In this document: positions 1 to 64,000 of the stretch, one piece after another
Numbering within the stretch: the stretch's first letter is position 1
How the letters are laid out: every line of letters starts with the position of its first letter
Assembly: GCF_001413955.1 (NCBI RefSeq)
Contig: NZ_LCTZ01000002.1
Span: 3,272,501 to 3,336,500, forward strand
Length of the DNA stretch: 64,000 nt
Reading direction: 5' to 3'
From: Flagellimonas eckloniae
GTDB lineage: Bacteria; Bacteroidota; Bacteroidia; Flavobacteriales; Flavobacteriaceae
Program-made: the position numbers and the translations under genes
The notes under the pieces: generated by a model
Told to the model about the DNA's origin: nothing
The model's database searches: none
Seen by the model: the letters and a program-made list of their open reading frames with translations, nothing else

Positions 1-198
1 GCTGTCGATGCGGCAGTAACAGTGCCTAATACCGGAGCTAATCAACTGCGCAGCATCTTTGGTCTTAACCAACAAGGTAGCGGAGTTGCAACTGATGCTG
101 AAATTTTTCTGCCTTTGATTTCCATTGATGAAGCTTTGCCAGCAGGTAAATTTCCTTGGAACGGTATGGGATGTAATATTCCCAAACAAGCGAAATAA
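1..198 (+). CDS. C-terminal 65 residues of an unidentified protein (5' truncated by window edge)
   Basis: Frame 1 is open from the first base to the TAA at 196-198 and gives a 65-residue tail rich in Ala, Asn and Gly, ending in a PWNGMGCNIPKQAK segment. Gly-rich, low-charge composition suggests an exported or surface protein, but no domain can be recognised from this fragment. It converges on the GNAT gene that ends at 212, with only 13 bases between. That the frame is coding is inferred from its length and composition; function is unknown. Confidence 0.6.
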   Translation, partial: AVDAAVTVPNTGANQLRSIFGLNQQGSGVATDAEIFLPLISIDEALPAGKFPWNGMGCNIPKQAK

Positions 199-211
199 TA
201 ATGGGTATAAT

Positions 212-748
212 TTATTTTAGTACAATCAAAGACCATTCCTTATTATCAATTAAGTAACGCTTTAACTCCTGAAAACCAACAGCTTCATGTGCATGTAAAG
301 AACGTTGATTTTTAGCATCGACTTCAGTTATTATAGTGTCAAAACCCATTGGAAGTTTTTCTTTCATGGTTTTATACAACCCTCTGAATACACCTTTGCC
401 CCTATATTCTTTTGAGACACAGATTTGACCCATAACCATATAATTGCAATTGTTTTTTATCACTTTATTGATTTCTTGGAACATGGGTTTTAGCACTTCA
501 ATGGAATTACAAAACTTAGGATGCATGCAGAGTGCATACCCAATAACTTTTTCATGTTCAATAGCAATTATGTGCCCGCAAGCGGCATTCATTTCTTCCA
601 GAATTCCATAGGAATGTTCTACGGTCAAAAAACCTTCTTGCTCCTTTTCGGCATTTGACAGACTTTTTGGAAGATTCTGTTGCTGGAGTGCAAGAATTTG
701 CTCAAGTTCTTTTTGGGTCGATGCTTGTTTGTAGGCTATCATAAACAT
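212..748 (-). CDS. GNAT family N-acetyltransferase
   Basis: Predicted 178-residue cytosolic acetyl-CoA-dependent N-acetyltransferase of unknown substrate. The acetyl-CoA binding motif A is visible around residues 108-121 as GQICVSKEYRGKGVFRGLY, containing the RGKG pyrophosphate loop; a typical motif B with AHEAVGF follows near residue 155. A TTG at 751 and an ATG at 742 are alternative starts; ATG 748 is chosen as the first ATG. It is divergent from bioF, with about 30 bases between the starts, so the promoters must share or abut. Nothing ties it functionally to biotin. Confidence 0.8.
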   Translation of the reverse strand: MFMIAYKQASTQKELEQILALQQQNLPKSLSNAEKEQEGFLTVEHSYGILEEMNAACGHIIAIEHEKVIGYALCMHPKFCNSIEVLKPMFQEINKVIKNNCNYMVMGQICVSKEYRGKGVFRGLYKTMKEKLPMGFDTIITEVDAKNQRSLHAHEAVGFQELKRYLIDNKEWSLIVLK

Positions 749-767
749 CAAATTTCAATAAAGATAG

Positions 768-775
768 TACATTTG
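768..775 (+). promoter_or_regulatory. Putative -7 box (TACATTTG) of bioF
   Basis: TACATTTG matches the Bacteroidetes -7 consensus TAnnTTTG exactly and ends only four bases before the bioF ATG at 780. Transcription would start at or next to the start codon, implying a leaderless or near-leaderless mRNA. No clear -33 TTTG element is seen at the usual distance, so this remains tentative. Confidence 0.4.
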
Positions 776-779
776 AAGC

Positions 780-1928
780 ATGTCCAGGTTTCCTAAAAAA
801 CTAGCACAAAAATTAGAGAAGAGAAAGGTAGATGATTCACTTCGGGTATTGTCTGAACCGAAAGGCTTGATTGATTTTTCATCAAACGACTATTTGGGCT
901 TTTCAAAAAAAACCCAATTTCATGATTCAGCTGTAGAATTTTTGGAAGAAAGAAAGCTCCATAAAAATGGAGCAGCTGGCTCCAGACTACTTACGGGAAA
1001 TCATATTTTATACAGGGAATTGGAAGATTTTTTAGTAACCCATCACAATTCACAATCAGCTCTGGTATTCAATTCTGGCTACGATGCCAATATTGGGTTT
1101 TTTTCCTCAGTTCCGCAACGTGGAGATACCATTTTGTACGATGAATTGGTACACGCCAGTATTAGGGATGGAATTAAAATGAGCAATGCGAAGAGTTATA
1201 AATTCAAACATAACAATATTGATAACCTTAATGTTCATATTGAACGTAGTCAAAATAGGAACGATTCAGAAATTTACGTTGTTACTGAATCTGTTTTTTC
1301 CATGGACGGGGATTCCCATGATTTAAAAGCGCTGACTGATTTGTGCACTAAAAAGAATTGTTATTTGATAGTGGATGAAGCACATGCAACAGGAATCTAT
1401 GGAAATGGAAAGGATTTGGTCAGCCAATTGGGATTGGAAGAAAGCGTTTTTGCCAGAATCATCACTTTTGGGAAAGCTCTGGGAAACCATGGAGCAGCTG
1501 TTTTGGGCAACAATGATTTAAAGACCTATTTGGTCAATTTTGCACGAAGCTTAATTTATACAACAGCACTTGCACCACATGCAGTGGCTTCTGTTTTGTC
1601 TGCATATCGGTATTTAGAGTCTTATGGTAAGGAAGAAAGTTCAAGACTAAAGGAAAATATCAAGTACTTTAAAGAAAAGGTTCAACTTTTGAATATGGAT
1701 GCCGGGTTCATTGAGAGTGACTCGGCAATCCATTGCTTGGTATTAACAGGAAACGAAAAAGTAAAGCAAGTCTCAAAATATTTGCATGCTGAAGGCTTTG
1801 ATGTAAAACCAATTCTCTCTCCTACAGTGAAAATTGGACAAGAACGATTGCGATTTTGTTTGCATTCGTACAACACAAAAGAAGAAATATCGCGAGTTTT
1901 GTCAATAACAAGAAATCTTATAAAATGA
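780..1928 (+). CDS. bioF: 8-amino-7-oxononanoate synthase (KAPA synthase)
   Basis: PLP enzyme that condenses pimeloyl-ACP (or pimeloyl-CoA) with L-alanine to give 8-amino-7-oxononanoate, the first ring-committed step of biotin synthesis. At 382 residues it has the family length. The alpha-oxoamine synthase signatures are present: SSNDYLG at 34-40, VHAS near 124, VDEAHATG at 198-205 and the PLP lysine K232 in TFGKALGNHGA. It is the first gene of a three-gene set; its TGA stop overlaps the ATGATG start of the DUF2007 gene, and bioD follows, so translation is probably coupled. Confidence 0.95.
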   Translation: MSRFPKKLAQKLEKRKVDDSLRVLSEPKGLIDFSSNDYLGFSKKTQFHDSAVEFLEERKLHKNGAAGSRLLTGNHILYRELEDFLVTHHNSQSALVFNSGYDANIGFFSSVPQRGDTILYDELVHASIRDGIKMSNAKSYKFKHNNIDNLNVHIERSQNRNDSEIYVVTESVFSMDGDSHDLKALTDLCTKKNCYLIVDEAHATGIYGNGKDLVSQLGLEESVFARIITFGKALGNHGAAVLGNNDLKTYLVNFARSLIYTTALAPHAVASVLSAYRYLESYGKEESSRLKENIKYFKEKVQLLNMDAGFIESDSAIHCLVLTGNEKVKQVSKYLHAEGFDVKPILSPTVKIGQERLRFCLHSYNTKEEISRVLSITRNLIK

Positions 1929-2311
1929 TGGCGCAAGAATTTCATACGCTTGGCTCTTTTGAATTCCCTGCAGATGTTCAAATCATTAAAGGAAGACTTG
2001 AAGCGGAGGGCATTCCTGTTTTTTTAAAAGACGAGAATACGATTAACTCAGACCCTTTAATTAGTGGCGCTATAGGTGGAGTGAAATTACAAGTTTATTC
2101 AACCGATAAAGAACGAGCAAAGGCTATTTATGATGCAATACGTAACTATGCTACAGACAACGAAGGGAATCCCGTTGTCTGTCCCAATTGTAAAGCAACC
2201 AAATCTGAGATATATTATTCCAGAAACAGTATATTTTACAAACTCTTTCCTTTTTTTGAGCCTAAAAAATACAAGTGTGCTCAATGTAACTTTATTACCA
2301 AACCATTATAA
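1925..2311 (+). CDS. DUF2007 domain protein with zinc ribbon
   Basis: 128-residue soluble protein. Residues 5-75 (HTLGSFEFPADVQIIKGRLE onward) match the DUF2007 type, a small alpha/beta domain often called a putative signal-transducing or prokaryotic-type signal domain. The C-terminus holds two Cys pairs, CPNC (C86, C89) and CAQC (C118, C121), which should form a zinc ribbon. The start is ATG 1925 or 1928, overlapping the bioF stop; its own TAA overlaps the bioD ATG (TAATG at 2309-2313). Being locked between bioF and bioD suggests co-expression with biotin synthesis, but the family has no known enzymatic role in it. Confidence 0.85.
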   Translation: MMAQEFHTLGSFEFPADVQIIKGRLEAEGIPVFLKDENTINSDPLISGAIGGVKLQVYSTDKERAKAIYDAIRNYATDNEGNPVVCPNCKATKSEIYYSRNSIFYKLFPFFEPKKYKCAQCNFITKPL

Positions 2312-2925
2312 TGAAAGTTTTTATAACAGGTATATCCACTGATGTTGGGAAGACTATTGCATCAGCGATAATAGTTGAAGCCCTTAAAGCGGATTATTGG
2401 AAACCAGTACAAGCAGGAGATTTGGGACATTCCGATAGTCATAAGGTTGAGGAGTTAATTTCCAACGGGCAAACTAAAATCCACAAGAACAGCTATGCAT
2501 TGAACACCCCAATGAGCCCACATGCTGCCGCAGAAATAGATGGAATAACTATTGGGATTGATAAAATTAAAGAACCTGAAACAGAAAATCACTTGGTCAT
2601 TGAGGGCGCTGGCGGGTTGTTGGTACCATTAAATGATACCGATACCGTGTTTGATTTGATAAAATCAGAGTATAAGGTCATTGTTGTTTCACGACATTAC
2701 TTGGGGAGCATTAACCATTCACTTTTGACCATAGAAAAGCTTCAAGAAAAAGGATTTAAAATAGGAATTATTTTTAGTGGGGATGAGCATCCAACAACAG
2801 AAAGTATCATTTTGCAGAAAACGGGCGTAACTTTTCTTGGGCGCATCAATGAAGAGGAAGTATTTAATAAAGATGTGATGAAAAAGTATGCAAAACAGTT
2901 CAACCCCGTCCTTGAGTCATTCTAA
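2311..2925 (+). CDS. bioD: Dethiobiotin synthase
   Basis: ATP-dependent carboxylation and ring closure of 7,8-diaminononanoate to dethiobiotin. The 204-residue product carries the BioD P-loop GISTDVGKT at 7-15, the KPVQAG motif at 31-36 and the EGAGGLLVPL motif at 98-107, all diagnostic. The ATG overlaps the upstream stop by one base. Its 3' end overlaps by nine bases with the convergent GT39 gene. The nucleotide specificity loop looks ordinary. Confidence 0.95.
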   Translation: MKVFITGISTDVGKTIASAIIVEALKADYWKPVQAGDLGHSDSHKVEELISNGQTKIHKNSYALNTPMSPHAAAEIDGITIGIDKIKEPETENHLVIEGAGGLLVPLNDTDTVFDLIKSEYKVIVVSRHYLGSINHSLLTIEKLQEKGFKIGIIFSGDEHPTTESIILQKTGVTFLGRINEEEVFNKDVMKKYAKQFNPVLESF

Positions 2926-4401
2926 CCGCTGATAAATAAGCCCGCGGTCAATGGTTTTGGACAAGGTATAATATTGTTCCAGATAATTGTCCATATAGGT
3001 GTTTAGGTCAACCATTCTTCCATCAAAAGCACTTCTTCCCTTTCGGGCTACTATAGTTTTTGGTTGTAAAACCTCTAAAATATAGCGTAGTTCCTCTATT
3101 CTTGTTTTTCTAGGATTGTTCATAAAAGGGAAAAGTTCCTCTCTACCAATACTGCTAGGGTGTGTTGCAGCTTTCGTAGGCGGAGTTTCGCCCAACACCC
3201 AATACCCAATATGGTATTCTGTAAAAAAAATGTTCTTTGTCTCCATATTGTTTTCAATAATATAGTTGGGAACATCAATGCCTTCACCATTAAAAAAAGA
3301 ACCTTTTTCTATTTTATTGGAAATAATGTTTTCGTACTCCAAATAAGCTTCCATAGGAAGTAAAACAAAAAAGAAAATAATAACGATCTTATAGTTTTCC
3401 TTAAACGGCGGAAGTTTGCCTACAGCTATTCCAATTGGAATCAGAATAAAGGGAAACAACTGAATGAGATAATGTCCATTTACTTTGCCAGCTTGTATAA
3501 ATGAAACCATTACTCCTGAAAAAACAATCAATAGTATTTGAATTGGTACAGATCTATAATTGAACAGCTGTTTTTTATATGAAAAATAAAAGAAAGCTAT
3601 AGTTATCAAAAAGAATGGGAGGGTCTTTAAAGGAGAATGGTATTTTGAACTTGAATATGCCAATGGAGCCTTAAAAATAGATTGCCACCAGGTTGTTATC
3701 TCGCCTTCCAGATAGTAGGGAAGAGCAGTTAGGAAGACTAGAACTATAAACCCTATACCCAAAGCAATTAACCGCTTAAAGTTGTGCCAAAAATGTTGTT
3801 TGGTTAAAACTCCCCAAAGCAAATATAAACCTAAGGCAAGTAACGGATAGGCCATGTTTAGTTTGGACATTACAGAAAGCCCAAAAAGGAATCCAGTGGT
3901 AAGATACCAGAATATGTTTTCCTTGGAAAGGAGAATGTATACACCAACAACAAAAAATAATGTACATATATGTTCAGACATTACTCCTTGCAGACTTCCA
4001 AACATGCTTTGAAAAAGAACACAAAAAATAGCACACCAAAAACTAACCTTTTTAGTAGTTGTCCATCTTCCAATACCATAGGTAAACAGGCCAGTTAAAG
4101 CAACCAAAAGTGTTCCGAATAATCGGATGGCAATAAAACTTTTCCCAAAAACTGAAATTATGGTGGCAAAGAATAAAAAGGTGATAGGGGGCTTTAGGTC
4201 CCAAAGCTGGGTGTAAGGCAAATGACCGTCTACCCAAGACTGCGCCATGATAATAAATGTACTTTCATCTCTATCAACATAATCCCTGAAAAAGAAAGGA
4301 AATCGAACAAAAAAAGCCACTAAGAACAGAATCAAGAAAACCATTTTCCAGTTTAGGTCCTTATAGTTGGGAGTAAGAGAAATAATAAGCTTTTTGAGCA
4401 C
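2917..4401 (-). CDS. Polytopic GT39-type (PMT/ArnT-like) glycosyltransferase
   Basis: 494-residue inner membrane protein with about ten hydrophobic segments. It carries the hallmark acidic pair in the first periplasmic loop, DRDES at 43-47, and the DLKPP motif shortly after, as in dolichyl-phosphate-mannose protein mannosyltransferase (PMT_2) and ArnT-like enzymes that move sugars from polyprenyl-phosphate donors. Donor and acceptor cannot be inferred. It sits on the opposite strand between bioD and bioA and so splits the biotin locus; head-to-head with bioA over an approximately 50-base gap. The start ATG at 4401 precedes a basic MLKKL segment. Confidence 0.8.
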   Translation of the reverse strand: MLKKLIISLTPNYKDLNWKMVFLILFLVAFFVRFPFFFRDYVDRDESTFIIMAQSWVDGHLPYTQLWDLKPPITFLFFATIISVFGKSFIAIRLFGTLLVALTGLFTYGIGRWTTTKKVSFWCAIFCVLFQSMFGSLQGVMSEHICTLFFVVGVYILLSKENIFWYLTTGFLFGLSVMSKLNMAYPLLALGLYLLWGVLTKQHFWHNFKRLIALGIGFIVLVFLTALPYYLEGEITTWWQSIFKAPLAYSSSKYHSPLKTLPFFLITIAFFYFSYKKQLFNYRSVPIQILLIVFSGVMVSFIQAGKVNGHYLIQLFPFILIPIGIAVGKLPPFKENYKIVIIFFFVLLPMEAYLEYENIISNKIEKGSFFNGEGIDVPNYIIENNMETKNIFFTEYHIGYWVLGETPPTKAATHPSSIGREELFPFMNNPRKTRIEELRYILEVLQPKTIVARKGRSAFDGRMVDLNTYMDNYLEQYYTLSKTIDRGLIYQRLE

Positions 4402-4433
4402 GTTTAAGGTTGATTTTTTTAGGTTTTAATTCC

Positions 4434-4441
4434 CATCTTTG
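4434..4441 (+). promoter_or_regulatory. Putative -7 box (CATCTTTG) of bioA
   Basis: CATCTTTG is one base off the TAnnTTTG consensus, with a TTG 21 bases upstream at 4410-4412. Transcription would begin near 4446, so translation must begin at one of the TTG codons at 4455 or 4464 rather than at the TTG at 4410, which would lie inside the promoter. Confidence 0.4.
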
Positions 4442-4454
4442 CAAGATAGATAAA

Positions 4455-5750
4455 TTGAGGCGTTTGACTAATCCAGTTGTATTGGAAAAATTAGCTAATA
4501 GAGATAAAAAATACCTTTGGCATCCGCTTACCCAGCATAAAACTTCAGCGCCGCCTTTAGGTATTGTAAAGGCAAAAGGAGCTTTGATTTGGGATGAGGA
4601 AGGCAATTCCTATATAGATGGGATAGCTTCTTGGTATACGGCAATGTACGGTCACTGTAACGAGCAAATAGTTACTGCTTTGATCAAACAAATGCAACAA
4701 TTGGATTTTGTTATGTTCAGTGGCTTTACCCACAAGCCAGCTGTTGAACTTTCCGAACGCTTAATGGAAATTTTACCTGATAATCAAAAAAAGATATTTT
4801 TTAATGATAATGGTTCTACTGCGGTGGAGGCAGCCATAAAGATGGCATTGCAATATTATCATAACCAAGGTGAAAAGAGAGATACGCTTATTGCTTTTGA
4901 AGATGGGTTTCACGGGGATACGTTTGGAGCTATGAGTGCATCTGGGCTTTCCTCCTATAATGGGCCTTTTGAGGATTTTTTGTTAAAAGTGGAACGCATA
5001 CCGGTACCTCAAGAAGAAAACATTGATGAGGTATTGGAATCGTTGGAAGCCATTTATAAAAACAATTCATGTGCGGCATTTGTTTTTGAACCTTTGGTTC
5101 AGGGAGCGGCTGGAATGAAGTTTCATTCTGCAAAAGGTCTAGATCAGTTAATAAAGAAGTGTCAGAAAGCAGGGATTTTATGTATTGCGGATGAGATTAT
5201 GACGGGGTTTGGTAAGACTGGGAAAAATTTTGCTTCGGATTATTTAGAGAATACACCAGACATCATATGTTTGAGCAAGGCACTGACAGCAGGAATGTTT
5301 CCTCTGAGCATTACCAGTTGCTCGCAAAAAGTTTTTGATGCGTTTTTAAGCGAAGATGTAACCAAAGGTTTTTTTCACGCACACACATATAGTGCCCATC
5401 CTTTGGGTTGTGCAGCAGCTATTGCTGGGTTAGAGCTTTTGAACTCAGAAGAAATTTTAGAAAGAAGAACTTATATAGAAAAGGAACACAGAATATTTGT
5501 AGCGTCGCTAAAAAGCCATCCAAAAGTAAGAGAGGCAAGAAGCATGGGTGTTATTTTGGCAATTGATTTGGATCTGGATACGAATCGATATGGGAAATTA
5601 CGGGATAAACTATATCAATTTTTCATGGATCAGGGAGTAAACCTTCGCCCTCTTGGAAATACAATTTATGTACTGCCGCCCTATGTAATTACCGATGAGC
5701 AATTGCGAAAAGTATATGACTCAATTCGTTTAGCCTTGGAAACATTTTAA
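4455..5750 (+). CDS. bioA: Adenosylmethionine-8-amino-7-oxononanoate aminotransferase
   Basis: PLP class III aminotransferase that makes 7,8-diaminononanoate from KAPA using S-adenosylmethionine as amino donor. From the TTG at 4455 it is 431 residues, like E. coli BioA. Signatures: LWHPLTQHK near the N-terminus, GIASWYTAMYGH around 56-67, the cofactor Asp in ADEIMTGFGKTG (about 245-256) and PLP lysine K275 in CLSKALTAG. No ATG occurs in frame before the conserved N-terminus; the start is TTG 4455 or 4464, chosen from the promoter position. A ketoacyl synthase gene follows after six bases. Confidence 0.93.
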   Translation: MRRLTNPVVLEKLANRDKKYLWHPLTQHKTSAPPLGIVKAKGALIWDEEGNSYIDGIASWYTAMYGHCNEQIVTALIKQMQQLDFVMFSGFTHKPAVELSERLMEILPDNQKKIFFNDNGSTAVEAAIKMALQYYHNQGEKRDTLIAFEDGFHGDTFGAMSASGLSSYNGPFEDFLLKVERIPVPQEENIDEVLESLEAIYKNNSCAAFVFEPLVQGAAGMKFHSAKGLDQLIKKCQKAGILCIADEIMTGFGKTGKNFASDYLENTPDIICLSKALTAGMFPLSITSCSQKVFDAFLSEDVTKGFFHAHTYSAHPLGCAAAIAGLELLNSEEILERRTYIEKEHRIFVASLKSHPKVREARSMGVILAIDLDLDTNRYGKLRDKLYQFFMDQGVNLRPLGNTIYVLPPYVITDEQLRKVYDSIRLALETF

Positions 5751-5756
5751 AATATA

Positions 5757-6920
5757 ATGCTTAAACAACCTATTTCCATAACAGCCATTTCTTCCATTTC
5801 CCCGCTGGGAAATTCATTTGAAGAAGTCTGGAAGTCTTACCAAAAAGAAACCCACTTTCTTGGCGAAACTAAGATAGGTAAAGCTCCTGTTTGGGTGGGT
5901 GCATTAGCTGATGCGTTACATGAAGAAATAAAAGCGTTGAGGAATTCAGACAACAAATACAAAAACCTGGATAACACTGTGCTTTATGCAATTTATGCTT
6001 CAAGAAAAGCTATCAAAATGGCCGGTTGGGAAGCAGCATCTGATTTTGGAATCAACCTTGGGTCGTCACGTGGGGCTACAGCTTTGTTTGAAGCCTATCA
6101 TAAAGAGTTTTTGCAAAACGATTCGGTATCGACCCCTGCATCACCAACAACAACCTTGGGAAATGTATCATCATGGGTGGCCCATGATCTTAAATCAAAA
6201 GGACCTGAAATTTCACATTCCATTACCTGTTCCACGGCGCTACATGCAATGCTAAATGGGGTTGCATGGATTCAAAGCGGGATGACGGATAAATTTTTGG
6301 TTGGAGGAAGCGAAGCTCCATTGACCCCTTTTACCATTGCGCAAATGAAGGCATTAAAAATTTATTCCAAAAATTCTGATGAATACCCCTGCAAAGCGCT
6401 GGACTTAAACAAAAAACAAAATTCCATGGTTTTGGGGGAGGGGGCAGCAGTGGCATGTTTGGAAGAAGGACAAAAAAGTAGCGCTTTAGCTCTGATTGAA
6501 GGAATAGGGTACGCTACGGAACCTCTAGAACACAATATTTCAATTTCAACGGATGCTCAATGTTTTCAGGAATCCATGAAAATGGCTTTAGGGCATGTAC
6601 AACCAGAGGAAGTAGATGCAATAGTCATGCATGCACCCGGAACAATCAAGGGGGATTTATCAGAATATAAGGCCATTGAAAAAGTTTTTTGTAACAAAAC
6701 ACCATTTTTGACTACCAATAAATGGAAAGTAGGTCATACTTTTGGAACCTCAGGGATGTTGAGTGTTGAAATGGCAGTTTTAATGTTACAGCATCAACAA
6801 CTAATAAAAGTCCCTTACCTAACCTACACCACTATACCGAAAACCATAAATAGAGTGATGGTGAATGCCGTAGGTTTTGGTGGAAATGCTGTGAGTATTT
6901 TACTTTCCAAAGTAGGATAA
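5757..6920 (+). CDS. Beta-ketoacyl synthase family protein linked to bioA
   Basis: 387-residue thiolase-fold condensing enzyme of the KAS I/II type. The catalytic triad is intact: Cys158 in SITCSTALHA, His292 in HAPGT and His327 in KVGHTFGTSG, with LGEGA at 227-231. It starts six bases after bioA and ends 47 bases before the NfeD gene. A dedicated condensing enzyme inside a biotin locus suggests a role in building the pimeloyl moiety, for which no bioC, bioH, bioG or bioW gene is present here. That role is inference; it could also serve another acyl chain. The sequence departs from FabF in the HGTGT motif (HAPGT). Confidence 0.85.
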   Translation: MLKQPISITAISSISPLGNSFEEVWKSYQKETHFLGETKIGKAPVWVGALADALHEEIKALRNSDNKYKNLDNTVLYAIYASRKAIKMAGWEAASDFGINLGSSRGATALFEAYHKEFLQNDSVSTPASPTTTLGNVSSWVAHDLKSKGPEISHSITCSTALHAMLNGVAWIQSGMTDKFLVGGSEAPLTPFTIAQMKALKIYSKNSDEYPCKALDLNKKQNSMVLGEGAAVACLEEGQKSSALALIEGIGYATEPLEHNISISTDAQCFQESMKMALGHVQPEEVDAIVMHAPGTIKGDLSEYKAIEKVFCNKTPFLTTNKWKVGHTFGTSGMLSVEMAVLMLQHQQLIKVPYLTYTTIPKTINRVMVNAVGFGGNAVSILLSKVG

Positions 6921-6967
6921 ATCAATCCTAAAATAGTATCTTCATTAACCAACAAAAAACTATTTAA

Positions 6968-7546
6968 ATGGAACAATGGTTCACCGCTTTAACCCTTTTT
7001 GAAAAAATTTACTGGCTTGTTGCTTTAATTTCTTCTGCAATATTTATAGTACTCATAATCTTAACGATTGTTGGAGGTGATGCAGATGATATGGGAGGTG
7101 ATGTTGACGCCGAAGTAGATGGCGATGGCGGTATTGGATTTCAATTCTTGTCCTTTAAAAATTTAATGGGATTTTTTACCATTTTCGGATGGTCCGGAAT
7201 TGCCTGTTTAGATGGAGGACTTTCTAAAGGGCTCACTGTTGGCATTTCTGTATTCTGTGGTCTTTTAATGATGACCGCTATGGCGGCGCTCTTTTATTAT
7301 TTGGCCAAACTACAAAGCAGCGGAACCTTAAAATTAAAAAATGCCCTTAATGAAATAGGGGAAGTGTATTTGACCATTGGAGCAAATCGGTCCAAAATAG
7401 GAAAGGTAAGTATAAACGTTCAAGGCACTTTACGTGAACTAGAAGCCTTAACGGATGAAAAGCATGATCTTATCCAAAGCAATGTTGTGCGCGTTAAGGA
7501 AATTACCGCCAACGGAATTTTAATTGTCGAACTTTTAAATAAATAA
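6968..7546 (+). CDS. NfeD-like membrane protein, partner of flotillin
   Basis: 192 residues. Three hydrophobic segments are visible at about 14-35, 64-82 and 90-113, with an Asp/Gly-rich acidic loop (38-55) after the first, followed by a soluble C-terminal half (about 125-190) that fits the OB-fold domain of NfeD-type proteins. NfeD proteins are standard neighbours of SPFH/flotillin genes and help place them in membranes. The flotillin gene begins four bases after the stop, so the two are an operon. Confidence 0.75.
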   Translation: MEQWFTALTLFEKIYWLVALISSAIFIVLIILTIVGGDADDMGGDVDAEVDGDGGIGFQFLSFKNLMGFFTIFGWSGIACLDGGLSKGLTVGISVFCGLLMMTAMAALFYYLAKLQSSGTLKLKNALNEIGEVYLTIGANRSKIGKVSINVQGTLRELEALTDEKHDLIQSNVVRVKEITANGILIVELLNK

Positions 7547-7550
7547 CCAA

Positions 7551-8984
7551 ATGTTACTACTACCACTTCAATTGGGCGGGAGCGCCTCCTTGCTTGCCAT
7601 TGGCTTTGCAATACTCTTTTTCTTTATCATAATTATATCCTTTATCAGGAGGTACAAAAGATGTCCCTCTGATCGTATTCTCGTCGTTTATGGCAAAGTT
7701 GGCTCGGGGAATTCAGCCAAATGTATTCATGGTGGTGCGGCCTTTATTTGGCCTGTTATTCAAGATTATGAATTTTTGGATTTAACCCCGATTTCCATTG
7801 AAGTGGATTTGGCCAATGCACTGAGTAGACAGAACATTAGGGTAAATGTACCTTCTCGATTTACAATCGGTATTTCTACCGAACCTGGGGTGATGCAAAA
7901 TGCAGCAGAGAGGTTATTGGGATTAGGAATGCAAGAAGTGCAAGATCTGGCCAAGGAAATTATTTTTGGTCAGTTGCGCTTAGTGGTAGCTTCCATGGAC
8001 ATTGAAGAAATTAACTCTGATAGGGATAAGTTTTTGACCAATATATCAAAGAGTGTTGAGTCAGAATTAAAGAAAGTAGGTTTAAAACTTATCAACGTAA
8101 ACATCACCGATATTGTTGACGAGTCCGGTTATATTGAAGCATTGGGTAAAGAAGCTGCTGCTCATGCGATTAATGCAGCACGTAAGTCTGTTGCAGAGAA
8201 AAATAGGGATGGTTCTATTGGTGAGGCAAATGCTGTGCAGGATGAAAGAACCCAAGTGGCTGCAGCCAATGCAAAAGCGGTAGAAGGAGAAAATGTTGCA
8301 AAAATTGATGTTGCAAATTCCGATTCTTTACGAAGACAGCGAGAAGCCGAGGCAGAAAGAACTGCTATTGCAGCTGAAAAAGTGCAATCGGCCAAAGCAT
8401 TGGAGGAATCTTACGCCGCTGAAAAAGATGCAGAGATTGCTAGGGCAGAACGTGAACGTAGCTCACAAATGGCCGATATTGTTGTACCTGCGGAAATAGA
8501 TAAAAAGAAAGTAGAAATTGATGCCGAAGCGGAAGCTGAAATGATCCGTAGAAAAGCCAAAGGTGAGGCAGATGCCATTCTTTTTAAAGCACAAGCAGAA
8601 GCGCAAGGGATCTTGGAAGTATTGACCAAACAAGCCGAAGGTCTTGACAGGATTGTGAAAGCTGCAGGGGATAGTCCTAAAGATGCCGTGTTATTATTGG
8701 TGGCCGATAAGTTACCGGAACTAGTTAAAACACAAGCCGAGGCGATTAAAAATATTAAGATTGATAAAGTTACCGTTTGGGATTCCGGAGCAAAAACTGA
8801 AGATGGTAAAAACTCTACGGCCAATTTCATATCCGGAATGTACAAATCTGTACCTCCCTTGCAAGAAATGTTTAATATGGCAGGAATGCAACTGCCCGAA
8901 TATTTAAAAGGAAAAGAAATTCCTGATAACGATGCGGCAGAAGGAGATACAAAAAAGCCGGATAAGGATACAAAAGAAGAATAG
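7551..8984 (+). CDS. Flotillin-like SPFH domain protein
   Basis: 477-residue membrane scaffold protein. One N-terminal membrane helix (about 11-32) is followed by a basic RRYKRCPSD stretch, an SPFH/band-7 domain (about 40-210) and a long Ala/Glu-rich coiled coil (about 225-400) with the repeated EAEAE-type segments typical of flotillins; the tail is acidic and charged. Flotillins assemble into large oligomers that organise membrane microdomains. It is translationally close to the NfeD gene. It ends before a strong terminator. Length and layout match YqiK/flotillin proteins. Confidence 0.9.
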   Translation: MLLLPLQLGGSASLLAIGFAILFFFIIIISFIRRYKRCPSDRILVVYGKVGSGNSAKCIHGGAAFIWPVIQDYEFLDLTPISIEVDLANALSRQNIRVNVPSRFTIGISTEPGVMQNAAERLLGLGMQEVQDLAKEIIFGQLRLVVASMDIEEINSDRDKFLTNISKSVESELKKVGLKLINVNITDIVDESGYIEALGKEAAAHAINAARKSVAEKNRDGSIGEANAVQDERTQVAAANAKAVEGENVAKIDVANSDSLRRQREAEAERTAIAAEKVQSAKALEESYAAEKDAEIARAERERSSQMADIVVPAEIDKKKVEIDAEAEAEMIRRKAKGEADAILFKAQAEAQGILEVLTKQAEGLDRIVKAAGDSPKDAVLLLVADKLPELVKTQAEAIKNIKIDKVTVWDSGAKTEDGKNSTANFISGMYKSVPPLQEMFNMAGMQLPEYLKGKEIPDNDAAEGDTKKPDKDTKEE

Positions 8985-8998
8985 AATTATCAGATATT

Positions 8999-9037
8999 AA
9001 AAAAGGCCATGAAGGATATCATGGCCTTTTTTGTTTT
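8999..9037 (+). terminator. Intrinsic terminator after flotillin gene
   Basis: Perfect inverted repeat AAAAGGCCATGA (9001-9012) with TCATGGCCTTTT (9019-9030), six-base loop and T-rich tail. It separates the NfeD-flotillin operon from bioB. Confidence 0.9.
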
Positions 9038-9074
9038 TAATAGGATATAATTACAAGATTTTGGGAATAAGACC

Positions 9075-9082
9075 TATTTTTG
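9075..9082 (+). promoter_or_regulatory. Putative -7 box (TATTTTTG) of bioB
   Basis: TATTTTTG matches TAnnTTTG exactly, 19 bases before the bioB ATG. A canonical -33 element is not obvious. As it lies after the flotillin terminator, bioB probably has its own promoter. Confidence 0.4.
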
Positions 9083-9101
9083 ATTTTGATATTCAAGAAA
9101 C

Positions 9102-10202
9102 ATGAGTACAACAAGACACAATTGGACCAAAAAGGAAATCCTTGACATTTACAACAAACCACTAATGGAGCTGCTTTATGATGCAGCAACTATCCATCGC
9201 AAAAATCATGACCCCAATACGGTTCAGGTTTCTACTCTACTTTCCATAAAAACGGGAGGTTGTCCTGAAGATTGTGGGTATTGCCCTCAAGCTGCCCGTT
9301 ATCATACAGATATTGAAGGAAATGATTTAATGACCGTTCCACATGTAAAGGCACAGGCACTTCGTGCAAAAGCATCTGGTAGTTCACGAGTTTGTATGGG
9401 AGCTGCATGGAGAAATGTAAAGGATGGGCCTGAGTTTGACCAAGTTTTGGAGATGGTGCGTACCATCAATAAATTGGATATGGAGGTGTGTTGTACATTG
9501 GGAATGTTGACAGAGAATCAGGCAAAACGTTTGGCAGAAGCTGGATTGTATGCCTACAACCATAACTTGGATACTTCAGAAGATTATTATAAAGATGTAA
9601 TTTCTACTCGTGCGTTTGAAGATCGATTGGAAACAATAGACAACGTGCGTAAAAGTAATGTTACCGTTTGTAGTGGCGGAATCATTGGAATGGGGGAACA
9701 ATTGGAAGATCGTGCCGGAATGTTGGTTGCTTTGGCATCCCTAAATCCTCAACCGGAATCCGTGCCCATAAATGCATTGGTTGCTGTAGAAGGCACACCA
9801 ATGGAGGAGATGGAGCCCATATCTATTTGGGAAATGCTCAGAATGGTTGCCACAACCAGAATTGTAATGCCCGAAACTCAAGTTAGATTATCAGCAGGAA
9901 GAACTGAAATGAGTAGGGAAGGACAAGCTATGTGTTTCTTTGCAGGAGCCAACTCTATTTTTGCAGGCGATAAATTATTGACCACCCCAAATCCGGATGT
10001 AAATGAGGATATGGAAATGTTCAAACTTTTAGGGTTGAATCCGCAAAAACCATTTACAAAAATTTCTCAACCAAAAACGGTTGAAGCATCTGATTCCCAG
10101 TTTGAACCTTTGGGAGAAAAACCAAAATGGTCGCGTCCAGCACATAAAATTGAACGCAATGAAGAGGCGAAGCAGAAGTCTAATTTGGTCTCCAAGAAAT
10201 AG
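9102..10202 (+). CDS. bioB: Biotin synthase
   Basis: Radical SAM enzyme that inserts sulfur into dethiobiotin. The 366-residue product has the [4Fe-4S] motif CPEDCGYC (C54, C58, C61). The second cluster ligands are conserved as C98 (SSRVCMGAAW), C130 (EVCCTLGM), C190 (VTVCSGGIIGMGE) and R262 (VRLSAGR). The tail beyond about 320 is a charged extension of about 30 residues. It is separated from the other bio genes by the flotillin pair and has its own promoter and a weak terminator. Catalytic residues are all present. Confidence 0.97.
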   Translation: MSTTRHNWTKKEILDIYNKPLMELLYDAATIHRKNHDPNTVQVSTLLSIKTGGCPEDCGYCPQAARYHTDIEGNDLMTVPHVKAQALRAKASGSSRVCMGAAWRNVKDGPEFDQVLEMVRTINKLDMEVCCTLGMLTENQAKRLAEAGLYAYNHNLDTSEDYYKDVISTRAFEDRLETIDNVRKSNVTVCSGGIIGMGEQLEDRAGMLVALASLNPQPESVPINALVAVEGTPMEEMEPISIWEMLRMVATTRIVMPETQVRLSAGRTEMSREGQAMCFFAGANSIFAGDKLLTTPNPDVNEDMEMFKLLGLNPQKPFTKISQPKTVEASDSQFEPLGEKPKWSRPAHKIERNEEAKQKSNLVSKK

Positions 10203-10208
10203 GGCTTT

Positions 10209-10230
10209 AAAAGCTGTTTAAAAAGCTTTT
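10209..10230 (+). terminator. Weak hairpin after bioB
   Basis: AAAAGCT (10209-10215) pairs with AGCTTTT (10224-10230) across an eight-base loop. The stem is short and AT-rich; it may act as a weak terminator between bioB and the cupin-like gene. Confidence 0.35.
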
Positions 10231-10262
10231 ATTAATTTAGTTGTTTCAAAATCCTTAAAATT

Positions 10263-11132
10263 TTGAAGCTTAACCTTGAACAAATACCTCGAGAGCAAAC
10301 CCTTTCCAAGAAGGAGTTTTTGCATAAATACTTCAAACCTCAAAAGCCAGTTGTTATTGAGCGTTTTATAGAAGATTGGCCTGCTCATTCCAAATGGAAC
10401 CTTGATTATATGAGAGAATTGGCTGGAGAAAAAACCGTTCCTCTTTATGATGATAGACCAGTAAAACATGATGAAGGTTTTAATGAGCCCCATGCAAAAA
10501 TGAAGATGCGGGACTACATAGATTTACTAAAGAGTGGCCCTACAAAATATCGCATTTTTCTTTGGAATATCATAAAGGAAGTGCCTGAACTTCAAAAAGA
10601 CTTTACATATCCTGATTTTGGACTTAGACTCATGAAAGGATTGCCCATGTTGTTTTTTGGTGGAAGGGATTCACATACGTTCATGCATTACGATATAGAT
10701 TTGGCTAATATTTTTCATTTTCATTTTGAAGGAGAGAAGCAATGCATTCTTTTTCCACAATCAGAGACCAAATTTCTATATAAGGTTCCCCATTCGCTGA
10801 TTACTAGGGAGGATATTGATTTTGCAAATCCGGATTTGGATAAATGGCCCGCATTGCAATATGCAAAGGGATATGTTGCCAATTTGGAACATGGTAATTT
10901 GCTCTATATACCAGAGGGGTATTGGCACCATATGAAGTATCTTGCGCCAGGATTTTCCATGAGCCTTAGAGCAATTGCTCGAAAACCCAAAAACTTTGGA
11001 AAGGCAGTTTTCAATATCTTTTTTATGCGACACTTTGATACGGTAATGAGAAAAATAAAGGGACAAAAGTGGATTGATTGGAAAAATGAAAAAGCAATTT
11101 CACGGACGCACAGCCTATTGCTTCAGAAGTAA
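10263..11132 (+). CDS. Cupin-like / JmjC-type Fe(II) 2-oxoglutarate oxygenase
   Basis: 289-residue soluble protein of the cupin_8 (JmjC-like) type. The iron-binding facial triad is visible as His142-x-Asp144 in MHYDID and a distal His at 222 or 223 in PEGYWHHM; FPQSE and GNLLYIPEGYW are typical of the fold. Such proteins hydroxylate protein or small-molecule substrates, but the target cannot be told. The reading frame begins with TTG at 10263; there is no ATG near. It is co-directional with bioB and converges on recX with a five-base gap. Confidence 0.8.
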   Translation: MKLNLEQIPREQTLSKKEFLHKYFKPQKPVVIERFIEDWPAHSKWNLDYMRELAGEKTVPLYDDRPVKHDEGFNEPHAKMKMRDYIDLLKSGPTKYRIFLWNIIKEVPELQKDFTYPDFGLRLMKGLPMLFFGGRDSHTFMHYDIDLANIFHFHFEGEKQCILFPQSETKFLYKVPHSLITREDIDFANPDLDKWPALQYAKGYVANLEHGNLLYIPEGYWHHMKYLAPGFSMSLRAIARKPKNFGKAVFNIFFMRHFDTVMRKIKGQKWIDWKNEKAISRTHSLLLQK

Positions 11133-11137
11133 AGCCT

Positions 11138-11608
11138 TTAAATCAATTCCTTTAGTTTTTCATAGACCAAATTACTTTCCCAACCACGATAGAGGAGATA
11201 ATCCGCGAGCTTCTTCCTTCTTTTTTGAAGGTTGGTTTCATGGATTTGAGCAAGTCTTTTGTTTGCAAGTTCACTTAAGGTTTTGTGATAGGTTTCTTCG
11301 TTTATTTCAGCCAAGGCGGTTTTTATGTTGAATCTGGAGATTTGTCGTTGTTTCAATTCGTTTATGATACGATTTTTGCCCCATTTTTTAATCGAGAATT
11401 TTCCTCTTGCAAAGCTTTTTGCAAAACGTTCCTCATTTAAATAATTTTCCTGTATCAAGTGGGAGACGATTTGATCTATTGCTTCGGGAATCATCCGCAT
11501 AGTCCTTAACTTTTCCAGTACATCTTTATGGCAACGTTCCTGATAGGCACAATAATTTTCCAGTTTTCTGGTAGCTTCAGTAACACTATAGGCTTTAGAA
11601 TTATTCAA
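11138..11608 (-). CDS. recX: RecX family regulatory protein
   Basis: 156 residues built of three-helix repeats typical of RecX, which binds and modulates RecA filaments. Recognisable segments are LENYCAYQERCHKDVLEKL near the N-terminus, ENYLNEERFAKSFARGKFSIKKWGKNRI in the middle (LNEERFA and GK.SIKKWG are family signatures) and a C-terminal DYLLYRGWE..LVYEKL repeat. recA is not in the window. A small membrane protein gene lies 12 bases upstream on the same strand. Confidence 0.9.
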   Translation of the reverse strand: MNNSKAYSVTEATRKLENYCAYQERCHKDVLEKLRTMRMIPEAIDQIVSHLIQENYLNEERFAKSFARGKFSIKKWGKNRIINELKQRQISRFNIKTALAEINEETYHKTLSELANKRLAQIHETNLQKRRKKLADYLLYRGWESNLVYEKLKELI

Positions 11609-11620
11609 GTATGCGATGGG

Positions 11621-11878
11621 TTATGAGTTTTTTCGAGAATCTAGCTCGGCCTGCATAAGCCTGGCTTGTTTCAGATTAATTATAGCAATAAATGCAGAAA
11701 CTACAGTAACGATCAAAAGAGGTAGAGAAGAACTGTTTTTTTTGAAAAAATAGAGATATAGAACTGTGAACAAAAGCACAATTGATGTTCCAATCAGCAT
11801 CCCGACTATTGTTTTGATGGTTTTTATACTTTGTGTTAACTGATCAGAGGATTGTGATGTTATTTTATCATTCTTCAT
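11621..11878 (-). CDS. Small two-helix membrane protein, hypothetical
   Basis: 85 residues. A polar N-terminus (1-22) is followed by two hydrophobic helices at about 25-45 and 53-68, with a KKNSSS turn between, and a charged tail KQARLMQAELDSRKNS. No family recognised. It sits 12 bases upstream of recX and may be cotranscribed with it; the rng terminator lies just upstream. Confidence 0.65.
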   Translation of the reverse strand: MKNDKITSQSSDQLTQSIKTIKTIVGMLIGTSIVLLFTVLYLYFFKKNSSSLPLLIVTVVSAFIAIINLKQARLMQAELDSRKNS

Positions 11879-11928
11879 TTTGGGATGAACTTACCTTTGC
11901 ATAATTTCTGTTCCAAGATACTAAAAAC

Positions 11929-11960
11929 AAAAAAAGCGACTCCATTTCTGAAGTCGCTTT
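11929..11960 (-). terminator. Intrinsic terminator after rng
   Basis: AAAGCGACT (11933-11941) pairs with AGTCGCTTT (11952-11960). On the minus strand the stem is followed by a T run, four bases beyond the rng stop. Confidence 0.88.
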
Positions 11961-11963
11961 GTA

Positions 11964-13511
11964 TTATCTAATTGTTTTACCGTCTTTGTTTTTAAAACGA
12001 TATTCAAGGTATGTGTAAGCATCCCTTGGCTGGATTTTAATCCATTTTTTATATTCCAAAAACCACTTAAACTGTGGTGATGGAAAGCCTTTGGTAAGGT
12101 AGGCTGCAATAAAAGGATGTATGTTCAAAATTATACCATTGTCCTTTTGGTTGCCCTTCATTATTCGCTCTAAATCAACATTGATTTTATCAATTAAAAC
12201 TATAGGAGCTTCAACTTCGGTACCTGAACCATTTGGATTTTCTTCACTTGTTTTGATATTCATCTCTGGACGAACCCTTTGTCTGGTAATCTGTACCAAA
12301 CCAAATTTACTGGGAGGCAAAATCTTGTGCTTTGCACGGTCGTCTTTCATTTCATCTCTTAGGTGGTCAAATAACTTTCTTCTGTGATCACCTTTGATCA
12401 TATCAATGAAATCTATCACAATAATTCCGCCCATATCTCTAAGCCGGAGCTGTCTAGCAATTTCGGATGCTGCCAATAAATTGACTTCTAAAGCAGTGTC
12501 TTCTTGATTTTTGGCCTTGTTGGAACGGTTTCCACTGTTCACATCAATTACGTGCAGTGCTTCTGTATGTTCTATAACAAGATAAGCTCCCTTGCTCATT
12601 GAGGCGGTACGGCCAAATGAAGTTTTTATTTGACGGTCAATCCCAAATTTTTCAAAAATTGGGGTCGTGCCAGAATAATGCTTTACAATGGACTCCTTTT
12701 GCGGAGCGATTTCGTGTAAATAATCCTTTATTTGATTGTATAGCGTGTCATCATCAACATGAATTCCTGTAAAAGAATCGTTGAATACATCTCTTAAAAT
12801 GGAAGAAGCTCTATTAAGCTCTACCAGTACTTTGGATGGATGAGGTGCTTTTTGCAATTTCTTGCACATTGTTATCCATTTGGATGACAAATTCTGAAGA
12901 TCTTTATCCAGTTCTGCAACTTTCTTGCCTTCTGCAACGGTACGTATAATAACGCCAAATCCTTTGGGCTTTATGCTTTTTACAAGTCTTATAAGCCGGT
13001 CTTTTTCTTCCTTGCTTCCTATCTTTTGCGATACGGAAACACGGTCAGAAAATGGAACCATGACCAAATAACGCCCTGCTATGGAAAGCTCTGAGCTAAT
13101 TCTTGGTCCTTTGGTGGAAATGGGTTCTTTTACAATTTGTACCAATAATGACTGATTGGCTTTAATAACTTCGTTAATACTGCCATTCTTGTCTATATCT
13201 TTTTCAAATGGAAAATTTTTAAGGGAATAGTCTCTTAGCTTTCCCGTTCTTGCTTTTTTTATGAATTGCAACATGGAGGACAACTGCGGACCTAGGTCAT
13301 GATAGTGCAGGAATGCATCTTTTTCATAACCCACATTTACGAAAGCCGCATTAAGGCCGGTGACAGGTTTTCTTATCTTGGCTAGGAAAATATCCCCAAC
13401 GGTAAAGTTATTGTCATCCTCGTCTTTATGTAATTCTATAAGTTTTCCATCCTTTAGTAAGGCAAAATCGACTGCATCAGGACTAGATCTAACAATTAAT
13501 TCTCTATTCAC
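11964..13511 (-). CDS. rng: Ribonuclease E/G family endoribonuclease
   Basis: 515-residue cytosolic endonuclease for rRNA processing and mRNA decay. The N-terminal S1 domain (about 37-125) contains FLAKIRKPVTGLNAAFVNVG. Catalytic Asp residues are in HVIDVNSG (D323) and GIIVIDFIDM (D367/D370), matching the two magnesium ligands of RNase E. The CPxC zinc-link motif of E. coli RNase E and G is absent; after ITRQRVRPEMNIKTS there is a Cys-free ENPNGSGTEVEAP loop. No C-terminal degradosome scaffold is present, so it is RNase G-like in length. Two strong hairpins lie in its leader. Confidence 0.93.
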   Translation of the reverse strand: MNRELIVRSSPDAVDFALLKDGKLIELHKDEDDNNFTVGDIFLAKIRKPVTGLNAAFVNVGYEKDAFLHYHDLGPQLSSMLQFIKKARTGKLRDYSLKNFPFEKDIDKNGSINEVIKANQSLLVQIVKEPISTKGPRISSELSIAGRYLVMVPFSDRVSVSQKIGSKEEKDRLIRLVKSIKPKGFGVIIRTVAEGKKVAELDKDLQNLSSKWITMCKKLQKAPHPSKVLVELNRASSILRDVFNDSFTGIHVDDDTLYNQIKDYLHEIAPQKESIVKHYSGTTPIFEKFGIDRQIKTSFGRTASMSKGAYLVIEHTEALHVIDVNSGNRSNKAKNQEDTALEVNLLAASEIARQLRLRDMGGIIVIDFIDMIKGDHRRKLFDHLRDEMKDDRAKHKILPPSKFGLVQITRQRVRPEMNIKTSEENPNGSGTEVEAPIVLIDKINVDLERIMKGNQKDNGIILNIHPFIAAYLTKGFPSPQFKWFLEYKKWIKIQPRDAYTYLEYRFKNKDGKTIR

Positions 13512-13525
13512 CTGAATCGATTTTA

Positions 13526-13596
13526 ATTTATCCCTTTTATGTTATTGGGATAAATGATTAAACAATATATAGAATCGGTTTTTTTTCAAACCGATT
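13526..13596 (-). promoter_or_regulatory. Leader hairpins upstream of rng
   Basis: Two perfect inverted repeats lie between rng (start 13511) and the small upstream gene: ATTTATCCC (13526-13534) with GGGATAAAT (13547-13555), and AATCGGTTT (13573-13581) with AAACCGATT (13588-13596). Neither has a T run on the minus strand, so they look like leader RNA structure rather than terminators. A possible -7 box GTTCTTTG (minus strand, 13623-13630) would place both in the rng transcript. Confidence 0.5.
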
Positions 13597-13646
13597 GAAA
13601 TTCTTTTTTGAATCTCGTATGTCAAAGAACGTATGTGTTTAAAATG

Positions 13647-13673
13647 AAAAAGTAGTTGTAACAACTACTTTTT
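13647..13673 (-). terminator. Symmetrical terminator overlapping a stop codon
   Basis: AAAAAGTAGTTGT (13647-13659) is a perfect inverted repeat of ACAACTACTTTTT (13661-13673) around a single A. A and T runs on both sides make it usable in either direction. It overlaps the last codons of the small basic protein gene (stop 13665-13667). Confidence 0.8.
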
Positions 13674-13754
13674 CTTGTGTCGGTTAGCTCTTCTGCGCTT
13701 TTTACGCTTGTGGGTAGCTACCTTATGTCTTTTTCTTTTTTTACCACTCGGCAT
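13665..13754 (-). CDS. 29-residue Arg/Lys-rich protein, probable ribosomal protein
   Basis: A 29-codon reading frame from ATG 13754 to TAG 13665 encodes MPSGKKRKRHKVATHKRKKR and a further RRANRHKKK tail. Nineteen of 29 residues are Lys, Arg or His. The pattern resembles small basic ribosomal proteins of the AURKAIP1/COX24 (mS38/bS22) type; assignment is by composition and pattern only. It follows the HU gene by 27 bases on the same strand and ends in a strong terminator, which supports it being a real expressed gene. Confidence 0.75.
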   Translation of the reverse strand: MPSGKKRKRHKVATHKRKKRRRANRHKKK

Positions 13755-13781
13755 ATGGCTCTTTCTTTTGTGTTAGTTATA

Positions 13782-14072
13782 TTATTTTACTTGAACGTTG
13801 CTTTTAACGCCCTCTACAAACACTTTTGCAGGTTTGAATGCGGGAATATTATGTGCAGGAATTTTAATGGTAGTGTTCTTGGAAATGTTTCTACCTGTTT
13901 TTTCTGCTCTTGTCTTAACGATAAAGCTTCCAAAACCTCTTAAATAAACATTATCACCATTCTCTAAGGACGATTTTACCTCCTCCATAAAAGATTCTAC
14001 CGTTGCTTGTACGTCTCCTTTTTCAATACCTAGTTTTTCTGAGATTCTAGTTACAATATCTGCTTTCGTCAT
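13782..14072 (-). CDS. HU/IHF family DNA-binding protein
   Basis: 96-residue nucleoid protein. The helical N-terminus MTKADIVTRISEKLGIEKGD and the beta-arm region GFGSFIVKTRAEKTGRN, followed by the conserved IPAHNIPAFKPAK, are diagnostic of the HU/IHF fold; the Pro at the arm tip region is kept (KIPAHNIP). It is divergent from mutY and upstream of the 29-residue basic protein. Whether it acts as HU or as one IHF subunit cannot be settled from sequence. Confidence 0.93.
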   Translation of the reverse strand: MTKADIVTRISEKLGIEKGDVQATVESFMEEVKSSLENGDNVYLRGFGSFIVKTRAEKTGRNISKNTTIKIPAHNIPAFKPAKVFVEGVKSNVQVK

Positions 14073-14105
14073 TTCGTAATATTATTTTCTTATTTTTTAG
14101 GCTTG

Positions 14106-14113
14106 CAAATATA
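14106..14113 (-). promoter_or_regulatory. Putative -7 box (TATATTTG) of the HU gene
   Basis: CAAATATA on the plus strand reads TATATTTG on the minus strand, an exact TAnnTTTG match 34 bases upstream of the HU start. No TTG is found at the ideal -33 distance. Confidence 0.45.
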
Positions 14114-14194
14114 AAAATTAAAATTAATCTTTCGCTTAAAGCCTTTAATTTTAAGTATATAAACTGCTACATTTAACCAATAGTATTTTCTTAC

Positions 14195-15232
14195 ATGTCT
14201 TTTTCACAAAAAATTTTGAAATGGTATGGCGAACACAAACGTGAACTTCCGTGGAGAGCTACCAAAGACCCTTACAAAATTTGGCTTTCAGAAATCATGT
14301 TGCAACAAACACGTGTGGCGCAAGGCACACCCTATTACCATAAGTTTTTAGAGGCGTTCCCAACCGTTCAAGACTTGGCAAACGCAAAGGAGGAGAAGGT
14401 TTTAAAACTGTGGCAAGGGTTGGGCTATTATTCAAGGGCAAGAAACCTACACGCCACGGCAAAAATGGTGGTAGATGCATATGATGGCAATTTCCCGGAT
14501 ACATATAAGGAATTAAAAAACCTAAAAGGAGTGGGAGATTACACGGCCAGTGCAATTGCTTCTATTTGTTTTGATTTGCCAGAACCTGTGGTGGATGGAA
14601 ATGTGTATCGCGTGCTGTCAAGGTATTTTGGGGTTGATCTACCCATAAATAGCACTGAAGGCATTAAATATTTTAAGGACTTGGCACGCAAGGTCATGAG
14701 TTCAGAGAACATTAGGGACTATAATCAAGGCATTATGGAATTTGGTGCCATTCAATGCGCTCCTAAGAAGCCTTATTGCCTATTGTGCCCCCTGAACGAC
14801 AGTTGTGTTGCCCTACAGGAAAATAAAGTAAGTAGTTTACCTGTAAAATTGAATAAGACCAAAATCAAGAATAGATATTTTAATTATTTGGTTTTTTTGG
14901 ATAATGGGAAAAGAACTTTAATAGAACAGCGAAAAGGAAAGGGAATTTGGCAGAACCTGTATCAGTTCCCGCTTTTGGAATCTGAAAAAAGTCTTGATTT
15001 GGAAAATTTTCAAAAAGAACTAGAAGAGAAAAACTATTATCCAGCCTCAAACTCTATTGTTTTATATAATAAAGAACCAATTGTGCACAAACTTTCGCAT
15101 CAACACCTATACACCAACTTTTGGATTTTACAATCAGAAAACAAACTCGAAGAGGGTGTTTCGTGGGAAAAAATAGGTTCGTTTCCGGTGCCTGTTTTAA
15201 TTGCAGAATTCATTGAGACATTTAAAATTTAG
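14195..15232 (+). CDS. mutY: A/G-specific adenine DNA glycosylase
   Basis: Base excision repair enzyme removing adenine opposite 8-oxoguanine. 345 residues. The helix-hairpin-helix LKGVGDYTASAIAS lies at about 110-123, with catalytic Glu33 in WLSEIMLQQTRV and Asp134 in PVVDGNVYRVLSR. The [4Fe-4S] loop is C188-x6-C195-x2-C198-x5-C204. The C-terminal half (from about 225) is the NUDIX-like 8-oxoG recognition domain. It heads the conserved mutY-ssb-gldE-gldD order of flavobacteria. Confidence 0.96.
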   Translation: MSFSQKILKWYGEHKRELPWRATKDPYKIWLSEIMLQQTRVAQGTPYYHKFLEAFPTVQDLANAKEEKVLKLWQGLGYYSRARNLHATAKMVVDAYDGNFPDTYKELKNLKGVGDYTASAIASICFDLPEPVVDGNVYRVLSRYFGVDLPINSTEGIKYFKDLARKVMSSENIRDYNQGIMEFGAIQCAPKKPYCLLCPLNDSCVALQENKVSSLPVKLNKTKIKNRYFNYLVFLDNGKRTLIEQRKGKGIWQNLYQFPLLESEKSLDLENFQKELEEKNYYPASNSIVLYNKEPIVHKLSHQHLYTNFWILQSENKLEEGVSWEKIGSFPVPVLIAEFIETFKI

Positions 15233-15240
15233 TACTTTTG
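15213..15240 (+). promoter_or_regulatory. Putative promoter of ssb (TTG-N17-TACTTTTG)
   Basis: TTG at 15213-15215 and TACTTTTG at 15233-15240 are spaced 17 bases apart, within the range of the Bacteroidetes -33/-7 consensus. The element overlaps the 3' end of mutY and lies 15 bases before the ssb ATG. Confidence 0.5.
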
Positions 15241-15255
15241 ATTAATTAAAGAATT

Positions 15256-15714
15256 ATGAGCGGAACATTAAACAAAGTAATGCTAATTGGGCATTTAGGT
15301 GATGAGGTGAAAATCCACTATTTTGAAGGAGGAAACTGCATTGCACGATTTCCTGTCGCTACCAACGAGACCTATACCAATAGACAAACCGGGGAAAAAG
15401 TAACAAATACGGATTGGCATAACATTGTAATACGAAATAAGGCTGCCGAAATTTGTGAAAAATACTTGAGTAAAGGTGATAAGGTGTATTTGGAAGGAAG
15501 ACTGAAAAACCGACAATGGCAAGGTGAAGACGGTAATACACGATACACTACCGAGGTTCATGTTCAAGATTTCACTTTCCTATCCACAAAGAAGGAGAGT
15601 ATGGCAAATGCACAACAAGGGCCTGGATATGAAGCGGCGCAAAGCGAGCCCGTTAAACCTGCGGAGTCAGTACCTGCTGACGGGACGCAAGAGGATGATG
15701 ACCTACCATTCTAA
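15256..15714 (+). CDS. ssb: Single-stranded DNA-binding protein
   Basis: 152 residues. The OB-fold domain covers about 1-110 (LNKVMLIGHLG, then TDWHNIVIRNKAAEICEKYL and KGDKVYLEGRLKNRQW are standard SSB motifs). A short Gln/Pro/Ala linker leads to the acidic tip DDDLPF, which in SSBs recruits repair and replication proteins. It binds ssDNA, normally as a tetramer. It follows mutY by 23 bases and probably has its own promoter. The same DDLPF ending recurs in the DUF3127 gene near 47.1 kb. Confidence 0.96.
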   Translation: MSGTLNKVMLIGHLGDEVKIHYFEGGNCIARFPVATNETYTNRQTGEKVTNTDWHNIVIRNKAAEICEKYLSKGDKVYLEGRLKNRQWQGEDGNTRYTTEVHVQDFTFLSTKKESMANAQQGPGYEAAQSEPVKPAESVPADGTQEDDDLPF

Positions 15715-15736
15715 AATTAGTTAAAGCAACACGAAT

Positions 15737-17065
15737 TTGGAGCCTGAGCCCTATTGTTTGGCAATTTTCTTAATAAATTTTAGTGGGTTTTTTACCCTAA
15801 AAGTAATTGTGCTGCTACTTCTTCTGGTTTGCTCTGCACTAATTTCTGGGGCAGAAGTAGCCTTGTTTGGGCTATCCCAAACCGATTTGAACGAACTTGA
15901 GGAAGAGGATACCTCCAGAGGGAAACTAATAGTCCAACTTTTAGATAAGCCCAAAAAATTATTGGCCACTGTCCTCATTGCAAACAATGCTATTAATATT
16001 GGAATAGTCCTACTGTTCAGTTCTATTGGAAACACTATTTTTTCAGAAATTGATCAGACCATATTTGGAGTGGTTTCTGTTCGTTTTATCCTTGAAGTAA
16101 TAGTTGCTACGTTTTTGATTTTAATGTTTGGTGAAATTCTACCTAAAATTTATGCCAACAGAAATAAGGTTCAATTTTCAAAGTTCATGGCTGTTCCTTT
16201 GAAACTTTTAAATATTCTATCCACCCCCATGAGCTCACCCATGAGTTCAGCCACAACCTTTTTACAGGAAAAATTAGGAAGGCAGAAATCCAATTTAAGT
16301 GTTGATCACCTATCTCAGGCCCTTGAATTAGCCTCCGAAGGTGATACCACAAAGGAGGAACAGAAGATTTTGGAAGGGATTGTAACTTTTGGAAATACGG
16401 ACACCAAACAGGTGATGCGTCCTCGAATAGATATTTTCGCATTGGATGAGGAAATGAAGTTTCCAGAAGTGATGGAGGAGATAAAAAAGAATGGCTATTC
16501 CAGAATTCCGGTTTTTTCGGAGAATATGGATAATGTTCTTGGAGTTTTATATGTAAAGGATTTATTGCCCTATATCGATAGAAAGAGTTTTAATTGGATG
16601 TCGTTGATTCGCGAACCTTATTTTGTTCCAGAAAATAAAAAGTTGGATGATCTATTGTTGGAATTTCAAGAGAAAAAGAACCATTTGGCTGTGGTTGTGG
16701 ATGAATATGGAGGAACTTCTGGAATTGTGACACTTGAGGATATTATTGAAGAGATTGTTGGTGATATAAGTGACGAGTTTGATGATGAAGACCTAATTTT
16801 TTCCAAACTGGACGATTACAACTATGTTTTTGATGGAAAAACTACCTTGAAGGATTTTTACCGTGTGGTTAAAATAGAAAATGAAGAGGAGTTTGAAGAT
16901 CAAAAAGGAGAATCTGAGACTATTGCTGGATTTGTGCTGGAAATTTCTGGAAGTTTTCCAAAACGTGGAGAAAAAGTTATGTTCAAAAACTACCAGTTTA
17001 TAGTTGAAAGTTTGGATAAGAAGCGATTAAAACGCATAAAAATTACTTTGCCCCATGAAGTATAA
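15737..17065 (+). CDS. gldE: Gliding motility-associated protein GldE (CNNM/CBS hemolysin-type)
   Basis: 442-residue membrane protein of the CorC/HlyC-CNNM family. A CNNM transmembrane domain occupies about 10-190 (CSALISGAEVALFGLS), a CBS pair about 205-335 (VMRPRIDIFALD, YGGTSGIVTLEDIIEEIVGD) and a CorC_HlyC domain the C-terminus. The frame starts with TTG at 15737 giving MEPEP, resembling the MDPEP start of known GldE. The last ten bases overlap gldD, a conserved arrangement. GldE is associated with gliding and can partly replace GldD function when overproduced in Flavobacterium, according to published work. Confidence 0.9.
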   Translation: MEPEPYCLAIFLINFSGFFTLKVIVLLLLLVCSALISGAEVALFGLSQTDLNELEEEDTSRGKLIVQLLDKPKKLLATVLIANNAINIGIVLLFSSIGNTIFSEIDQTIFGVVSVRFILEVIVATFLILMFGEILPKIYANRNKVQFSKFMAVPLKLLNILSTPMSSPMSSATTFLQEKLGRQKSNLSVDHLSQALELASEGDTTKEEQKILEGIVTFGNTDTKQVMRPRIDIFALDEEMKFPEVMEEIKKNGYSRIPVFSENMDNVLGVLYVKDLLPYIDRKSFNWMSLIREPYFVPENKKLDDLLLEFQEKKNHLAVVVDEYGGTSGIVTLEDIIEEIVGDISDEFDDEDLIFSKLDDYNYVFDGKTTLKDFYRVVKIENEEEFEDQKGESETIAGFVLEISGSFPKRGEKVMFKNYQFIVESLDKKRLKRIKITLPHEV

Positions 17066-17612
17066 ATGGTTGATTTACCTAAGTATATTTATTGTTTTGA
17101 CTAGTTGTAAGGATGAGGTTCTTCCCAAACCCAATGCAATGTTACGGTTAGATTACCCAAAAGCGGAATATAAGTTGTTGGAAACGGAATGTGATTACAC
17201 GTTTGAAATCAATGATTTGTCGACACTTAAAGATAACAAAGCATGTTCTCTGGTTTTGGATTATCCAATGATGAAAGGGTCTATTTTTATTACCTATAAG
17301 AAAGTTGATGGTAATGTACGAAAATTGCTTATTGATGCCCAAAAACTATCTTACGAGCACGTTGTGAAAGCAGATAATATTGTTGAACAACCTTTTGTGA
17401 ATGCTGATGAAGGAGTTTACGGCATGTTTTATGAAGTTAGCGGAGATGCTGCATCCCAATCACAATTTTATGTAACCGATAGCATAAACCATTTTGTAAC
17501 GGGGTCTTTATACTTCTATGCAAAACCAAATTACGATTCCATCCTCCCAGCTGCGGATTATCTACAAAAAGATATTAGAAGGATAATGGAAACGCTTCGT
17601 TGGAAAAAATAG
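17055..17612 (+). CDS. gldD: Gliding motility lipoprotein GldD
   Basis: 185 residues. A lipoprotein signal peptide ends in the lipobox LTSC (Cys at 18), followed by the GldD-typical PKPNAMLRLDYPKAEY segment. GldD is an essential gliding lipoprotein of flavobacteria, of unknown biochemical role. The ATG lies within the 3' end of gldE, so the two genes are translationally coupled. It is convergent with the lipoprotein gene that ends three bases beyond its stop. Confidence 0.92.
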   Translation: MKYKWLIYLSIFIVLTSCKDEVLPKPNAMLRLDYPKAEYKLLETECDYTFEINDLSTLKDNKACSLVLDYPMMKGSIFITYKKVDGNVRKLLIDAQKLSYEHVVKADNIVEQPFVNADEGVYGMFYEVSGDAASQSQFYVTDSINHFVTGSLYFYAKPNYDSILPAADYLQKDIRRIMETLRWKK

Positions 17613-17614
17613 AC

Positions 17615-18040
17615 CTATTCTTTGGCTAAAAGTAATTCCGCTTTTTCAATGCTGGAATTAATCTGTTCCTTAAGGGCGTTTACTTTTACTTCTTCCTCAT
17701 CAAGCCATTTTTGCTTTTCTTCAGTAAGTTCTTTCCCGTCTAGGATTTCATCAGAATCAAAACGATCACCAAAACCCATCATCCAATCCATCATGGATTT
17801 GTTGGCAGCTTGCAGGTCTTTCATGGCTACCTCATATTGCTGTCCCATTTCAGTCGTATCCACCTTACTTTTAAGTTCGCCCACTAACTTCCCCAATGTG
17901 CCCATTTTTGGCATTACCTCATCATGAACTGCCATTACCTGTTCCATTTGGGTAGGTCCGTCAGAGGCTTTTTTTTCTTGCTTGCAAGAAAAACTTATAA
18001 AGATTAGAGTGCAAATAAGGAATGATGCAACCGTTTTCAT
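17615..18040 (-). CDS. Met-rich helical lipoprotein, hypothetical
   Basis: 141 residues from MKTVASFLIC. A signal peptide ends in a lipobox ISFSC, then a charged linker and a long helical domain rich in Met and acidic residues (MEQVMAVHDEVMPKMG, SMMDWMMGFGDRF). Similar flavobacterial proteins are sometimes named viral A-type inclusion protein because of coiled-coil content, a label without functional meaning. A longer frame to 18088 exists, but the signal peptide fixes the start at 18040. It is the last gene of a minus-strand cluster with a beta-barrel protein. A metal-binding role is only a guess from Met content. Confidence 0.75.
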   Translation of the reverse strand: MKTVASFLICTLIFISFSCKQEKKASDGPTQMEQVMAVHDEVMPKMGTLGKLVGELKSKVDTTEMGQQYEVAMKDLQAANKSMMDWMMGFGDRFDSDEILDGKELTEEKQKWLDEEEVKVNALKEQINSSIEKAELLLAKE

Positions 18041-18066
18041 AGTAAAACTTTTTTCAAAAATAAGAT

Positions 18067-18099
18067 ATTCTTGCAGAGTGCTTAGCACCCTGCAAGAAT
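18067..18099 (-). repeat. Strong intercistronic hairpin
   Basis: ATTCTTGCAG (18067-18076) pairs perfectly with CTGCAAGAAT (18090-18099), and inside it GTGC (18078-18081) pairs with GCAC (18085-18088) around TTA. There is no T run downstream on the minus strand. It lies between the beta-barrel gene and the lipoprotein gene, where it could stabilise or attenuate the upstream message. Confidence 0.7.
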
Positions 18100-18111
18100 T
18101 GTGGTCCTTTA

Positions 18112-19131
18112 TTAAAAAGAATACTGGGCTCCGAGTGTCAATGTTTCTTTGTTTTTTAATTGGATACCGTTCAAATCCTGATATAGCGGATAGCCTAATT
18201 CAACACCAAAGCGTAAGTTTTTAAGTGCTCCTTTTGAAATATAGGTATTTGCACCAATACCGGAATTGATGTAAGTTCCACCGGAGTTATTCGTGTCTGC
18301 AGTGATGACCATCATTGGCATTAAGTTTGGATCAACGCCCTCAATTTCTCCAACAATAAGCCCTTCCAACCTGGCTGAAAAACTTAACCAATTACTTGCC
18401 TTAACGGCGAACCAATTATTTAAGCTATATCGATTACCATATCTATATTCCCTGTCATTTTCTCCGAAACGAAAAACTCCTTTTAATTGTGACCCCCAAG
18501 AAAACGATTCACGTTGCCCTAAATAGGTAAGTGCCAAATTGGTATCAAAAGTACCGCTGCCCAATTGCATGGGGTAAGGTAGTTCGACTTCATTTGGAGT
18601 TGATGCAGGTGTTACATCACTCTCAGTTATACTTCCAGTTGGTAAGGAAAAACCTAGCTGACCGTGAATGGTTTGTTGGTTTTTATTGAAGAATTTGTAC
18701 AAAATGGCAAGTTGAATATCTCCAAAACCGCTGGCCTCAGTTGTAAATGTTCCGCCAGTTTGGGTAAGGTGGTCCATTTCCATGGATAAATAATTAGCCA
18801 TGGCCATCAAGGTTATTTTATCGCTTGGGGCGTACATTGCGCCCAACATATGCATGTTCATTGGCATAGTGGTTGGAGTAATCGTATAATCCGCTAGAGC
18901 ATCATCAAAGGAGGCGTCATCACTTCCTTGTTTTAATTCGTCCATATTCATATACATATATCGATAAGAGAACATCCATTCGCCTTTCCCATGCATATGG
19001 TCTCCCATTACGGAGATTGGGGCATGGCCATCGGGTCTTCCAGCAGACCATTTTGGTTCGTCAATAGTATCATCTTGTGCAGTTATTGCAATGGTGGCCA
19101 TGAATAGAACGGCCATGAAATATTTTTTCAT
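18112..19131 (-). CDS. Outer membrane beta-barrel protein with Met/His-rich N-terminus
   Basis: 339 residues from MKKYFMAVLF with a signal peptide cut near AITAQD. The mature N-terminus is rich in Met and His (MGDHMHGKGEWMFSYRYMYM, TTMPMNMHMLGAMY). The rest alternates amphipathic strands and ends in aromatic AQYSF, as outer membrane barrels do; it fits the phenol-degradation MetA-like/transporter family of barrels. The annotated frame extends upstream to 19173, but the signal peptide marks the start. Met/His enrichment suggests soft-metal contact (copper or silver); this is inference. No transporter gene adjoins. Confidence 0.75.
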   Translation of the reverse strand: MKKYFMAVLFMATIAITAQDDTIDEPKWSAGRPDGHAPISVMGDHMHGKGEWMFSYRYMYMNMDELKQGSDDASFDDALADYTITPTTMPMNMHMLGAMYAPSDKITLMAMANYLSMEMDHLTQTGGTFTTEASGFGDIQLAILYKFFNKNQQTIHGQLGFSLPTGSITESDVTPASTPNEVELPYPMQLGSGTFDTNLALTYLGQRESFSWGSQLKGVFRFGENDREYRYGNRYSLNNWFAVKASNWLSFSARLEGLIVGEIEGVDPNLMPMMVITADTNNSGGTYINSGIGANTYISKGALKNLRFGVELGYPLYQDLNGIQLKNKETLTLGAQYSF

Positions 19132-19214
19132 CCTTGTTTTTTTATGATTTAATAAAATGTATAGTTTGAACAAGGAATGGTATTCCTTATTCTAAAAACT
19201 TTGAAATAGAAAAT

Positions 19215-19589
19215 TTAACAAGCTTTGTTGGGGGGATGAAAATCTGAAGATGAAAAGATAAAACTGTAATTGTTGTTGTAGAAATTCAAGTTTAATGAAG
19301 CAGAAACCAACTCATTATCTATTGTAAAGCTAAGAAGCTCCACAAACCCAATGGGATATTCTTCTAGGGCAATTCTTGGTAAATTTTGTTGTTTCTGGTC
19401 GCTTTGCTCATTCAACCGCTCCATTAAATAGCACTTACCATTACATTCCAATTCCTGTTTTTCTTTATTGATACATAGAAATTCTGCAATGTAATCTTCA
19501 TAAACAACATATTCCACCAAAGGGGCGATTGGTCGCAGCATTGCAACAATATACAAGAGAATAAAAAAATATGTGAGCGTGGATTTCAA
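19215..19589 (-). CDS. Small Cys-containing membrane protein, hypothetical
   Basis: 124 residues. One N-terminal hydrophobic segment (about 5-25), then a conserved-looking FLCINKEKQELECNGKCYLM segment with three Cys (C39, C49, C53 approximately) and a C-terminal SDFHPPNKAC ending. Proteins with an LCxNKxxxxxxCxGKCYL segment and a terminal HPP motif occur widely in Bacteroidetes next to metal-related outer membrane proteins; no activity is established. Same strand and 83 bases upstream of the Met/His-rich barrel gene, supporting a shared envelope or metal role. Confidence 0.7.
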   Translation of the reverse strand: MKSTLTYFFILLYIVAMLRPIAPLVEYVVYEDYIAEFLCINKEKQELECNGKCYLMERLNEQSDQKQQNLPRIALEEYPIGFVELLSFTIDNELVSASLNLNFYNNNYSFIFSSSDFHPPNKAC

Positions 19590-19658
19590 ACAGTTGGTTT
19601 GAGCTACAAATGTAAGACAAGAGGTCCGATTATTTTGCTAATATTATGTTTAAATAAT

Positions 19659-19690
19659 AAAAAAAGGCCCTTAAAATAAGCGCCTTTTTT
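19659..19690 (-). terminator. Intrinsic terminator after the M16 pair
   Basis: AAAAAAGGC and CTTA pair with TAAG and GCCTTTTTT around an AAA loop, with one C-C mismatch. On the minus strand it follows the M16 stop at 19708 and has a T run. Confidence 0.8.
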
Positions 19691-19707
19691 ATGTAATAAT
19701 CTTCCGT

Positions 19708-21780
19708 TTATTCAAAGTCGGAGGCACTTACACCTTCATTAACTTTTATCTCTTTTACAATGAATTCGAAGTTTTGTGGACCCATGGTTTGATTTAGTTT
19801 GAATGGGAATTTTATCCCGGAAACTTCTTTGTAGTCCGAAAATTGTAGTGTATTGGCCATTTGCTGACCCTGGACTTCCTCAGTACTTACTTCTTGCAAT
19901 TTGAGCCCAGTTTCAATATCATAAAATGAGGATTTTTTGTCCGTAATATTAAGTTTATATGCTTTTTTATCGCCAATTGCCTCAATTCCTTCCAATGAAA
20001 TATTTCCTGCCACCAAGTAATTTAATTCTGGGAATGCTGCCGATTCTTCCTTAATTCGTTCAATTTCCTCTGGTGAAAGATCTTTTCGCTGTCCTTGTGC
20101 AACCATATAACCTTTGTCCCCATCCAGAACCTGCTTTTGCATAGAATTTCCCATTACCTTAACATCTTGCATAAATTGATCTTTGGTCGTTTTCTTCATC
20201 TCCAACTCTAACTTCATTCCCTGCATTTCCGCTTCTGCCGATAAGGCATAGGACTCAACACTTTCCAGTTTTTCTTTTCCACCAATGACTTCAATGTATT
20301 TTTCTAAAATGCTTTCTACAGTTGTTCCTTCTGGAACGCTGGCATTATAATCCGGTTTTTCGGTCTTATCTGCCGTTTTATCATAATATAATACGGGTAC
20401 CTTTTTGCCTTTGAAATTGATTTTCTCAAGATTTTCCATCACTTCACTACCTTTTCCAGTCACCACAACTCGCGCATTTGATGAAGAGAAATATTTTTGG
20501 GCTGCTTTCTTCACGTCTTCAATGGTTACGGCATTGATGCGCTCCAAATAGGTTTTATAAAAATCTTTTGGTAAACCTTCTGTTTCAATATTAAGTGCAT
20601 AATTGGCTATGGTTTGCGGCTTTTCAAGTGCCATCACAAAATTGCCTACATATTTGGCTTTTGCATTTGCCAGTTCTTCCTCCGTAACTGCTTCAAGACT
20701 GATTTTGTCAATTTCTTTCAAAATTTGAACCACAGAACTATCGGTCACCATATTTCTAACACTGGCATATGCTCTAAAAGTTGTTGGGCTATATTTATCG
20801 TTCCCTATTCCGGAAAAAGAGCCATAAGTATATCCTTTATCCTCTCTAAGATTTAGGAACAACCGTGCTTGTGCTCCTCCCCCTAAAATACGATTGGCAA
20901 TCAATGCATCTAGGTAATCTTCATCCTTCATTTTTAGGTTGACCAAATTTTGCACAGAAATTTCAGACTGTACGGCATTTGGCATATCCACAAAGTTAAT
21001 CTGGGTATACTGTGCATCTTGGGGTTTGGAATAACTCAACGATGGAGGTACTGCCTTTGTCCATGGTGTAAAGCTTTTTGTGACCAGTTCTTTTACCGAA
21101 TCAAACTCTACATCACCAATAACAACTAAATAGGCATTTGCCGGAACAAAATAATCTCTGTAAAATTCCTGTACATCGGACAAGGTTACATTGTTGACGG
21201 TTTCTTCTGTGGTAAATTCACCTTTTGGGTGATTTTTTCCATAGGCGAGTGCGCTTTGAACCCGGTCCGCAATGGCAGAGACATCATTTTCCTGAGCTTT
21301 TAAGCCTGTGAGAAGCTTATCTCTTTCTTTATCAAACTCTTCTTGGGTAAAGTTGGGGTTGATAGCGGCATCGGCCATTAACTCCAATATTCGCGGAAAA
21401 TACTTGGAAAGGCTTCTTGCAAAAGCACTTTGGGAACCAAAATTGATATTGGCCCCAAGGAAGTCTACTTCTTCGTTAAAATCATCTTTAGAAATTGATT
21501 TTGATCCGTTACCGAGTAAACTGGAAGTCAAGGATGATACACCGGCTTTTTCACCTTCCAAAATAGGTGGATTATCAATGGTTAATTGAATGGAAACCCT
21601 TGGAAGTTTATGGTTTTCCACAACCATGACCTTAAGCCCATTTTTAAGCTGAAATGTATTGGGTTCTTGTAAATTTATTTTGGGTGCAGGGCCGGGCTTG
21701 GGCTGTTGGCTCCTATCTATTTGTGCGTACGATGCTGTAAATAAAAATGACAACATCAAAAATAATAACGTCTTTTTCAT
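19708..21780 (-). CDS. M16 peptidase-like protein, zinc motif absent, with LolA-like C-terminal domain
   Basis: 690 residues from MKKTLLFLML, with a signal peptide ending SYAQ. Residues about 35-450 form two M16 halves, but the first lacks HxxEH (GVSSLTSSLLGNGSKS stands in its place), so it should be the non-catalytic partner; the second half keeps the R/Y element REDKGYTYGSFS. From about 480 a separate domain begins (ESILEKYIEVIGGKEKLESV), resembling the LolA-like domains of Bacteroidetes periplasmic proteins. It starts one base after the stop of the active M16 gene. The pair probably forms a PqqL/MPP-like heterodimer in the periplasm. Confidence 0.88.
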   Translation of the reverse strand: MKKTLLFLMLSFLFTASYAQIDRSQQPKPGPAPKINLQEPNTFQLKNGLKVMVVENHKLPRVSIQLTIDNPPILEGEKAGVSSLTSSLLGNGSKSISKDDFNEEVDFLGANINFGSQSAFARSLSKYFPRILELMADAAINPNFTQEEFDKERDKLLTGLKAQENDVSAIADRVQSALAYGKNHPKGEFTTEETVNNVTLSDVQEFYRDYFVPANAYLVVIGDVEFDSVKELVTKSFTPWTKAVPPSLSYSKPQDAQYTQINFVDMPNAVQSEISVQNLVNLKMKDEDYLDALIANRILGGGAQARLFLNLREDKGYTYGSFSGIGNDKYSPTTFRAYASVRNMVTDSSVVQILKEIDKISLEAVTEEELANAKAKYVGNFVMALEKPQTIANYALNIETEGLPKDFYKTYLERINAVTIEDVKKAAQKYFSSSNARVVVTGKGSEVMENLEKINFKGKKVPVLYYDKTADKTEKPDYNASVPEGTTVESILEKYIEVIGGKEKLESVESYALSAEAEMQGMKLELEMKKTTKDQFMQDVKVMGNSMQKQVLDGDKGYMVAQGQRKDLSPEEIERIKEESAAFPELNYLVAGNISLEGIEAIGDKKAYKLNITDKKSSFYDIETGLKLQEVSTEEVQGQQMANTLQFSDYKEVSGIKFPFKLNQTMGPQNFEFIVKEIKVNEGVSASDFE

Positions 21781-21781
21781 C

Positions 21782-23104
21782 TTAGTTTGCTTCTTTTTGT
21801 TCCGGTAAGTAGTCAAGCTCTACCCTATTACTTGGGATGAGGTATTTATTGGCCACTTCCTTAATTTCTTCGCGGGTTATGGAGCGGTAGATATCAATTT
21901 CAGAATTGATGAGGTTGGTATCGTCATAAAGCATATAATAACGTGCCAATGAATTGGCTATGCCAGAGACACTGCTGTTGGAATTTACAAAACTGTTCTC
22001 TGCTTTATTCTGTAGCTTTTGAAAATCGTTTTCAGAAATTAATTCCGATTGCATTTTTACAATCTCTTCATCAATTTCCTTTTTAATGTCTTCCAATGAA
22101 GTTTCACCAACGGGCAAGCCTCCTACTACGTATGAACCGTAATCTTCCTGCGACCCATTAAAGGCAAATACCTGAAGCGCCATCTTTTTCTCATCAACCA
22201 ATTTCTTGTATAGCTTTGAACTCTTTCCATCACTCAAATAGGTCGAAATCATATCAAGTACATAAGCATCTCTTTCGGTTTGTGAAGGCGTACGATAACC
22301 CATTAAAATAGCAGGAATCTGAATGTTTGAATCATGGTAAACTGCTTTTATAGGTCCGTTCAAAGGATCTTCAGTAAATGTGTTTCGTTTGATATCGGCT
22401 CCCTTTGGAATTGGGCCAAAATAATCTTGGATCATTTTCTTGGTATCAGCAATATCAATATCACCGGCAACAACCAAAACAGCATTGTTGGGCACGTAAT
22501 AGATTTGATTGAATTCCTTGAAATCTTCCAATGTGGCGCTGGCCAAATGCTCAAGAGAACCAATTGTTTGCCAACGATAAGGGTGTTTTTTGAACAGGTT
22601 GATGAACATTTGCTCCCTCCACCTTCCATAGGGTGAATTATCATAGCGAAGTCGGCGCTCCTCTTGAACAACCTCTTTTTGGGTATCAACCCCAATTTGA
22701 TTGATTACCGGGTGCATCAAGCGCTCAGATTCCAACCATAGTCCCAACTGCAGATTGTTAGATGGAAAGGTCTCGTAATAGTAGGTTCTGTCTTGTGTGG
22801 TATTGGCATTATTGCTTCCGCCATTTGCAGATACTATTTTAAACCATTCGCCGCGTTCAATATTTTTAGTGCCCTCAAACAGCAAGTGTTCAAAAAAGTG
22901 GGCAAATCCTGTTTTTTCAGGATTTTCATCTTTGGCTCCAACATGGTACATCACTGAAGTTGTAACCACTGGTGCTCCATTATCCTGGTGTAAAATTACA
23001 TGAAGTCCGTTGTCCAAATCATACTCCTCAAAGGTAACTTCCTGGGCTAAAATAAAATTTCCAAAAGCGAGTGCGAAAAGAACACTGAGTAGGTGTTTTT
23101 TCAT
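21782..23104 (-). CDS. M16 family zinc metallopeptidase (catalytic subunit)
   Basis: 440 residues with a signal peptide cut after ILAQ. The inverted zinc motif HFFEH lies at 69-73 (GFAHFFEHLLFEGT), with the third ligand Glu in the downstream EVVQEERRLRYDNSPYGRW segment, so it is predicted active. It is probably a periplasmic processing protease acting on peptides, paired with the degenerate M16 protein encoded one base downstream. Such pairs are common in Bacteroidetes; substrates are not known. Confidence 0.92.
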   Translation of the reverse strand: MKKHLLSVLFALAFGNFILAQEVTFEEYDLDNGLHVILHQDNGAPVVTTSVMYHVGAKDENPEKTGFAHFFEHLLFEGTKNIERGEWFKIVSANGGSNNANTTQDRTYYYETFPSNNLQLGLWLESERLMHPVINQIGVDTQKEVVQEERRLRYDNSPYGRWREQMFINLFKKHPYRWQTIGSLEHLASATLEDFKEFNQIYYVPNNAVLVVAGDIDIADTKKMIQDYFGPIPKGADIKRNTFTEDPLNGPIKAVYHDSNIQIPAILMGYRTPSQTERDAYVLDMISTYLSDGKSSKLYKKLVDEKKMALQVFAFNGSQEDYGSYVVGGLPVGETSLEDIKKEIDEEIVKMQSELISENDFQKLQNKAENSFVNSNSSVSGIANSLARYYMLYDDTNLINSEIDIYRSITREEIKEVANKYLIPSNRVELDYLPEQKEAN

Positions 23105-23282
23105 TTTAATTAGTATTTGAATTAATATCTTGAAAGAATCAGTCTATCGACCTTAATCGATGTTACACGAATATAGGGGAATTTTGAAAGTTCTATAAGA
23201 ACATAAACAAGTCTTTAACAAGAAAATATAGCATAATTCATCAACATTCAGTAAATTATAGGTCCACCAAAAATTTGTTGAG

Positions 23283-23729
23283 ATGAAAAATCTAACCCTT
23301 CCTATTCGATTTGGAATTGTTACCAGTGCAGTTCTAATAGCTTATTTTTTGATTCTTTCACTTTTAGGAAAACATACCAACGTATTTTACAGCTTATTCA
23401 ATGGAGTGGTTACGGGATTTGGTATTTATGAAACTATTAAGTATGCCAAGCTTAGGCTCGGCAAGGATTTTTCCTACGGAAAAGGTTTTATGGCAGGTAT
23501 TACAATGGGATTTGTCGCTACATTGCTGTTCACTATTTTCTTTGCCTTTTACGCTACGGAACTCAATACTGATTTTTTAGCGGAACTCTCTAAAGTATGG
23601 GCAAGGGATTATGCCAATTTTGAAGGAATCGTTTTCTTTACTGTGGCCGTTATGGGTTTTGCAACCACTTTGGTTTTGACCCTATCTTTTATGCAGCTCT
23701 TTAAAACCTCCAATAATCTCAAAAAATAG
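23283..23729 (+). CDS. DUF4199 family membrane protein
   Basis: 148 residues with four hydrophobic segments at about 9-30, 36-52, 67-92 and 115-140. KYAKLRLGKDFSYGKGFMAGI in the loop is the typical DUF4199 pattern. The family is widespread in Bacteroidetes without known function. It is monocistronic: divergent from the M16 operon over 178 bases and followed by the rplU promoter. Confidence 0.8.
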   Translation: MKNLTLPIRFGIVTSAVLIAYFLILSLLGKHTNVFYSLFNGVVTGFGIYETIKYAKLRLGKDFSYGKGFMAGITMGFVATLLFTIFFAFYATELNTDFLAELSKVWARDYANFEGIVFFTVAVMGFATTLVLTLSFMQLFKTSNNLKK

Positions 23730-23752
23730 TATGTGAAACGATGAAATAATGC

Positions 23753-23782
23753 TTGTTAATTAAGGATTTAGCAGTATATTTG
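23753..23782 (+). promoter_or_regulatory. Canonical Bacteroidetes promoter of rplU-rpmA
   Basis: TTG (23753-23755), 19-base spacer and TATATTTG (23775-23782), a full match to the Bacteroidetes -33/-7 consensus. The rplU leader would be about 45 bases. Confidence 0.7.
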
Positions 23783-23832
23783 CAGCCGCTAATTTTGATA
23801 AAGCGCAAATAAATTAATCTAATTAACGCATT

Positions 23833-24381
23833 ATGTACGCAATTGTAGAGATGGCAGGGCAGCAATTTAAAGTTGCAAAAGACCAGAAAGTGTACGTTCA
23901 CCGTTTACAGACAGAAGAAGGTAAAAAAGTTACTTTTGACAAAGTTCTTCTTTTGGATGATGGAGGTAACGTTACTGTTGGCGCCCCGGTCATAGAAGGT
24001 GCGGCTGTTGAGGCCAAAGTAGTAAAACATCTTAAAGGTGATAAAGTAATCGTCTTTAAAAAGAAAAGACGTAAAGGATACCGTGTAAAAAACGGACACA
24101 GACAATCGTTAACCGAGATTGTTGTAGAAGGTATTGTTGCAAAAGGTGCTAAAAAAGCAACTCCAGCAAAAGCAAAGGTAGAAAAGCCAGTTGCTGAACC
24201 TAAAAAAGCTGCTGCGCCTAAAGCAAAAGCTGAGGCACCAAAAAAAGAAGCACCAAAAAAGGTAGCAGAAGATTTGAGCTCTAAAACAGTGGCAGAATTG
24301 AAAGAAATGGCCAAAACTGCAGGTATTTCAGGTATTTCTTCCATGAAAAAGGCAGATTTAATAGAAGCTTTAAGTAAATAA
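23833..24381 (+). CDS. rplU: 50S ribosomal protein L21 with C-terminal Lys/Ala linker and SAP/Rho-N-like domain
   Basis: The first ~103 residues are a normal bL21 ([40 protein letters not shown]). The protein then runs to 182 residues: an Ala/Lys/Pro linker (about 108-140) and a final module [32 protein letters not shown] that resembles SAP or Rho N-terminal helix-extension-helix nucleic-acid-binding motifs. Standard bL21 is about 103 residues, so this is a fusion. It is cotranscribed with rpmA 23 bases downstream. Confidence 0.95.
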
Positions 24382-24404
24382 GAAAGAACTAAAAATTATA
24401 TATC

Positions 24405-24665
24405 ATGGCACATAAGAAAGGTGTAGGTAGTTCAAAAAACGGTAGAGAATCAGAATCGAAACGTTTAGGTGTTAAGATTTTTGGTGGACAAGCTGCAGTT
24501 GCCGGTAACATTATTGTTAGGCAACGTGGCACAAAACATAATCCTGGTGAGAATGTTTACGCAGGAAAAGACCACACTTTGCATGCCAGAGTTGATGGCC
24601 TTGTAAAATTTGAAAAGAAGGCAGGGGGAAAATCATATGTTTCCATAGAGCCTTTTGAAGCTTAA
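24405..24665 (+). CDS. rpmA: 50S ribosomal protein L27
   Basis: 86 residues, the usual bL27 length. The N-terminus [20 protein letters not shown], then [25 protein letters not shown], is diagnostic. There is no N-terminal cleavage extension of the Firmicutes kind. It follows rplU as in most bacteria and ends at a strong terminator. Confidence 0.97.
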
Positions 24666-24687
24666 GAAAAAGCTTTTATACTGTTTT

Positions 24688-24714
24688 AAACCTCGCTTCT
24701 TAGCGAGGTTTTTT
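24688..24714 (+). terminator. Intrinsic terminator after rpmA
   Basis: AAACCTCGCT (24688-24697) and AGCGAGGTTT (24702-24711) form a perfect stem with a TCTT loop and T run. Confidence 0.9.
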
Positions 24715-24845
24715 GTTTCCTGTATGTTAAATTAATTTTAATTGACATCAAAATAAACACAAAATTCATCTAAGCTTAATTTTTTGTAAACCCAGTTTTG
24801 AAGCCTAAAACAATTTCTTTGTGGTCTAAATAAACCACTTAGAAA

Positions 24846-27725
24846 ATGAAAAAGTTAATACCTCTTTTTACCCTCCTATTAGCACCAATATTCTTACTTG
24901 CTCAAACAGGTAATATTCAAGGAACGATTTCCGATGAAAACGGAATTTACCTCCCTGGAGCCAACATTATGATAACCTCTTTGGAAAAAGGCGCTATCTC
25001 TAATTTTGATGGAAGATTCACAATAGTGGATATTCCTGAGGGCACTTATACCTTGAAAGTATCTTATTTAGGCTATTCAGATATTGAAAAAGAAGTTACT
25101 ATTAACGCAAATGAAACTACAGAAGTATCATTCTTTATTGAGCCCAAGAGTTTGGAATTGCAAGGTGTTGAGATTACCGCATACGGATTAAGTGGACAAT
25201 CAAAAGCCCTAAACACACAAAAGAACAACTTAAATATCACCAACGTTGTTTCAACGGATCAAATAGGTAAATTTCCAGATGCAAATATTGGGGATGCCGT
25301 TAAAAGAATTCCTGGAATTACCATGCAGGTTGACCAAGGAGAAGCAAGGAACATAATTGTACGTGGACTTTCACCACAATTGAATTCGGTAACCTTAAAT
25401 GGGAGTCGTGTTCCATCTGCGGAAGGCGATAACAGGAATGTACAGATGGATTTGATTCCTGCAGATATGATTCAAACCATAGAAGTTAGCAAGGCAGTTA
25501 CCCCTGATATGGATGCAGATGCTTTGGGAGGTTCAGTGAACTTGATAACTAGAACTTCACCACAAGGCTTTAGAGTATCAACAACCCTGGGCTCAGGAAT
25601 AAACTTTATTACTGATAAGGCAATTTTAAACGGTTCTTTTCTAATTGGGGACAGAAGCGACAACGGAAAATTTGGTTGGATGCTCTCGGCTTCCTTTAAT
25701 GACAATGACTTTGGTTCTGACAATATTGAGGCTGAATGGACCGATGAGTTTGAATATTATACTGGAGTTGATGATATAGAGGGTGAGCCCATTTTAGAGC
25801 AGGTTGATGTAGATCCATATGTAAACGTTTATGAACAACGTGAATATCTGGTGCAACGTGTACGAAGAAGTTTCTCTGCCAATATGGATTATAAGTTTGA
25901 TGCCAACAATACTATTTTCCTAAAGACCATGTACAATTGGAGAGATGACAGAGAAAATAGATTTCGATTAGAACATGAAATTTTAGATGGAGAAGATATA
26001 GAGATTGGAGACTTCACCATTACTAACGGGGTGCCAACAAGATTTCCTGTAGCGGTTAAACGCCAAAGCAAAGGAGGAATAGACAACAACAGAAACAAAA
26101 ACCGTAGGTTGGAGGACCAACGTATGCAGAATTACACCTTGGGGGGTGACCATTTATGGGGTTCACTAAAAGTAGATTGGATGACCTCTTATGCTAAAGC
26201 ATCAGAAGAGCGACTGAACGAACGATATGCAGAGTTTGAATCAGAATATATAATTAGCAACGATGTTTTTAATCCAAGATACCCAAGATTCTCAGCAGCG
26301 GATGCCAGTGATGCTTCGGATTTTGACAGTTTTGAATACAGCGAAATCACCGAAGAAAACCAATATACAGAAGAAGAGGATGTCAACGTTTTTGTCAATT
26401 TCGAACTGCCATCAGATTTGTTTGGTCAAGGAGACGGGAGTATAAAATTTGGTGCCCGTGGAAGATTTAAATCCAAAGTGCGGGACAATAATTTCTTTGA
26501 GTTTGATTTAGAAGGTGATTTTCCAACATTGGCCAATACTCCATTAAAAGATTATTCAGATCCAGATTATTTGGCCGGTAGCCAATACCTTATTGGGTCT
26601 TTTGCCAGTGAAGAATGGTTGGGAGGCCTGGATTTAGTAAACGGGGAACCCTTGCCAGAGGAATTTTTACCTGGAAATTTTGATGTAAGTGAAAATGTTC
26701 TTGCGGGTTACTTAATGATAAACCAAAAACTGTCTGATAATTTTAGTGTGCTTGCGGGTGTGCGCTTGGAAAGTACAAATTTGGAGTCCACAGGGAACAG
26801 TTTAACGTTTATTGAAGAAGATGAGGATAATGGGATTGAGGAGAGTATTGAAGTGGAAGAGGTAAATGCTGAAAATTCATACACCAATATTTTACCAGGA
26901 GTACACTTCAAATACGATGTCTCCAATAGTACTGTTTTACGATTTGCGTGGACAAATACGTTGGCAAGACCAAATTATGTAGATTTAATTCCAAGGGCTG
27001 AAATCATTAATGAAGACAACGAAATTATTCTAGGTAACGCAGATTTGGAACCCACTACCTCAATGAACTTTGATGTAATGGCAGAGCACTATTTTCAGAG
27101 TGTGGGATTGCTTTCTGGAGGAGTTTTTTATAAGGATATCGAAAACTTTATCTATACCTTCCAGGGAGAGACAACAGATGATACTTTTGGAACGGGAACC
27201 ACGGGTTATGAAACCTTTCAACCTTTGAACGGTGACGGGGCTTCGGTATTTGGATTGGAATTTGCATTTCAGCGTCAGTTGGATTTTCTTCCCGGATTTG
27301 CCAGAAACTTTAGCTTGTATGTAAACTATACCTATTTATCCTCTTCTGCTGATGGGATTAGAAATGAGGATGGTGATGAGCGTGAGGACATAGATTTGCC
27401 AAATACAGCTCCAAACATGTTCAACGGCTCTTTGGCCTATGCGGACAAGAAATTTAGTGCGCGTTTATCTGTGAACTTTTCAGATAGCTATATCGATGAA
27501 ATTGGAGGCAATGAATTTGAAGACAGGTATTATGATACCCAGCTTTTTGTAGATTTTAACGCTTCGTTTCAAATCAATTCCAACCTTAGTTTTTATGCTG
27601 ATTTAAATAATATCACCAATCAACCATTACGCTATTTTCAGAGTGTAAAAGAGCGTACACAACAGATGGAATTTTACGGTCAACGATTGACTTTTGGTTT
27701 AAAATATGATCTATTCAAAAAATAA
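24846..27725 (+). CDS. TonB-dependent receptor (with CarboxypepD_reg-like domain), paired with phytase
   Basis: 959-residue outer membrane importer. Signal peptide (MKKLIPLFTLLLAPIFLLAQ), then a CarboxypepD_reg-like domain at about 22-105 (NIQGTISDENGIYLPGANIM), a plug domain around 130-240 (VVSTDQIGKFPDANIGDAVKRIPGI; ALGGSVNLITR) and a large beta-barrel ending in LTFGLKYDLFKK. The plug pattern fits the TonB receptors of the IPR010104/TIGR01782 type. A phytase lipoprotein gene follows 47 bases downstream, so phytate breakdown products or metal-phytate are plausible substrates; this is inference from pairing. Confidence 0.9.
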   Translation: MKKLIPLFTLLLAPIFLLAQTGNIQGTISDENGIYLPGANIMITSLEKGAISNFDGRFTIVDIPEGTYTLKVSYLGYSDIEKEVTINANETTEVSFFIEPKSLELQGVEITAYGLSGQSKALNTQKNNLNITNVVSTDQIGKFPDANIGDAVKRIPGITMQVDQGEARNIIVRGLSPQLNSVTLNGSRVPSAEGDNRNVQMDLIPADMIQTIEVSKAVTPDMDADALGGSVNLITRTSPQGFRVSTTLGSGINFITDKAILNGSFLIGDRSDNGKFGWMLSASFNDNDFGSDNIEAEWTDEFEYYTGVDDIEGEPILEQVDVDPYVNVYEQREYLVQRVRRSFSANMDYKFDANNTIFLKTMYNWRDDRENRFRLEHEILDGEDIEIGDFTITNGVPTRFPVAVKRQSKGGIDNNRNKNRRLEDQRMQNYTLGGDHLWGSLKVDWMTSYAKASEERLNERYAEFESEYIISNDVFNPRYPRFSAADASDASDFDSFEYSEITEENQYTEEEDVNVFVNFELPSDLFGQGDGSIKFGARGRFKSKVRDNNFFEFDLEGDFPTLANTPLKDYSDPDYLAGSQYLIGSFASEEWLGGLDLVNGEPLPEEFLPGNFDVSENVLAGYLMINQKLSDNFSVLAGVRLESTNLESTGNSLTFIEEDEDNGIEESIEVEEVNAENSYTNILPGVHFKYDVSNSTVLRFAWTNTLARPNYVDLIPRAEIINEDNEIILGNADLEPTTSMNFDVMAEHYFQSVGLLSGGVFYKDIENFIYTFQGETTDDTFGTGTTGYETFQPLNGDGASVFGLEFAFQRQLDFLPGFARNFSLYVNYTYLSSSADGIRNEDGDEREDIDLPNTAPNMFNGSLAYADKKFSARLSVNFSDSYIDEIGGNEFEDRYYDTQLFVDFNASFQINSNLSFYADLNNITNQPLRYFQSVKERTQQMEFYGQRLTFGLKYDLFKK

Positions 27726-27772
27726 TACTCGCAATTCGTGGGTAAACAAGAACCTAATTTTATCTTTAAAAC

Positions 27773-28789
27773 ATGTATAGATCTATTTATTCCCTAGTTG
27801 TAATTGTGCTATTTTTTACATCCTGCAATACAAAAAGTACGTTACCGCCAATTCAACCAGATATCATTACAGAATTTACATTGAACGATACTGATGATCC
27901 CGCAATTTGGATTAATCCAGCAGATGCATCAAAAAGTATTGTTTTTGGAACAGATAAGGAAACCAATGGAGCCATCTATGCATTTGATTTGAATGGAAAA
28001 ATAATCGAGGATAAAACTATCCGAAATATGAAACGGCCCAACAATGTGGATGTAGAGTATGGTTTTCAACTAACCGATTCAACCACAACGGATATTATGG
28101 TTTTTACCGAACGGGAGAAACAACAAATCAGAATGTTTTCGGTTCCAAACATGAAACCAATGGATGGTGGAGGGGTTCCTGTATTTTCTGATGAAGAATT
28201 ACTTGAAAATAAATTGCCTATGGGCATTAGTCTGTATAAATCGCCATTGGATTCTACGATTTACGCCATTGTGGGAAGAAAAACAGGTCCTGGTACTGGT
28301 TATTTGTATCAATATACATTGCAAGCAGATAGTTTAGGGGTCAAAGCAAATTTGGTTCGGAAATTTGGAAAGTTTAGTGGTCGAAAAGAGATTGAAGCTA
28401 TTGCGGTTGATGATGAAAATGGGTTTATATATTATTCAGATGAAGGAGTATGTATTAGAAAATATCATGCGGAACCAAGTAAGGGAGATGTAGAAATTTC
28501 ATGTTTTGGAGGAGAATACTTTTTAGAGGATATAGAAGGAATTGCCATTACAACCTATCCCGATGGTGAGGGGCAAATCATAGTTTCCAATCAACAAAAA
28601 GGCGAGTTCAATATTTTTTCACGAAAGGACAACTCATTTATAAAAGCAGTGAATTTAACCACGCTGGAAACAGATGGGTGCGAGGTGGTGACGGTTCCAC
28701 TGAACAGTACTTTTCCAAATGGACTTTTTGTGGCCATGAACGATGAAAAGAACTTTTATTTTTATGATTTAAGGAAGATTATTGAGTAA
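27773..28789 (+). CDS. Beta-propeller phytase (3-phytase) lipoprotein
   Basis: 338 residues. Lipobox FFTSC at 14-18, so membrane-anchored. The propeller shows BPP-type motifs: NDTDDPAIWINPADASKS, GTDKETNGAIYAFDL, RPNNVDVEYGF, EIEAIAVDDENGFIYYSDEG, EDIEGIAI and the final DGCEVVTVPL..FPNGLFVAMND. The acidic residues expected to bind calcium and phosphate are present in DDPAIW and DDENGFIYYSDE. Hydrolyses phytate stepwise. It lies just downstream of a TonB receptor and may have its own weak -7 element (TATCTTTA near 27761). Convergent with the DUF1569 gene. Confidence 0.9.
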   Translation: MYRSIYSLVVIVLFFTSCNTKSTLPPIQPDIITEFTLNDTDDPAIWINPADASKSIVFGTDKETNGAIYAFDLNGKIIEDKTIRNMKRPNNVDVEYGFQLTDSTTTDIMVFTEREKQQIRMFSVPNMKPMDGGGVPVFSDEELLENKLPMGISLYKSPLDSTIYAIVGRKTGPGTGYLYQYTLQADSLGVKANLVRKFGKFSGRKEIEAIAVDDENGFIYYSDEGVCIRKYHAEPSKGDVEISCFGGEYFLEDIEGIAITTYPDGEGQIIVSNQQKGEFNIFSRKDNSFIKAVNLTTLETDGCEVVTVPLNSTFPNGLFVAMNDEKNFYFYDLRKIIE

Positions 28790-28790
28790 A

Positions 28791-29273
28791 TTATTCCTTC
28801 AAAATATCCCGGACAATCCTCAAATGATGTCTAGTATGGATTTTTATAAAGCGCTTGCTTTGTTTTTTGTTTATGAAGTTAAAATAGGGGTGTTTAAAAT
28901 GGGTTCTTGCATCTAAGTTCTCTAATTTTTTTAGATTTCCCTTAGCCTCCTCCAGTTGCGCTTGTAAACTTTTTAGGGTAACATTATCTGGAGGCAAAAC
29001 ATACTTTGGGGCTTTGGCAAAGCCCCGGGGAAAATCCCCCCATGCATATATAAAGAAGCGTGATAAACTAAAATTGGGTTTAAACTGATCGGGATTCGAG
29101 TTTTCAAGAGCTTTGTAAACGCTATTGATGGTCTTTAAGCTATGATCCAAATGCCAGGCCACATCTACTTTAGAAACCTTTGGATTAATTTTATCCCTTT
29201 GTTTGATATAATTTTCAATTTCATCAAACTGTGGCGCGAAATAATTAATGTCTTGATTCGAATTTTGTGCCAA
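28791..29273 (-). CDS. DUF1569 (DinB-like) protein
   Basis: 160-residue soluble helical protein. Conserved His in WHLDHSLKT (about 40-48) and TRHHLRIVRDIL near the C-terminus fit the DinB/DUF1569 four-helix bundle, whose relatives bind a metal with three His and often use thiols. No substrate can be inferred. It is downstream of the SDR gene on the same strand (64 bases), and convergent to the phytase gene with a one-base gap. Confidence 0.8.
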   Translation of the reverse strand: MAQNSNQDINYFAPQFDEIENYIKQRDKINPKVSKVDVAWHLDHSLKTINSVYKALENSNPDQFKPNFSLSRFFIYAWGDFPRGFAKAPKYVLPPDNVTLKSLQAQLEEAKGNLKKLENLDARTHFKHPYFNFINKKQSKRFIKIHTRHHLRIVRDILKE

Positions 29274-29336
29274 AATAATACAGTTTAAAATGCCATTTAA
29301 AACTAAGAAAATAAGATTGATCTTAAACGATAATCT

Positions 29337-30440
29337 TTACCAACGCTGATTCTTAAACCCATTGCTTTTGGCAAATTCTACTGTAGCTACCAGATACTCT
29401 TCAAGATTGTATTTTGGCAAAGGTAAAATACTTTCTAAAAGCGTAGTGTCCCATTCTTGGGGTATTGAAGTTAGGTAAGGTGTTAAATGAACACCTATTG
29501 TCTCATAATAAAACTGCTCTAAAGAACTCTCAAATTCTGAAGCGGTATCCATAAGTTCTTGGGTCAATTTAAAGCTTTTAAAATTGACGGTTTCCAAGAT
29601 TTTGGTAATGCCATTAAAAATATTTGTCCCAGTTGAATGAACAATATTTAATTGAGAAATATGGGTGTCAAATACTTTGGCAATTACTTTTGCGGCATAA
29701 TCCGTTGGTATGATATTGAGCTTACTATCGGTGTTTGCCTGTATCCTTACTGTATCTGATGAAGTGCTCTTATGAAAAAACTTGGCAAACAAGTAAAAGA
29801 CCATATATTTTGAAATAAAGAAATTGGGCTTGTCAAAAATGTTCCCTCCCAATACACTTGGTCTTAAAATCTGTATGGGAATGGCTGAAGTTTTACCTGC
29901 TTTTACCAAATATTTTTCGGCAGCGTGCTTGGATGCTTCGTAGAAGTTTCGATATAATGCCTGCTTTTCAGAAACGTAATTGTCTTTAAGAAGACCGCCC
30001 AATTTTCCTATTGAAAATGCGGTGCTGATGTAAATGAACTTTGCAAGATATGGGGTATATACTTTAAAGATATTTTGCGTCAGCGTTAGATTTTCTTTAA
30101 ATATTTCTTCTTTACTGTTTGGGTCAATGGATAAGTTTACAAACCCAGCAGAATGAATGAAGTGATATTTCTTGGTACTGTCCAAAAAAGTATTAGGTCT
30201 TAAAATATTTTCTGCATTGACGACTCTAACTTTTCGGTGGATTGCTTCTTTTTTCTTTTTTAGAAATTCTGGTAAAATCTCACTGCCCAGCATTTTGGAA
30301 ATCCTTTCTTCTGGAGTAGTTGTATTTTTTTTGCGGACAATGAGGGATATGGATTCTAAATGCTCAAACCTACTTTCCAGCAAAGAAAAGAGGATTTGAG
30401 AACCTAATGTTCCAGTAGCTCCAGTTAAAATGATATTCAT
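29337..30440 (-). CDS. Extended SDR / male-sterility-type NAD(P)-binding protein
   Basis: 367 residues. The Rossmann glycine motif GATGTLGSQI is at 7-16 and a YxxxK catalytic pair in FYEASKHAAEKYL around 168-180; ISTAFSIGK precedes it. The layout (NAD_binding_4) resembles fatty acyl-CoA reductases and thioester reductase domains, including the PTDYAAKVI motif, but no carrier domain is fused. Likely substrate is an activated acyl or sugar compound, undetermined. Separate from ahcY by a strong terminator. Confidence 0.82.
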   Translation of the reverse strand: MNIILTGATGTLGSQILFSLLESRFEHLESISLIVRKKNTTTPEERISKMLGSEILPEFLKKKKEAIHRKVRVVNAENILRPNTFLDSTKKYHFIHSAGFVNLSIDPNSKEEIFKENLTLTQNIFKVYTPYLAKFIYISTAFSIGKLGGLLKDNYVSEKQALYRNFYEASKHAAEKYLVKAGKTSAIPIQILRPSVLGGNIFDKPNFFISKYMVFYLFAKFFHKSTSSDTVRIQANTDSKLNIIPTDYAAKVIAKVFDTHISQLNIVHSTGTNIFNGITKILETVNFKSFKLTQELMDTASEFESSLEQFYYETIGVHLTPYLTSIPQEWDTTLLESILPLPKYNLEEYLVATVEFAKSNGFKNQRW

Positions 30441-30473
30441 GGCAATTGTCAGTAACGTAAATATCGCCCCAAA

Positions 30474-30507
30474 AAATAAACCCTCACAATAAGTGAGGGT
30501 TTATTTT
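30474..30507 (-). terminator. Strong intrinsic terminator after ahcY
   Basis: AAATAAACCCTCAC (30474-30487) is a perfect 14-base inverted repeat of GTGAGGGTTTATTT (30493-30506) with an AATAA loop, 22 bases beyond the ahcY stop. Confidence 0.9.
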
Positions 30508-30528
30508 CCAAAACATTCAAATTTAGAT

Positions 30529-31845
30529 TTAGTATCTATAATATTCTGGTTTATATGGACCTTCTACAGTTACACCAATATATTCGGCTTGATCTGGCTT
30601 AAGCTCAGTAAGCTCGGCGCCTAAACGTTCCAAGTGCAATTTAGCAACCTTTTCATCCAAATGTTTTGGAAGCATATATACATCATTGCCATACTTGTCA
30701 CTGTTGTTCCAAAGTTCTATTTGGGCCAAGGTTTGATTAGTGAACGAATTACTCATCACAAAACTAGGATGTCCGGTAGCACACCCGAGGTTTACCAATC
30801 GACCTTCGGCCAAAATGATAATATCCTTGCCTTCAACAGTGTATTTATCTACTTGCGGCTTAATCTCATCCTTCGTATGGCCATATTGACCATTCAACCA
30901 AGCCATATCAATTTCATTATCAAAATGACCAATATTACAGACAATGGCTTTGTCCTTTAAGGCACGGAAGTGTTCTTCGCGAATAATATCCTTATTTCCT
31001 GTTGTTGTAATAATTACATCGGCTTTGCCAATAACAGTTTCCAGTTTCTTTACTTCATAACCATCCATACATGCTTGTAATGCACAAATCGGGTCAATTT
31101 CAGTAACGGTTACGATGGAACCGGCACCTCTAAAAGAAGCTGCAGTTCCCTTTCCAACATCTCCATATCCGGCAACAACAACTTTTTTTCCTGCTAACAT
31201 GGTATCCGTAGCTCGGCGTATTGCATCAACCGCACTTTCTTTGCAACCGTACTTGTTATCAAACTTAGACTTGGTAACAGAGTCGTTTACATTGATGGCT
31301 GGCATGGGGAGCGTTCCGTTTTTTACTCTTTCGTACAAACGGTGCACTCCGGTTGTTGTTTCTTCAGAAAGTCCTTTGATACCTGCCGCTAATTCAGGAT
31401 ATTGATCTAGAACCATATTGGTCAAATCTCCACCATCATCCAAAATCATGTTTAAGGGTTGTCTGTCTTCACCAAAGAACAAAGTTTGTTCAATACACCA
31501 GTCAAACTCCTCTTCATTCATTCCTTTCCACGCATATACGGGAATTCCCGCAGCGGCTATTGCAGCGGCAGCATGATCTTGTGTGGAGAAAATATTACAT
31601 GAACTCCAGGTTACATCCGCACCCAGTTCCACAAGAGTTTCAATCAAAACCGCAGTTTGGATGGTCATATGTAGGCATCCTGCTATTCGAGTACCTTTAA
31701 GGGGTTGTTCATTCTTGTACTCCTTTCGCAATGCCATAAGGCCAGGCATTTCTGCTTCAGCAAGTTCAATTTCTTTTCTTCCCCAATCAGCTAGGGAAAT
31801 ATCCTTAACCTTAAATGGTACATAAGGAATTGTTTTAGTGCTCAT
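30529..31845 (-). CDS. ahcY: Adenosylhomocysteinase
   Basis: 438-residue NAD-dependent hydrolase of S-adenosylhomocysteine in the activated methyl cycle. NAD-binding GYGDVGKG is at about 213-220; [29 protein letters not shown] and the C-terminal [20 protein letters not shown] are signatures. Full length. It is divergent from the phosphopantetheinyl transferase gene and has a well-matched -7 box. SAH removal also supports biotin synthesis, which uses SAM, but that link is general. Confidence 0.97.
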
Positions 31846-31889
31846 ATCTTTTTGTTAATTTACTTTTGTAGCTTCGCTTTAATAGTCAG

Positions 31890-31897
31890 CAAAGGTA
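31890..31897 (-). promoter_or_regulatory. Putative -7 box (TACCTTTG) of ahcY
   Basis: CAAAGGTA on the plus strand is TACCTTTG on the minus strand, an exact TAnnTTTG match 45 bases upstream of the ahcY ATG. A matching TTG at -33 is not evident. Confidence 0.45.
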
Positions 31898-31918
31898 CAA
31901 ATTACTTAACTTTTAGTC

Positions 31919-32560
31919 GTGCCCATTTACAAAACCATAACAGTTTCACCCACTACTTCCGTATATATTTGGAAGGTTACGGAACCTGAGGATCAACTCG
32001 CCGAAGGTATTATGCTCACATCGCATTGTCAAAATCGAATGGAGGGCATGAAATCAGAGGCTCACAGGAGGGCGTTCTTAAGTATAAGACATTTGATGGC
32101 CGAAGCGGGATATTCAGATAGTGATTTGTTTTATGATGCCGCCGGTAAACCACATTTAAAGGATGGAAACCATATTTCCATAACCCATTCGCACAATTTT
32201 ACGGGCATTATTGTAAGTGAAACCGATGAGGTAGGAATTGATATTGAAATGCAACGGGACAAAATCCTTCGAATTGCCTATAAGTTCACTCCGATACAAG
32301 AGTATAGAACCTTGGCCAATACAGATGCCATAATAAGAAAATTGACGATGGTTTGGGGCGCAAAAGAATCACTTTATAAAATTTATGCCCAAAAAGGACT
32401 CAGTTTTTTGAGGCACATACATGTCATGGATTTTACGTTTGACGACAAGAGAACCGTGGCAGAAATTCTCTATGAAGGAAAGAAATCCCATTACGATGTG
32501 GAGTTTTTGGAATTTGAAGGATTTACCTGTGCTTATGCACTTAAATTAATGGGTAGGTGA
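31919..32560 (+). CDS. 4'-phosphopantetheinyl transferase superfamily protein
   Basis: 213 residues; start GTG at 31919. The magnesium-binding motifs are present as GIDIEMQ (about 104-110) and WGAKESLYKIY (about 145-155), with the KPHL..ISITHS segment before them, as in Sfp-type transferases that activate acyl or peptidyl carrier proteins with coenzyme A. It could prime the ACP used by the fatty acid or other pathways. No ACP or PKS/NRPS gene is adjacent. Confidence 0.88.
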   Translation: MPIYKTITVSPTTSVYIWKVTEPEDQLAEGIMLTSHCQNRMEGMKSEAHRRAFLSIRHLMAEAGYSDSDLFYDAAGKPHLKDGNHISITHSHNFTGIIVSETDEVGIDIEMQRDKILRIAYKFTPIQEYRTLANTDAIIRKLTMVWGAKESLYKIYAQKGLSFLRHIHVMDFTFDDKRTVAEILYEGKKSHYDVEFLEFEGFTCAYALKLMGR

Positions 32561-32575
32561 CAGCTCGCTTTTTAG

Positions 32576-32583
32576 TAGCTTTG
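32576..32583 (+). promoter_or_regulatory. Putative -7 box (TAGCTTTG) of the vitamin salvage operon
   Basis: TAGCTTTG matches TAnnTTTG exactly and lies 22 bases before the first gene of the operon. No riboswitch is visible in this short leader, unlike at 40.5 kb. Confidence 0.4.
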
Positions 32584-32605
32584 CCTTGAAAATTTCTACT
32601 GGCCC

Positions 32606-32866
32606 ATGAATATATCTGTTGAACTTACCTTTTCGCCCTTACAAGATGATTTTGAAGAACATATCATCAATTTCATTAAAAAGCTCAGAGCCTCTAATCT
32701 CACTGTTTTGGAAAATCCCTTAAGCACCCAAGTATTTGGAGAATATAATCAGGTTATGCAAGTATTGAACACCGAGATTGAAGCTGCCTTTGAGTTGATG
32801 GATAAAGGGTTGTTGTATATGAAATTGGTTAAATCGGACCGAAGCGAATATGAGCCACATTTTTGA
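32606..32866 (+). CDS. Thiamine-binding (YkoF/MTH1187-type) small protein
   Basis: 86 residues. The pattern VELTFSPLQDDFEEHIINFI, then NPLSTQVFGEYNQVMQVLNTEIEAAF and a final MKLVKSDRSEYEPHF fits the ferredoxin-like Thiamine_BP family, which binds thiamine or hydroxymethylpyrimidine. There is no signal peptide, so it is cytosolic. It is the first gene of a four-gene overlapping operon; its last 17 bases overlap the permease gene. Identification rests on pattern and neighbours. Confidence 0.72.
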   Translation: MNISVELTFSPLQDDFEEHIINFIKKLRASNLTVLENPLSTQVFGEYNQVMQVLNTEIEAAFELMDKGLLYMKLVKSDRSEYEPHF

Positions 32867-33488
32867 TTGGATTTTTGCTCAATACGAAGGTGTTCCAACG
32901 CACCTTATTGTTTTGGAAATGATAGGAGTTGTTTTTGGACTTCTTAGCGTATGGTATTCAAAACGCGAAAATATTTTGGTCTTCCCTACTGGAATAATAG
33001 GCACTGGAATTTTTGTTTATATTCTTTTGGTGTTTGGACTTTTGGGAGATATGCTGATTAATGCATATTATTTTATTATGAGTATTATAGGATGGTATCT
33101 ATGGACCCGAAAAGTGGACGAAACCCATTTTGTACCTATTACAAAAACCACTTCTAAAGAGAAAAAATGGTCCATTGTATTGTTCATTGGAGCAATTGCT
33201 TTTGTGTCATTTGTGTATTTTGTTTTTGACAAGTTTGATACATGGACCGCCTATGTTGATACGCTTACCACAGCTATCTTTTTTGTGGGTATGTGGTTAA
33301 TGGCAAAGAAAAAATTAGAAAACTGGGTATACTGGATTATAGGCGATATCATAACTGTACCTTTATATTGGTATAAAGGACTTATTTTTAGCTCTTTGCT
33401 ATATTTTTTGCTAACCCTCATTGCTATTTACGGTTATAAAGCATGGAAGAAAAATTTGGGCAAGAGCCCTCAGACCTTATTAAAGTAG
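32850..33488 (+). CDS. PnuC/PnuT family vitamin transporter
   Basis: 212-residue inner membrane protein with seven or eight hydrophobic helices. The PnuC signature segments YYFIMSIIGWYLWTRK (about 72-87) and NWVYWIIGDIITVPLYWYKG (about 152-171) are visible. PnuC relatives import nicotinamide riboside, riboflavin or thiamine by facilitated diffusion, trapped by phosphorylation. The YkoF-like neighbour makes thiamine the likely substrate. It overlaps the genes on both sides, so expression is coupled with the kinase. Confidence 0.88.
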   Translation: MSHIFDWIFAQYEGVPTHLIVLEMIGVVFGLLSVWYSKRENILVFPTGIIGTGIFVYILLVFGLLGDMLINAYYFIMSIIGWYLWTRKVDETHFVPITKTTSKEKKWSIVLFIGAIAFVSFVYFVFDKFDTWTAYVDTLTTAIFFVGMWLMAKKKLENWVYWIIGDIITVPLYWYKGLIFSSLLYFLLTLIAIYGYKAWKKNLGKSPQTLLK

Positions 33489-34009
33489 TTCTTTTTGGTC
33501 CGGAATCTACGGGCAAAACTACACTCTCCGAACAATTGGCAAGACAATATAATACTGTGTGGGTACCTGAATATGCCCGTGAATATTTGCAGAACAAATG
33601 GAACAATGAGCGAAAAACTTGTGAGCCAAAAGATTTGTTGCCCATTGCAGAAGGTCAAATTAAGCTGGAAAATGACCTGACCAAAAAGGCAACAGATGTG
33701 CTTATTTGTGATACTGATTTGTTGGAAACCAAAGTATATTCCGAGGCATACTATATTGGTCATTGCGATCCAGTTTTGGAAAAATATGCTTTAAAGAACA
33801 CTTACGATTTATATTTCTTGACCTATATAGATACTCCATGGGAAGCAGATGACCTTAGGGACAAACCCAACGAAAGGGAACAAATGTTCGAATATTTTCA
33901 AAACACTTTGGAAAAGTACAATCGGAATTTTGTTATCTTGAAAGGAGATAAAAGGACAAGGCTCAAAACCGCAGTTAAACATATTGATAAACTTCTTAAA
34001 AAGACATGA
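33443..34009 (+). CDS. NadR-like P-loop kinase
   Basis: 188-residue soluble ATPase of the AAA_28/NadR nucleoside-kinase type. Walker A GPESTGKT lies at about 19-26 (LFGPESTGKTTLSEQL), a VPEYAREYL substrate-side motif follows at about 41-49 and the Walker B-like LICDTDLLET at about 88-97, then DDLRDKPNER. It would phosphorylate the vitamin brought in by the PnuC-type permease (thiamine or nicotinamide riboside). It overlaps pnuC by 46 bases and the DUF4301 gene by four (ATGA). Confidence 0.85.
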   Translation: MEEKFGQEPSDLIKVVLFGPESTGKTTLSEQLARQYNTVWVPEYAREYLQNKWNNERKTCEPKDLLPIAEGQIKLENDLTKKATDVLICDTDLLETKVYSEAYYIGHCDPVLEKYALKNTYDLYFLTYIDTPWEADDLRDKPNEREQMFEYFQNTLEKYNRNFVILKGDKRTRLKTAVKHIDKLLKKT

Positions 34010-35544
34010 TTGACCTAAGTCAAAAAGATTTGGAACAACTTGAAGAAAAAGGAATTTCAAAAGAAAAAGTAGCAGCTCAAATTGAAACATTCAAAGCAGG
34101 AATCCCATTTGTAAAGCTGGTAAAAGCAGCTGTAGTTTCAGATGGAATCTTGAGATTTTCCAATGAGGAGCAAAATGAAATAATCCAGTATTTTGAAAAT
34201 TTCCGAGGTGGATTGGAGTTGTTGAAGTTTGTACCGGCCTCAGGAGCAGCCTCCAGAATGTTCAAAGCTATGTTTAATTTTTTGGATGCTTATGACTCTT
34301 CAAAAGAAACACTTTCGGAGTATATTTATCGTACAGGGGACAAGGCTGTTAAACGGTTTACAGAAAACATGTCCAGATTGCCTTTCTATAAATTAATTAT
34401 GGACAGGATTTCGGGAAAAGCTAAAAATAAGGATGAGGAAGCCTATCTTTTTGTGCAGGAAATGTTAATGTCAGATGGATTAAATTTTGGTTTCTATCCA
34501 AAAGGATTGCTGCCCTTCCATAAATATAGCTCTACAAGTGCAACACCTTTTCAAGAACATTTGAAGGAAGCTGCACTATATGCCAAAACAGATGGAGAGG
34601 CAAACCTTCATTTTACAATATCAGAACAACACGATGAAATGTTCAGAAGAGAACATTTGGCGGTAAGTCCAAATGTTGCTAAAGCTACCAATACGGAGTT
34701 TAAAATTTCATATTCAAATCAAAAACCATCTACAGACACCATTGCTGTGGATATGGAGAACAATCCCTTTAAAAATAGTGATGGCTCCATTCTTTTTAGA
34801 CCTGGAGGCCATGGAGCATTGATTGAGAACTTAAATGATCAGGATGCAGATGTTATTTTCATCAAGAATATTGATAATGTTGTAATCGATGAAAATTTGG
34901 AAACTGTTGCCAATAGTAAAAAAATGTTGGCAGGAGTATTGTTGAAAGCCCAAACCAAAGCGTTTGAATATGCAAAAACACTTGAAAGCGACAGTGTTTC
35001 TTCCCAACAGATTGAAGAAATAAAAATCTTTCTTGAAAACGAACTGAACGTTCGTTTTTCCGGAAGCTATGCTTCCAAAAGTTTAGAAGAACAACTTTCA
35101 ATACTAAAAGACAGCATAAATAGACCTATTCGAGTTTGTGGAATGGTAAAAAATGAGGGTGAGCCAGGAGGAGGCCCATTTTGGATAAGTGATGCGGATG
35201 GGAATGTTTCACTTCAGATTATCGAATCTGCACAAATAGACTTGTCTCATGAACAACAAGCGGCAACCTTAAAAAATTCAACTCATTTTAACCCGGTCGA
35301 TTTAATTTGTGGTATAAGAAACTATAAAGGGGAAAAGTATAATCTACTGGATTTTGTAGATGCTAAGCAGGGCTTTATCACAGAAAAAACCAAAGAAGGG
35401 AAAGAGCTTAAAGCTTTAGAGCTTCCAGGTCTTTGGAATGGTGCCATGGCTTTTTGGAACACAATTTTTGTAGAAGTTCCTTTGGTAACGTTCAATCCGG
35501 TTAAAACGGTAAACGATCTTTTAAAACCAACACACCAGGCTTAA
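34006..35544 (+). CDS. DUF4301 protein with UDP-sugar pyrophosphorylase-like motifs
   Basis: 512-residue soluble protein of DUF4301, a Bacteroidetes family without known function. Several segments look like those of UDPGP-type nucleotidyltransferases: PASGAASRM (77-85) in place of the nucleotide-binding G-rich loop, PKGLLPF (166-172), RPGGHGAL (266-273) in place of the PPGHGD motif, and IKNIDNVV (287-294) like the NVDN metal-binding motif. A GEPGGGPFW element is at about 386-394. Catalysis is therefore plausible: nucleotidyl transfer from UTP or another NTP. The start overlaps the kinase stop, so it belongs to the vitamin salvage operon. A strong terminator follows. Confidence 0.85.
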   Translation: MIDLSQKDLEQLEEKGISKEKVAAQIETFKAGIPFVKLVKAAVVSDGILRFSNEEQNEIIQYFENFRGGLELLKFVPASGAASRMFKAMFNFLDAYDSSKETLSEYIYRTGDKAVKRFTENMSRLPFYKLIMDRISGKAKNKDEEAYLFVQEMLMSDGLNFGFYPKGLLPFHKYSSTSATPFQEHLKEAALYAKTDGEANLHFTISEQHDEMFRREHLAVSPNVAKATNTEFKISYSNQKPSTDTIAVDMENNPFKNSDGSILFRPGGHGALIENLNDQDADVIFIKNIDNVVIDENLETVANSKKMLAGVLLKAQTKAFEYAKTLESDSVSSQQIEEIKIFLENELNVRFSGSYASKSLEEQLSILKDSINRPIRVCGMVKNEGEPGGGPFWISDADGNVSLQIIESAQIDLSHEQQAATLKNSTHFNPVDLICGIRNYKGEKYNLLDFVDAKQGFITEKTKEGKELKALELPGLWNGAMAFWNTIFVEVPLVTFNPVKTVNDLLKPTHQA

Positions 35545-35563
35545 AAACAAAACCAAATAAATT

Positions 35564-35591
35564 AAAAAAGACCGCAATTGCGGTCTTTTTT
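35564..35591 (+). terminator. Intrinsic terminator after DUF4301 gene
   Basis: Fully palindromic AAAAAAGACCGCAA/TTGCGGTCTTTTTT (35564-35591), ending the vitamin operon. First of four terminators in this stretch. Confidence 0.9.
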
Positions 35592-35683
35592 AATTTTAAA
35601 TGTGACCAAAGAAATAAAACCGTGTCTTATCAATAAAGCGGAACACCAAAGACGTGATTCGTTTTTTAAAAATAGTAAAGCAC

Positions 35684-35711
35684 ATCTAGGTGTGGTTGCC
35701 TAGATTTTTTT
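35684..35711 (+). terminator. Intrinsic terminator, second of four
   Basis: ATCTAGG (35684-35690) pairs with CCTAGAT (35699-35705) over an eight-base loop, followed by a T run to 35711. Confidence 0.7.
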
Positions 35712-35727
35712 GGTTGGTTGATTTGGT

Positions 35728-35757
35728 AAAAGGTCGCACATAGTGCGACCTTTTTTT
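35728..35757 (+). terminator. Intrinsic terminator, third of four
   Basis: AAAAGGTCGCAC (35728-35739) pairs perfectly with GTGCGACCTTTT (35743-35754) around ATA, followed by T residues. No gene precedes it directly. Confidence 0.85.
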
Positions 35758-35803
35758 GTGACCAAAAAATAAAAGTTGTGTCCAATAAATAGAAATAAAG
35801 AAA

Positions 35804-35911
35804 ATGATTTATAAAATAATCTTGCTTGTAAGTATTCTATCCTTTCTCATATCAATTTTTTTGGTGACATGTTATTCGAATAAGAAATATAAAGGGAAGC
35901 AACAAAAATAA
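35804..35911 (+). CDS. Possible 35-residue membrane or lipoprotein peptide
   Basis: ATG 35804 to TAA 35911 encodes a hydrophobic helix (IILLVSILSFLISIFLVT) followed by CYSNKKYKGKQQK. The helix plus basic tail looks like a single-pass small protein; the Cys after LVT is not a good lipobox because of Thr at -1. It lies between the third and fourth terminators, so it could be the coding part of a short transcript. Without conservation data it may also be chance. Confidence 0.3.
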   Translation: MIYKIILLVSILSFLISIFLVTCYSNKKYKGKQQK

Positions 35912-36014
35912 TTTGGATGATGCTATGCGTACACTAACCGGGTGTTGTCCATTTATGTCAATATCAATCTAAATCTTTTTGCTCCATAGAAAGATTTTGG
36001 ATGTTGGCAAAGTG

Positions 36015-36040
36015 AAAAGGCTGCTTAGGCAGCCTTTTTT
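36015..36040 (+). terminator. Intrinsic terminator, fourth of four
   Basis: AAAAGGCTGC (36015-36024) pairs with GCAGCCTTTT (36029-36038) around TTAG, followed by Ts. Confidence 0.85.
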
Positions 36041-36075
36041 GTATAAAAAGTATACAATCAAATTCACTTTTACAC

Positions 36076-36100
36076 ACAAATACACAATATCCGTATTTGT
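36076..36100 (+). promoter_or_regulatory. Palindrome upstream of the PepSY-like gene
   Basis: ACAAATAC (36076-36083) and GTATTTGT (36093-36100) are perfect inverted repeats nine bases apart, 103 bases before the start of the secreted-protein gene. The layout fits a dimeric regulator site. The neighbouring sigma-54 response regulator is one candidate. Confidence 0.4.
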
Positions 36101-36202
36101 AATAATTCATAAAAAATTGATTTTCAATGATTTAAAATTAATTTAAATAATGGCATCGAATTTTCATAAGGATAAGCAAGTTTAATTTTAAAATAGAATA
36201 CC

Positions 36203-36508
36203 ATGAGAAAATTGATTTTTGCAACTGTATTATCCTTTGTTGGTGTAACAGCATTCGCCCAAGAAGAAACTGCTGAATTACCAGTAGATGAAACTACAAT
36301 AGTAACAGAAGTACAAGATTTTGAGGAAATAAGTGTTTCCGATCTTCCAGAAGCTATTTCCAGTGCTGTGGCAAAGGATTATCCAACGGCAACTGTGGAT
36401 AAAGCTTATAAAAATGAATCAAACCAGTACAAATTGGAGGTGTCATTAGAAGATGGCACCACTGGTACCTTATATGCCGATGCTGAAGGAAACTGGATAG
36501 AGATATAA
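36203..36508 (+). CDS. Small secreted PepSY-like protein
   Basis: 101 residues: signal peptide (MRKLIFATVLSFVGVTAFAQ), an acidic linker, then a single domain with LPEAISSAVAKDYPTATVDKAYK and LEVSLEDGTTGTLYADAEGNWIE, the pattern of PepSY-like/DUF2874 periplasmic domains of Bacteroidetes. Such domains are thought to bind or inhibit envelope enzymes; no target is known. It has its own terminator, a palindrome upstream, and lies next to the two-component system genes. Confidence 0.75.
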   Translation: MRKLIFATVLSFVGVTAFAQEETAELPVDETTIVTEVQDFEEISVSDLPEAISSAVAKDYPTATVDKAYKNESNQYKLEVSLEDGTTGTLYADAEGNWIEI

Positions 36509-36543
36509 CACATATTTTAAATCGTGTTAGGTTAGTTTGGTTG

Positions 36544-36577
36544 AAGAGAGGTCTGTGTTCGCGGGCCTCTCTTTTTT
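36544..36577 (+). terminator. Intrinsic terminator after the PepSY-like gene
   Basis: AAGAGAGG (36544-36551) pairs with CCTCTCTT (36566-36573) over a 14-base loop, followed by Ts. Confidence 0.8.
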
Positions 36578-36615
36578 ATGATAATTTTACAATGCACTTG
36601 AAGTCTCATCCTGGT

Positions 36616-36639
36616 TCAGTATCGTATATTAGATACTGA
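36616..36639 (+). promoter_or_regulatory. Palindrome immediately before the response regulator start
   Basis: TCAGTATC (36616-36623) and GATACTGA (36632-36639) are perfect inverted repeats eight bases apart; the ATG of the response regulator begins three bases later. It could be an operator for autoregulation or a hairpin at the ribosome entry site. Confidence 0.5.
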
Positions 36640-36642
36640 GAT

Positions 36643-37989
36643 ATGCCCAAAATCTTAATCATTGAGGATGACACCGCTTTTTGTCAAATGCTCCAGAGCT
36701 TTTTGACCAAGCATAATTTTGATATTTCCATAAGTTATACCATCAAGGAAGCCAAGGAACAACTTAGCACCTCTTTTTTTGATATAATTCTTTCAGATGT
36801 AAGGCTTCCTAAGGGTGATGGAATTTCGTTTTTAGCGCATATAAAGGAAAAGTCTCCAAAAACCCAAGTAGTTTTAATGACAGGCTATGCTGAGGTAAAA
36901 TCTGCTGTTGATGCAATGAAAAAAGGCGCCTTTGACTATATTTCAAAGCCCTTTACCCCGGAGAATATTCTTTCAATCATTAAAAATGCCTTGAATCCTG
37001 CGGTAAAACGGAAGATGGGTGACTTGGAACCCCAAAAAGATAGGTCAACTAAAAATAACGATCAAACCAATAGTTTGGTTGGTTTCAGTGAAGTTTCCAA
37101 AAAGTTGCAACAATATATTGATTTGGTGGCCCCAACCAATATGTCGGTTTTAATAAGTGGCGAAAGCGGAACCGGAAAGGAAGTTACTGCCAAAGCTATT
37201 CATGAAAAGAGCAATCGAAATAATCATAATTTTGTAGCCGTGGATTGTGGAGCCATACCAAAAGAGATTGCGACAAGTGAATTCTTTGGGCATCTGAAAG
37301 GTAGTTTTACGGGTGCTGTTGAAGATAAAGAAGGTCATTTTGAGGCTGCAAATGGAGGCACTCTTTTTTTAGATGAAATTGGAAATCTCTCTTACGAAAA
37401 TCAAGTGCAATTGCTTAGAGCCCTACAAGAACGAAAAATTAAACGTGTTGGAGGAACAAAGGAGATTTCGGTAGATGTGCGCATTGTTGTTGCAACCAAC
37501 GAGAACCTATTGGAGGCCGTTGCGGAAGGAACGTTCAGGGAAGATTTGTATCATAGATTGAATGAATTTTCTATTGAGATACCATCATTACAGGAACGGA
37601 TAGAAGATTTAATGCTCTTTGCCAATTACTTTTTGGACAAAGCAAACAAGGAACTGAGCAAAAATGTCGTCGATTTTTCCGAAGAAGTAAAACAAATTTT
37701 CCATAACTATTCATGGCCGGGAAACCTTAGGGAATTAAAAAATATGATAAAAAGAGCAGTACTGTTTTCAGATGGAGATCTGGTAATGCGAAGTTCAATT
37801 CCCAAAACATTGGGTATGACTTCTGAAGTATCATCAGAATCCAAGTTTTCTAAATCCAATTATGAGAAAGAAAAAATTATCAAAGCTTTAAAACAAACAA
37901 ACTTCAACAAAAGTAAGGCAGCCAAATTGCTTCAGATAACCAGGAAAACACTCTATAACAAAATCAATCAATATCAACTGGAAGTTTAG
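36643..37989 (+). CDS. Sigma-54-dependent response regulator (NtrC family)
   Basis: 448 residues in three domains. Receiver (1-120) with acidic pair E8-D9-D10, phosphoacceptor D52 (IILSDVRLPKGDG), T80 and K102. AAA+ sigma-54 activator domain (about 143-380): Walker A GESGTGKE at 173-180, GSFTGA loop at 220-225 for sigma-54 contact (usually GAFTGA), Walker B GGTLFLDEIG, arginine finger region FREDLYHRLN. Fis-type HTH at the C-terminus (NKSKAAKLLQITRKTLYNKI). Its 3' end overlaps by 26 bases with the convergent hybrid histidine kinase, its likely partner. Confidence 0.95.
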   Translation: MPKILIIEDDTAFCQMLQSFLTKHNFDISISYTIKEAKEQLSTSFFDIILSDVRLPKGDGISFLAHIKEKSPKTQVVLMTGYAEVKSAVDAMKKGAFDYISKPFTPENILSIIKNALNPAVKRKMGDLEPQKDRSTKNNDQTNSLVGFSEVSKKLQQYIDLVAPTNMSVLISGESGTGKEVTAKAIHEKSNRNNHNFVAVDCGAIPKEIATSEFFGHLKGSFTGAVEDKEGHFEAANGGTLFLDEIGNLSYENQVQLLRALQERKIKRVGGTKEISVDVRIVVATNENLLEAVAEGTFREDLYHRLNEFSIEIPSLQERIEDLMLFANYFLDKANKELSKNVVDFSEEVKQIFHNYSWPGNLRELKNMIKRAVLFSDGDLVMRSSIPKTLGMTSEVSSESKFSKSNYEKEKIIKALKQTNFNKSKAAKLLQITRKTLYNKINQYQLEV

Positions 37990-40414
37990 TCAAATAAACA
38001 TGAATTTCTTTTTCCAGATTTGAAACGGTATGTTTTAGGAATTCAAAATCCTTTTTGTCAATAGCATTGGGAGCAATGTGTTCAAATTTTTCTAAGATTG
38101 GAATCGCCTTGCTAACATTTAGTTGCCTAAACATAGGAAGCATTCTGTGCGAAATGTTTCTTACTTCACTATAAATGTTATTTTTTATTCCATCTGAAAG
38201 CGATGTCATATTCCTTGCGGTTTCTTCTAAAAAACTTTCCAAAACACTTCGCAAAGCTTCGGGGTTTTCTACAAAAGAAGCAACCGTATCCGTGCTAAAC
38301 TCAGAAGAACTATTTTTTGGAATTGTAACAGTTTCCCGGTTCGCATCGGGCAAAAAGTCTACAAAATGAGCTAGTGTATCTAAGAGGTGCTTATTGGAAA
38401 AAGGTTTTTGGAGCACTTCTACAAATCCGGCAGAGAGATATTTGCTTTTGCCCAGTACTTTTTGGCCTGTCATGGCTAATATCGGCTGATTTTTGTAATG
38501 TGAAAAGTCGCCATTTTTTAGTTTATGGAGTACCTCGAACCCACCTACTTTTGGCATTTGAATATCGGTCAGCACAATATCATAGTAAATATCAGCAGTT
38601 TTTTCAAAAGCTGTGAAACATGAGAAAGTATGAGTGGTAATTTGGTGTATCTCCAAGACTTCCTTGAGCAGTTCCAGCATGGTTTCATCGTCATCAAAAA
38701 TGAGTACAGATAATTGATGCTTAAAATGATCAATGGATGGATTTTGCAGAGGAATTGGCATATTTGAAAATTCCAAGGGCAATGAAAGTTTAAAAGTACT
38801 TCCTTTATTTTTCTTACTTTCCAGAGTCAAGGTGCCACCCAATAATTTGGTCAGTTTTTTGGAGATGGTTAGCCCTAAGCCATAACCCCCATATTTTTTT
38901 TCTGTTGAATCTTCGGCTTGTGTAAATTCTTGAAATATAAGCTCCTGGTTTTTAATTTCAATTCCAATACCGGAGTCAATCACCTGTATTTTGATATATG
39001 GTTTGTGTTCTTTGTCTTCTACAAAAGCGCTTATTTTCACAAAACCCTTATAGGTGAATTTAAAAGCATTTCCAATTAGATTGGTAAGTATTTGGCGTAT
39101 TCTAAAAGGGTCGCTTAGAATAGGTTTTTTTAGTACTTCGGACACTTCAAAAATAAGGTCAATACTCTTATTTGAATGTACTTCCTTAAAATGCGAAGTA
39201 ACTTCAATAATTAGGTTATAAAGCACAAAAGGCACTTTCTCAATGGTAATTTTCCCAACCTCCAATTTTGAAAAGTCCAATAAATCGTTCGCCAAGCTTT
39301 CCATATAGCCTGAAGCTGATTTCACTTTTTTTAAATAGGTCAGCTGTTTGTTATTAAGGCCGCTGTGCTCCATCAGTTCGGCGTAGCCACTGACTGTATT
39401 CAACGGGGTCTTTAAATCATGACTTACGGTTGAAATTAATTGTTCCCTGCTCTTTAAAAGGGATTCGGAATATTTTTTCTCTTTTTCCAATTGTTTTCGG
39501 TACTCCTGTATTCGCCAAAAGTCCTTTGATATTAAAAAGGTAAAGATGATTACAACCAGAAGACCAAGGAAGACAGCCCCACCAGCCAACCAAATGCTTT
39601 TTCTTAAGATTTGTTGTTTGTTGAAATTGTCCCGATAGGCATTTAGTATGATCTCTTTTTCCAGAGAGGAGATTATACTTCTTAATTTCTGTGATAACTC
39701 AAGATCAGTTCTATAGATTTCGAGTTCCTTTTGAACTACGGAGCGTTCAATTCTAAGGTTTTCTGTTTTAGCCTCTTGTAAAAAGGATTTGGATACTTGC
39801 AAAATGGAATCTAAAGTGTTTGAATCAGTATTTTTGCCTGATTCTGAAGGGATGTTTTTATTGAGGAATGCCACATATTCTTGAATGGACTTTTGAGTTT
39901 CCAAGGGCAGGGTATTAAAATTTGGGACAAAAGTTTCAGGGGTAATTCTTCCCATATCCACTTCCATTTTATGAAATGTCTTCAGTAGCGAATCAATGGA
40001 AGTACTATTTCTGTTTTGGACTTTTAACTTTCTTAGTTCGGCACTGTTATAGACTTTTTGAAGCAACAACTTCTGGATACTATCTAATTTGTTGGTCTGG
40101 TTATCATTACTGGTCAATAGTTTTAAAGTATCTATAATACTGGCCATGGAGTCTACTTTTCGTGCATAGGCCTGAAGATTTTTTGTTTTGTTGCTCTGTG
40201 TGGCAAGCTTTGACAAATTTTCTGCTTCATAAAGCTCGGCAAACAACGCATTGGTTTTCAATAGCTTTAAATTGTCTTCCCCTATGTTTTGGGAAGAAGT
40301 GTAGTTTTTGAATTGGGAATAGATAAAAATGCCCGCCAAAAGTGCCAATAAACCTAAAACTAGATAGCTGACTACGATTTTTAATGTAAATCTGTTGTTT
40401 GATTTGGGGTACAT
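37964..40414 (-). CDS. Hybrid sensor histidine kinase (HK-REC-Hpt)
   Basis: 816 residues. Two membrane helices (about 11-31 and 273-296) enclose a helical periplasmic sensor region. Then HisKA with His332 (STVSHDLKTPLN), HATPase with NLIGNAFKFT, DSGIGI and GGYGLGL, a receiver with D617 (VLTDIQMPKVGG; DDDE at 574-577), and a C-terminal Hpt with His756 in NISHRMLPMFRQL. So one polypeptide carries a full phosphorelay; the final acceptor is probably the adjacent sigma-54 regulator, tail-to-tail with it. The signal sensed is unknown. Confidence 0.94.
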   Translation of the reverse strand: MYPKSNNRFTLKIVVSYLVLGLLALLAGIFIYSQFKNYTSSQNIGEDNLKLLKTNALFAELYEAENLSKLATQSNKTKNLQAYARKVDSMASIIDTLKLLTSNDNQTNKLDSIQKLLLQKVYNSAELRKLKVQNRNSTSIDSLLKTFHKMEVDMGRITPETFVPNFNTLPLETQKSIQEYVAFLNKNIPSESGKNTDSNTLDSILQVSKSFLQEAKTENLRIERSVVQKELEIYRTDLELSQKLRSIISSLEKEIILNAYRDNFNKQQILRKSIWLAGGAVFLGLLVVIIFTFLISKDFWRIQEYRKQLEKEKKYSESLLKSREQLISTVSHDLKTPLNTVSGYAELMEHSGLNNKQLTYLKKVKSASGYMESLANDLLDFSKLEVGKITIEKVPFVLYNLIIEVTSHFKEVHSNKSIDLIFEVSEVLKKPILSDPFRIRQILTNLIGNAFKFTYKGFVKISAFVEDKEHKPYIKIQVIDSGIGIEIKNQELIFQEFTQAEDSTEKKYGGYGLGLTISKKLTKLLGGTLTLESKKNKGSTFKLSLPLEFSNMPIPLQNPSIDHFKHQLSVLIFDDDETMLELLKEVLEIHQITTHTFSCFTAFEKTADIYYDIVLTDIQMPKVGGFEVLHKLKNGDFSHYKNQPILAMTGQKVLGKSKYLSAGFVEVLQKPFSNKHLLDTLAHFVDFLPDANRETVTIPKNSSSEFSTDTVASFVENPEALRSVLESFLEETARNMTSLSDGIKNNIYSEVRNISHRMLPMFRQLNVSKAIPILEKFEHIAPNAIDKKDFEFLKHTVSNLEKEIHVYLTKLPVDID

Positions 40415-40517
40415 AAAAAAGTATTACTCAATTATATACGAGTTCCTACATGGATTACGGTGTTTATCAAAAGTTAAAAAAACTGATTTTTTGTTATGAA
40501 AAACGAATAGGGCAAAC

Positions 40518-40525
40518 TACATTTG
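40518..40525 (+). promoter_or_regulatory. Putative -7 box (TACATTTG) inside a palindrome, upstream of TPP riboswitch
   Basis: TACATTTG matches TAnnTTTG; the nearest TTG (40491-40493) is 24 bases upstream, a little far. The box lies inside GGGCAAA (40510-40516) / TTTGCCC (40522-40528), a perfect inverted repeat. A start near 40531 would put the whole aptamer in the RNA. Confidence 0.45.
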
Positions 40526-40533
40526 CCCCATCT

Positions 40534-40606
40534 CAAAGGGGTGCTTTTTAAATAAGGCTGAGATTATACCCAATGAACCTGGGCGGGTAATGCTGCCAAG
40601 GGATTG
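40534..40606 (+). ncRNA. TPP riboswitch (THI element) aptamer
   Basis: The conserved thi-box cores are all present in order: AAAGGGGTGC (40535-40544), GGCTGAGATTATACCC (about 40556-40571), GAACCTG (40575-40581), GGGTAATGCTGCC (about 40585-40597) and AAGGGATTG (40598-40606). It senses thiamine pyrophosphate and should repress the downstream TonB receptor when TPP is plentiful. It lies about 95 bases before that gene's ATG. Confidence 0.93.
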
Positions 40607-40702
40607 CGCGTAGCGCACTTGGAATTTCTATGTTTCTTTTGAAACAAAAATCAATTTTTAACAAGAATAATAGCCCCTTTTATTCGTAACATTTTTACGA
40701 AT
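40596..40702 (+). promoter_or_regulatory. Expression platform between TPP aptamer and receptor start
   Basis: Three structures are visible. CCAAG (40596-40600) and TGCGC (40605-40609) pair with GCGCA (40613-40617) and CTTGG (40618-40622), which would break the aptamer. CCCCTTT (40674-40680) is complementary to the aptamer's AAAGGGG (40535-40541), like an anti-thi-box. ATTCGTAA (40682-40689) pairs with TTACGAAT (40695-40702), burying the start codon. With no T run, control is probably at translation. Confidence 0.6.
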
Positions 40703-42872
40703 GAAAACTATATTCACAACTTTTGCCCTTTGTGGGCTGGCACTTATTGGAAGTGCTCAAGAAAAACCAACAGATTCGCTGCAAGGCAAAAAAATTGTAT
40801 TGGACGAGGTGTTGGTTCAAGCTATTCGGGTAACAAAGGAGTTTCCCATTACCTTTTCCAATTTGGACAAGGACGAAATCGCTCCCAGAAACCTAGGTCA
40901 GGACATCCCGGTTTTAATGAACTTTTTACCTGGTGTGGTTACAACATCAGATGCTGGAGCGGGGATTGGTTACACGAGTATTCGTGTGCGTGGTAGTGAC
41001 GCAACAAGGGTTAACGTTACCATAAATGGTGTTCCCTACAACGATGCTGAATCACAAGGAACTTTTTGGGTAAATATGCCAGATTTTGCTTCATCTACCG
41101 AAAGTTTGCAATTACAACGCGGAGTTGGCACATCTACAAATGGTGCCAGTGCTTTTGGCGCCAGTTTAAATCTATTGACCGATGCTTTTTCAAATGAAGC
41201 CTATGCAAGAATTTCTTCATCCGTTGGAAGCTTCAACACCTTAAGGAATAACCTAAAATTTAGCACAGGCCTGCTTAATGACCATGTTGAAATCTCAGGA
41301 AGACTATCAAGAATTACCTCTGATGGATATATTGATAGGGCTTCATCAGAACTGGAATCGTATTTTCTTCAAGGAGCGTACAAGGATGAAAATACATTGA
41401 TAAAAGCATTATTGTTTGGTGGTCATGAGGTCACCTACCAATCTTGGTTTGGAATTGATGCAGAAACGTTAAGGACCAACAGAACTTTCAACCCTGCAGG
41501 AATCTATACTGATGAAAATGGAGCTACCCAATTTTATGATAGAGAAGAGGACAACTATAAACAAGATCATTTTCAGTTGCATTGGAATGAGAAAATCAGT
41601 TCAACATGGAGCTCCAATATAGCTTTACACTATACAAGAGGTCGTGGGTATTTTGAGCAGTTCCGAGAGGATGATGATTTTGAAACCTATGGATATGAAC
41701 CTTTTGCAATTGACGGAGAAGAGATAAACACCACAGATTTAATCCGAAGAAGATGGTTGGTCAATGATTTTTATGGAACCGTACTATCACTAAATCACCA
41801 GAAGGAAAATTTGGATTTAATTATTGGTGGTGGGTATAATGTATATAAAGGTGACCATTTTGGAGAAGTAATTTGGACTCAGTTTGCAAACTCTGGCGTT
41901 ATTGGCGACAGATATTACGATGATAATTCTACGAGAACGGATTTCAACGGCTATGTTAAGGCCAATTACAAATTAGATGGTAAATGGTCCATATTTGCAG
42001 ATATGCAATATAGGAGCGTGGGGTATGAAGCCAATGGTGAAGATACCGGTTTGGTGGACGACACCTTTAACTTTTTTAACCCTAAAGCAGGTGTTACTTT
42101 TAACATGAATCCTAATAATAACTTCTATTTTTCCTATGCCGTAGCAAATAGGGAACCCAACCGGAATGACTACGAAAACGGAAATCCCAAACCAGAAAGA
42201 TTGAATGATTTTGAGTTGGGATGGCGTTATGTTTCTCCAGATTTTCAGTTAAATACCAATCTATATTACATGCGCTACCAAGACCAATTGGTACTTACCG
42301 GAGAACTAAATGATGTGGGTGCACCACTCAGGGCCAACGTTGGAGATAGCTATCGTTTGGGCTTGGAGATTGATGCGACTATTACATTGGGAGATAAGTT
42401 CAGTTTACGGCCCAATATTGCATTGAGTGACAATAGAAATATTGATTTTGTATTTCAAAGAGATGGAACTCTTCAGGATTTAGGAAACACAAATATCGCA
42501 TATTCACCCAATGTAGTGGCTGGGAATATCCTTTCATTTCTGCCAAACGAAAACCTTCAATTATCCCTGTTATCAAAATTTGTGGGCAAACAATATATGG
42601 GGAATATAGACTCTGAAGCCTCAATTCTGGAGAGTTATTGGCAGACAGACTTCAATGTTCAGTATGTTATTGAAACAAACTCGTTTGTTAAAAGTATTGT
42701 GCTTTCTGGTTTGGTAAACAATATTCTTGATGCGGACATTGTATCAAACGGATACTTTTTTACCTATGATGATGATTTTTCCAACCCCGGAACCATTACC
42801 ACTATTGAAGGTAACGGATTTTATCCACAGGCAGGGATAAACTTTTTAATAGGGGCAACCATTAATTTTTAA
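40701..42872 (+). CDS. TonB-dependent receptor under TPP riboswitch control (probable thiamine uptake)
   Basis: 723-residue outer membrane receptor. Signal peptide (MKTIFTTFALCGLALIGSAQ), a short periplasmic segment with TonB-box-like VLDEVLVQAI, plug domain about 45-165 (NLGQDIPVLMNFLPGVVTTS; GYTSIRVRGSDATRVNVTIN; GASAFGASLNLLTDAF) and a barrel ending in NFLIGATINF. No CarboxypepD_reg domain. The TPP riboswitch in its leader points to import of thiamine or a precursor across the outer membrane, which fits the thiamine-type salvage operon at 32.6-35.5 kb. Confidence 0.93.
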   Translation: MKTIFTTFALCGLALIGSAQEKPTDSLQGKKIVLDEVLVQAIRVTKEFPITFSNLDKDEIAPRNLGQDIPVLMNFLPGVVTTSDAGAGIGYTSIRVRGSDATRVNVTINGVPYNDAESQGTFWVNMPDFASSTESLQLQRGVGTSTNGASAFGASLNLLTDAFSNEAYARISSSVGSFNTLRNNLKFSTGLLNDHVEISGRLSRITSDGYIDRASSELESYFLQGAYKDENTLIKALLFGGHEVTYQSWFGIDAETLRTNRTFNPAGIYTDENGATQFYDREEDNYKQDHFQLHWNEKISSTWSSNIALHYTRGRGYFEQFREDDDFETYGYEPFAIDGEEINTTDLIRRRWLVNDFYGTVLSLNHQKENLDLIIGGGYNVYKGDHFGEVIWTQFANSGVIGDRYYDDNSTRTDFNGYVKANYKLDGKWSIFADMQYRSVGYEANGEDTGLVDDTFNFFNPKAGVTFNMNPNNNFYFSYAVANREPNRNDYENGNPKPERLNDFELGWRYVSPDFQLNTNLYYMRYQDQLVLTGELNDVGAPLRANVGDSYRLGLEIDATITLGDKFSLRPNIALSDNRNIDFVFQRDGTLQDLGNTNIAYSPNVVAGNILSFLPNENLQLSLLSKFVGKQYMGNIDSEASILESYWQTDFNVQYVIETNSFVKSIVLSGLVNNILDADIVSNGYFFTYDDDFSNPGTITTIEGNGFYPQAGINFLIGATINF

Positions 42873-42890
42873 TTTGGCCTATTTCTATTT

Positions 42891-42941
42891 TATGGGATTC
42901 TGTACTTTTAGTCTATGAATACAGAATCCCATATTTTTTTC
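42891..42941 (+). terminator. Strong terminator of the receptor gene, overlapping the next start codon
   Basis: TATGGGATTCTGTA (42891-42904) and TACAGAATCCCATA (42920-42933) are a perfect 14-base inverted repeat with a 15-base loop, followed by eight Ts. It is a classic intrinsic terminator for the receptor gene, but its loop contains the ATG (42915-42917) of the oxidoreductase gene. Confidence 0.8.
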
Positions 42942-43916
42942 AATAAATCAACCATACGCTGGGGCGTAATTGGCTGTGGAGATGTTACAGAAAAGAAAAG
43001 TGTGCCAGCGTATCAAATGACCGAAGGATTTGAAGTGACCATGGTTATGCGTCGTAACTCCGAAAAAGCAAAAGACTATGCCAAACGGCATAATGTGCCT
43101 TTTTGGACATCAGATGCCGGTGAGGTTATTGAAAACCCAGATATTGATGCTGTCTATATAGCCACACCTCCAGACACGCATAAATTTTATGCCCTTCATG
43201 TTGCGGCCGCGGGGAAACCATGTTGTATTGAAAAACCTATGGCACCAAATTATCAGGATAGTTTGGCAATTTATGAAGCCTTTAAAACAAGGAATCTGCC
43301 ACTTTTTATAGCCTACTATCGCAGGTCCCTTCCAAGATTTCAAAAAATAAAGGAATGGTTAGATGATAATTTGATTGGTGAGGTAAGGCATATTCAATGG
43401 GAGAAGACCAAACCTCCTAGTGCGATGGATTTAAATGGAGACTATAATTGGAGAACAGATAAAACTATAGCGCCTGGAGGCTATTTTGATGACTTGGCAA
43501 GTCATGGACTGGATTTGTTCACCTTTTTACTTGGAAATATTAAAGAAGTCAACGGTATAGCCCTGAATCAACAAGGATTGTACACTGCATATGATGCCAT
43601 TACAGGAAGTTGGCTGCATGAAGGAGGAATTACCGGAAAAGGCAACTGGAATTTTGGAACATATCATCGTGTTGACAAAGTCGAAATTTTTGGTTCCGAT
43701 GGAAAAATAAGTTTTGCTATTTTGGATGATGCACCAATTGAACTGGAAAATTCCTCGGGACACCAAGTATTGGATGTTCCACATCCAGAACATATTCAAG
43801 AGCAACACGTACAAAATATTAAAAATCACCTTCTGGGAAAAGCAGTACATCCATCCACGGGAGACTCTGGCCTTCATACCAGTTGGGTCATGGATAAAAT
43901 ACTGAATACTATTTAA
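42915..43916 (+). CDS. Gfo/Idh/MocA family oxidoreductase
   Basis: 333 residues. Rossmann N-terminus TIRWGVIGCGDVTEKKSVPA, EKPMAPN at about 98-104 (the family's Lys) and a GGYFDDLASHGLDLF segment (about 183-197) in the C-terminal domain. NAD(P)-dependent dehydrogenase of a sugar or related polyol, substrate unknown. ATG 42915 is the only in-frame ATG before the Rossmann core; the first codons overlap the upstream terminator stem. A TACTTTTA element at 42903-42910 could be a -7 box giving a leaderless mRNA. Confidence 0.9.
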   Translation: MNTESHIFFNKSTIRWGVIGCGDVTEKKSVPAYQMTEGFEVTMVMRRNSEKAKDYAKRHNVPFWTSDAGEVIENPDIDAVYIATPPDTHKFYALHVAAAGKPCCIEKPMAPNYQDSLAIYEAFKTRNLPLFIAYYRRSLPRFQKIKEWLDDNLIGEVRHIQWEKTKPPSAMDLNGDYNWRTDKTIAPGGYFDDLASHGLDLFTFLLGNIKEVNGIALNQQGLYTAYDAITGSWLHEGGITGKGNWNFGTYHRVDKVEIFGSDGKISFAILDDAPIELENSSGHQVLDVPHPEHIQEQHVQNIKNHLLGKAVHPSTGDSGLHTSWVMDKILNTI

Positions 43917-43922
43917 TTACTC

Positions 43923-44360
43923 CTAATTCGAAATAGTTATGATGTTTCCACTTTGTGAGGCATTGTAAAAAAGAAGGTCGTAATATCGATTCCCGTCATC
44001 CGGTCTGTTCAATTGTTGGCCGGTAAAAAGATTATAGGTGTAATCTTCACAGGAACATATTACATTTTGCCCATCTAGGGTCATTGTGGAACAATTGTTT
44101 GGGGCATGGTTAGGACAACTTGCTTCAAAAGCAAAAAAAGAATCCAACCCAGATTTAATTACAAAAACGCCTCTGGTTCCCACACCATTGTTTCCTACAT
44201 ATATCGGGTTGCCTATATTGTTCAGGCTATTGTAAAGTGGCAGATTCAAATCCAATTCAAACCTAAAATTCACTTCTTGTAAATATGGATTTCTATTGGT
44301 GCCATCAGAATCACAAGAGAATAAAAAAATAAAAAAAATAAAGCCCCAGGAGTACCTCAT
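43923..44360 (-). CDS. Rieske-like lipoprotein with altered ligands
   Basis: 145 residues. Lipobox FLFSC (Cys16). Segment SCPNHAPNNCSTM (82-93) and CSCEDYTYNLFTGQ (102-115) align with the two binding loops of Rieske [2Fe-2S] proteins (CxH and CPCHGS..DL.TG), but the first is CxxH and the second has Glu105 where His belongs. It therefore keeps the fold and Cys pairs while losing the classic two-Cys two-His set. Envelope-anchored; whether it holds a cluster is open. Convergent with the oxidoreductase gene. Confidence 0.72.
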   Translation of the reverse strand: MRYSWGFIFFIFLFSCDSDGTNRNPYLQEVNFRFELDLNLPLYNSLNNIGNPIYVGNNGVGTRGVFVIKSGLDSFFAFEASCPNHAPNNCSTMTLDGQNVICSCEDYTYNLFTGQQLNRPDDGNRYYDLLFYNASQSGNIITISN

Positions 44361-44382
44361 AGTTTGGATTTCAAAACATTAG

Positions 44383-44416
44383 TTGGACAAATTTGGGCAA
44401 AAAATACCTATATTTG
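44383..44416 (+). promoter_or_regulatory. Putative promoter of greA (TTG-N23-TATATTTG)
   Basis: TTG at 44383-44385 and TATATTTG at 44409-44416; spacer 23 bases, at the upper end of the Bacteroidetes range. The leader to the greA ATG would be about 125 bases. It lies within the intergenic space after the divergent Rieske-like gene. Confidence 0.5.
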
Positions 44417-44546
44417 CGTTAAATCCTCGCTAAAAACCTATGCAAATCATAGAAGCAGTTGGGGATTTTTGTATTTGTAGAAATAAAGTGCATTGGGAAA
44501 ATTTTTTGGTTTTCTTCAATGTTCTTTTGTATTAAATTATGACGAT

Positions 44547-45023
44547 ATGAGTAAAGTATCTTATTATACGGCTGAGGGACTAAAAAAATTAAGGGAAGAA
44601 CTGAACTACTTAAAAGACGTGGAAAGGCCCAAAGCCTCTCAGGCAATAGGTGAAGCTAGGGATAAGGGAGATCTATCCGAAAATGCTGAATATGATGCGG
44701 CCAAGGAAGCACAAGGTCTTTTGGAGATGAAGATTTCAAAAATGGAGGAAACTTTGGCCAATGCAAGATTAATAGATGAATCGCAATTAGATACATCAAA
44801 AGTGTTGGTTTTATCTACCGTAAAGTTGAAAAATCAAACCAATGGAATGGAAATGAAATACACCTTGGTTGCCGAAAGCGAGGCTGACATTAAGACAGGG
44901 AAAATATCGGTTACATCTCCCATTGGAAAGGGATTGCTGGGCAAATCGGTTGGTGATGTTGCTGAGATTACCGTACCCAATGGAACGTTAAAGTTTGATA
45001 TTTTGGAGATTACACGGGATTGA
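44547..45023 (+). CDS. greA: Transcription elongation factor GreA
   Basis: 158 residues from MSKVSYYTAEGLKKL. The N-terminal coiled coil has the tip acidic residues in ARDKGDLSENAEYDAAKEAQ, and the C-terminal FKBP-like domain contains SPIGKGLLGKSVGDVAEITVPNG. It restarts backtracked RNA polymerase. A longer frame to 44493 exists but the conserved start is at 44547. It ends at a strong terminator. Confidence 0.95.
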   Translation: MSKVSYYTAEGLKKLREELNYLKDVERPKASQAIGEARDKGDLSENAEYDAAKEAQGLLEMKISKMEETLANARLIDESQLDTSKVLVLSTVKLKNQTNGMEMKYTLVAESEADIKTGKISVTSPIGKGLLGKSVGDVAEITVPNGTLKFDILEITRD

Positions 45024-45046
45024 AAGATCTTATAATCCTTATATTT

Positions 45047-45072
45047 AATCCCGTTCCTAACGGGATTTTTTT
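45047..45072 (+). terminator. Intrinsic terminator after greA
   Basis: AATCCCGTT (45047-45055) pairs with AACGGGATT (45059-45067), CCT loop, T run. Confidence 0.9.
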
Positions 45073-45096
45073 GTTCAGAACCAAACCAAACCAAGC

Positions 45097-45489
45097 ATGC
45101 CCAGTATTTTCACCAAAATCATTAGTGGAGAAATCCCTTGTTATAAGATAGCGGAGGACCCAGATAATTTTGCCTTTCTAGATATTAATCCAAACTCAAA
45201 AGGACATACGCTCTGTGTGCCTAAAAAAGAGGTAGATAGGTTGTTAGATCTTGATGAAGACTCATACACTAAGCTTATGCAGTTTTCCAGAAAGGTAGGA
45301 AAGGCCATTGAAGCAGCTATCCCATGTGAACGTGTTGGGATGTCGGTTATTGGCTTAGAGGTTCCCCATGTTCATGTGCATTTGATTCCATTGCATAGTA
45401 TGAAAAATGCTACCTTTCAATATAAAGAAAGCTTCAGCACAGAAGAATTTGAGGAGATAGCAGGACAGATACAGGACAAGCTTAAATAA
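45097..45489 (+). CDS. HIT family (HINT-type) nucleotide-binding hydrolase
   Basis: 130 residues. N-terminal IFTKIISGEIPCYKIAEDPD with AFLDINPNSKGHTL and the catalytic triad HVHVHLIP (about 90-97) define a HIT protein of the HinT branch, a purine nucleoside phosphoramidase. Separate from greA by the terminator. Its 3' end overlaps the convergent zinc-ribbon gene by eight bases. Confidence 0.93.
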   Translation: MPSIFTKIISGEIPCYKIAEDPDNFAFLDINPNSKGHTLCVPKKEVDRLLDLDEDSYTKLMQFSRKVGKAIEAAIPCERVGMSVIGLEVPHVHVHLIPLHSMKNATFQYKESFSTEEFEEIAGQIQDKLK

Positions 45490-45832
45490 ACCCTTCCATT
45501 TTAAGGTAAATACCAGCCCCAATCAATCCCAAAACCAAAATAAGGATTATAAAAAAGAGAGTGGTAAACCTAACAGAAGCTTTGTCTGGGGTGACCAACT
45601 TATTGTAGTAATCAAAGACTCTTTCAATATCGTCCGTCCAATTTACGGGATATATTAATGAATAGCATTTCTTGCATTTTATTTCATGGGTAACCAAATC
45701 GGTCGTCCTATGATAAAATGGATTGTAGGTGTGCTTTTGATAAAAGGTGAGCTTTAGCTCCTGGTTAAAACATTCGGGGCAATTGTTGGTAATCTCAGCT
45801 TCCTTTATCGCAATTTGTTTCTCTTTTGCCAT
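45482..45832 (-). CDS. Zinc-ribbon single-pass membrane protein, hypothetical
   Basis: 116 residues. Two Cys pairs, NCPECF (about 17-22) and CKKC (about 53-56), should form a zinc ribbon; a hydrophobic helix at about 92-110 anchors the C-terminus. It lies six bases downstream of a histidine kinase gene on the same strand and is likely cotranscribed. No family recognised. Confidence 0.7.
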   Translation of the reverse strand: MAKEKQIAIKEAEITNNCPECFNQELKLTFYQKHTYNPFYHRTTDLVTHEIKCKKCYSLIYPVNWTDDIERVFDYYNKLVTPDKASVRFTTLFFIILILVLGLIGAGIYLKMEGFI

Positions 45833-45838
45833 AGCTCA

Positions 45839-46987
45839 TTAAACATTTGCTTTGAGGGAAATTTGCATGATTGTTCCTTCTTTACTAGACGAAAGTACTT
45901 TAATTTTTCCTTTATGGTATTCTTCAACTATTCTTTTTACCAATGACAATCCCAATCCCCACCCCCTTTTTTTGGATGTTACGCCAGGGTTAAAGATGTT
46001 TTGGAAGTTACTTTTTGGAATACCATGGCCTGTATCAGAAACCAAAATATGGACATTAGGGCCTTTTTTTTCAATCTCAATGGTGATGTTCCCTCTTCCT
46101 TTCATGGCATCTATCCCATTTTTCACCAAATTTTCAATACTCCAGTTGAACAGCGGAGGATTTAAAAGAACAGGTAGCTCATCAATGTCTGATGTAAACG
46201 AAAAATGTATAAGCTTGGAGCTTCTTCGTTTTAAATATTCATAGGCCTTTTCAGTTTCAGAAACTATGTCATGAACTTCCAAATCAGGGATAGATCCTAT
46301 TTTTGAAAAACGGTCGGTAATGGTCTCCAGTCGGGTAATATCCTTTGCTATTTCTTTGGTAATATCCTGATTGATTTTTTCAGACTTTAATAGCTCGTTC
46401 CAACCTAACAATGAAGTTAACGGAGTTCCTATTTGATGGGCCGTCTCCTTGGCCATTCCGGCCCACAGTTTATTTTGTTCAGAGGCCTTGTTGGTTTTAA
46501 AGAAAAAGAAAATGACCGCGCCAAAAAGAAAAATAATCAAGAGAAGGGCTAAAGGATAATATTTTAGCTTGTTCAAAACCTCTGAGTTTCCATAATAAAG
46601 GGTTTCCAATAATTCCCCTTCCTGGATAATATGTATAGGTTCATTTTCACTTTCAAATTGTCTTATTTTTCTCTGGAGATAAATACTATCAGCCGCTTTT
46701 TCCGCAGAAATATTATGGGTTTTTATAGAACCTTCCTCATTTACCAAAATCATGGGAGTTGAGGTGTTGTTCCCCATAACCTTGAGGGTTAAGTTCCCTA
46801 ATTCTTGATCTACGGAAGATTGAATAAGTTCTAGTTGGGCGGTTGCCCAGATTTCCATTTTCAAACGCTCCTCTTCCTTAAAGTTTTTAAAAAAGCTATT
46901 GGTATTCCAAAGAATAAGGCTCACTATAACGAATGCCGAAATCAACAGAATGATATTGGAAGCCTTCTTTTTGGGGTTGAAGTTCAT
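45839..46987 (-). CDS. Membrane sensor histidine kinase without adjacent regulator
   Basis: 382 residues from MNFNPKKK. Two membrane helices (about 9-27 and 144-163) flank a periplasmic domain. H-box KETAHQIGTPLTSLLGW with His184, then HATPase with NLVKNGIDAM, VSDTGHGIPKSN and RGWGLGLSLVKR. The HisKA type (AHQIGTPLTSL) is the common Bacteroidetes form. No response regulator gene adjoins, so the partner is elsewhere. ATG 46987 chosen over the extension to 46999. Confidence 0.9.
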   Translation of the reverse strand: MNFNPKKKASNIILLISAFVIVSLILWNTNSFFKNFKEEERLKMEIWATAQLELIQSSVDQELGNLTLKVMGNNTSTPMILVNEEGSIKTHNISAEKAADSIYLQRKIRQFESENEPIHIIQEGELLETLYYGNSEVLNKLKYYPLALLLIIFLFGAVIFFFFKTNKASEQNKLWAGMAKETAHQIGTPLTSLLGWNELLKSEKINQDITKEIAKDITRLETITDRFSKIGSIPDLEVHDIVSETEKAYEYLKRRSSKLIHFSFTSDIDELPVLLNPPLFNWSIENLVKNGIDAMKGRGNITIEIEKKGPNVHILVSDTGHGIPKSNFQNIFNPGVTSKKRGWGLGLSLVKRIVEEYHKGKIKVLSSSKEGTIMQISLKANV

Positions 46988-47081
46988 TTTTTGGTACAAT
47001 TGTGATTAAAGATAGCAGAAAATGTAAAAATATGTTGATACTTCGTTCTTGCACATGGTTTTTATTAGGGTTCATTTTGTG

Positions 47082-47089
47082 TATTTTTG
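47082..47089 (+). promoter_or_regulatory. Putative -7 box (TATTTTTG) of DUF3127 gene
   Basis: Exact TAnnTTTG match 23 bases before the ATG; no TTG at a proper distance upstream. Confidence 0.35.
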
Positions 47090-47112
47090 ATGCTTATTGA
47101 AAAGCAGTATAG

Positions 47113-47490
47113 ATGGAAGTCCAAGGAAAAGTTAAAATGATTGACGAAACCAAAACCTACGGTAATAATGGTTTCAGAAAAAGAGAGTTGGTAATTACTA
47201 CAGAGGAACAGTATCCTCAGCATATTTTGGTCGAATTTGTACAGGACAAGTGCGATTTACTAAACAATTATAGTGTTGGGCAGATGGTAAAGGTCAGCAT
47301 TAATTTAAGAGGCAGGGAATGGGTAAACCCCCAGGGAGAGACCAAATATTTTAATTCCATACAAGGTTGGCGTATTGAAAATCTGCAAGAAGAAACAAGT
47401 GGCGAAAACATGCCTCCAGTACCACCAATGGAAGCTTTTGAACCTGCTGATAACCTTAAAGAGGAAGACCACGACGATTTGCCATTCTAG
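47113..47490 (+). CDS. DUF3127 protein with SSB-like OB fold and acidic tip
   Basis: 125 residues. Residues 1-90 form a beta-rich OB-like domain (MEVQGKVKMIDETKTYGNNG, YPQHILVEFVQDKCDLLNNY, GREWVNPQGETKYFNSIQGW), as in DUF3127. A Pro/Met-rich linker leads to the C-terminus EEDHDDLPF, nearly the same as the SSB tip at 15.7 kb. It is likely an SSB paralogue-type protein in DNA metabolism; function is not known. The fatty acid transporter frame follows after six bases. Confidence 0.82.
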   Translation: MEVQGKVKMIDETKTYGNNGFRKRELVITTEEQYPQHILVEFVQDKCDLLNNYSVGQMVKVSINLRGREWVNPQGETKYFNSIQGWRIENLQEETSGENMPPVPPMEAFEPADNLKEEDHDDLPF

Positions 47491-47496
47491 TCCGCA

Positions 47497-48873
47497 TTGG
47501 GTCTTACCAAGGTAATAGAACATGTATTTAGAAGGTATTTACCTTCACCCTTTACCATTGCAGTACTTTTAACAGTACTGACTGTTGCACTTGCCTTAAT
47601 TTTTACGGATAACACTTCGGATAAAAATCATTTGGCCGCTGTTCTTTCCTATTGGGAAAATGGAATTTGGAACAATGGTCTTTTGGTGTTTGCGTACCAA
47701 ATGATGCTCATTTTAGTTCTGGGCCACGTATTGGTTTTGAGCAAACCCATGGAACGGATTATTCTGGGAATTACCAAACTTGTAAAAAATACCTCTAACG
47801 CAGCTGTATTGGTGGCATTGCCAACAATGTTGGTTTCTTTCTTTAATTGGGGACTTGGGCTCATATTCGGGGCTATTTTGGCAAGAAAAGTAGGCGAATA
47901 TGCCCAAGCGAACAATATCCCCATCAATTACCCATTAATAGGAGCATCTGGATATGTGGGCTTAATGGTCTGGCATGGGGGAATCAGCGGATCGGCACCA
48001 ATAAAGGTTTCGGAAGCAGGACATGTTAAAAGCTTATTGGAGGGGATTTCCAACGTGGAGTTGTTGGCGCAATTACCAGAAACCATTTCCACCTCGCTAA
48101 CGGTGTTTAGTTATTGGAATGTACTGTTATTTATTATTGTGGCTTTGTCAATTACCATTACAGTGTATTATTTGGGCAAAAAAGTTAGGCCAAAAACTAT
48201 TGCTTTGAAAGAATACGGATTTAAATCTGTTGACAGAGAAAATCTGCAAGGCGCAGAAAAATTGGATTACTCAAAAATTGTTGCCTCTTGCTTTGGAGCA
48301 TTAATATTAATTGCTTTTTTACTTCAGTATTTGCCTTCGCTCAAAGTCCTAAATATCACTCCAAATATGCTCAACTTTTTTATGTTGGGTTTGGCAATAA
48401 TCCTTCACGGAAGTTTTAAAAGTTTTTTGGTTGCCATAGAAGAGGCAATTGGGGACACAGCTGGTATCCTGATTCAGTTTCCATTATATTTTGGAATTAT
48501 GGGCATCATGGGAAGTAGTGGAATGATTAATGACATTTCCGATTTTTTTGTATCCATAAGTACCTCAGTTACCTTGCCTATTTTCACCTTTTTGAGCGCA
48601 GGACTTGTTAATATTTTCGTTCCAAGTGGCGGAGGTCAATGGGCCGTTCAAGGACCTCTTGTTTTGGAATCTGCCACACAGTTGGGTGTTCCTTTACCAA
48701 AGGCAATTATGGCTTTGGCCTATGGCGATCAAGTGACAAATATGCTACAACCTTTTTGGGCTTTGCCCCTTTTGGGAATAACTAAGTTAAAGGCCAAGGA
48801 AATTTTACCGTATACCTTAATTTTTATGTTGATAGGAAGTCTGGTTTATATAGGAGGACTCCTTATTTTATAA
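47497..48873 (+). CDS. Short-chain fatty acid transporter (AtoE family)
   Basis: 458-residue membrane protein of the AtoE/TIGR00366 type with about ten helices; recognisable segments are FRRYLPSPFTIAVLLT, FNWGLGLIFGAILARKV, SGGGQWAVQGPLV and DQVTNMLQPFWALPLLGI. It would take up butyrate or similar acids. Start is TTG at 47497. It lies six bases after the DUF3127 gene, and so may be cotranscribed, without functional link. Confidence 0.9.
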   Translation: MGLTKVIEHVFRRYLPSPFTIAVLLTVLTVALALIFTDNTSDKNHLAAVLSYWENGIWNNGLLVFAYQMMLILVLGHVLVLSKPMERIILGITKLVKNTSNAAVLVALPTMLVSFFNWGLGLIFGAILARKVGEYAQANNIPINYPLIGASGYVGLMVWHGGISGSAPIKVSEAGHVKSLLEGISNVELLAQLPETISTSLTVFSYWNVLLFIIVALSITITVYYLGKKVRPKTIALKEYGFKSVDRENLQGAEKLDYSKIVASCFGALILIAFLLQYLPSLKVLNITPNMLNFFMLGLAIILHGSFKSFLVAIEEAIGDTAGILIQFPLYFGIMGIMGSSGMINDISDFFVSISTSVTLPIFTFLSAGLVNIFVPSGGGQWAVQGPLVLESATQLGVPLPKAIMALAYGDQVTNMLQPFWALPLLGITKLKAKEILPYTLIFMLIGSLVYIGGLLIL

Positions 48874-48905
48874 CCTTTTTCCGTAATTTTAACAAAAATT
48901 GCATC

Positions 48906-49568
48906 TTGGAAAAAGACTCAAAAAAACTTCCCCTATTTTTTTTGGGAGATAGATTGGAATTTCCTCCAGTTGAAGCTGCTAATGAAGATGGTCTTCTAGC
49001 AGTAGGTGGTGATTTATCTCCAGAACGTCTCTTATTGGCATACAAAAGTGGCATCTTCCCTTGGTTTAATGAAGACAACTTAATTTTATGGTGGAGTCCA
49101 AATCCAAGAATGGTTTTATTCCCAAATAAAATCAAAATTTCAAAAAGTATGCGAAAAGTAATAAGAACCGAACAATTTAACTTGACGCAGAATACTTGTT
49201 TTGAAAAAGTGTTGGACAATTGCGCAAAAGTTCAGCGAAAAGGACAGGACGGAACATGGATTACACCAAAAATGAAATTGGCTTATTTGGACCTGTTTGA
49301 AAAAGGTTTTGCTAAATCTTTTGAAGTATGGGAAGGAAATAATTTAGTTGGCGGGCTTTATGGGATTGATTTAGGTCATGTTTTCTGTGGAGAAAGCATG
49401 TTTTCAACCGTTCCAAATGCTTCCAAGTTTGCATTCATAAAATTGACTCAGGAATTAGAGCAAGAGAAGTATAGACTAATAGACTGCCAAGTTCATACAA
49501 AACATTTGGAGAGTTTAGGCGCAGAGCAGATATCAAGAGAAGATTTCATGAATATTTTACAGGGATAA
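48906..49568 (+). CDS. aat: Leucyl/phenylalanyl-tRNA--protein transferase
   Basis: 220 residues. Family signatures are EDGLLAVGGDLSPERLLLAYKSGIFPWF, ILWWSPNPRMVL, DGTWITPKM and GGLYGIDLGHVFCGESMFS. It adds Leu or Phe to N-terminal Lys or Arg of proteins, marking them for ClpAP. Start is TTG at 48906, as no ATG fits. Its 3' end overlaps the convergent DUF2490 gene by 12 bases. Confidence 0.95.
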   Translation: MEKDSKKLPLFFLGDRLEFPPVEAANEDGLLAVGGDLSPERLLLAYKSGIFPWFNEDNLILWWSPNPRMVLFPNKIKISKSMRKVIRTEQFNLTQNTCFEKVLDNCAKVQRKGQDGTWITPKMKLAYLDLFEKGFAKSFEVWEGNNLVGGLYGIDLGHVFCGESMFSTVPNASKFAFIKLTQELEQEKYRLIDCQVHTKHLESLGAEQISREDFMNILQG

Positions 49569-50246
49569 TTGCAGGCTTGTCAATACGAAAAATACATTTT
49601 GGGGAAAATCTGAAGCATAATCCTCCATGCGATATTCTATTCCTGTTTGAAGTTTTAGCCCTTCCTGAAGCTGCCATCCCACTTGGCCGCTAATCCTGGT
49701 ATCGTATTCTGGTGAATTACTTTTGGCCACACTTAATAAATTTTCAAACGTACCAATAAAGTATGGCTCCCCAATATTCAAAACCTCACCTTTTAAAGGG
49801 AAATCAACAGCAAATCGATATCTAAATCTATGCACTGTCAATGCTTTGGTAATTCGTTGCTCTGTTCGGAATCTATGCCCCAATCTGACCACAAACGGTC
49901 TTTTTGAGAAGTTGAACTGTTGGGTTAATCTAATTTCATCACTCTCGTCCTCAAAAATATTTCGAAACCGATATTGCACCCCAAAGGCCAAACTTTGATT
50001 ATCCGAAAGACTAAATTTGGAAAAATGGACTAAATCAATTTGTCTTGCTTCATATCCAGAATCTCCATTTTTTATGAAATAACCTCTATGTGCCAATGAA
50101 AAATTATGCGAGTAGGTATTAGATACATCGTAATTGATTGCTACCTGTGGTTGCAAAAATCCGGTAAGGTTGTCTTGCGCTTTCAGGGACGATAGCCCTA
50201 AGAAGCAAATGAAGAACAAAACCCATCTAATACAAAACATGATCAT
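49557..50246 (-). CDS. DUF2490 outer membrane protein
   Basis: 229 residues. Signal peptide ends LKAQ; the rest is alternating amphipathic strands (HRFRYRFAVDFPL, YDTRISGQVGWQL, VFFVLTSLQLSL) typical of DUF2490 barrels of Bacteroidetes. No substrate known. Last gene of a minus-strand operon with the PepSY-like protein and tag; its start overlaps the previous gene by 20 bases. Confidence 0.82.
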   Translation of the reverse strand: MIMFCIRWVLFFICFLGLSSLKAQDNLTGFLQPQVAINYDVSNTYSHNFSLAHRGYFIKNGDSGYEARQIDLVHFSKFSLSDNQSLAFGVQYRFRNIFEDESDEIRLTQQFNFSKRPFVVRLGHRFRTEQRITKALTVHRFRYRFAVDFPLKGEVLNIGEPYFIGTFENLLSVAKSNSPEYDTRISGQVGWQLQEGLKLQTGIEYRMEDYASDFPQNVFFVLTSLQLSL

Positions 50247-50811
50247 ATGTTGATGAGAGGGATTTACGCAAGTTTAGAAACTTGCCATCTGCATTGAAAA
50301 GCGCCTCATAGTTTTGATAGCCTCCACTGTTTTTAGAGGTAAAAACGATTTCATAATTAATGTAGGGTAGTATGAGATTTTGCAGGGCTTGTTTTATGAC
50401 TTTTTCTGGAGCTAAATCCCCTACCGGATGTTGTTGCTGAATTTTTACAATACGTACTTTTTGAAAACTCTTGTTAAGATAGTCACTGATTTTTTCCCAA
50501 CTATCATCTGGAATATCTATTTCCTTAATTTTGAACTCAACATCTTCCAATTTTCCATGTTCATCAAATTCAATACTATAATGTAATCGGCCTTTTTTGA
50601 ATTTTACTTCAAAACTCTTCTTAATACTGTCTATTTCTTTATAATAGCGAACCCGTTTTGAAGATTTAAGTTGTTCCGAAATAAGTTCATATGCATTGGA
50701 AGGAAATTCGGTTTGGGAAATTCGATACTCCTGTTCATATTTGTTCTGGGACCAAATTGAAGAACAGAAGAGAAGGGCAAGGAAGCTTATTAAAGGTTTA
50801 CACTTGATCAT
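50227..50811 (-). CDS. Secreted protein with PepSY-like repeats, hypothetical
   Basis: 194 residues. Signal peptide (ISFLALLFCSSIWSQ), then two similar halves: SFEVKFKKGRLHYSIEFDEHGKLEDVEFKI and YEIVFTSKNSGGYQNYEALFNADGKFLNLR, a pattern of PepSY/BLIP-like domains with a beta hairpin and D/NxxGK turn. Cotranscribed with the barrel protein downstream, and overlapping tag upstream by 14 bases. Probably a periplasmic partner of the barrel; inference. Confidence 0.7.
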   Translation of the reverse strand: MIKCKPLISFLALLFCSSIWSQNKYEQEYRISQTEFPSNAYELISEQLKSSKRVRYYKEIDSIKKSFEVKFKKGRLHYSIEFDEHGKLEDVEFKIKEIDIPDDSWEKISDYLNKSFQKVRIVKIQQQHPVGDLAPEKVIKQALQNLILPYINYEIVFTSKNSGGYQNYEALFNADGKFLNLRKSLSSTYDHVLY

Positions 50812-51361
50812 ACCTAAAACAGTTTACTTCATGGTCATTTACCATTCCAGTTGCCTGCATATGCGCATAAACCACTGTGCTGCCAACAAACTTGAATCCG
50901 CGTTTTTTTAAATCCTTGCTGATTTTATCAGAAAGAGGGGTGTTTGCCGGAGCGTTTTTATAATTTTTCAGTGTGTTTTTTATTGGTTTTCCGTCCACAA
51001 AACCCCATATATAGCTGCTAAAACTTCCAAACTCTTTTTGAACTGCGATAAAGGCTTTGGCATTGGAAACAGTAGCGTTCACTTTCAATTTGTTTCTGAT
51101 AATTCCTGGATTTTCAAGAAGCTGGTCAATTTTGTCTTGACTGTAACGGGCAATCTTACGATAATCAAAATTGTCAAAAGCATTTCTGAAATTCTCCCTT
51201 TTTCGCAGCACGGTTATCCAGCTTAACCCAGCTTGAAACGTTTCCAAAATCAGGAATTCAAATAAAGTGTCATCATCCTTAACCGGAATCCCCCATTCCT
51301 TATCATGATATGCTTCATATAATGAATCACCTTCACACCAACCACAACGATGTTTATCCAT
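50798..51361 (-). CDS. tag: DNA-3-methyladenine glycosylase I
   Basis: 187 residues. Starts MDKHRCGWCEGDSLYEAYHD; the zinc site of TagI (Cys at the N-terminus, His17-type, and HEVNCF near the C-terminus) is present, as are LILETFQAGLSWITVLRKRE and FRNAFDNFDYRKIARY. It removes 3-methyladenine from DNA. It leads the three-gene minus-strand operon; a 38-base gap separates it from the gene at 51400. Confidence 0.95.
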   Translation of the reverse strand: MDKHRCGWCEGDSLYEAYHDKEWGIPVKDDDTLFEFLILETFQAGLSWITVLRKRENFRNAFDNFDYRKIARYSQDKIDQLLENPGIIRNKLKVNATVSNAKAFIAVQKEFGSFSSYIWGFVDGKPIKNTLKNYKNAPANTPLSDKISKDLKKRGFKFVGSTVVYAHMQATGMVNDHEVNCFRYDQV

Positions 51362-51399
51362 TATTGGTTTTTTGTCTAAAGATACTGGAAAAGGATTTT

Positions 51400-51762
51400 T
51401 TATAGTGGGATTACCTCTTTTGCAATAATGGCATCGTTGATATCAACATATATTCTCCGTAGCCCCACATAAAAATCGTTTTTGTCCTTTCGCTCCAGAA
51501 TGGCTTTTTGTTTGGAGTTGGAAAGTTCAAGAATCCCAGTTGCAACAACAATTTGATTAAACAGTTTTTTTGGATGCAACACGTTTAAGTTGGATTTTTT
51601 CCTTGTCATTGATTCCTGAATATAAAGGTAGGATTGATTTGCTGGCATACCTATTCTAAAGGAGGCTCCCAGCTTTAGCAAATATGGTTTATTAATAGAT
51701 TCTTTAGGTGGCCCATACGTATCTAGTTTCGGAAATAAGTTTGGATATTCTTTCTTCTTCAT
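51400..51762 (-). CDS. Hypothetical protein downstream of sbtA
   Basis: 120 residues from MKKKEYPNLFPKLDTYGPPK. No signal peptide, no membrane segment; alpha/beta mixed with segments YLLKLGASFRIGMPANQSYL and GLRRIYVDINDAIIAKEVIPL. The frame continues upstream to 52053 but that part is the antiparallel shadow of sbtA, so the start is at 51762, 11 bases after the sbtA stop. It does not resemble PII-like SbtB. Its place suggests an accessory of the transporter operon; function unknown. Confidence 0.65.
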   Translation of the reverse strand: MKKKEYPNLFPKLDTYGPPKESINKPYLLKLGASFRIGMPANQSYLYIQESMTRKKSNLNVLHPKKLFNQIVVATGILELSNSKQKAILERKDKNDFYVGLRRIYVDINDAIIAKEVIPL

Positions 51763-51773
51763 AAACAAGTGAT

Positions 51774-52742
51774 TTAGGGTTTGAAACATTGAATGATAAA
51801 TAGATATAAAGGCATGCCCAGTGTTATATTGAAGGGAAAGGTAAATGCCAAAGCCATAGGTACATATAAACTTGGATTGGCCTTTGGAGCGGCTATGCGC
51901 ATTGCGGCGGGGACAGCAATGTATGATGCGCTTGCAGCTAAAATGGAAAACAGAAATCGATTTCCTACGCTTTCCGTTATAAATTGGCTGAACCAGGCTA
52001 CAACACACCCATTCAAAATGGGTAATCCTATGGAGAAAATAAGGGCAAACCATCCCTTCTTTAAAAAATCGTTTAGTTTTTTACCGCTGGTAATCCCCAT
52101 ATCTAAAAGGAAAACTGCAAGAAATCCTTTAAAAATGTCCGTTGTAAAAGGTTTGATGCCCTCTGCCTGATGTTCATTGGCCAGAAAACCAATTGCCAAA
52201 CTACCGAGTATTAATAAAACACTGCCATTGGTAACAGAATGATGCAGTACTTTCTTAAAATTATTCTCTTCTTTTTTGTTCTTTTTGAAAAATGCCATTA
52301 GCAGAACTCCTATAATTATGGATGGAGCTTCCATTAAGGCCATAACAGCTACCATGTGTCCTCCAAATTCTATGTTCTCAATTTCCAGAAAAGAAATAGC
52401 GGTCACAAATGTGACCGCACTAACTGATCCATATGCAGCGGCTATGGCACCTGAATTTTCCACACTGAACTTTCTTCTTAGTATGAAATAGGCAAAAATG
52501 GGTACAGAAATGGCCAAAAAAACACCAAACAGCAAGGACCATATGATCTCCATACTAAAATTGCTGTGGGAGAGTTCAAGGCCACCCTTGAATCCAATGG
52601 CAAAAAGTAGGTAAAGGGAAATAAATTTTGATGAGTTTTGTGGAATTTCAAGATCACTTTTCAATTGTACTGCAATGATTCCCAAAAAAAAGAAAAGTAA
52701 AGCAGGGTTGGTCAGGTTGTCAAATAAAAGGTGTAAATCCAT
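51774..52742 (-). CDS. sbtA: Sodium-dependent bicarbonate transporter SbtA family
   Basis: 322 residues with about ten membrane helices. Segments NPALLFFFLGIIAVQLKSDLEIP, FAIGFKGGLELS, AAAYGSVSAVTFVTAISFLE and SASYIAVPAAMRIAAPKANPSLYVPMALAFTFPFN are typical of the SbtA (DUF897) family of Na+/HCO3- symporters. In a heterotroph it would feed anaplerotic carboxylation. Operon order is small membrane protein, paralogue A, sbtA, hypothetical; a LysR gene is divergent. Spacing of six bases upstream. Confidence 0.92.
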   Translation of the reverse strand: MDLHLLFDNLTNPALLFFFLGIIAVQLKSDLEIPQNSSKFISLYLLFAIGFKGGLELSHSNFSMEIIWSLLFGVFLAISVPIFAYFILRRKFSVENSGAIAAAYGSVSAVTFVTAISFLEIENIEFGGHMVAVMALMEAPSIIIGVLLMAFFKKNKKEENNFKKVLHHSVTNGSVLLILGSLAIGFLANEHQAEGIKPFTTDIFKGFLAVFLLDMGITSGKKLNDFLKKGWFALIFSIGLPILNGCVVAWFSQFITESVGNRFLFSILAASASYIAVPAAMRIAAPKANPSLYVPMALAFTFPFNITLGMPLYLFIIQCFKP

Positions 52743-52748
52743 TAAGTT

Positions 52749-53042
52749 TTAATCTTCCAAGGAGATTTTCAAGATTCCATCGATTCTCAATCTTTTACCT
52801 TCACTTCTAATGCTATTGATAAAATTTTTGGCGATGGCTTTTTCATTTTCCAGTTCCTGTATTCTGTCGTCAGGATATTTGGTATTGGCCCCTCCATTTC
52901 CTTCGCACCAAGATAGGCGTTGCAGTTTGTGAAAGTTTATTTTTTCGTCTAGTAGTGAGGTAATTACATCACATGCTTCAGATGGGGTAAAAGAACCATC
53001 TACCAATTGAATTTTCTGTTTTGTTTCGATTAAAGTTTCCAT
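52749..53042 (-). CDS. Small protein of the SbtA locus, paralogue A
   Basis: 97-residue soluble protein. LVDGSFTPSEACDVITSLLDEKINFHKLQRL, then DDRIQELENEKAIAKNFINSI and a basic GKRLRIDGILKISLED. It is clearly homologous to the gene at 54306-54659 (shared [LI]V/I[DE]G[SA]FTP..A.D[IV]..SL[LI].[DE]KI.FH..Q.L and a following R[IR].EL.E.K segment). No family recognised. It precedes sbtA by six bases. No known PII features. Confidence 0.72.
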   Translation of the reverse strand: METLIETKQKIQLVDGSFTPSEACDVITSLLDEKINFHKLQRLSWCEGNGGANTKYPDDRIQELENEKAIAKNFINSIRSEGKRLRIDGILKISLED

Positions 53043-53066
53043 TTTGTTAATTTTTTAAAGGTTACG

Positions 53067-53303
53067 TTAATTTTTTCGTGTTAATTTTTTCCCCATTAGG
53101 TTAATGGACAAAAGACCAAATATGATGGACATTGAAATACATAACCATCCAAAAAACAGAAAACCGTTAAGTGCGGAAAGTATTAAAACACCAGTAAATA
53201 AAAACCCCATTAAGGCATAGTAAATAGGGTAAAATTTTTCTACATCTCCTGACTTTTCTTTCTTGGCCAAGAGGTTTTGTGATTGTGAGAGTTTGTGTAA
53301 CAT
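53067..53303 (-). CDS. Small two-helix membrane protein of the SbtA locus
   Basis: 78 residues. Charged N-terminus (LSQSQNLLAKKEKSGDVEKF) followed by two hydrophobic helices at about 26-44 and 48-68 and a KKLTRKN tail. First gene of the sbtA operon, divergent from the LysR gene. No family recognised; it may be an inner membrane accessory. Confidence 0.65.
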   Translation of the reverse strand: MLHKLSQSQNLLAKKEKSGDVEKFYPIYYALMGFLFTGVLILSALNGFLFFGWLCISMSIIFGLLSINLMGKKLTRKN

Positions 53304-53336
53304 GGATGTAAATTTTTTACAAAGATGTACGCTTTA

Positions 53337-53378
53337 ATTTATATATTTTTATTTATATTTATTATGTTTTATATAAAT
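53337..53378 (+). promoter_or_regulatory. AT-rich divergent palindrome between sbtA operon and LysR gene
   Basis: ATTTATATA (53337-53345) and TATATAAAT (53370-53378) are inverted repeats 24 bases apart, ending eight bases before the LysR ATG. LysR proteins usually bind such dyads between themselves and a divergent target, so this is the candidate operator for sbtA control. High AT content weakens the evidence. Confidence 0.4.
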
Positions 53379-53385
53379 ATTATTT

Positions 53386-54309
53386 ATGAATTATACATTG
53401 CATCAGTTGAGAATTTTTTTGAAGATTGCTGAAAAACAGAGTATTACAAAAGCTTCGGAAGAACTTTATTTGACCCAACCGGCGGTGTCTATTCAACTCA
53501 AAAATTTTCAGGATCAATTTCCCATTCCCTTAACCGAAATTGTTGGCCGAAAGCTTTTTATAACCGATTTTGGCAATGAAATAGCACATGCAGCCGAGCG
53601 TATTTTAAGTGAAGTGGATGAAATAAATTACAAAATGCAATCTTATGATGGGAAACTTGCCGGGCGACTTAAAATCTCTGTGGTTTCTACCGGAAAATAT
53701 GTTATGCCTTACTTCCTGTCTGGTTTTATGAAGTCCAATATGGGGATTGATTTGGGAATGGACGTGACCAACAAGGCTAGTGTGGTACAGAGTCTTGAAA
53801 ACAATGAGGTTGACTTTGCCTTGGTTTCCGTATTGCCAGATCACTTAAAACTAAATACAATAAGTTTGATGAAGAACAAGTTGTACTTGGTTGCAAACCC
53901 GAATCATTTCAAAAGAATCTTGTTGTCTAAAAATATGTTTGTAAAAGATACCCCACTTATATTTAGAGAACCGGGTTCGGCAACTCGTTTTGCAATGGAA
54001 AATTACCTAAAAAAATCGCAAATACAGGTTGGAAAGCGCATAGAACTTACCTCCAATGAAGCTGTGAAACAAGCAGTTATTGCTGGATTAGGTTGTTCCA
54101 TAATGCCGTTGATTGGAATAAAAAATCAATTAAAAAATGGAGATTTAAAAATTTATCCAAAGAAACAACTCCCAATACAAACCACATGGAATTTGGTTTG
54201 GCTCAGGTCAAAGAAGCTTTCTCCAGTTGCTTCGGCTTTTTTGGAATATTTAGAGAACGAGAAAGACAAAATAATTCATGAAGATTTTGATTGGTTTGAA
54301 AAATATTAA
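53386..54309 (+). CDS. LysR family transcriptional regulator
   Basis: 307 residues. The HTH is at the N-terminus (YTLHQLRIFLKIAEKQSITKASEELYLTQPAVSIQLKNFQ) and the LysR substrate-binding domain runs from about 88 (GRLKISVVSTGKYVMPYFLS) to the end. Resembles CbbR/CmpR-type regulators of carbon uptake, which fits its divergent position to sbtA. The effector cannot be told. Its 3' end overlaps paralogue B by four bases. Confidence 0.92.
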   Translation: MNYTLHQLRIFLKIAEKQSITKASEELYLTQPAVSIQLKNFQDQFPIPLTEIVGRKLFITDFGNEIAHAAERILSEVDEINYKMQSYDGKLAGRLKISVVSTGKYVMPYFLSGFMKSNMGIDLGMDVTNKASVVQSLENNEVDFALVSVLPDHLKLNTISLMKNKLYLVANPNHFKRILLSKNMFVKDTPLIFREPGSATRFAMENYLKKSQIQVGKRIELTSNEAVKQAVIAGLGCSIMPLIGIKNQLKNGDLKIYPKKQLPIQTTWNLVWLRSKKLSPVASAFLEYLENEKDKIIHEDFDWFEKY

Positions 54310-54659
54310 CTCAGTTTATCTGTAGTAGAAACTTCAATATTACTGTGGATTGTTAGGTGTTTGTCTTGGGTTCTAGCATCCAATATAATCTTGGTAATCT
54401 GGTTTTTGGTTTCCCTCAGTTCACGTATTCTGTGTTCAGAATTTAAAAAATCTATTTGATTTATATCTTTAAGATTGAGTAATTGAACTGTATGGAATTT
54501 GATTTTATCATTTATAAGCGATAATAGGATATCGGCTGCTTGTAGGGGAGTAAAGGCCCCTTCAATCAACAGAAAAGAGTCCGTCTTGCTTGTTTGGGCA
54601 ACTGGCACTTTTTTGTTTTGTGTATTGGAGCGTAACCAGACAGGCAACCAGTTTTTCAT
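54306..54659 (-). CDS. Small protein of the SbtA locus, paralogue B
   Basis: 117 residues. A Lys/Arg-rich N-terminus (MKNWLPVWLRSNTQNKKVPV) then LIEGAFTPLQAADILLSLINDKIKFHTVQLLN and EHRIRELRETKNQITKIILD, matching paralogue A at 52749. It is convergent with the LysR gene rather than in the sbtA operon. Unknown function. The duplication on both sides of LysR points to a shared role with bicarbonate transport. Confidence 0.7.
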   Translation of the reverse strand: MKNWLPVWLRSNTQNKKVPVAQTSKTDSFLLIEGAFTPLQAADILLSLINDKIKFHTVQLLNLKDINQIDFLNSEHRIRELRETKNQITKIILDARTQDKHLTIHSNIEVSTTDKLS

Positions 54660-54685
54660 TTACTAATTTTTAATCAACTTAAATA

Positions 54686-55042
54686 TTATCGCGTATATAA
54701 TGCCATCTCACCTGTGTTTATAGCTCCATTAAGTTCTGCGGTCAAAGTTTTGTATACTCTAAAAAACTTTCTTCCATTAGATTTTTTGAACGTAATTATC
54801 GGATTGTCACTATGAGATATTTTTGTAACTGTAACCACAGAATTTTCTAAGGTTGAGATATTGGCAATGCCACCTCGTTTGATAATAAAGTTTTTACGTG
54901 TAACATTTATATTTTTATATATAACACCTGATGGCTTACCTATGACAAGTTCATCACCTATTTTCACTAAATCTTGGTGATTTTGTGCATTTATGCTACC
55001 GATTAGCAAGGAAAAGATTACTAAAAAAAGGAAAGGTTTCAT
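54686..55042 (-). CDS. Small secreted protein, tandem member 2
   Basis: 118 residues with signal peptide ending INAQ. A beta-rich domain (DELVIGKPSGVIYKNINVTR; ITFKKSNGRKFFRVYKTLTAEL) shares a GRKFF..YK motif with the upstream gene. No known family. Three-base gap to the upstream gene, so likely an operon. Confidence 0.65.
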   Translation of the reverse strand: MKPFLFLVIFSLLIGSINAQNHQDLVKIGDELVIGKPSGVIYKNINVTRKNFIIKRGGIANISTLENSVVTVTKISHSDNPIITFKKSNGRKFFRVYKTLTAELNGAINTGEMALYTR

Positions 55043-55044
55043 AA

Positions 55045-55419
55045 TTACATTGATTTTTCATTTACAGCTTTCTCTTTGACCAAAATTGCTTTTATGGTAG
55101 ATTTATAGCCATAAAACTTCCTGCCATCCTCCCTTCGCAAAACAACTTGTGTGCTTCCATCGGGCATTATATCCATTTGATCTATAACAACAATATTTCC
55201 ATGAAAGTTCATGGTAAGGCCAAATCCCGATGATGAGTTTAGGGAGTTGTTGAGTACTACAATATCTGAATATGGGATTTCCAAGAGCATTCCCAACTCA
55301 CTATCTCCCCGGCTCTCAACAAAGTGTTTAAATTTTATGTGTTGTGTCTTTTCTTGAGCTATAGTTTGAAAACCTAACAACAGCATACAGAATATGCAAA
55401 ATGGTAAAAATTGTTTCAT
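55045..55419 (-). CDS. Small secreted protein, tandem member 1
   Basis: 124 residues with signal peptide ending TIAQ. Beta-rich domain with EIPYSDIVVLNNSLNSSSGF and VVLRREDGRKFYGYKSTIKAIL; the DGRKFYGYKS segment resembles GRKFFRVYKT of the next gene. No family recognised. Divergent from the TetR gene across an AT-rich region with palindromes. Confidence 0.65.
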   Translation of the reverse strand: MKQFLPFCIFCMLLLGFQTIAQEKTQHIKFKHFVESRGDSELGMLLEIPYSDIVVLNNSLNSSSGFGLTMNFHGNIVVIDQMDIMPDGSTQVVLRREDGRKFYGYKSTIKAILVKEKAVNEKSM

Positions 55420-55506
55420 GGGCTTAGGTTTTAAGTTAAAAACTTTACTATAAAGATAGGATTAATCTCATAATAAAAAGCATTACTATTGTTAATAAGT
55501 AGTTAA

Positions 55507-55525
55507 ACTATTATAATTTAATAGT
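55507..55525 (+). promoter_or_regulatory. Perfect dyad, candidate TetR operator
   Basis: ACTATTA (55507-55513) and TAATAGT (55519-55525) are perfect inverted repeats with a five-base spacer, 46 bases before the TetR ATG and 88 bases from the divergent secreted-protein gene. A further TACTATT lies at about 55491. TetR proteins bind short dyads like this one. Confidence 0.45.
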
Positions 55526-55570
55526 ATTACTGTTATATTTGTTTTGAAATTATTTAAAGGCATACATAAT

Positions 55571-56245
55571 ATGGAAAGATTAATGCAATCTATACGAATA
55601 GGAATCAACGAAAAAATCTATGTGAAAGACCCTGAATCATCCGATCTGGGAAAAAGGATTGTTGAGCAAAGTATTTTAATGATTGATGATATGGGTTTTG
55701 AAAGCTTTACCTTCAGAAAGTTGGGGGAACGCATAAAGTCCAATGAAAGTTCCATTTATCGCTATTTTGAAAACAAGCACAAATTATTGCTCTATTTGGC
55801 CTCGTGGTACTGGGGGTGGTTGGAGTACAAAATGGTCTTTGCCACCAATGCAATATCAAATCCAAGTGAAAAGCTTAGAAAAGCCATCGATATTTTGACA
55901 CAAACGGTTGAAGAAGATGTCTCGTTTTCGCATATAAATGAGGTTTTGCTGAATAAAATCGTAATAAATGAATACTCTAAATCGTATTTGACCAAAGAAG
56001 TTGATCAAGAAAATAAGGACGGTTATTTTGTTATTTATAAAAGACTTGTAAATCGCCTGCATGATATGATAGTGTCAATGGACGGCGAATATGAGTTCCC
56101 TTCAAGTTTGGCAAGTACTATTTTAGAAGGTTCGCTACACCAATATTTTCTTAGAGAACATTTTCCAATGTTAACCGATTGTAATAAAACTACAACCCCA
56201 ACTCATTATTTCACCGACCTAGTCTTCAAGACTTTAAATTCATAA
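55571..56245 (+). CDS. TetR/AcrR family transcriptional regulator
   Basis: 224 residues from MERLMQSIRIG. The TetR HTH lies at about 42-75 (SFTFRKLGERIKSNESSIYRYFENKHKLLLYL). The C-terminal half is an unidentified helical ligand domain. It starts an operon with ABC, HlyD and TolC genes (four-base gap to ABC) and probably represses it. A TTG-started longer frame from 55544 is less likely. Confidence 0.85.
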   Translation: MERLMQSIRIGINEKIYVKDPESSDLGKRIVEQSILMIDDMGFESFTFRKLGERIKSNESSIYRYFENKHKLLLYLASWYWGWLEYKMVFATNAISNPSEKLRKAIDILTQTVEEDVSFSHINEVLLNKIVINEYSKSYLTKEVDQENKDGYFVIYKRLVNRLHDMIVSMDGEYEFPSSLASTILEGSLHQYFLREHFPMLTDCNKTTTPTHYFTDLVFKTLNS

Positions 56246-56249
56246 ACCT

Positions 56250-57917
56250 ATGTCAAAAAATATTCTTACCGCCTGGCAACGCCTAATGGGAATGCTGGCA
56301 CTGGATAAGAAAGATGTGATGCAAGTTTTTTACTATGCCATTTTTGCTGGCTTGGTAAATCTCTCACTTCCTCTAGGGATTCAGGCAATAATAAACCTAA
56401 TACAGGGCGCACAAGTAAGTACCTCATGGATTGTCCTGGTTGTTTTGGTTACTTTGGGTGTTGCATTTGTAGGGGTCTTACAACTGATGCAAATACGTAT
56501 TATTGAAAACGTTCAGCAAAAAATATTTACCAGGGCATCCTTTGAGTTTGTGTATCGATTTCCAAAAATAAAGATGAGCCAATTGCGCGATTTCTACCCA
56601 CCAGAACTGGCGAATCGCTTTTTTGATACATTGACAATACAAAAAGGACTTTCAAAAATATTGATTGATTTTCCGGCGGCTTTTCTACAAATTGTCTTTG
56701 GATTGTTGCTTTTGTCATTCTACCATCCATTTTTTATCATATATGGATTGCTTTTGATTCTTCTTATATATGTGGTATTCAAATTTACCGCACAGAAAGG
56801 ACTGGAGACCAGTTTAGATGAATCTAAGAACAAATACCGTGTGGCACACTGGATTCAGGAAATAGCAAGATCTTTGGTGAGCTTTAAACTTTCAGGAAAA
56901 ACTACACACGGCATTGATAAAAATGACACTTTGGTGGCCAATTATTTAGACGCCAGGGAAAGTCATTTTAAAATTTTGGTGATTCAGTTTATCCAAATGA
57001 TCGGTTTTAAGGTTTTGGTTACGGCCGGACTTTTATTGATTGGTGGATTACTCGTTCTTAATCAAGAAATGAACATTGGGCAGTTTGTAGCTGCTGAAAT
57101 CATTATTCTTTTGGTCATTAGCTCTGTTGAAAAAATGATATTGGGTCTTGAAACTTTCTATGACCTATTGACCTCATTGGAGAAATTGGGACAAGTAGTG
57201 GATAAGGAGTTGGAACCACAAGATGGGGAAAAACCTTTTGCTGAGCATGAAGGATTTACAGTTGAACTTCAAGACGTTTCCTATAATGTACCTGACAGGG
57301 ATAAAAAAATCATAGACAATGTTTCTATGACCATTACCCCCTCGTGTCAAATTTTATTGCAGGGCCCGAGTGGTTCCGGCAAATCTACGTTGTTGAGGAT
57401 TATCGCAGGAATATTGGAACCGGACGCCGGTAAAATCTTTGTAAACAATATTGCCCTGCAAGGTTTGAACCTTAGTTATTATCGTTCACATTTGGGGCAA
57501 TCGTTGAGTGAGGAATCCCCATTCGAAGGAACCATACTAAACAATATCACTTTTGGAAACAAGGACATCTCCCAGGAAGATGTGTATTGGGCCTTGGAGA
57601 AAACGGGACTCACCAGTTTTGTAAAAGAACAGCCAAAGGGATTAAAAACCGTTTTGTACCCAGAAGGGAGACAGATTCCATATACCATTTCCAAGAAAAT
57701 AGTTTTGGCACGAAGCATTGTTACAAAGCCCAAACTTTTAATCCTTAAGGACCCATTAGATCAATTTGGAGATAAAGAGGCTGAAAAAATAATGAATTTT
57801 ATTACGGACCCATCCAATGGGTGGGCCTTGGTCATCGTGAGTGAAAACCCTAAATGGATAGAACGTTGCGGGCGTATTATTACAATTGAGAACGGAAAAT
57901 TGATTAACGAAAGATAA
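56250..57917 (+). CDS. ABC exporter (fused TM and ATPase) with degenerate ATPase motifs
   Basis: 555 residues: about six helices in 25-300, then an ATPase domain from 335. Walker A is intact (GPSGSGKST, 372-380), Q-loop Q417 is present. But the signature motif is lost (GRQIPYTISKK, 473-483, where LSGGQ belongs), Walker B reads LLILKDP (496-502) with Lys in place of Asp and Asp in place of Glu, and the H-loop is SENP (531-534) without His. There is no C39 peptidase domain. Part of a type-I-like exporter with HlyD and TolC proteins; possibly it couples ATP binding rather than hydrolysis. Confidence 0.88.
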   Translation: MSKNILTAWQRLMGMLALDKKDVMQVFYYAIFAGLVNLSLPLGIQAIINLIQGAQVSTSWIVLVVLVTLGVAFVGVLQLMQIRIIENVQQKIFTRASFEFVYRFPKIKMSQLRDFYPPELANRFFDTLTIQKGLSKILIDFPAAFLQIVFGLLLLSFYHPFFIIYGLLLILLIYVVFKFTAQKGLETSLDESKNKYRVAHWIQEIARSLVSFKLSGKTTHGIDKNDTLVANYLDARESHFKILVIQFIQMIGFKVLVTAGLLLIGGLLVLNQEMNIGQFVAAEIIILLVISSVEKMILGLETFYDLLTSLEKLGQVVDKELEPQDGEKPFAEHEGFTVELQDVSYNVPDRDKKIIDNVSMTITPSCQILLQGPSGSGKSTLLRIIAGILEPDAGKIFVNNIALQGLNLSYYRSHLGQSLSEESPFEGTILNNITFGNKDISQEDVYWALEKTGLTSFVKEQPKGLKTVLYPEGRQIPYTISKKIVLARSIVTKPKLLILKDPLDQFGDKEAEKIMNFITDPSNGWALVIVSENPKWIERCGRIITIENGKLINER

Positions 57918-57924
57918 TAAGGCC

Positions 57925-59277
57925 ATGTTAAATATTTCACCAAACAAGTTGAATGAAAAAGTTGACCTGAGCGGCTATAAAGCGGTCAAAAAAGTCTTTT
58001 ATAGAACACATTACAAACATTTTAATCGACTTCTGGCAACATTCTTTATCATTGCTTTTATTGTAATGTTCTTGCCTTGGACGCAGAATATTACTGGAAA
58101 AGGGTACTTAACCACCCTAAAGCCGGACCAACGCCCACAGACCATTCAATCGCCAATTCCAGGGCGAATAGAAAAATGGTATGTTAGAGAGGGGGATTAT
58201 GTAAAGAAAGGAGATACCATCCTCTTTATTTCAGAAGTGAAAAGTGAATATTTTGATCCAAATTTGGTTGAGCGTACAGGTCAACAAATTAGAGCAAAAT
58301 CCATGTCCGTAACCTCGTATGAAGAAAAGGTAAAAGCGCTGAATGCCCAAATTAGTGCACTGTCCAATGAACGTGTTTTAAAATTGGAACAAGCCAAGAA
58401 CAAACTCATTCAATCCAGGTTAAAAGTACAGAGCGATAGTATAGATTTTGAGGCGGCAAAGACCAATATTTCTATCGCGGAGCGACAATATAATCGAATA
58501 GACCAACTTCAGAAAGAAGGCTTAAAAGCGGTTACCGATGTGGAGGAAAAACGATTGAAGCTCCAAGAGACGCAGGCCAAATTAATTTCCCAGGAAAACA
58601 AGTTGTTGGCCAGTAAGAATGAAGTTATCAATGCCCAAGTAGAAATCAACAGGGTGCAAGCGGCATACACTGATAAAATTTCCAAGGCACGCAGTGATAT
58701 GTTCACCGCACAATCCAATCAGTTTGATTCAGAGGCACAAGTCACCAAGTTGGAGAATGCCTATACCAACTATGAAATGCGTAACAACATGCTCTATATA
58801 AGAGCACCCCAGAGTGGCTTCATCAATAGGGCAATACAATCTGGTATTGGTGAGACCTTTAAAGAAGGAGATCGTTTAGTTGGAATTATGCCCTCTGAAT
58901 ATGATATGGCGGTGGAAACCTTTGTAGAGCCCATAGATTTACCGTTGATTCATATTGGAGAAAAGGTTCGGATACAATTTGATGGTTGGCCGGCAATAGT
59001 TTTTAGCGGTTGGCCCAATGTTTCCTTCGGAACTTTTGGAGGTGAAGTAGTGGCCATAGAAACTTTTATAAGTGACAATGGAAAGTATAGGGTATTGTTG
59101 GCTCCGGATAAAGAAGATGGGGCATGGCCAAAAGATATTCGGGTAGGCTCTGGAGCAAATACAATGGCACTATTGGAAGATGTTCCCATTTGGTTTGAAC
59201 TTTGGAGACAATTGAATGGTTTCCCCCCAAATTATTATCAACCTGAAAACGGAATGGCCAATGTCAAAAAGAAATAA
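57925..59277 (+). CDS. HlyD-type periplasmic adaptor protein
   Basis: 450 residues. N-terminal membrane helix (about 37-55), then a lipoyl/barrel-sandwich half (PDQRPQTIQSPIPGRIEKWY and later NNMLYIRAPQSGFINRAI), a long coiled-coil hairpin (about 120-260) that reaches TolC, and a beta-barrel C-terminus. Membrane fusion protein bridging the ABC exporter and the outer membrane channel. Seven bases after the ABC gene; its last 17 bases overlap the TolC start. Confidence 0.92.
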   Translation: MLNISPNKLNEKVDLSGYKAVKKVFYRTHYKHFNRLLATFFIIAFIVMFLPWTQNITGKGYLTTLKPDQRPQTIQSPIPGRIEKWYVREGDYVKKGDTILFISEVKSEYFDPNLVERTGQQIRAKSMSVTSYEEKVKALNAQISALSNERVLKLEQAKNKLIQSRLKVQSDSIDFEAAKTNISIAERQYNRIDQLQKEGLKAVTDVEEKRLKLQETQAKLISQENKLLASKNEVINAQVEINRVQAAYTDKISKARSDMFTAQSNQFDSEAQVTKLENAYTNYEMRNNMLYIRAPQSGFINRAIQSGIGETFKEGDRLVGIMPSEYDMAVETFVEPIDLPLIHIGEKVRIQFDGWPAIVFSGWPNVSFGTFGGEVVAIETFISDNGKYRVLLAPDKEDGAWPKDIRVGSGANTMALLEDVPIWFELWRQLNGFPPNYYQPENGMANVKKK

Positions 59278-60676
59278 GTATGGAATCTGTCTTTGGGTAT
59301 TCTTATTTGTAGCTGTCTTTGGGCTTCATGCACAGCAAGATACCTTGGCGCTTAATTTTAAGGAGTATTTGGGGTATGTAAAAAAATACCATCCCATTGC
59401 AAAACAGGCACAGCTCACTATAGCCATGGGGCAGGCCAATCTAATGAAGGCCAGAGGCGGTTTTGACCCTAAAATTGAAGTGGATTACGATAGAAAGGAA
59501 TTTAAAGGTATTGAATATTGGGATAGACTCAATACCACCTTTAAAATTCCAACATGGTTCGGAATTGAGCTCAAAGGAAATTTTGAACAAAATCAAGGAG
59601 CATTTACAAACCTTGACGAATCACTTCCTGACGATGGACTGTACAGTGCAGGTGTATCCATGTCATTGGGTCAGGGTTTTTGGGCCAATGAGCGCATGGC
59701 AACTCTTAGAAAGGCCAAGTTTTTTAGGGAACAATCAAAAGCAGATCAAGATTTATTGGTCAATGAGGTACTGTATAATGCTTCCCTGGCTTATTTTGAT
59801 TGGTTAAGAGCGTATAAAGACGCCTTGATTTTTGATGACTTTCTTCAAAACGCCGAAATACGTTTTCAAGGAGTAAAGCAAAGGGCACTTTCTGGAGATA
59901 TAGCTATTATAGATACCGTAGAGGCCAAAATTATAGTGCAAGACAGGGCACTTAATTTGGAACAGGCCAAAGTAAAGCTGATGAAAAAGTCTTTGGAACT
60001 TTCCAACTTTTTATGGATAAATGATGTGCCTGTTGAATTACAGCCACAAGTTATTCCCGATGAGAATGTGGAAAATGACATTGATGTGACCTTGGAGATT
60101 ATGGGTAAACCTTTAGATAGCTTTACCTTGGAAAACCATCCCAAGCTGAGGTCTTTGGAATACAAGATTGACGGTTTGGTGGTTGACAAAAGGCTCAAGG
60201 CAAATAAGTTATTGCCCAAGTTGGATGTGGAGTATAATTTTTTGACTGAATCTCCCGATCAAATCAATTCGTTGGATATTGACCAGTACAAGGGAGGACT
60301 CAGTTTTCGGTTGCCACTTTTTTTGAGAAAGGAACGGGGTGATCTTAAATTGGCAAAGTTTAAACTACAAGACGCGCAATTTGACCGCGACAATGCCCAG
60401 GTCGAGATTCAAAATAAGGTTGTGGCAATTTATCGAGAGTTGGATTCCTACACGACCCAAAACCAATTAATAGATAATATTGTGAGGGATTATAACACAC
60501 TTTTGACCGCTGAAGAACGCAAATTCAGTTTTGGGGAAAGTTCACTGTTTTTGATCAATTCACGGGAAAGCAAACTCATAGACTCATCCCTGAAACAAAA
60601 TGAGGTGCAGAATAAATTTTTCTATACAAAAGCTCTGTTGTTTAAGAGCTTGGCCATTAACCCAGAAGCCCTATAG
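59261..60676 (+). CDS. TolC-type outer membrane efflux protein
   Basis: 471 residues from MSKRNKYGIC with a signal peptide ending LHAQQ. The helical-barrel OEP pattern is seen in the two long amphipathic helix pairs (NFKEYLGYVKKYHPIAKQAQ; RQRA-type GVKQRALSGDIAIIDTVEAK) and FSFGESSLFLINSRESKLID. It forms the outer membrane exit duct. The longer frame to 59216 overlaps HlyD more and is not needed. Last gene of the exporter operon. Confidence 0.9.
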   Translation: MSKRNKYGICLWVFLFVAVFGLHAQQDTLALNFKEYLGYVKKYHPIAKQAQLTIAMGQANLMKARGGFDPKIEVDYDRKEFKGIEYWDRLNTTFKIPTWFGIELKGNFEQNQGAFTNLDESLPDDGLYSAGVSMSLGQGFWANERMATLRKAKFFREQSKADQDLLVNEVLYNASLAYFDWLRAYKDALIFDDFLQNAEIRFQGVKQRALSGDIAIIDTVEAKIIVQDRALNLEQAKVKLMKKSLELSNFLWINDVPVELQPQVIPDENVENDIDVTLEIMGKPLDSFTLENHPKLRSLEYKIDGLVVDKRLKANKLLPKLDVEYNFLTESPDQINSLDIDQYKGGLSFRLPLFLRKERGDLKLAKFKLQDAQFDRDNAQVEIQNKVVAIYRELDSYTTQNQLIDNIVRDYNTLLTAEERKFSFGESSLFLINSRESKLIDSSLKQNEVQNKFFYTKALLFKSLAINPEAL

Positions 60677-60726
60677 CTGACTTAGCACAAGACTAAAGCA
60701 ACTACGGAGTTTTAACCATAAGCAAA

Positions 60727-61581
60727 ATGAGAGTAAACCCGATAATAAAAGATACTTTTTTTATTGTAACAGGAATCTTTTCAGCTGCATTTGGCTTAGA
60801 AAGTTTTTTGCTGCCCAATAGGTTTATTGATGGCGGTGCTACTGGAATTTCACTTTTGGTTACAGAACTTACTTCCGTTCCGTTATGGGTTTTGATTATT
60901 TTGGTGAATATTCCATTTCTGTTTTTGGGGTATCGCGTATTGGGAAAGCAATTTACCATTAAAGCTATTCTGGCAATTTTAGGATTGGCTTTGGTATTGG
61001 TATTTGTTCAATTTCCAGAAGTGACCCAAGACAAGTTATTGGTTGCCGTTTTTGGCGGGTTTTTTTTGGGTGCGGGAATAGGACTTTCCATTAGAGGTGG
61101 TAGCGTCTTGGACGGAACAGAGGTTTTGGCCATTTTTTTGAGTAGAAAAATGGGAGCCAAAATAGGGGATGTTATCATTTTAATCAATATTCTGATTTTT
61201 TTGGCTGCCGCGTATCTATTATCGATTGAGGCCGCTTTATATTCCATGTTGACCTATTTGGCCGCCTCCAGAACCTTGGATTTTGTACTTGAAGGTATTG
61301 AAGAGTATACCGGGGTTACCATTATATCAGAAAAAAGCGAAGAAATCAGAGTAATGATCACAGAGAAGTTGGGAAGGGGATTAACCATCTATAAAGCAAG
61401 TGGCGGTTATGGAAAAAAAGGGGAGCATAACGAATATGACGTTGTCTATACCGTAATCACAAGGTTGGAGATACGGAAATTGAATATTGAGCTCAATAAA
61501 ATCGATGCCAATGCCTTTGTGGTCATGAATAGTATAAACGACACCAAAGGAGGCATGGTAAAGAAACGATTACTGAACTAA
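60727..61581 (+). CDS. YitT family membrane protein
   Basis: 284 residues: five or six helices in DUF161 (about 10-190; GIFSAAFGLESFLLPNRFIDGGATGIS; GSVLDGTEVLAIFLSRKMG) followed by the soluble DUF2179 domain (about 205-284; GRGLTIYKASGGYGKKGEHNEYDVVYTVI). Family role is unknown. It starts 50 bases after the TolC gene and is not coupled to it. Confidence 0.88.
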   Translation: MRVNPIIKDTFFIVTGIFSAAFGLESFLLPNRFIDGGATGISLLVTELTSVPLWVLIILVNIPFLFLGYRVLGKQFTIKAILAILGLALVLVFVQFPEVTQDKLLVAVFGGFFLGAGIGLSIRGGSVLDGTEVLAIFLSRKMGAKIGDVIILINILIFLAAAYLLSIEAALYSMLTYLAASRTLDFVLEGIEEYTGVTIISEKSEEIRVMITEKLGRGLTIYKASGGYGKKGEHNEYDVVYTVITRLEIRKLNIELNKIDANAFVVMNSINDTKGGMVKKRLLN

Positions 61582-61704
61582 TAAGGAAGGCTATTTTTTC
61601 ACTTACCTACAATGCCTTGTAAGTTTTCAACAGAGAATACAACCAATGATAAAAATCAGCTTATAGGCTGATTTTGAGGCTTAATTTTGAAAAAAGTATT
61701 GATT

Positions 61705-62331
61705 ATGGAAGTAGCTGAAAAAAAATCGAAGAAGGAACGTTTACAACTTATACAAAACGGTATTTCAAGCAGCATGAATTATAGGGAATATCGTGATTTG
61801 GTGCAGTATTTGGCCAAGAATAGGCAAACCACGGGCAAAGATCAGTTGGAATCGCTTATCAATTATACAGAGCTCAATGACCGTAGAATGAACCGTTGGG
61901 ACAAGACCTTAAAACTATCTCCAGAAATTGAAGTCAAAATTTCCAATAGTAAAAAAAGACTTACCCTTTTGGTATTGAGTGAAAGTTGGTGTGGCGATGC
62001 TTCGCCCAGCTTGCCTGTAATGAACAAGATAGCTGAGTTGAACCCAAATATTGAATTAAGAATACTACTTAGGGATGAAAACTTGGAGTTGATGGACGAG
62101 TTCTTAACGAATGGTTCCCGGTCTATTCCAAAATTGATTGTTCTGGACAGGGAGACTGAAGAAATAGTTGGTGAGTGGGGGCCTAGATCAAGTATTGCCA
62201 CAGAAATGGCCGAAGCGTATAAAAAAGAGCATGGCACACTTACTTCAGAGTTCAAACAAGACCTTCAGCTGTGGTATAACAAAGATAAAGGCCAGGATAT
62301 TTTAAAGGATTTGTTGGGGTTGCTTTTCTAG
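61705..62331 (+). CDS. Thioredoxin-like protein with single active-site Cys
   Basis: 208 residues from MEVAEKKSKKERL. The thioredoxin-like core is at about 88-190 with LLVLSESWCGDASPSLPVMN in place of the usual CxxC; only the first Cys remains. This variant (WCGDA) is common in Bacteroidetes and Bacillus proteins, function unknown. A TTG-started form from 61687 also exists. Cytosolic. Confidence 0.8.
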   Translation: MEVAEKKSKKERLQLIQNGISSSMNYREYRDLVQYLAKNRQTTGKDQLESLINYTELNDRRMNRWDKTLKLSPEIEVKISNSKKRLTLLVLSESWCGDASPSLPVMNKIAELNPNIELRILLRDENLELMDEFLTNGSRSIPKLIVLDRETEEIVGEWGPRSSIATEMAEAYKKEHGTLTSEFKQDLQLWYNKDKGQDILKDLLGLLF

Positions 62332-62418
62332 CAAGCATTTTTTGGGTTCATTTATAGGTCTCGGCTGTGGTTTCGTTGGGGCGTGGTAAATCTAGTTTTT
62401 GGTGGTTTCTATGTTTCA

Positions 62419-62459
62419 AGTTAACGAATTGTAGCTATAAATTATAGCCCGTGTTGAAC
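62419..62459. repeat. attC-like imperfect palindrome
   Basis: On the plus strand AGTTAAC (62419-62425), GCTATAA (62434-62440), one A, TTATAGC (62442-62448) and GTTGAAC (62453-62459). The inner pair is a perfect stem and GTTGAAC fits GTTRRRY; the other end differs by one base from RYYYAAC. It lies 14 bases past the HNH stop. This matches integron attC architecture, but no integrase is in the window. Confidence 0.4.
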
Positions 62460-62472
62460 CCAGGCTTTTTTG

Positions 62473-62778
62473 TTAATGTAATTTGTCATGACATGATTTG
62501 CAAATTGAAACTAACCATTTAATAGGTTCTTTTCCAATATTTTTCTTCGCATATCTTTTATGATGAACTTGTGTTGCTCGTTTTCCACAGTAAACGCATT
62601 TCCAGTTATCACGTTTTAAGACAACATAGCGTTTTCTTTTCCACTCGTCAGATTTTAAATAAGTATTACGATAATAGTTCCGACGACGTTTTCGCTTTAA
62701 GTTGAAACTCCAACGTTTAAATAGCCAAGGAACTAGTCCAACAACTAGCAAGAGGAGTAATAATTTGATCTCTTTCAT
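62473..62778 (-). CDS. Small membrane-anchored HNH nuclease-like protein
   Basis: 101 residues. N-terminal hydrophobic helix (about 5-20), a very basic stretch (KRWSFNLKRKRRRNYYRN), then an HNH module: CVYCGK (C61, C64), VHHKRY (H72, H73) and CKSCHDKLH (C93, C96, H97). The zinc-binding and catalytic His are present. The membrane anchor is unusual for an HNH endonuclease. It lies 18 bases after an acidic protein gene on the same strand. Confidence 0.75.
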   Translation of the reverse strand: MKEIKLLLLLLVVGLVPWLFKRWSFNLKRKRRRNYYRNTYLKSDEWKRKRYVVLKRDNWKCVYCGKRATQVHHKRYAKKNIGKEPIKWLVSICKSCHDKLH

Positions 62779-62796
62779 ATCATTTTCTAATGATAT

Positions 62797-63249
62797 TTAA
62801 CTAATCGTCAAATCATTTGGCCAATCGTATTCTTCTTCATTTTTCCAAGGCGCCCCGATTTCTACACTGCTCACCTTCCCAAATTCCACATTAAGAGTAA
62901 GCCAATTGTCATCGTCACTGTGAGTCGACCAGAAATCATACTCTTCTATTTCCCATTTCTTCACTAAATCCCCAAAAACCTCATTTTTAATCGAATCGGC
63001 ATCTTGGTCAATTATTTTAAATCCGTTGAACGACAATTGCGGACTAGCGCAGTAAATGTATCCTAATCGGTTGTCCTCATTTTTGTAAATGGTTAGCCTT
63101 AATTTTTGATTATTGTATTCTAAGTAAACATTGTCTGAATCCTCTTCGTCTTCTTGAATTTTATCTGGTATTCCTATTGTTCCATAAACCATTTTTTGAA
63201 ACATACCAAACTTTAAGTCTTCAATTCCAATATTAAGTTTGAGTTCCAT
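62797..63249 (-). CDS. Acidic hypothetical protein upstream of the HNH gene
   Basis: 150 residues, no signal peptide or helix. Rich in Asp, Glu and aromatic residues (DKIQEDEEDSDNVYLEYNNQ, EEYDFWSTHSDDDNWLTLNV), predicted mostly beta. No family recognised. Its acidity and place directly before a basic nuclease-like gene is the kind of layout seen for immunity proteins, but nothing else supports that. Confidence 0.6.
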   Translation of the reverse strand: MELKLNIGIEDLKFGMFQKMVYGTIGIPDKIQEDEEDSDNVYLEYNNQKLRLTIYKNEDNRLGYIYCASPQLSFNGFKIIDQDADSIKNEVFGDLVKKWEIEEYDFWSTHSDDDNWLTLNVEFGKVSSVEIGAPWKNEEEYDWPNDLTIS

Positions 63250-63268
63250 TTTTTTCAGTTTGCGTACA

Positions 63269-63335
63269 ACGTTAAGCTAAGGACTGTTTTAATTTCCTTT
63301 AATGACTGACAAGTGAAGTTCGGGAAATTTAACGT
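63269..63335. repeat. Imperfect dyad upstream of the accessory pair
   Basis: ACGTTAA (63269-63275) pairs with TTAACGT (63329-63335) and, inside, AATTTCC (63291-63297) with GGAAATT (63323-63329). It sits within the 165-base gap upstream of the acidic protein gene and, with the attC-like element at 62419, brackets the two-gene insert. The rest of this gap shows nothing else. Confidence 0.35.
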
Positions 63336-63414
63336 AAGATTCAAAAGGAAATTAGTATATAAATCCTTTGGATTACTAAACCACTAGGGTTGGGGTAAAC
63401 CTAAAATTGATACC

Positions 63415-64000
63415 CTATTTTCGTTGGAATAGGTAGGTAATCGTACCAATTTGAGAAACCTTGGAATCCGGGTTAAATCTCGCTTTTAGGGCATAAGCGA
63501 TTGCATTATCTACCAAACAGCCATTACTGGTCCCTGAACTTTGGTCATTAAAGTCAGCCTCCGTAACATAGCCAGAAGCATCCACCTTAATATTTATAAC
63601 AACTTTTCCGCCTTCAATACAGGTATAAATTGGAGGTGGTAAAGAATACGCATTTCTATCGATCAGGGAATACGAAATGGAGGTACGCTTATCTTTTAAA
63701 TTGTTGGTAAACTCCTCTTTTTGTGCTTCGCGCTCCCCTAAGAGTTGTTTTTTTTCTTCGCGTTTGGCGGCCAATTCCTTTAATTGTTCCGCGAACTCCC
63801 CATCTGAATCACTTGGAGTCCCTTGATCATTGTTCAAGGCGCGTTCTTCCAATAATTCTTCCAATGTTTTTAAGGGTTCTGGATTTCCAACAGATGGTTT
63901 GGCCGTTTCGTTAAAGGCCATATGGCTTTTTATAGGGTCGTTATTTGCCATTTCTTCCAGCCGTTCCTCTTCTTCCCGCAACAGTTCTTCGATATCCTCA
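63415..64000 (-). CDS. TonB-like energy transducer, C-terminal part (5' end beyond window)
   Basis: The frame is open to the window edge; about 194 residues are visible. The first part is charged and coiled (EELLREEEERLEE; KELAAKREEKKQLLGEREAQ), typical of the periplasmic linker. The last 80 residues have a TonB/TolA C-terminal pattern: LPPPIYTCIEGGKVVINIKVDASGYVTEADFN then VDNAIAYALKARFNPDS and GTITYLFQRK. It would couple proton-motive force to TonB receptors such as those at 24.8 and 40.7 kb. The N-terminal membrane anchor is not in the window. Confidence 0.85.
   Translation of the reverse strand, partial: EDIEELLREEEERLEEMANNDPIKSHMAFNETAKPSVGNPEPLKTLEELLEERALNNDQGTPSDSDGEFAEQLKELAAKREEKKQLLGEREAQKEEFTNNLKDKRTSISYSLIDRNAYSLPPPIYTCIEGGKVVINIKVDASGYVTEADFNDQSSGTSNGCLVDNAIAYALKARFNPDSKVSQIGTITYLFQRK

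Follow-up and report, generated by a model that had tools for sequence, protein, structure and literature searches.

DUF4301, a candidate UDPGP-type enzyme that probably uses UTP, in a putative thiamine salvage operon of Flavobacteriaceae

In AnUGP the phosphates are contacted by K135, H228 and K403, Mg by D258, uridine by L121, G123, G124, Q198 and G227, and glucose by N256, N329 and N331 together with E307 (PMC10470519). Residue roles in AtUGP are similar (PMC5832301), and the human UGP substitutions K127A, N251L, D253L and K396A leave less than 0.2% of the activity (PMC5381698). A different nucleotidyltransferase is met in NadR, which is itself a kinase fused to an adenylyltransferase (PMC7221760). 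Adenosine thiamine diphosphate occurs in cells, and the excerpts available of the paper describing it state that its synthesis in vitro has not been shown (PMC8615392).

DUF4301, a domain of unknown function, occurs in 66 of the 395 sampled phylum genomes. The literature excerpts retrieved gave no function for it and mentioned it once, as a row in a rumen proteome table; PF14134 gave no literature match, and no paper naming a NadR-type thiamine kinase was found among the matches listed, as far as their excerpts go. InterPro may already place DUF4301 among the nucleotide-diphospho-sugar transferases. Here a DUF4301 gene was analyzed in a 64,000-nucleotide stretch of Flagellimonas eckloniae DNA (the window; Table 1), for which a preliminary description had proposed a UDPGP-type nucleotidyltransferase in a vitamin salvage operon. 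Fold, conserved residues, gene order, fusions and riboswitch match were computed. On these grounds DUF4301 is a candidate enzyme of UDPGP type with a mapped active site, probably using UTP and apparently part of a thiamine salvage operon, which ties the domain to vitamin B1 use in Flavobacteriaceae. The DUF4301 frame is a real gene: it is a single open frame with an ATG start and a stop codon, opposite which the minus strand carries many stops.

Table 1. Positions of the features discussed, in window coordinates
Feature	Position	Strand	Basis or remark
Thiamine_BP-like protein, 86 aa, first gene of the operon	32606..32866	+	PF01910 23.9 bits, cut-off 24.9
PnuC-family transporter, read as thiamine transporter (PnuT-like)	32850..33488	+	PF04973 176.7 bits
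NadR-type (RNK-like) kinase, 188 aa, putative thiamine kinase	33443..34009	+	AAA_28 150.8 bits
DUF4301, candidate UDPGP-type nucleotidyltransferase, 512 aa	34006..35544	+	PF14134 733 bits, near full length
Nucleotide-binding loop PASGAASRMF	34234..34263	+	codons 77-86; set on UGP LNGGLGT by eye
Helical insertion absent from UGP	34264..34497	+	codons 87-164; model secondary structure, L194 sequence
PKGLLPF with K166, candidate catalytic Lys	34498..34518	+	codons 165-171; placement by eye
Q239, candidate uracil-reading Gln	34720..34722	+	invariance, spacing to H269
RPGGHGAL with G268 and phosphate-binding H269 (predicted)	34798..34821	+	codons 265-272
IKNIDNVV with N288 and Mg-binding D290 (predicted)	34861..34884	+	codons 286-293
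NEGEPGGGPFW, at the position of the sugar-binding loop of UGP	35152..35184	+	codons 383-393; conservation, hhalign
E407 and N429, UGP glucose-pocket positions	35224..35292	+	codons 407-429; invariance, hhalign
K500, candidate catalytic Lys (human UGP K396)	35503..35505	+	invariance, hhalign
TPP riboswitch aptamer; TonB receptor ORF 80 nt downstream	40527..40620	+	RF00059 50.0 bits
TonB-dependent receptor, putative outer-membrane receptor for thiamine (OMthi-like)	40701..42872	+	PF00593, PF07715, riboswitch upstream

Fold and active site of DUF4301

AlphaFold was run on the window's DUF4301 with 59 relatives taken from 80 loci, and the resulting model (pLDDT 91.6, pTM 0.90) was compared with the PDB by Foldseek. 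The predicted structure has a GT-A-like UDPGP core fold. All 40 matches with E < 0.001 were UGP or UAP/AGX chains (best E 4.4e-10; TM-scores on the query 0.37 to 0.51), and the next kind in the list was RmlA, at E 8e-3. Since all 40 best matches are UGP/UAP, DUF4301 appears to be kin to UDPGP specifically and not to GT-A folds generally. The Rossmann-like core whose absence would have spoken against the preliminary assignment was thus found, and model, Foldseek, conservation and hhalign agree with a UDPGP-type nucleotidyltransferase.

The link to UDPGP in the sequence itself appears weak but present, and it exceeds what chance would give. The UDPGP profile PF01704 scored 20.6 bits (E 2e-4) with the window's DUF4301, under the 22-bit cut-off, and at E ≤ 0.1 it matched 35 of 60 aligned members (best E 9.6e-6); in the 395-genome scan the only DUF4301 locus with a PF01704 match was G009 (18.5 bits). 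Compared profile to profile by hhalign with L194 and L195, two true UGPs from the phylum, DUF4301 gave E 7e-5 at full length and E 4e-7 after removal of the insertions, and the insertion-free profile paired H269, N288, D290, E407, N429 and K500 with UGP active-site residues. An earlier hhalign run with a smaller profile had reached E 0.0011 (probability 20%), with the IDN motif misaligned. The A1 profile gave E 0.42 at best against PDB sequences, and a phmmer search with a segment of DUF4301 from which the insertions had been removed found no UGP.

Conservation was counted over 90 DUF4301 sequences, namely the A1 set of 60, which includes two from outside Flavobacteriaceae (L066 and L080), and 30 others. 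K166, Q239, G268, H269, N288, D290, E407, N429 and K500 were invariant in all 90, and P77, S79, G80, R84, M85 and F86 of the nucleotide loop were identical in all 90; loss of the motif residues among homologues, named beforehand as evidence against the assignment, was not seen in this set. The phosphate-type Lys, His and Lys (K166, H269, K500) and the metal Asp (D290) are therefore kept in 90/90, and K127, N251, D253 and K396 of human UGP match conserved DUF4301 residues. N256, E307 and N329 of the AnUGP glucose pocket correspond to N288, E407 and N429, again in 90/90. The place of AnUGP N331 is held by V431 in the window protein and by Val or Thr across the 90 sequences. S79 stands at the place of AnUGP G123, and the Gly-Gly of the UGP nucleotide loop is not kept (S79-G80 in 90/90, placed by eye). 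Acceptor-side residues were nearly identical between operon and stand-alone DUF4301 genes among the 90 sequences.

Residue correspondences with L194 came largely from hhalign, which pairs H269 with H177, E407 and N429 with E257 and N279, K500 with K353 and, only in the insertion-free profile, N288 and D290 with N205 and D207; it sets G388 and G389 on K241 and G242 of the KGG. The nucleotide loop, K166 and Q239 were misaligned by hhalign, which matched Q239 with a different Gln of L194, and these were placed by eye and by spacing. The Q-to-H step is 30 residues in DUF4301 (Q239, H269), AtUGP (162, 192) and AnUGP (198, 228), and the E-to-N step is 22 in DUF4301 (E407, N429) and AnUGP (307, 329), the UGP numbers being those in the source excerpts. 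From the nucleotide-loop Gly to the Lys there are 86 residues in DUF4301 (G80-K166) and 11 in L194 (G79-K90), because of the helical insertion; in the AlphaFold model a second helical stretch (~295-371) lies between D290 and the sugar loop. The preliminary description had four motifs in the order and spacing of UDP-sugar pyrophosphorylases: all four are present in that order, whereas the UGP spacing holds only in part, given the two insertions. PASGAASRM lies at residues 77-85 as described, and PKGLLPF, RPGGHGAL and IKNIDNVV each begin one residue earlier than described.

The operon and its thiamine context

Upstream of DUF4301 in 80 related loci, which include L066 and L080 from outside Flavobacteriaceae, the Thiamine_BP-like gene was found in 64, the PnuC gene in 76, the kinase in 75 and all three in 64. 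The kinase was directly upstream of or fused to DUF4301 in 75/80, and the approximate gap between the two was -8 to -1 nt in 67 of these 75, fused ones counted. In the window the PnuC ORF shares 17 nt with the Thiamine_BP-like ORF before it and 46 nt with the kinase ORF after it, and the kinase and DUF4301 ORFs overlap by 4 nt, an overlap already recognized in the preliminary description, from which the Thiamine_BP-like ORF was missing. The L068 relative of the Thiamine_BP-like protein scores 27.3 bits with PF01910. The PnuC gene is the sole PF04973 match in its genome, and its product scores 105.5 bits with the NCBIfam NR transporter PnuC model (cut-off 42.45). The kinase has no NMNAT domain and matches the RNK part of NadR (PDB 9x6f, 173-349, E 5e-16). 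Departures from this gene order were found in L016 and L057 (transporter and kinase both missing from the 6 kb preceding DUF4301), L069 (transporter without kinase) and G084 (no adjoining kinase).

Between DUF4301 and the riboswitch-receptor pair, window positions 36203-40414 encode a small PepSY-like protein and a paired response regulator and histidine kinase; many relatives are without these genes at that place, and some have the small gene two or three times. Frame breaks, perhaps sequencing errors, interrupt three genes of L031 (Maribacter halichondriae): those for DUF4301, the Thiamine_BP-like protein and the response regulator. A 134-aa ORF follows the kinase in four loci of genomes without DUF4301 (L184, L185, L186, L188); that of L185 is an RF-1 domain protein.

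The riboswitch match (E 4e-9 in 321 bases) lies below the Rfam gathering score of 54.3, and a scan of the window at the gathering score gave no match, the aptamer being visible only below it. Among the matches listed it is the only TPP match in its genome. A TPP match on the same strand within 8 kb downstream, measured from DUF4301 or from the kinase where DUF4301 is missing, was found in 21 of 24 same-family genomes examined, the others being G057, G367 and G107. The scores of 20 of these 21 were below the gathering score, and Rfam annotation at that score would miss 20 of the 21 TPP matches beside the cluster. A TPP riboswitch in L030 was considered as an operon part and rejected, the gene that follows it reading as ThiC by eye. 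Relatives of the window's TonB receptor occur soon downstream of DUF4301 in many loci.

No match to ThiC (PF01964) or thiamine pyrophosphokinase (TPK, PF04263) was found in the window's own genome, in which ThiL (TIGR01379) is over its cut-off; from this pattern the NadR-type kinase is probably a thiamine kinase. Neither ThiC nor TPK was found in 15 of the 24 Flavobacteriaceae genomes examined. Across 37 genomes outside genus code g2 (which its place in the tree among named loci identifies as Flavobacterium), 23 had the kinase only, 12 TPK only, one both and one neither; G190 is the genome with both, and it encodes a NadR-like protein of two domains. This near-exclusive occurrence outside g2 makes a thiamine kinase likely, and we put the NadR-type kinase forward as the probable thiamine kinase of these bacteria. 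Against that reading, g2 has both kinase and TPK, with 5/6 g2 genomes examined keeping the kinase as a single frame with DUF4301, and among solved structures the nearest relatives are NR kinases. In a tree of 31 PnuC rows, the cluster's PnuC fell in a supported group (98/95) apart from NadR-adjacent PnuC. This group was not joined to TPK-adjacent PnuC, so the tree is no proof of thiamine. The proposal of a vitamin salvage operon is supported and becomes specific to thiamine through the Thiamine_BP-like gene, the TPP riboswitch and the absence of ThiC and TPK matches: in Flavobacteriaceae the gene set looks like a thiamine salvage operon.

Distribution of DUF4301 and fusion to the kinase

Of 110 loci, 16 have kinase and DUF4301 in a single ORF; the ORF of L107 is 620 aa long, and no kinase part was recognized in it. 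A quick tree of 91 rows, 16 of them fused, requires seven changes of the fusion label, five of them forced by well-supported branches, and one of the seven is L069, where the kinase is absent and not split. These changes indicate that fusion was gained or undone several times, between which the tree cannot tell. Five of 41 same-family genomes have PnuC and kinase without DUF4301.

A search by blastp with the window proteins (E ≤ 1e-4) found PnuC, the kinase or the window's TonB receptor near DUF4301 in 0/30 loci outside Flavobacteriaceae (L171, L173 and L182 being short), and these 30 loci have no common neighbor of DUF4301 among the matches listed. Recurrent neighbor clusters there consist of response-regulator/histidine-kinase and secreted-repeat proteins, linked by common domains; a RelA/SpoT gene is near DUF4301 in 5 of the 30.

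DUF4301 was also considered as a general replacement of GalU, and this was rejected, as galU is rare and two of the genomes bearing it, G190 and G249, also have DUF4301. Of the 395 phylum genomes, galU (TIGR01099) is over cut-off in 5 and PF01704 in 8, the window's own genome having no PF01704 match. Frames of ~1110-1156 aa with partial PF01704 matches (23.6-41.1 bits) occur in 7 genomes (L196-L201, L203-L205), each with a TIGR01099 match ~3 kb off. In G182, a TonB receptor, a PnuC and a two-domain NadR-like protein that scores below the NCBIfam cut-offs stand in a row (L206); the row reads as a set of its own for nicotinamide riboside salvage, alongside the thiamine cluster of the same genome.

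Proposed function and known systems

From these results we infer the activity, the use of UTP, the acceptor, the substrates of kinase and transporter, and the direction of recruitment. In a pocket of GT-A type, DUF4301 would bind an NTP (probably UTP), transfer its nucleotidyl moiety to a small phosphorylated molecule and release pyrophosphate. K166, H269 and K500 would hold the phosphates, D290 the Mg ion, and Q239, G80 and G268 the base. The retained N288, E407 and N429 suggest a sugar-phosphate-like acceptor; as the sugar loop is new and one Asn of the pocket is lost, this is apparently not simply glucose-1-phosphate. In Flavobacteriaceae, DUF4301 would have entered a thiamine salvage operon by recruitment and become its last gene, in the order Thiamine_BP-like gene, PnuT-like transporter, putative NadR-type thiamine kinase and DUF4301, followed by the TonB receptor with its TPP riboswitch, and would have been fused to the kinase more than once. 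Somewhat over even confidence is given to this reading, that of a catalytically intact, divergent UDPGP branch which uses UTP and a sugar-phosphate-like acceptor and was recruited into the thiamine operon. Sugar-pocket conservation and the stand-alone genes favor a nucleotide-sugar used elsewhere, and the near identity of acceptor-side residues in operon and stand-alone genes makes one family-wide substrate likely, available without the kinase. Against it count the TM-scores of 0.37 to 0.51, the Ser of the nucleotide loop, the Val or Thr at the place of AnUGP N331, the missing C-terminal beta-helix, the by-eye placement of the nucleotide loop, K166 and Q239, and the E 0.42 of the A1 profile against PDB sequences; nor would a sugar-nucleotide product explain why the gene is fused to a thiamine kinase.

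Operon position and repeated kinase fusion favor nucleotidyl transfer to a phosphorylated vitamin instead. The kinase would make ThMP, and DUF4301 would join ThMP or ThDP to AMP or UMP (from ATP or UTP), adenosine thiamine diphosphate being one example of a product. The order transporter, kinase, nucleotidyltransferase with its 4-nt overlap, the adjoining or fused kinase in 75/80 loci and the single-ORF fusions in 16/110 fit such an enzyme; so does g2, which has TPK, needs no thiamine kinase for ThDP, and keeps the kinase-DUF4301 fusion (5/6), and ThMP or ThDP would also be available without the kinase. However, the UGP glucose-pocket residues N288, E407 and N429 are invariant, whereas a thiamine phosphate is without such hydroxyls, and the base pocket resembles a uracil pocket. 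DUF4301 also occurs without an adjoining kinase (L069, G084) and without transporter and kinase (L016 and L057, within 6 kb upstream, and 30/30 outside loci), and five of 41 same-family genomes have PnuC and kinase without it. We consider transfer to a thiamine phosphate possible, though unlikely. If it were true, the enzyme would make a thiamine nucleotide that is new or so far without a gene, and with thiamine phosphate as acceptor DUF4301 would be a gene for thiamine nucleotides, whose synthesis is still a question (PMC8615392). Another reading takes DUF4301 for a chance neighbor: a housekeeping enzyme of sugar-nucleotide metabolism, brought into the operon for the sake of its expression and metabolically unrelated to thiamine. 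PnuC and kinase are absent beside DUF4301 in 30/30 other loci, and L016 and L057 have neither gene in the 6 kb upstream, which fits this. The three upstream genes kept in 64/80 loci, the short overlaps before DUF4301 and several separate fusions are hard to credit to chance, and we regard such a neighbor without a link as rather improbable; it is compatible with, and not exclusive of, the recruited UDPGP branch.

That the UDPGP fold might be catalytically silent, sensing a nucleotide or sugar nucleotide and controlling thiamine uptake, is suggested by the Ser in place of the loop Gly and by the absent C-terminal domain, and a sensor would explain the kinase fusion as well as the absence of DUF4301 from some genomes. 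Phosphate and metal residues kept in 90/90 would be needless in a silent protein, and DUF4301 is retained away from PnuC and kinase in 30/30 other loci; a regulator or scaffold therefore seems very unlikely to us. Least credence of all, close to none, is given to NAD synthesis, in which the cluster would salvage nicotinamide riboside, the kinase would make NMN, and DUF4301 would adenylylate it to NAD in place of the NadR NMNAT. In its favor are the kinase, which most resembles the RNK domain of NadR, the precedent of NadR's kinase-adenylyltransferase fusion, and the transporter, which passes the NR transporter PnuC model. However, NadD was over cut-off in 16/16 genomes searched, the window's own included, and G182 has its separate TonB receptor-PnuC-NadR-like set (L206), from which NAD salvage is unlikely as the cluster's role; the Thiamine_BP-like gene and TPP riboswitch, the position of the cluster's PnuC apart from NadR-adjacent PnuC (98/95) and the uracil-type pocket of DUF4301 argue against it as well.

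As a divergent UDPGP branch, DUF4301 shares with UGP the GT-A-like core, the motif order, the phosphate, metal and base residues and most sugar-pocket residues. It differs in its two helical insertions, the Ser in the nucleotide loop, a different sugar-binding loop and the absence of the UGP C-terminal beta-helix, 12 residues following K500 in contrast to 95 after K353 in L194. Like NadR, the locus has a kinase of the same family next to or fused with a nucleotidyltransferase; unlike NadR, the nucleotidyltransferase is of the UDPGP fold, the kinase comes first, and the context is thiamine. With the Bacteroides OMthi-pnuT-tnr3 thiamine locus, as described in the excerpts of PMC5613172, it has in common a TPP riboswitch, a TonB receptor, a PnuC-family transporter and, in the putative kinase, a thiamine-phosphorylating enzyme, whereas here the NadR-type kinase stands in place of tnr3, the riboswitch precedes the receptor only, and the Thiamine_BP-like and DUF4301 genes are extra.
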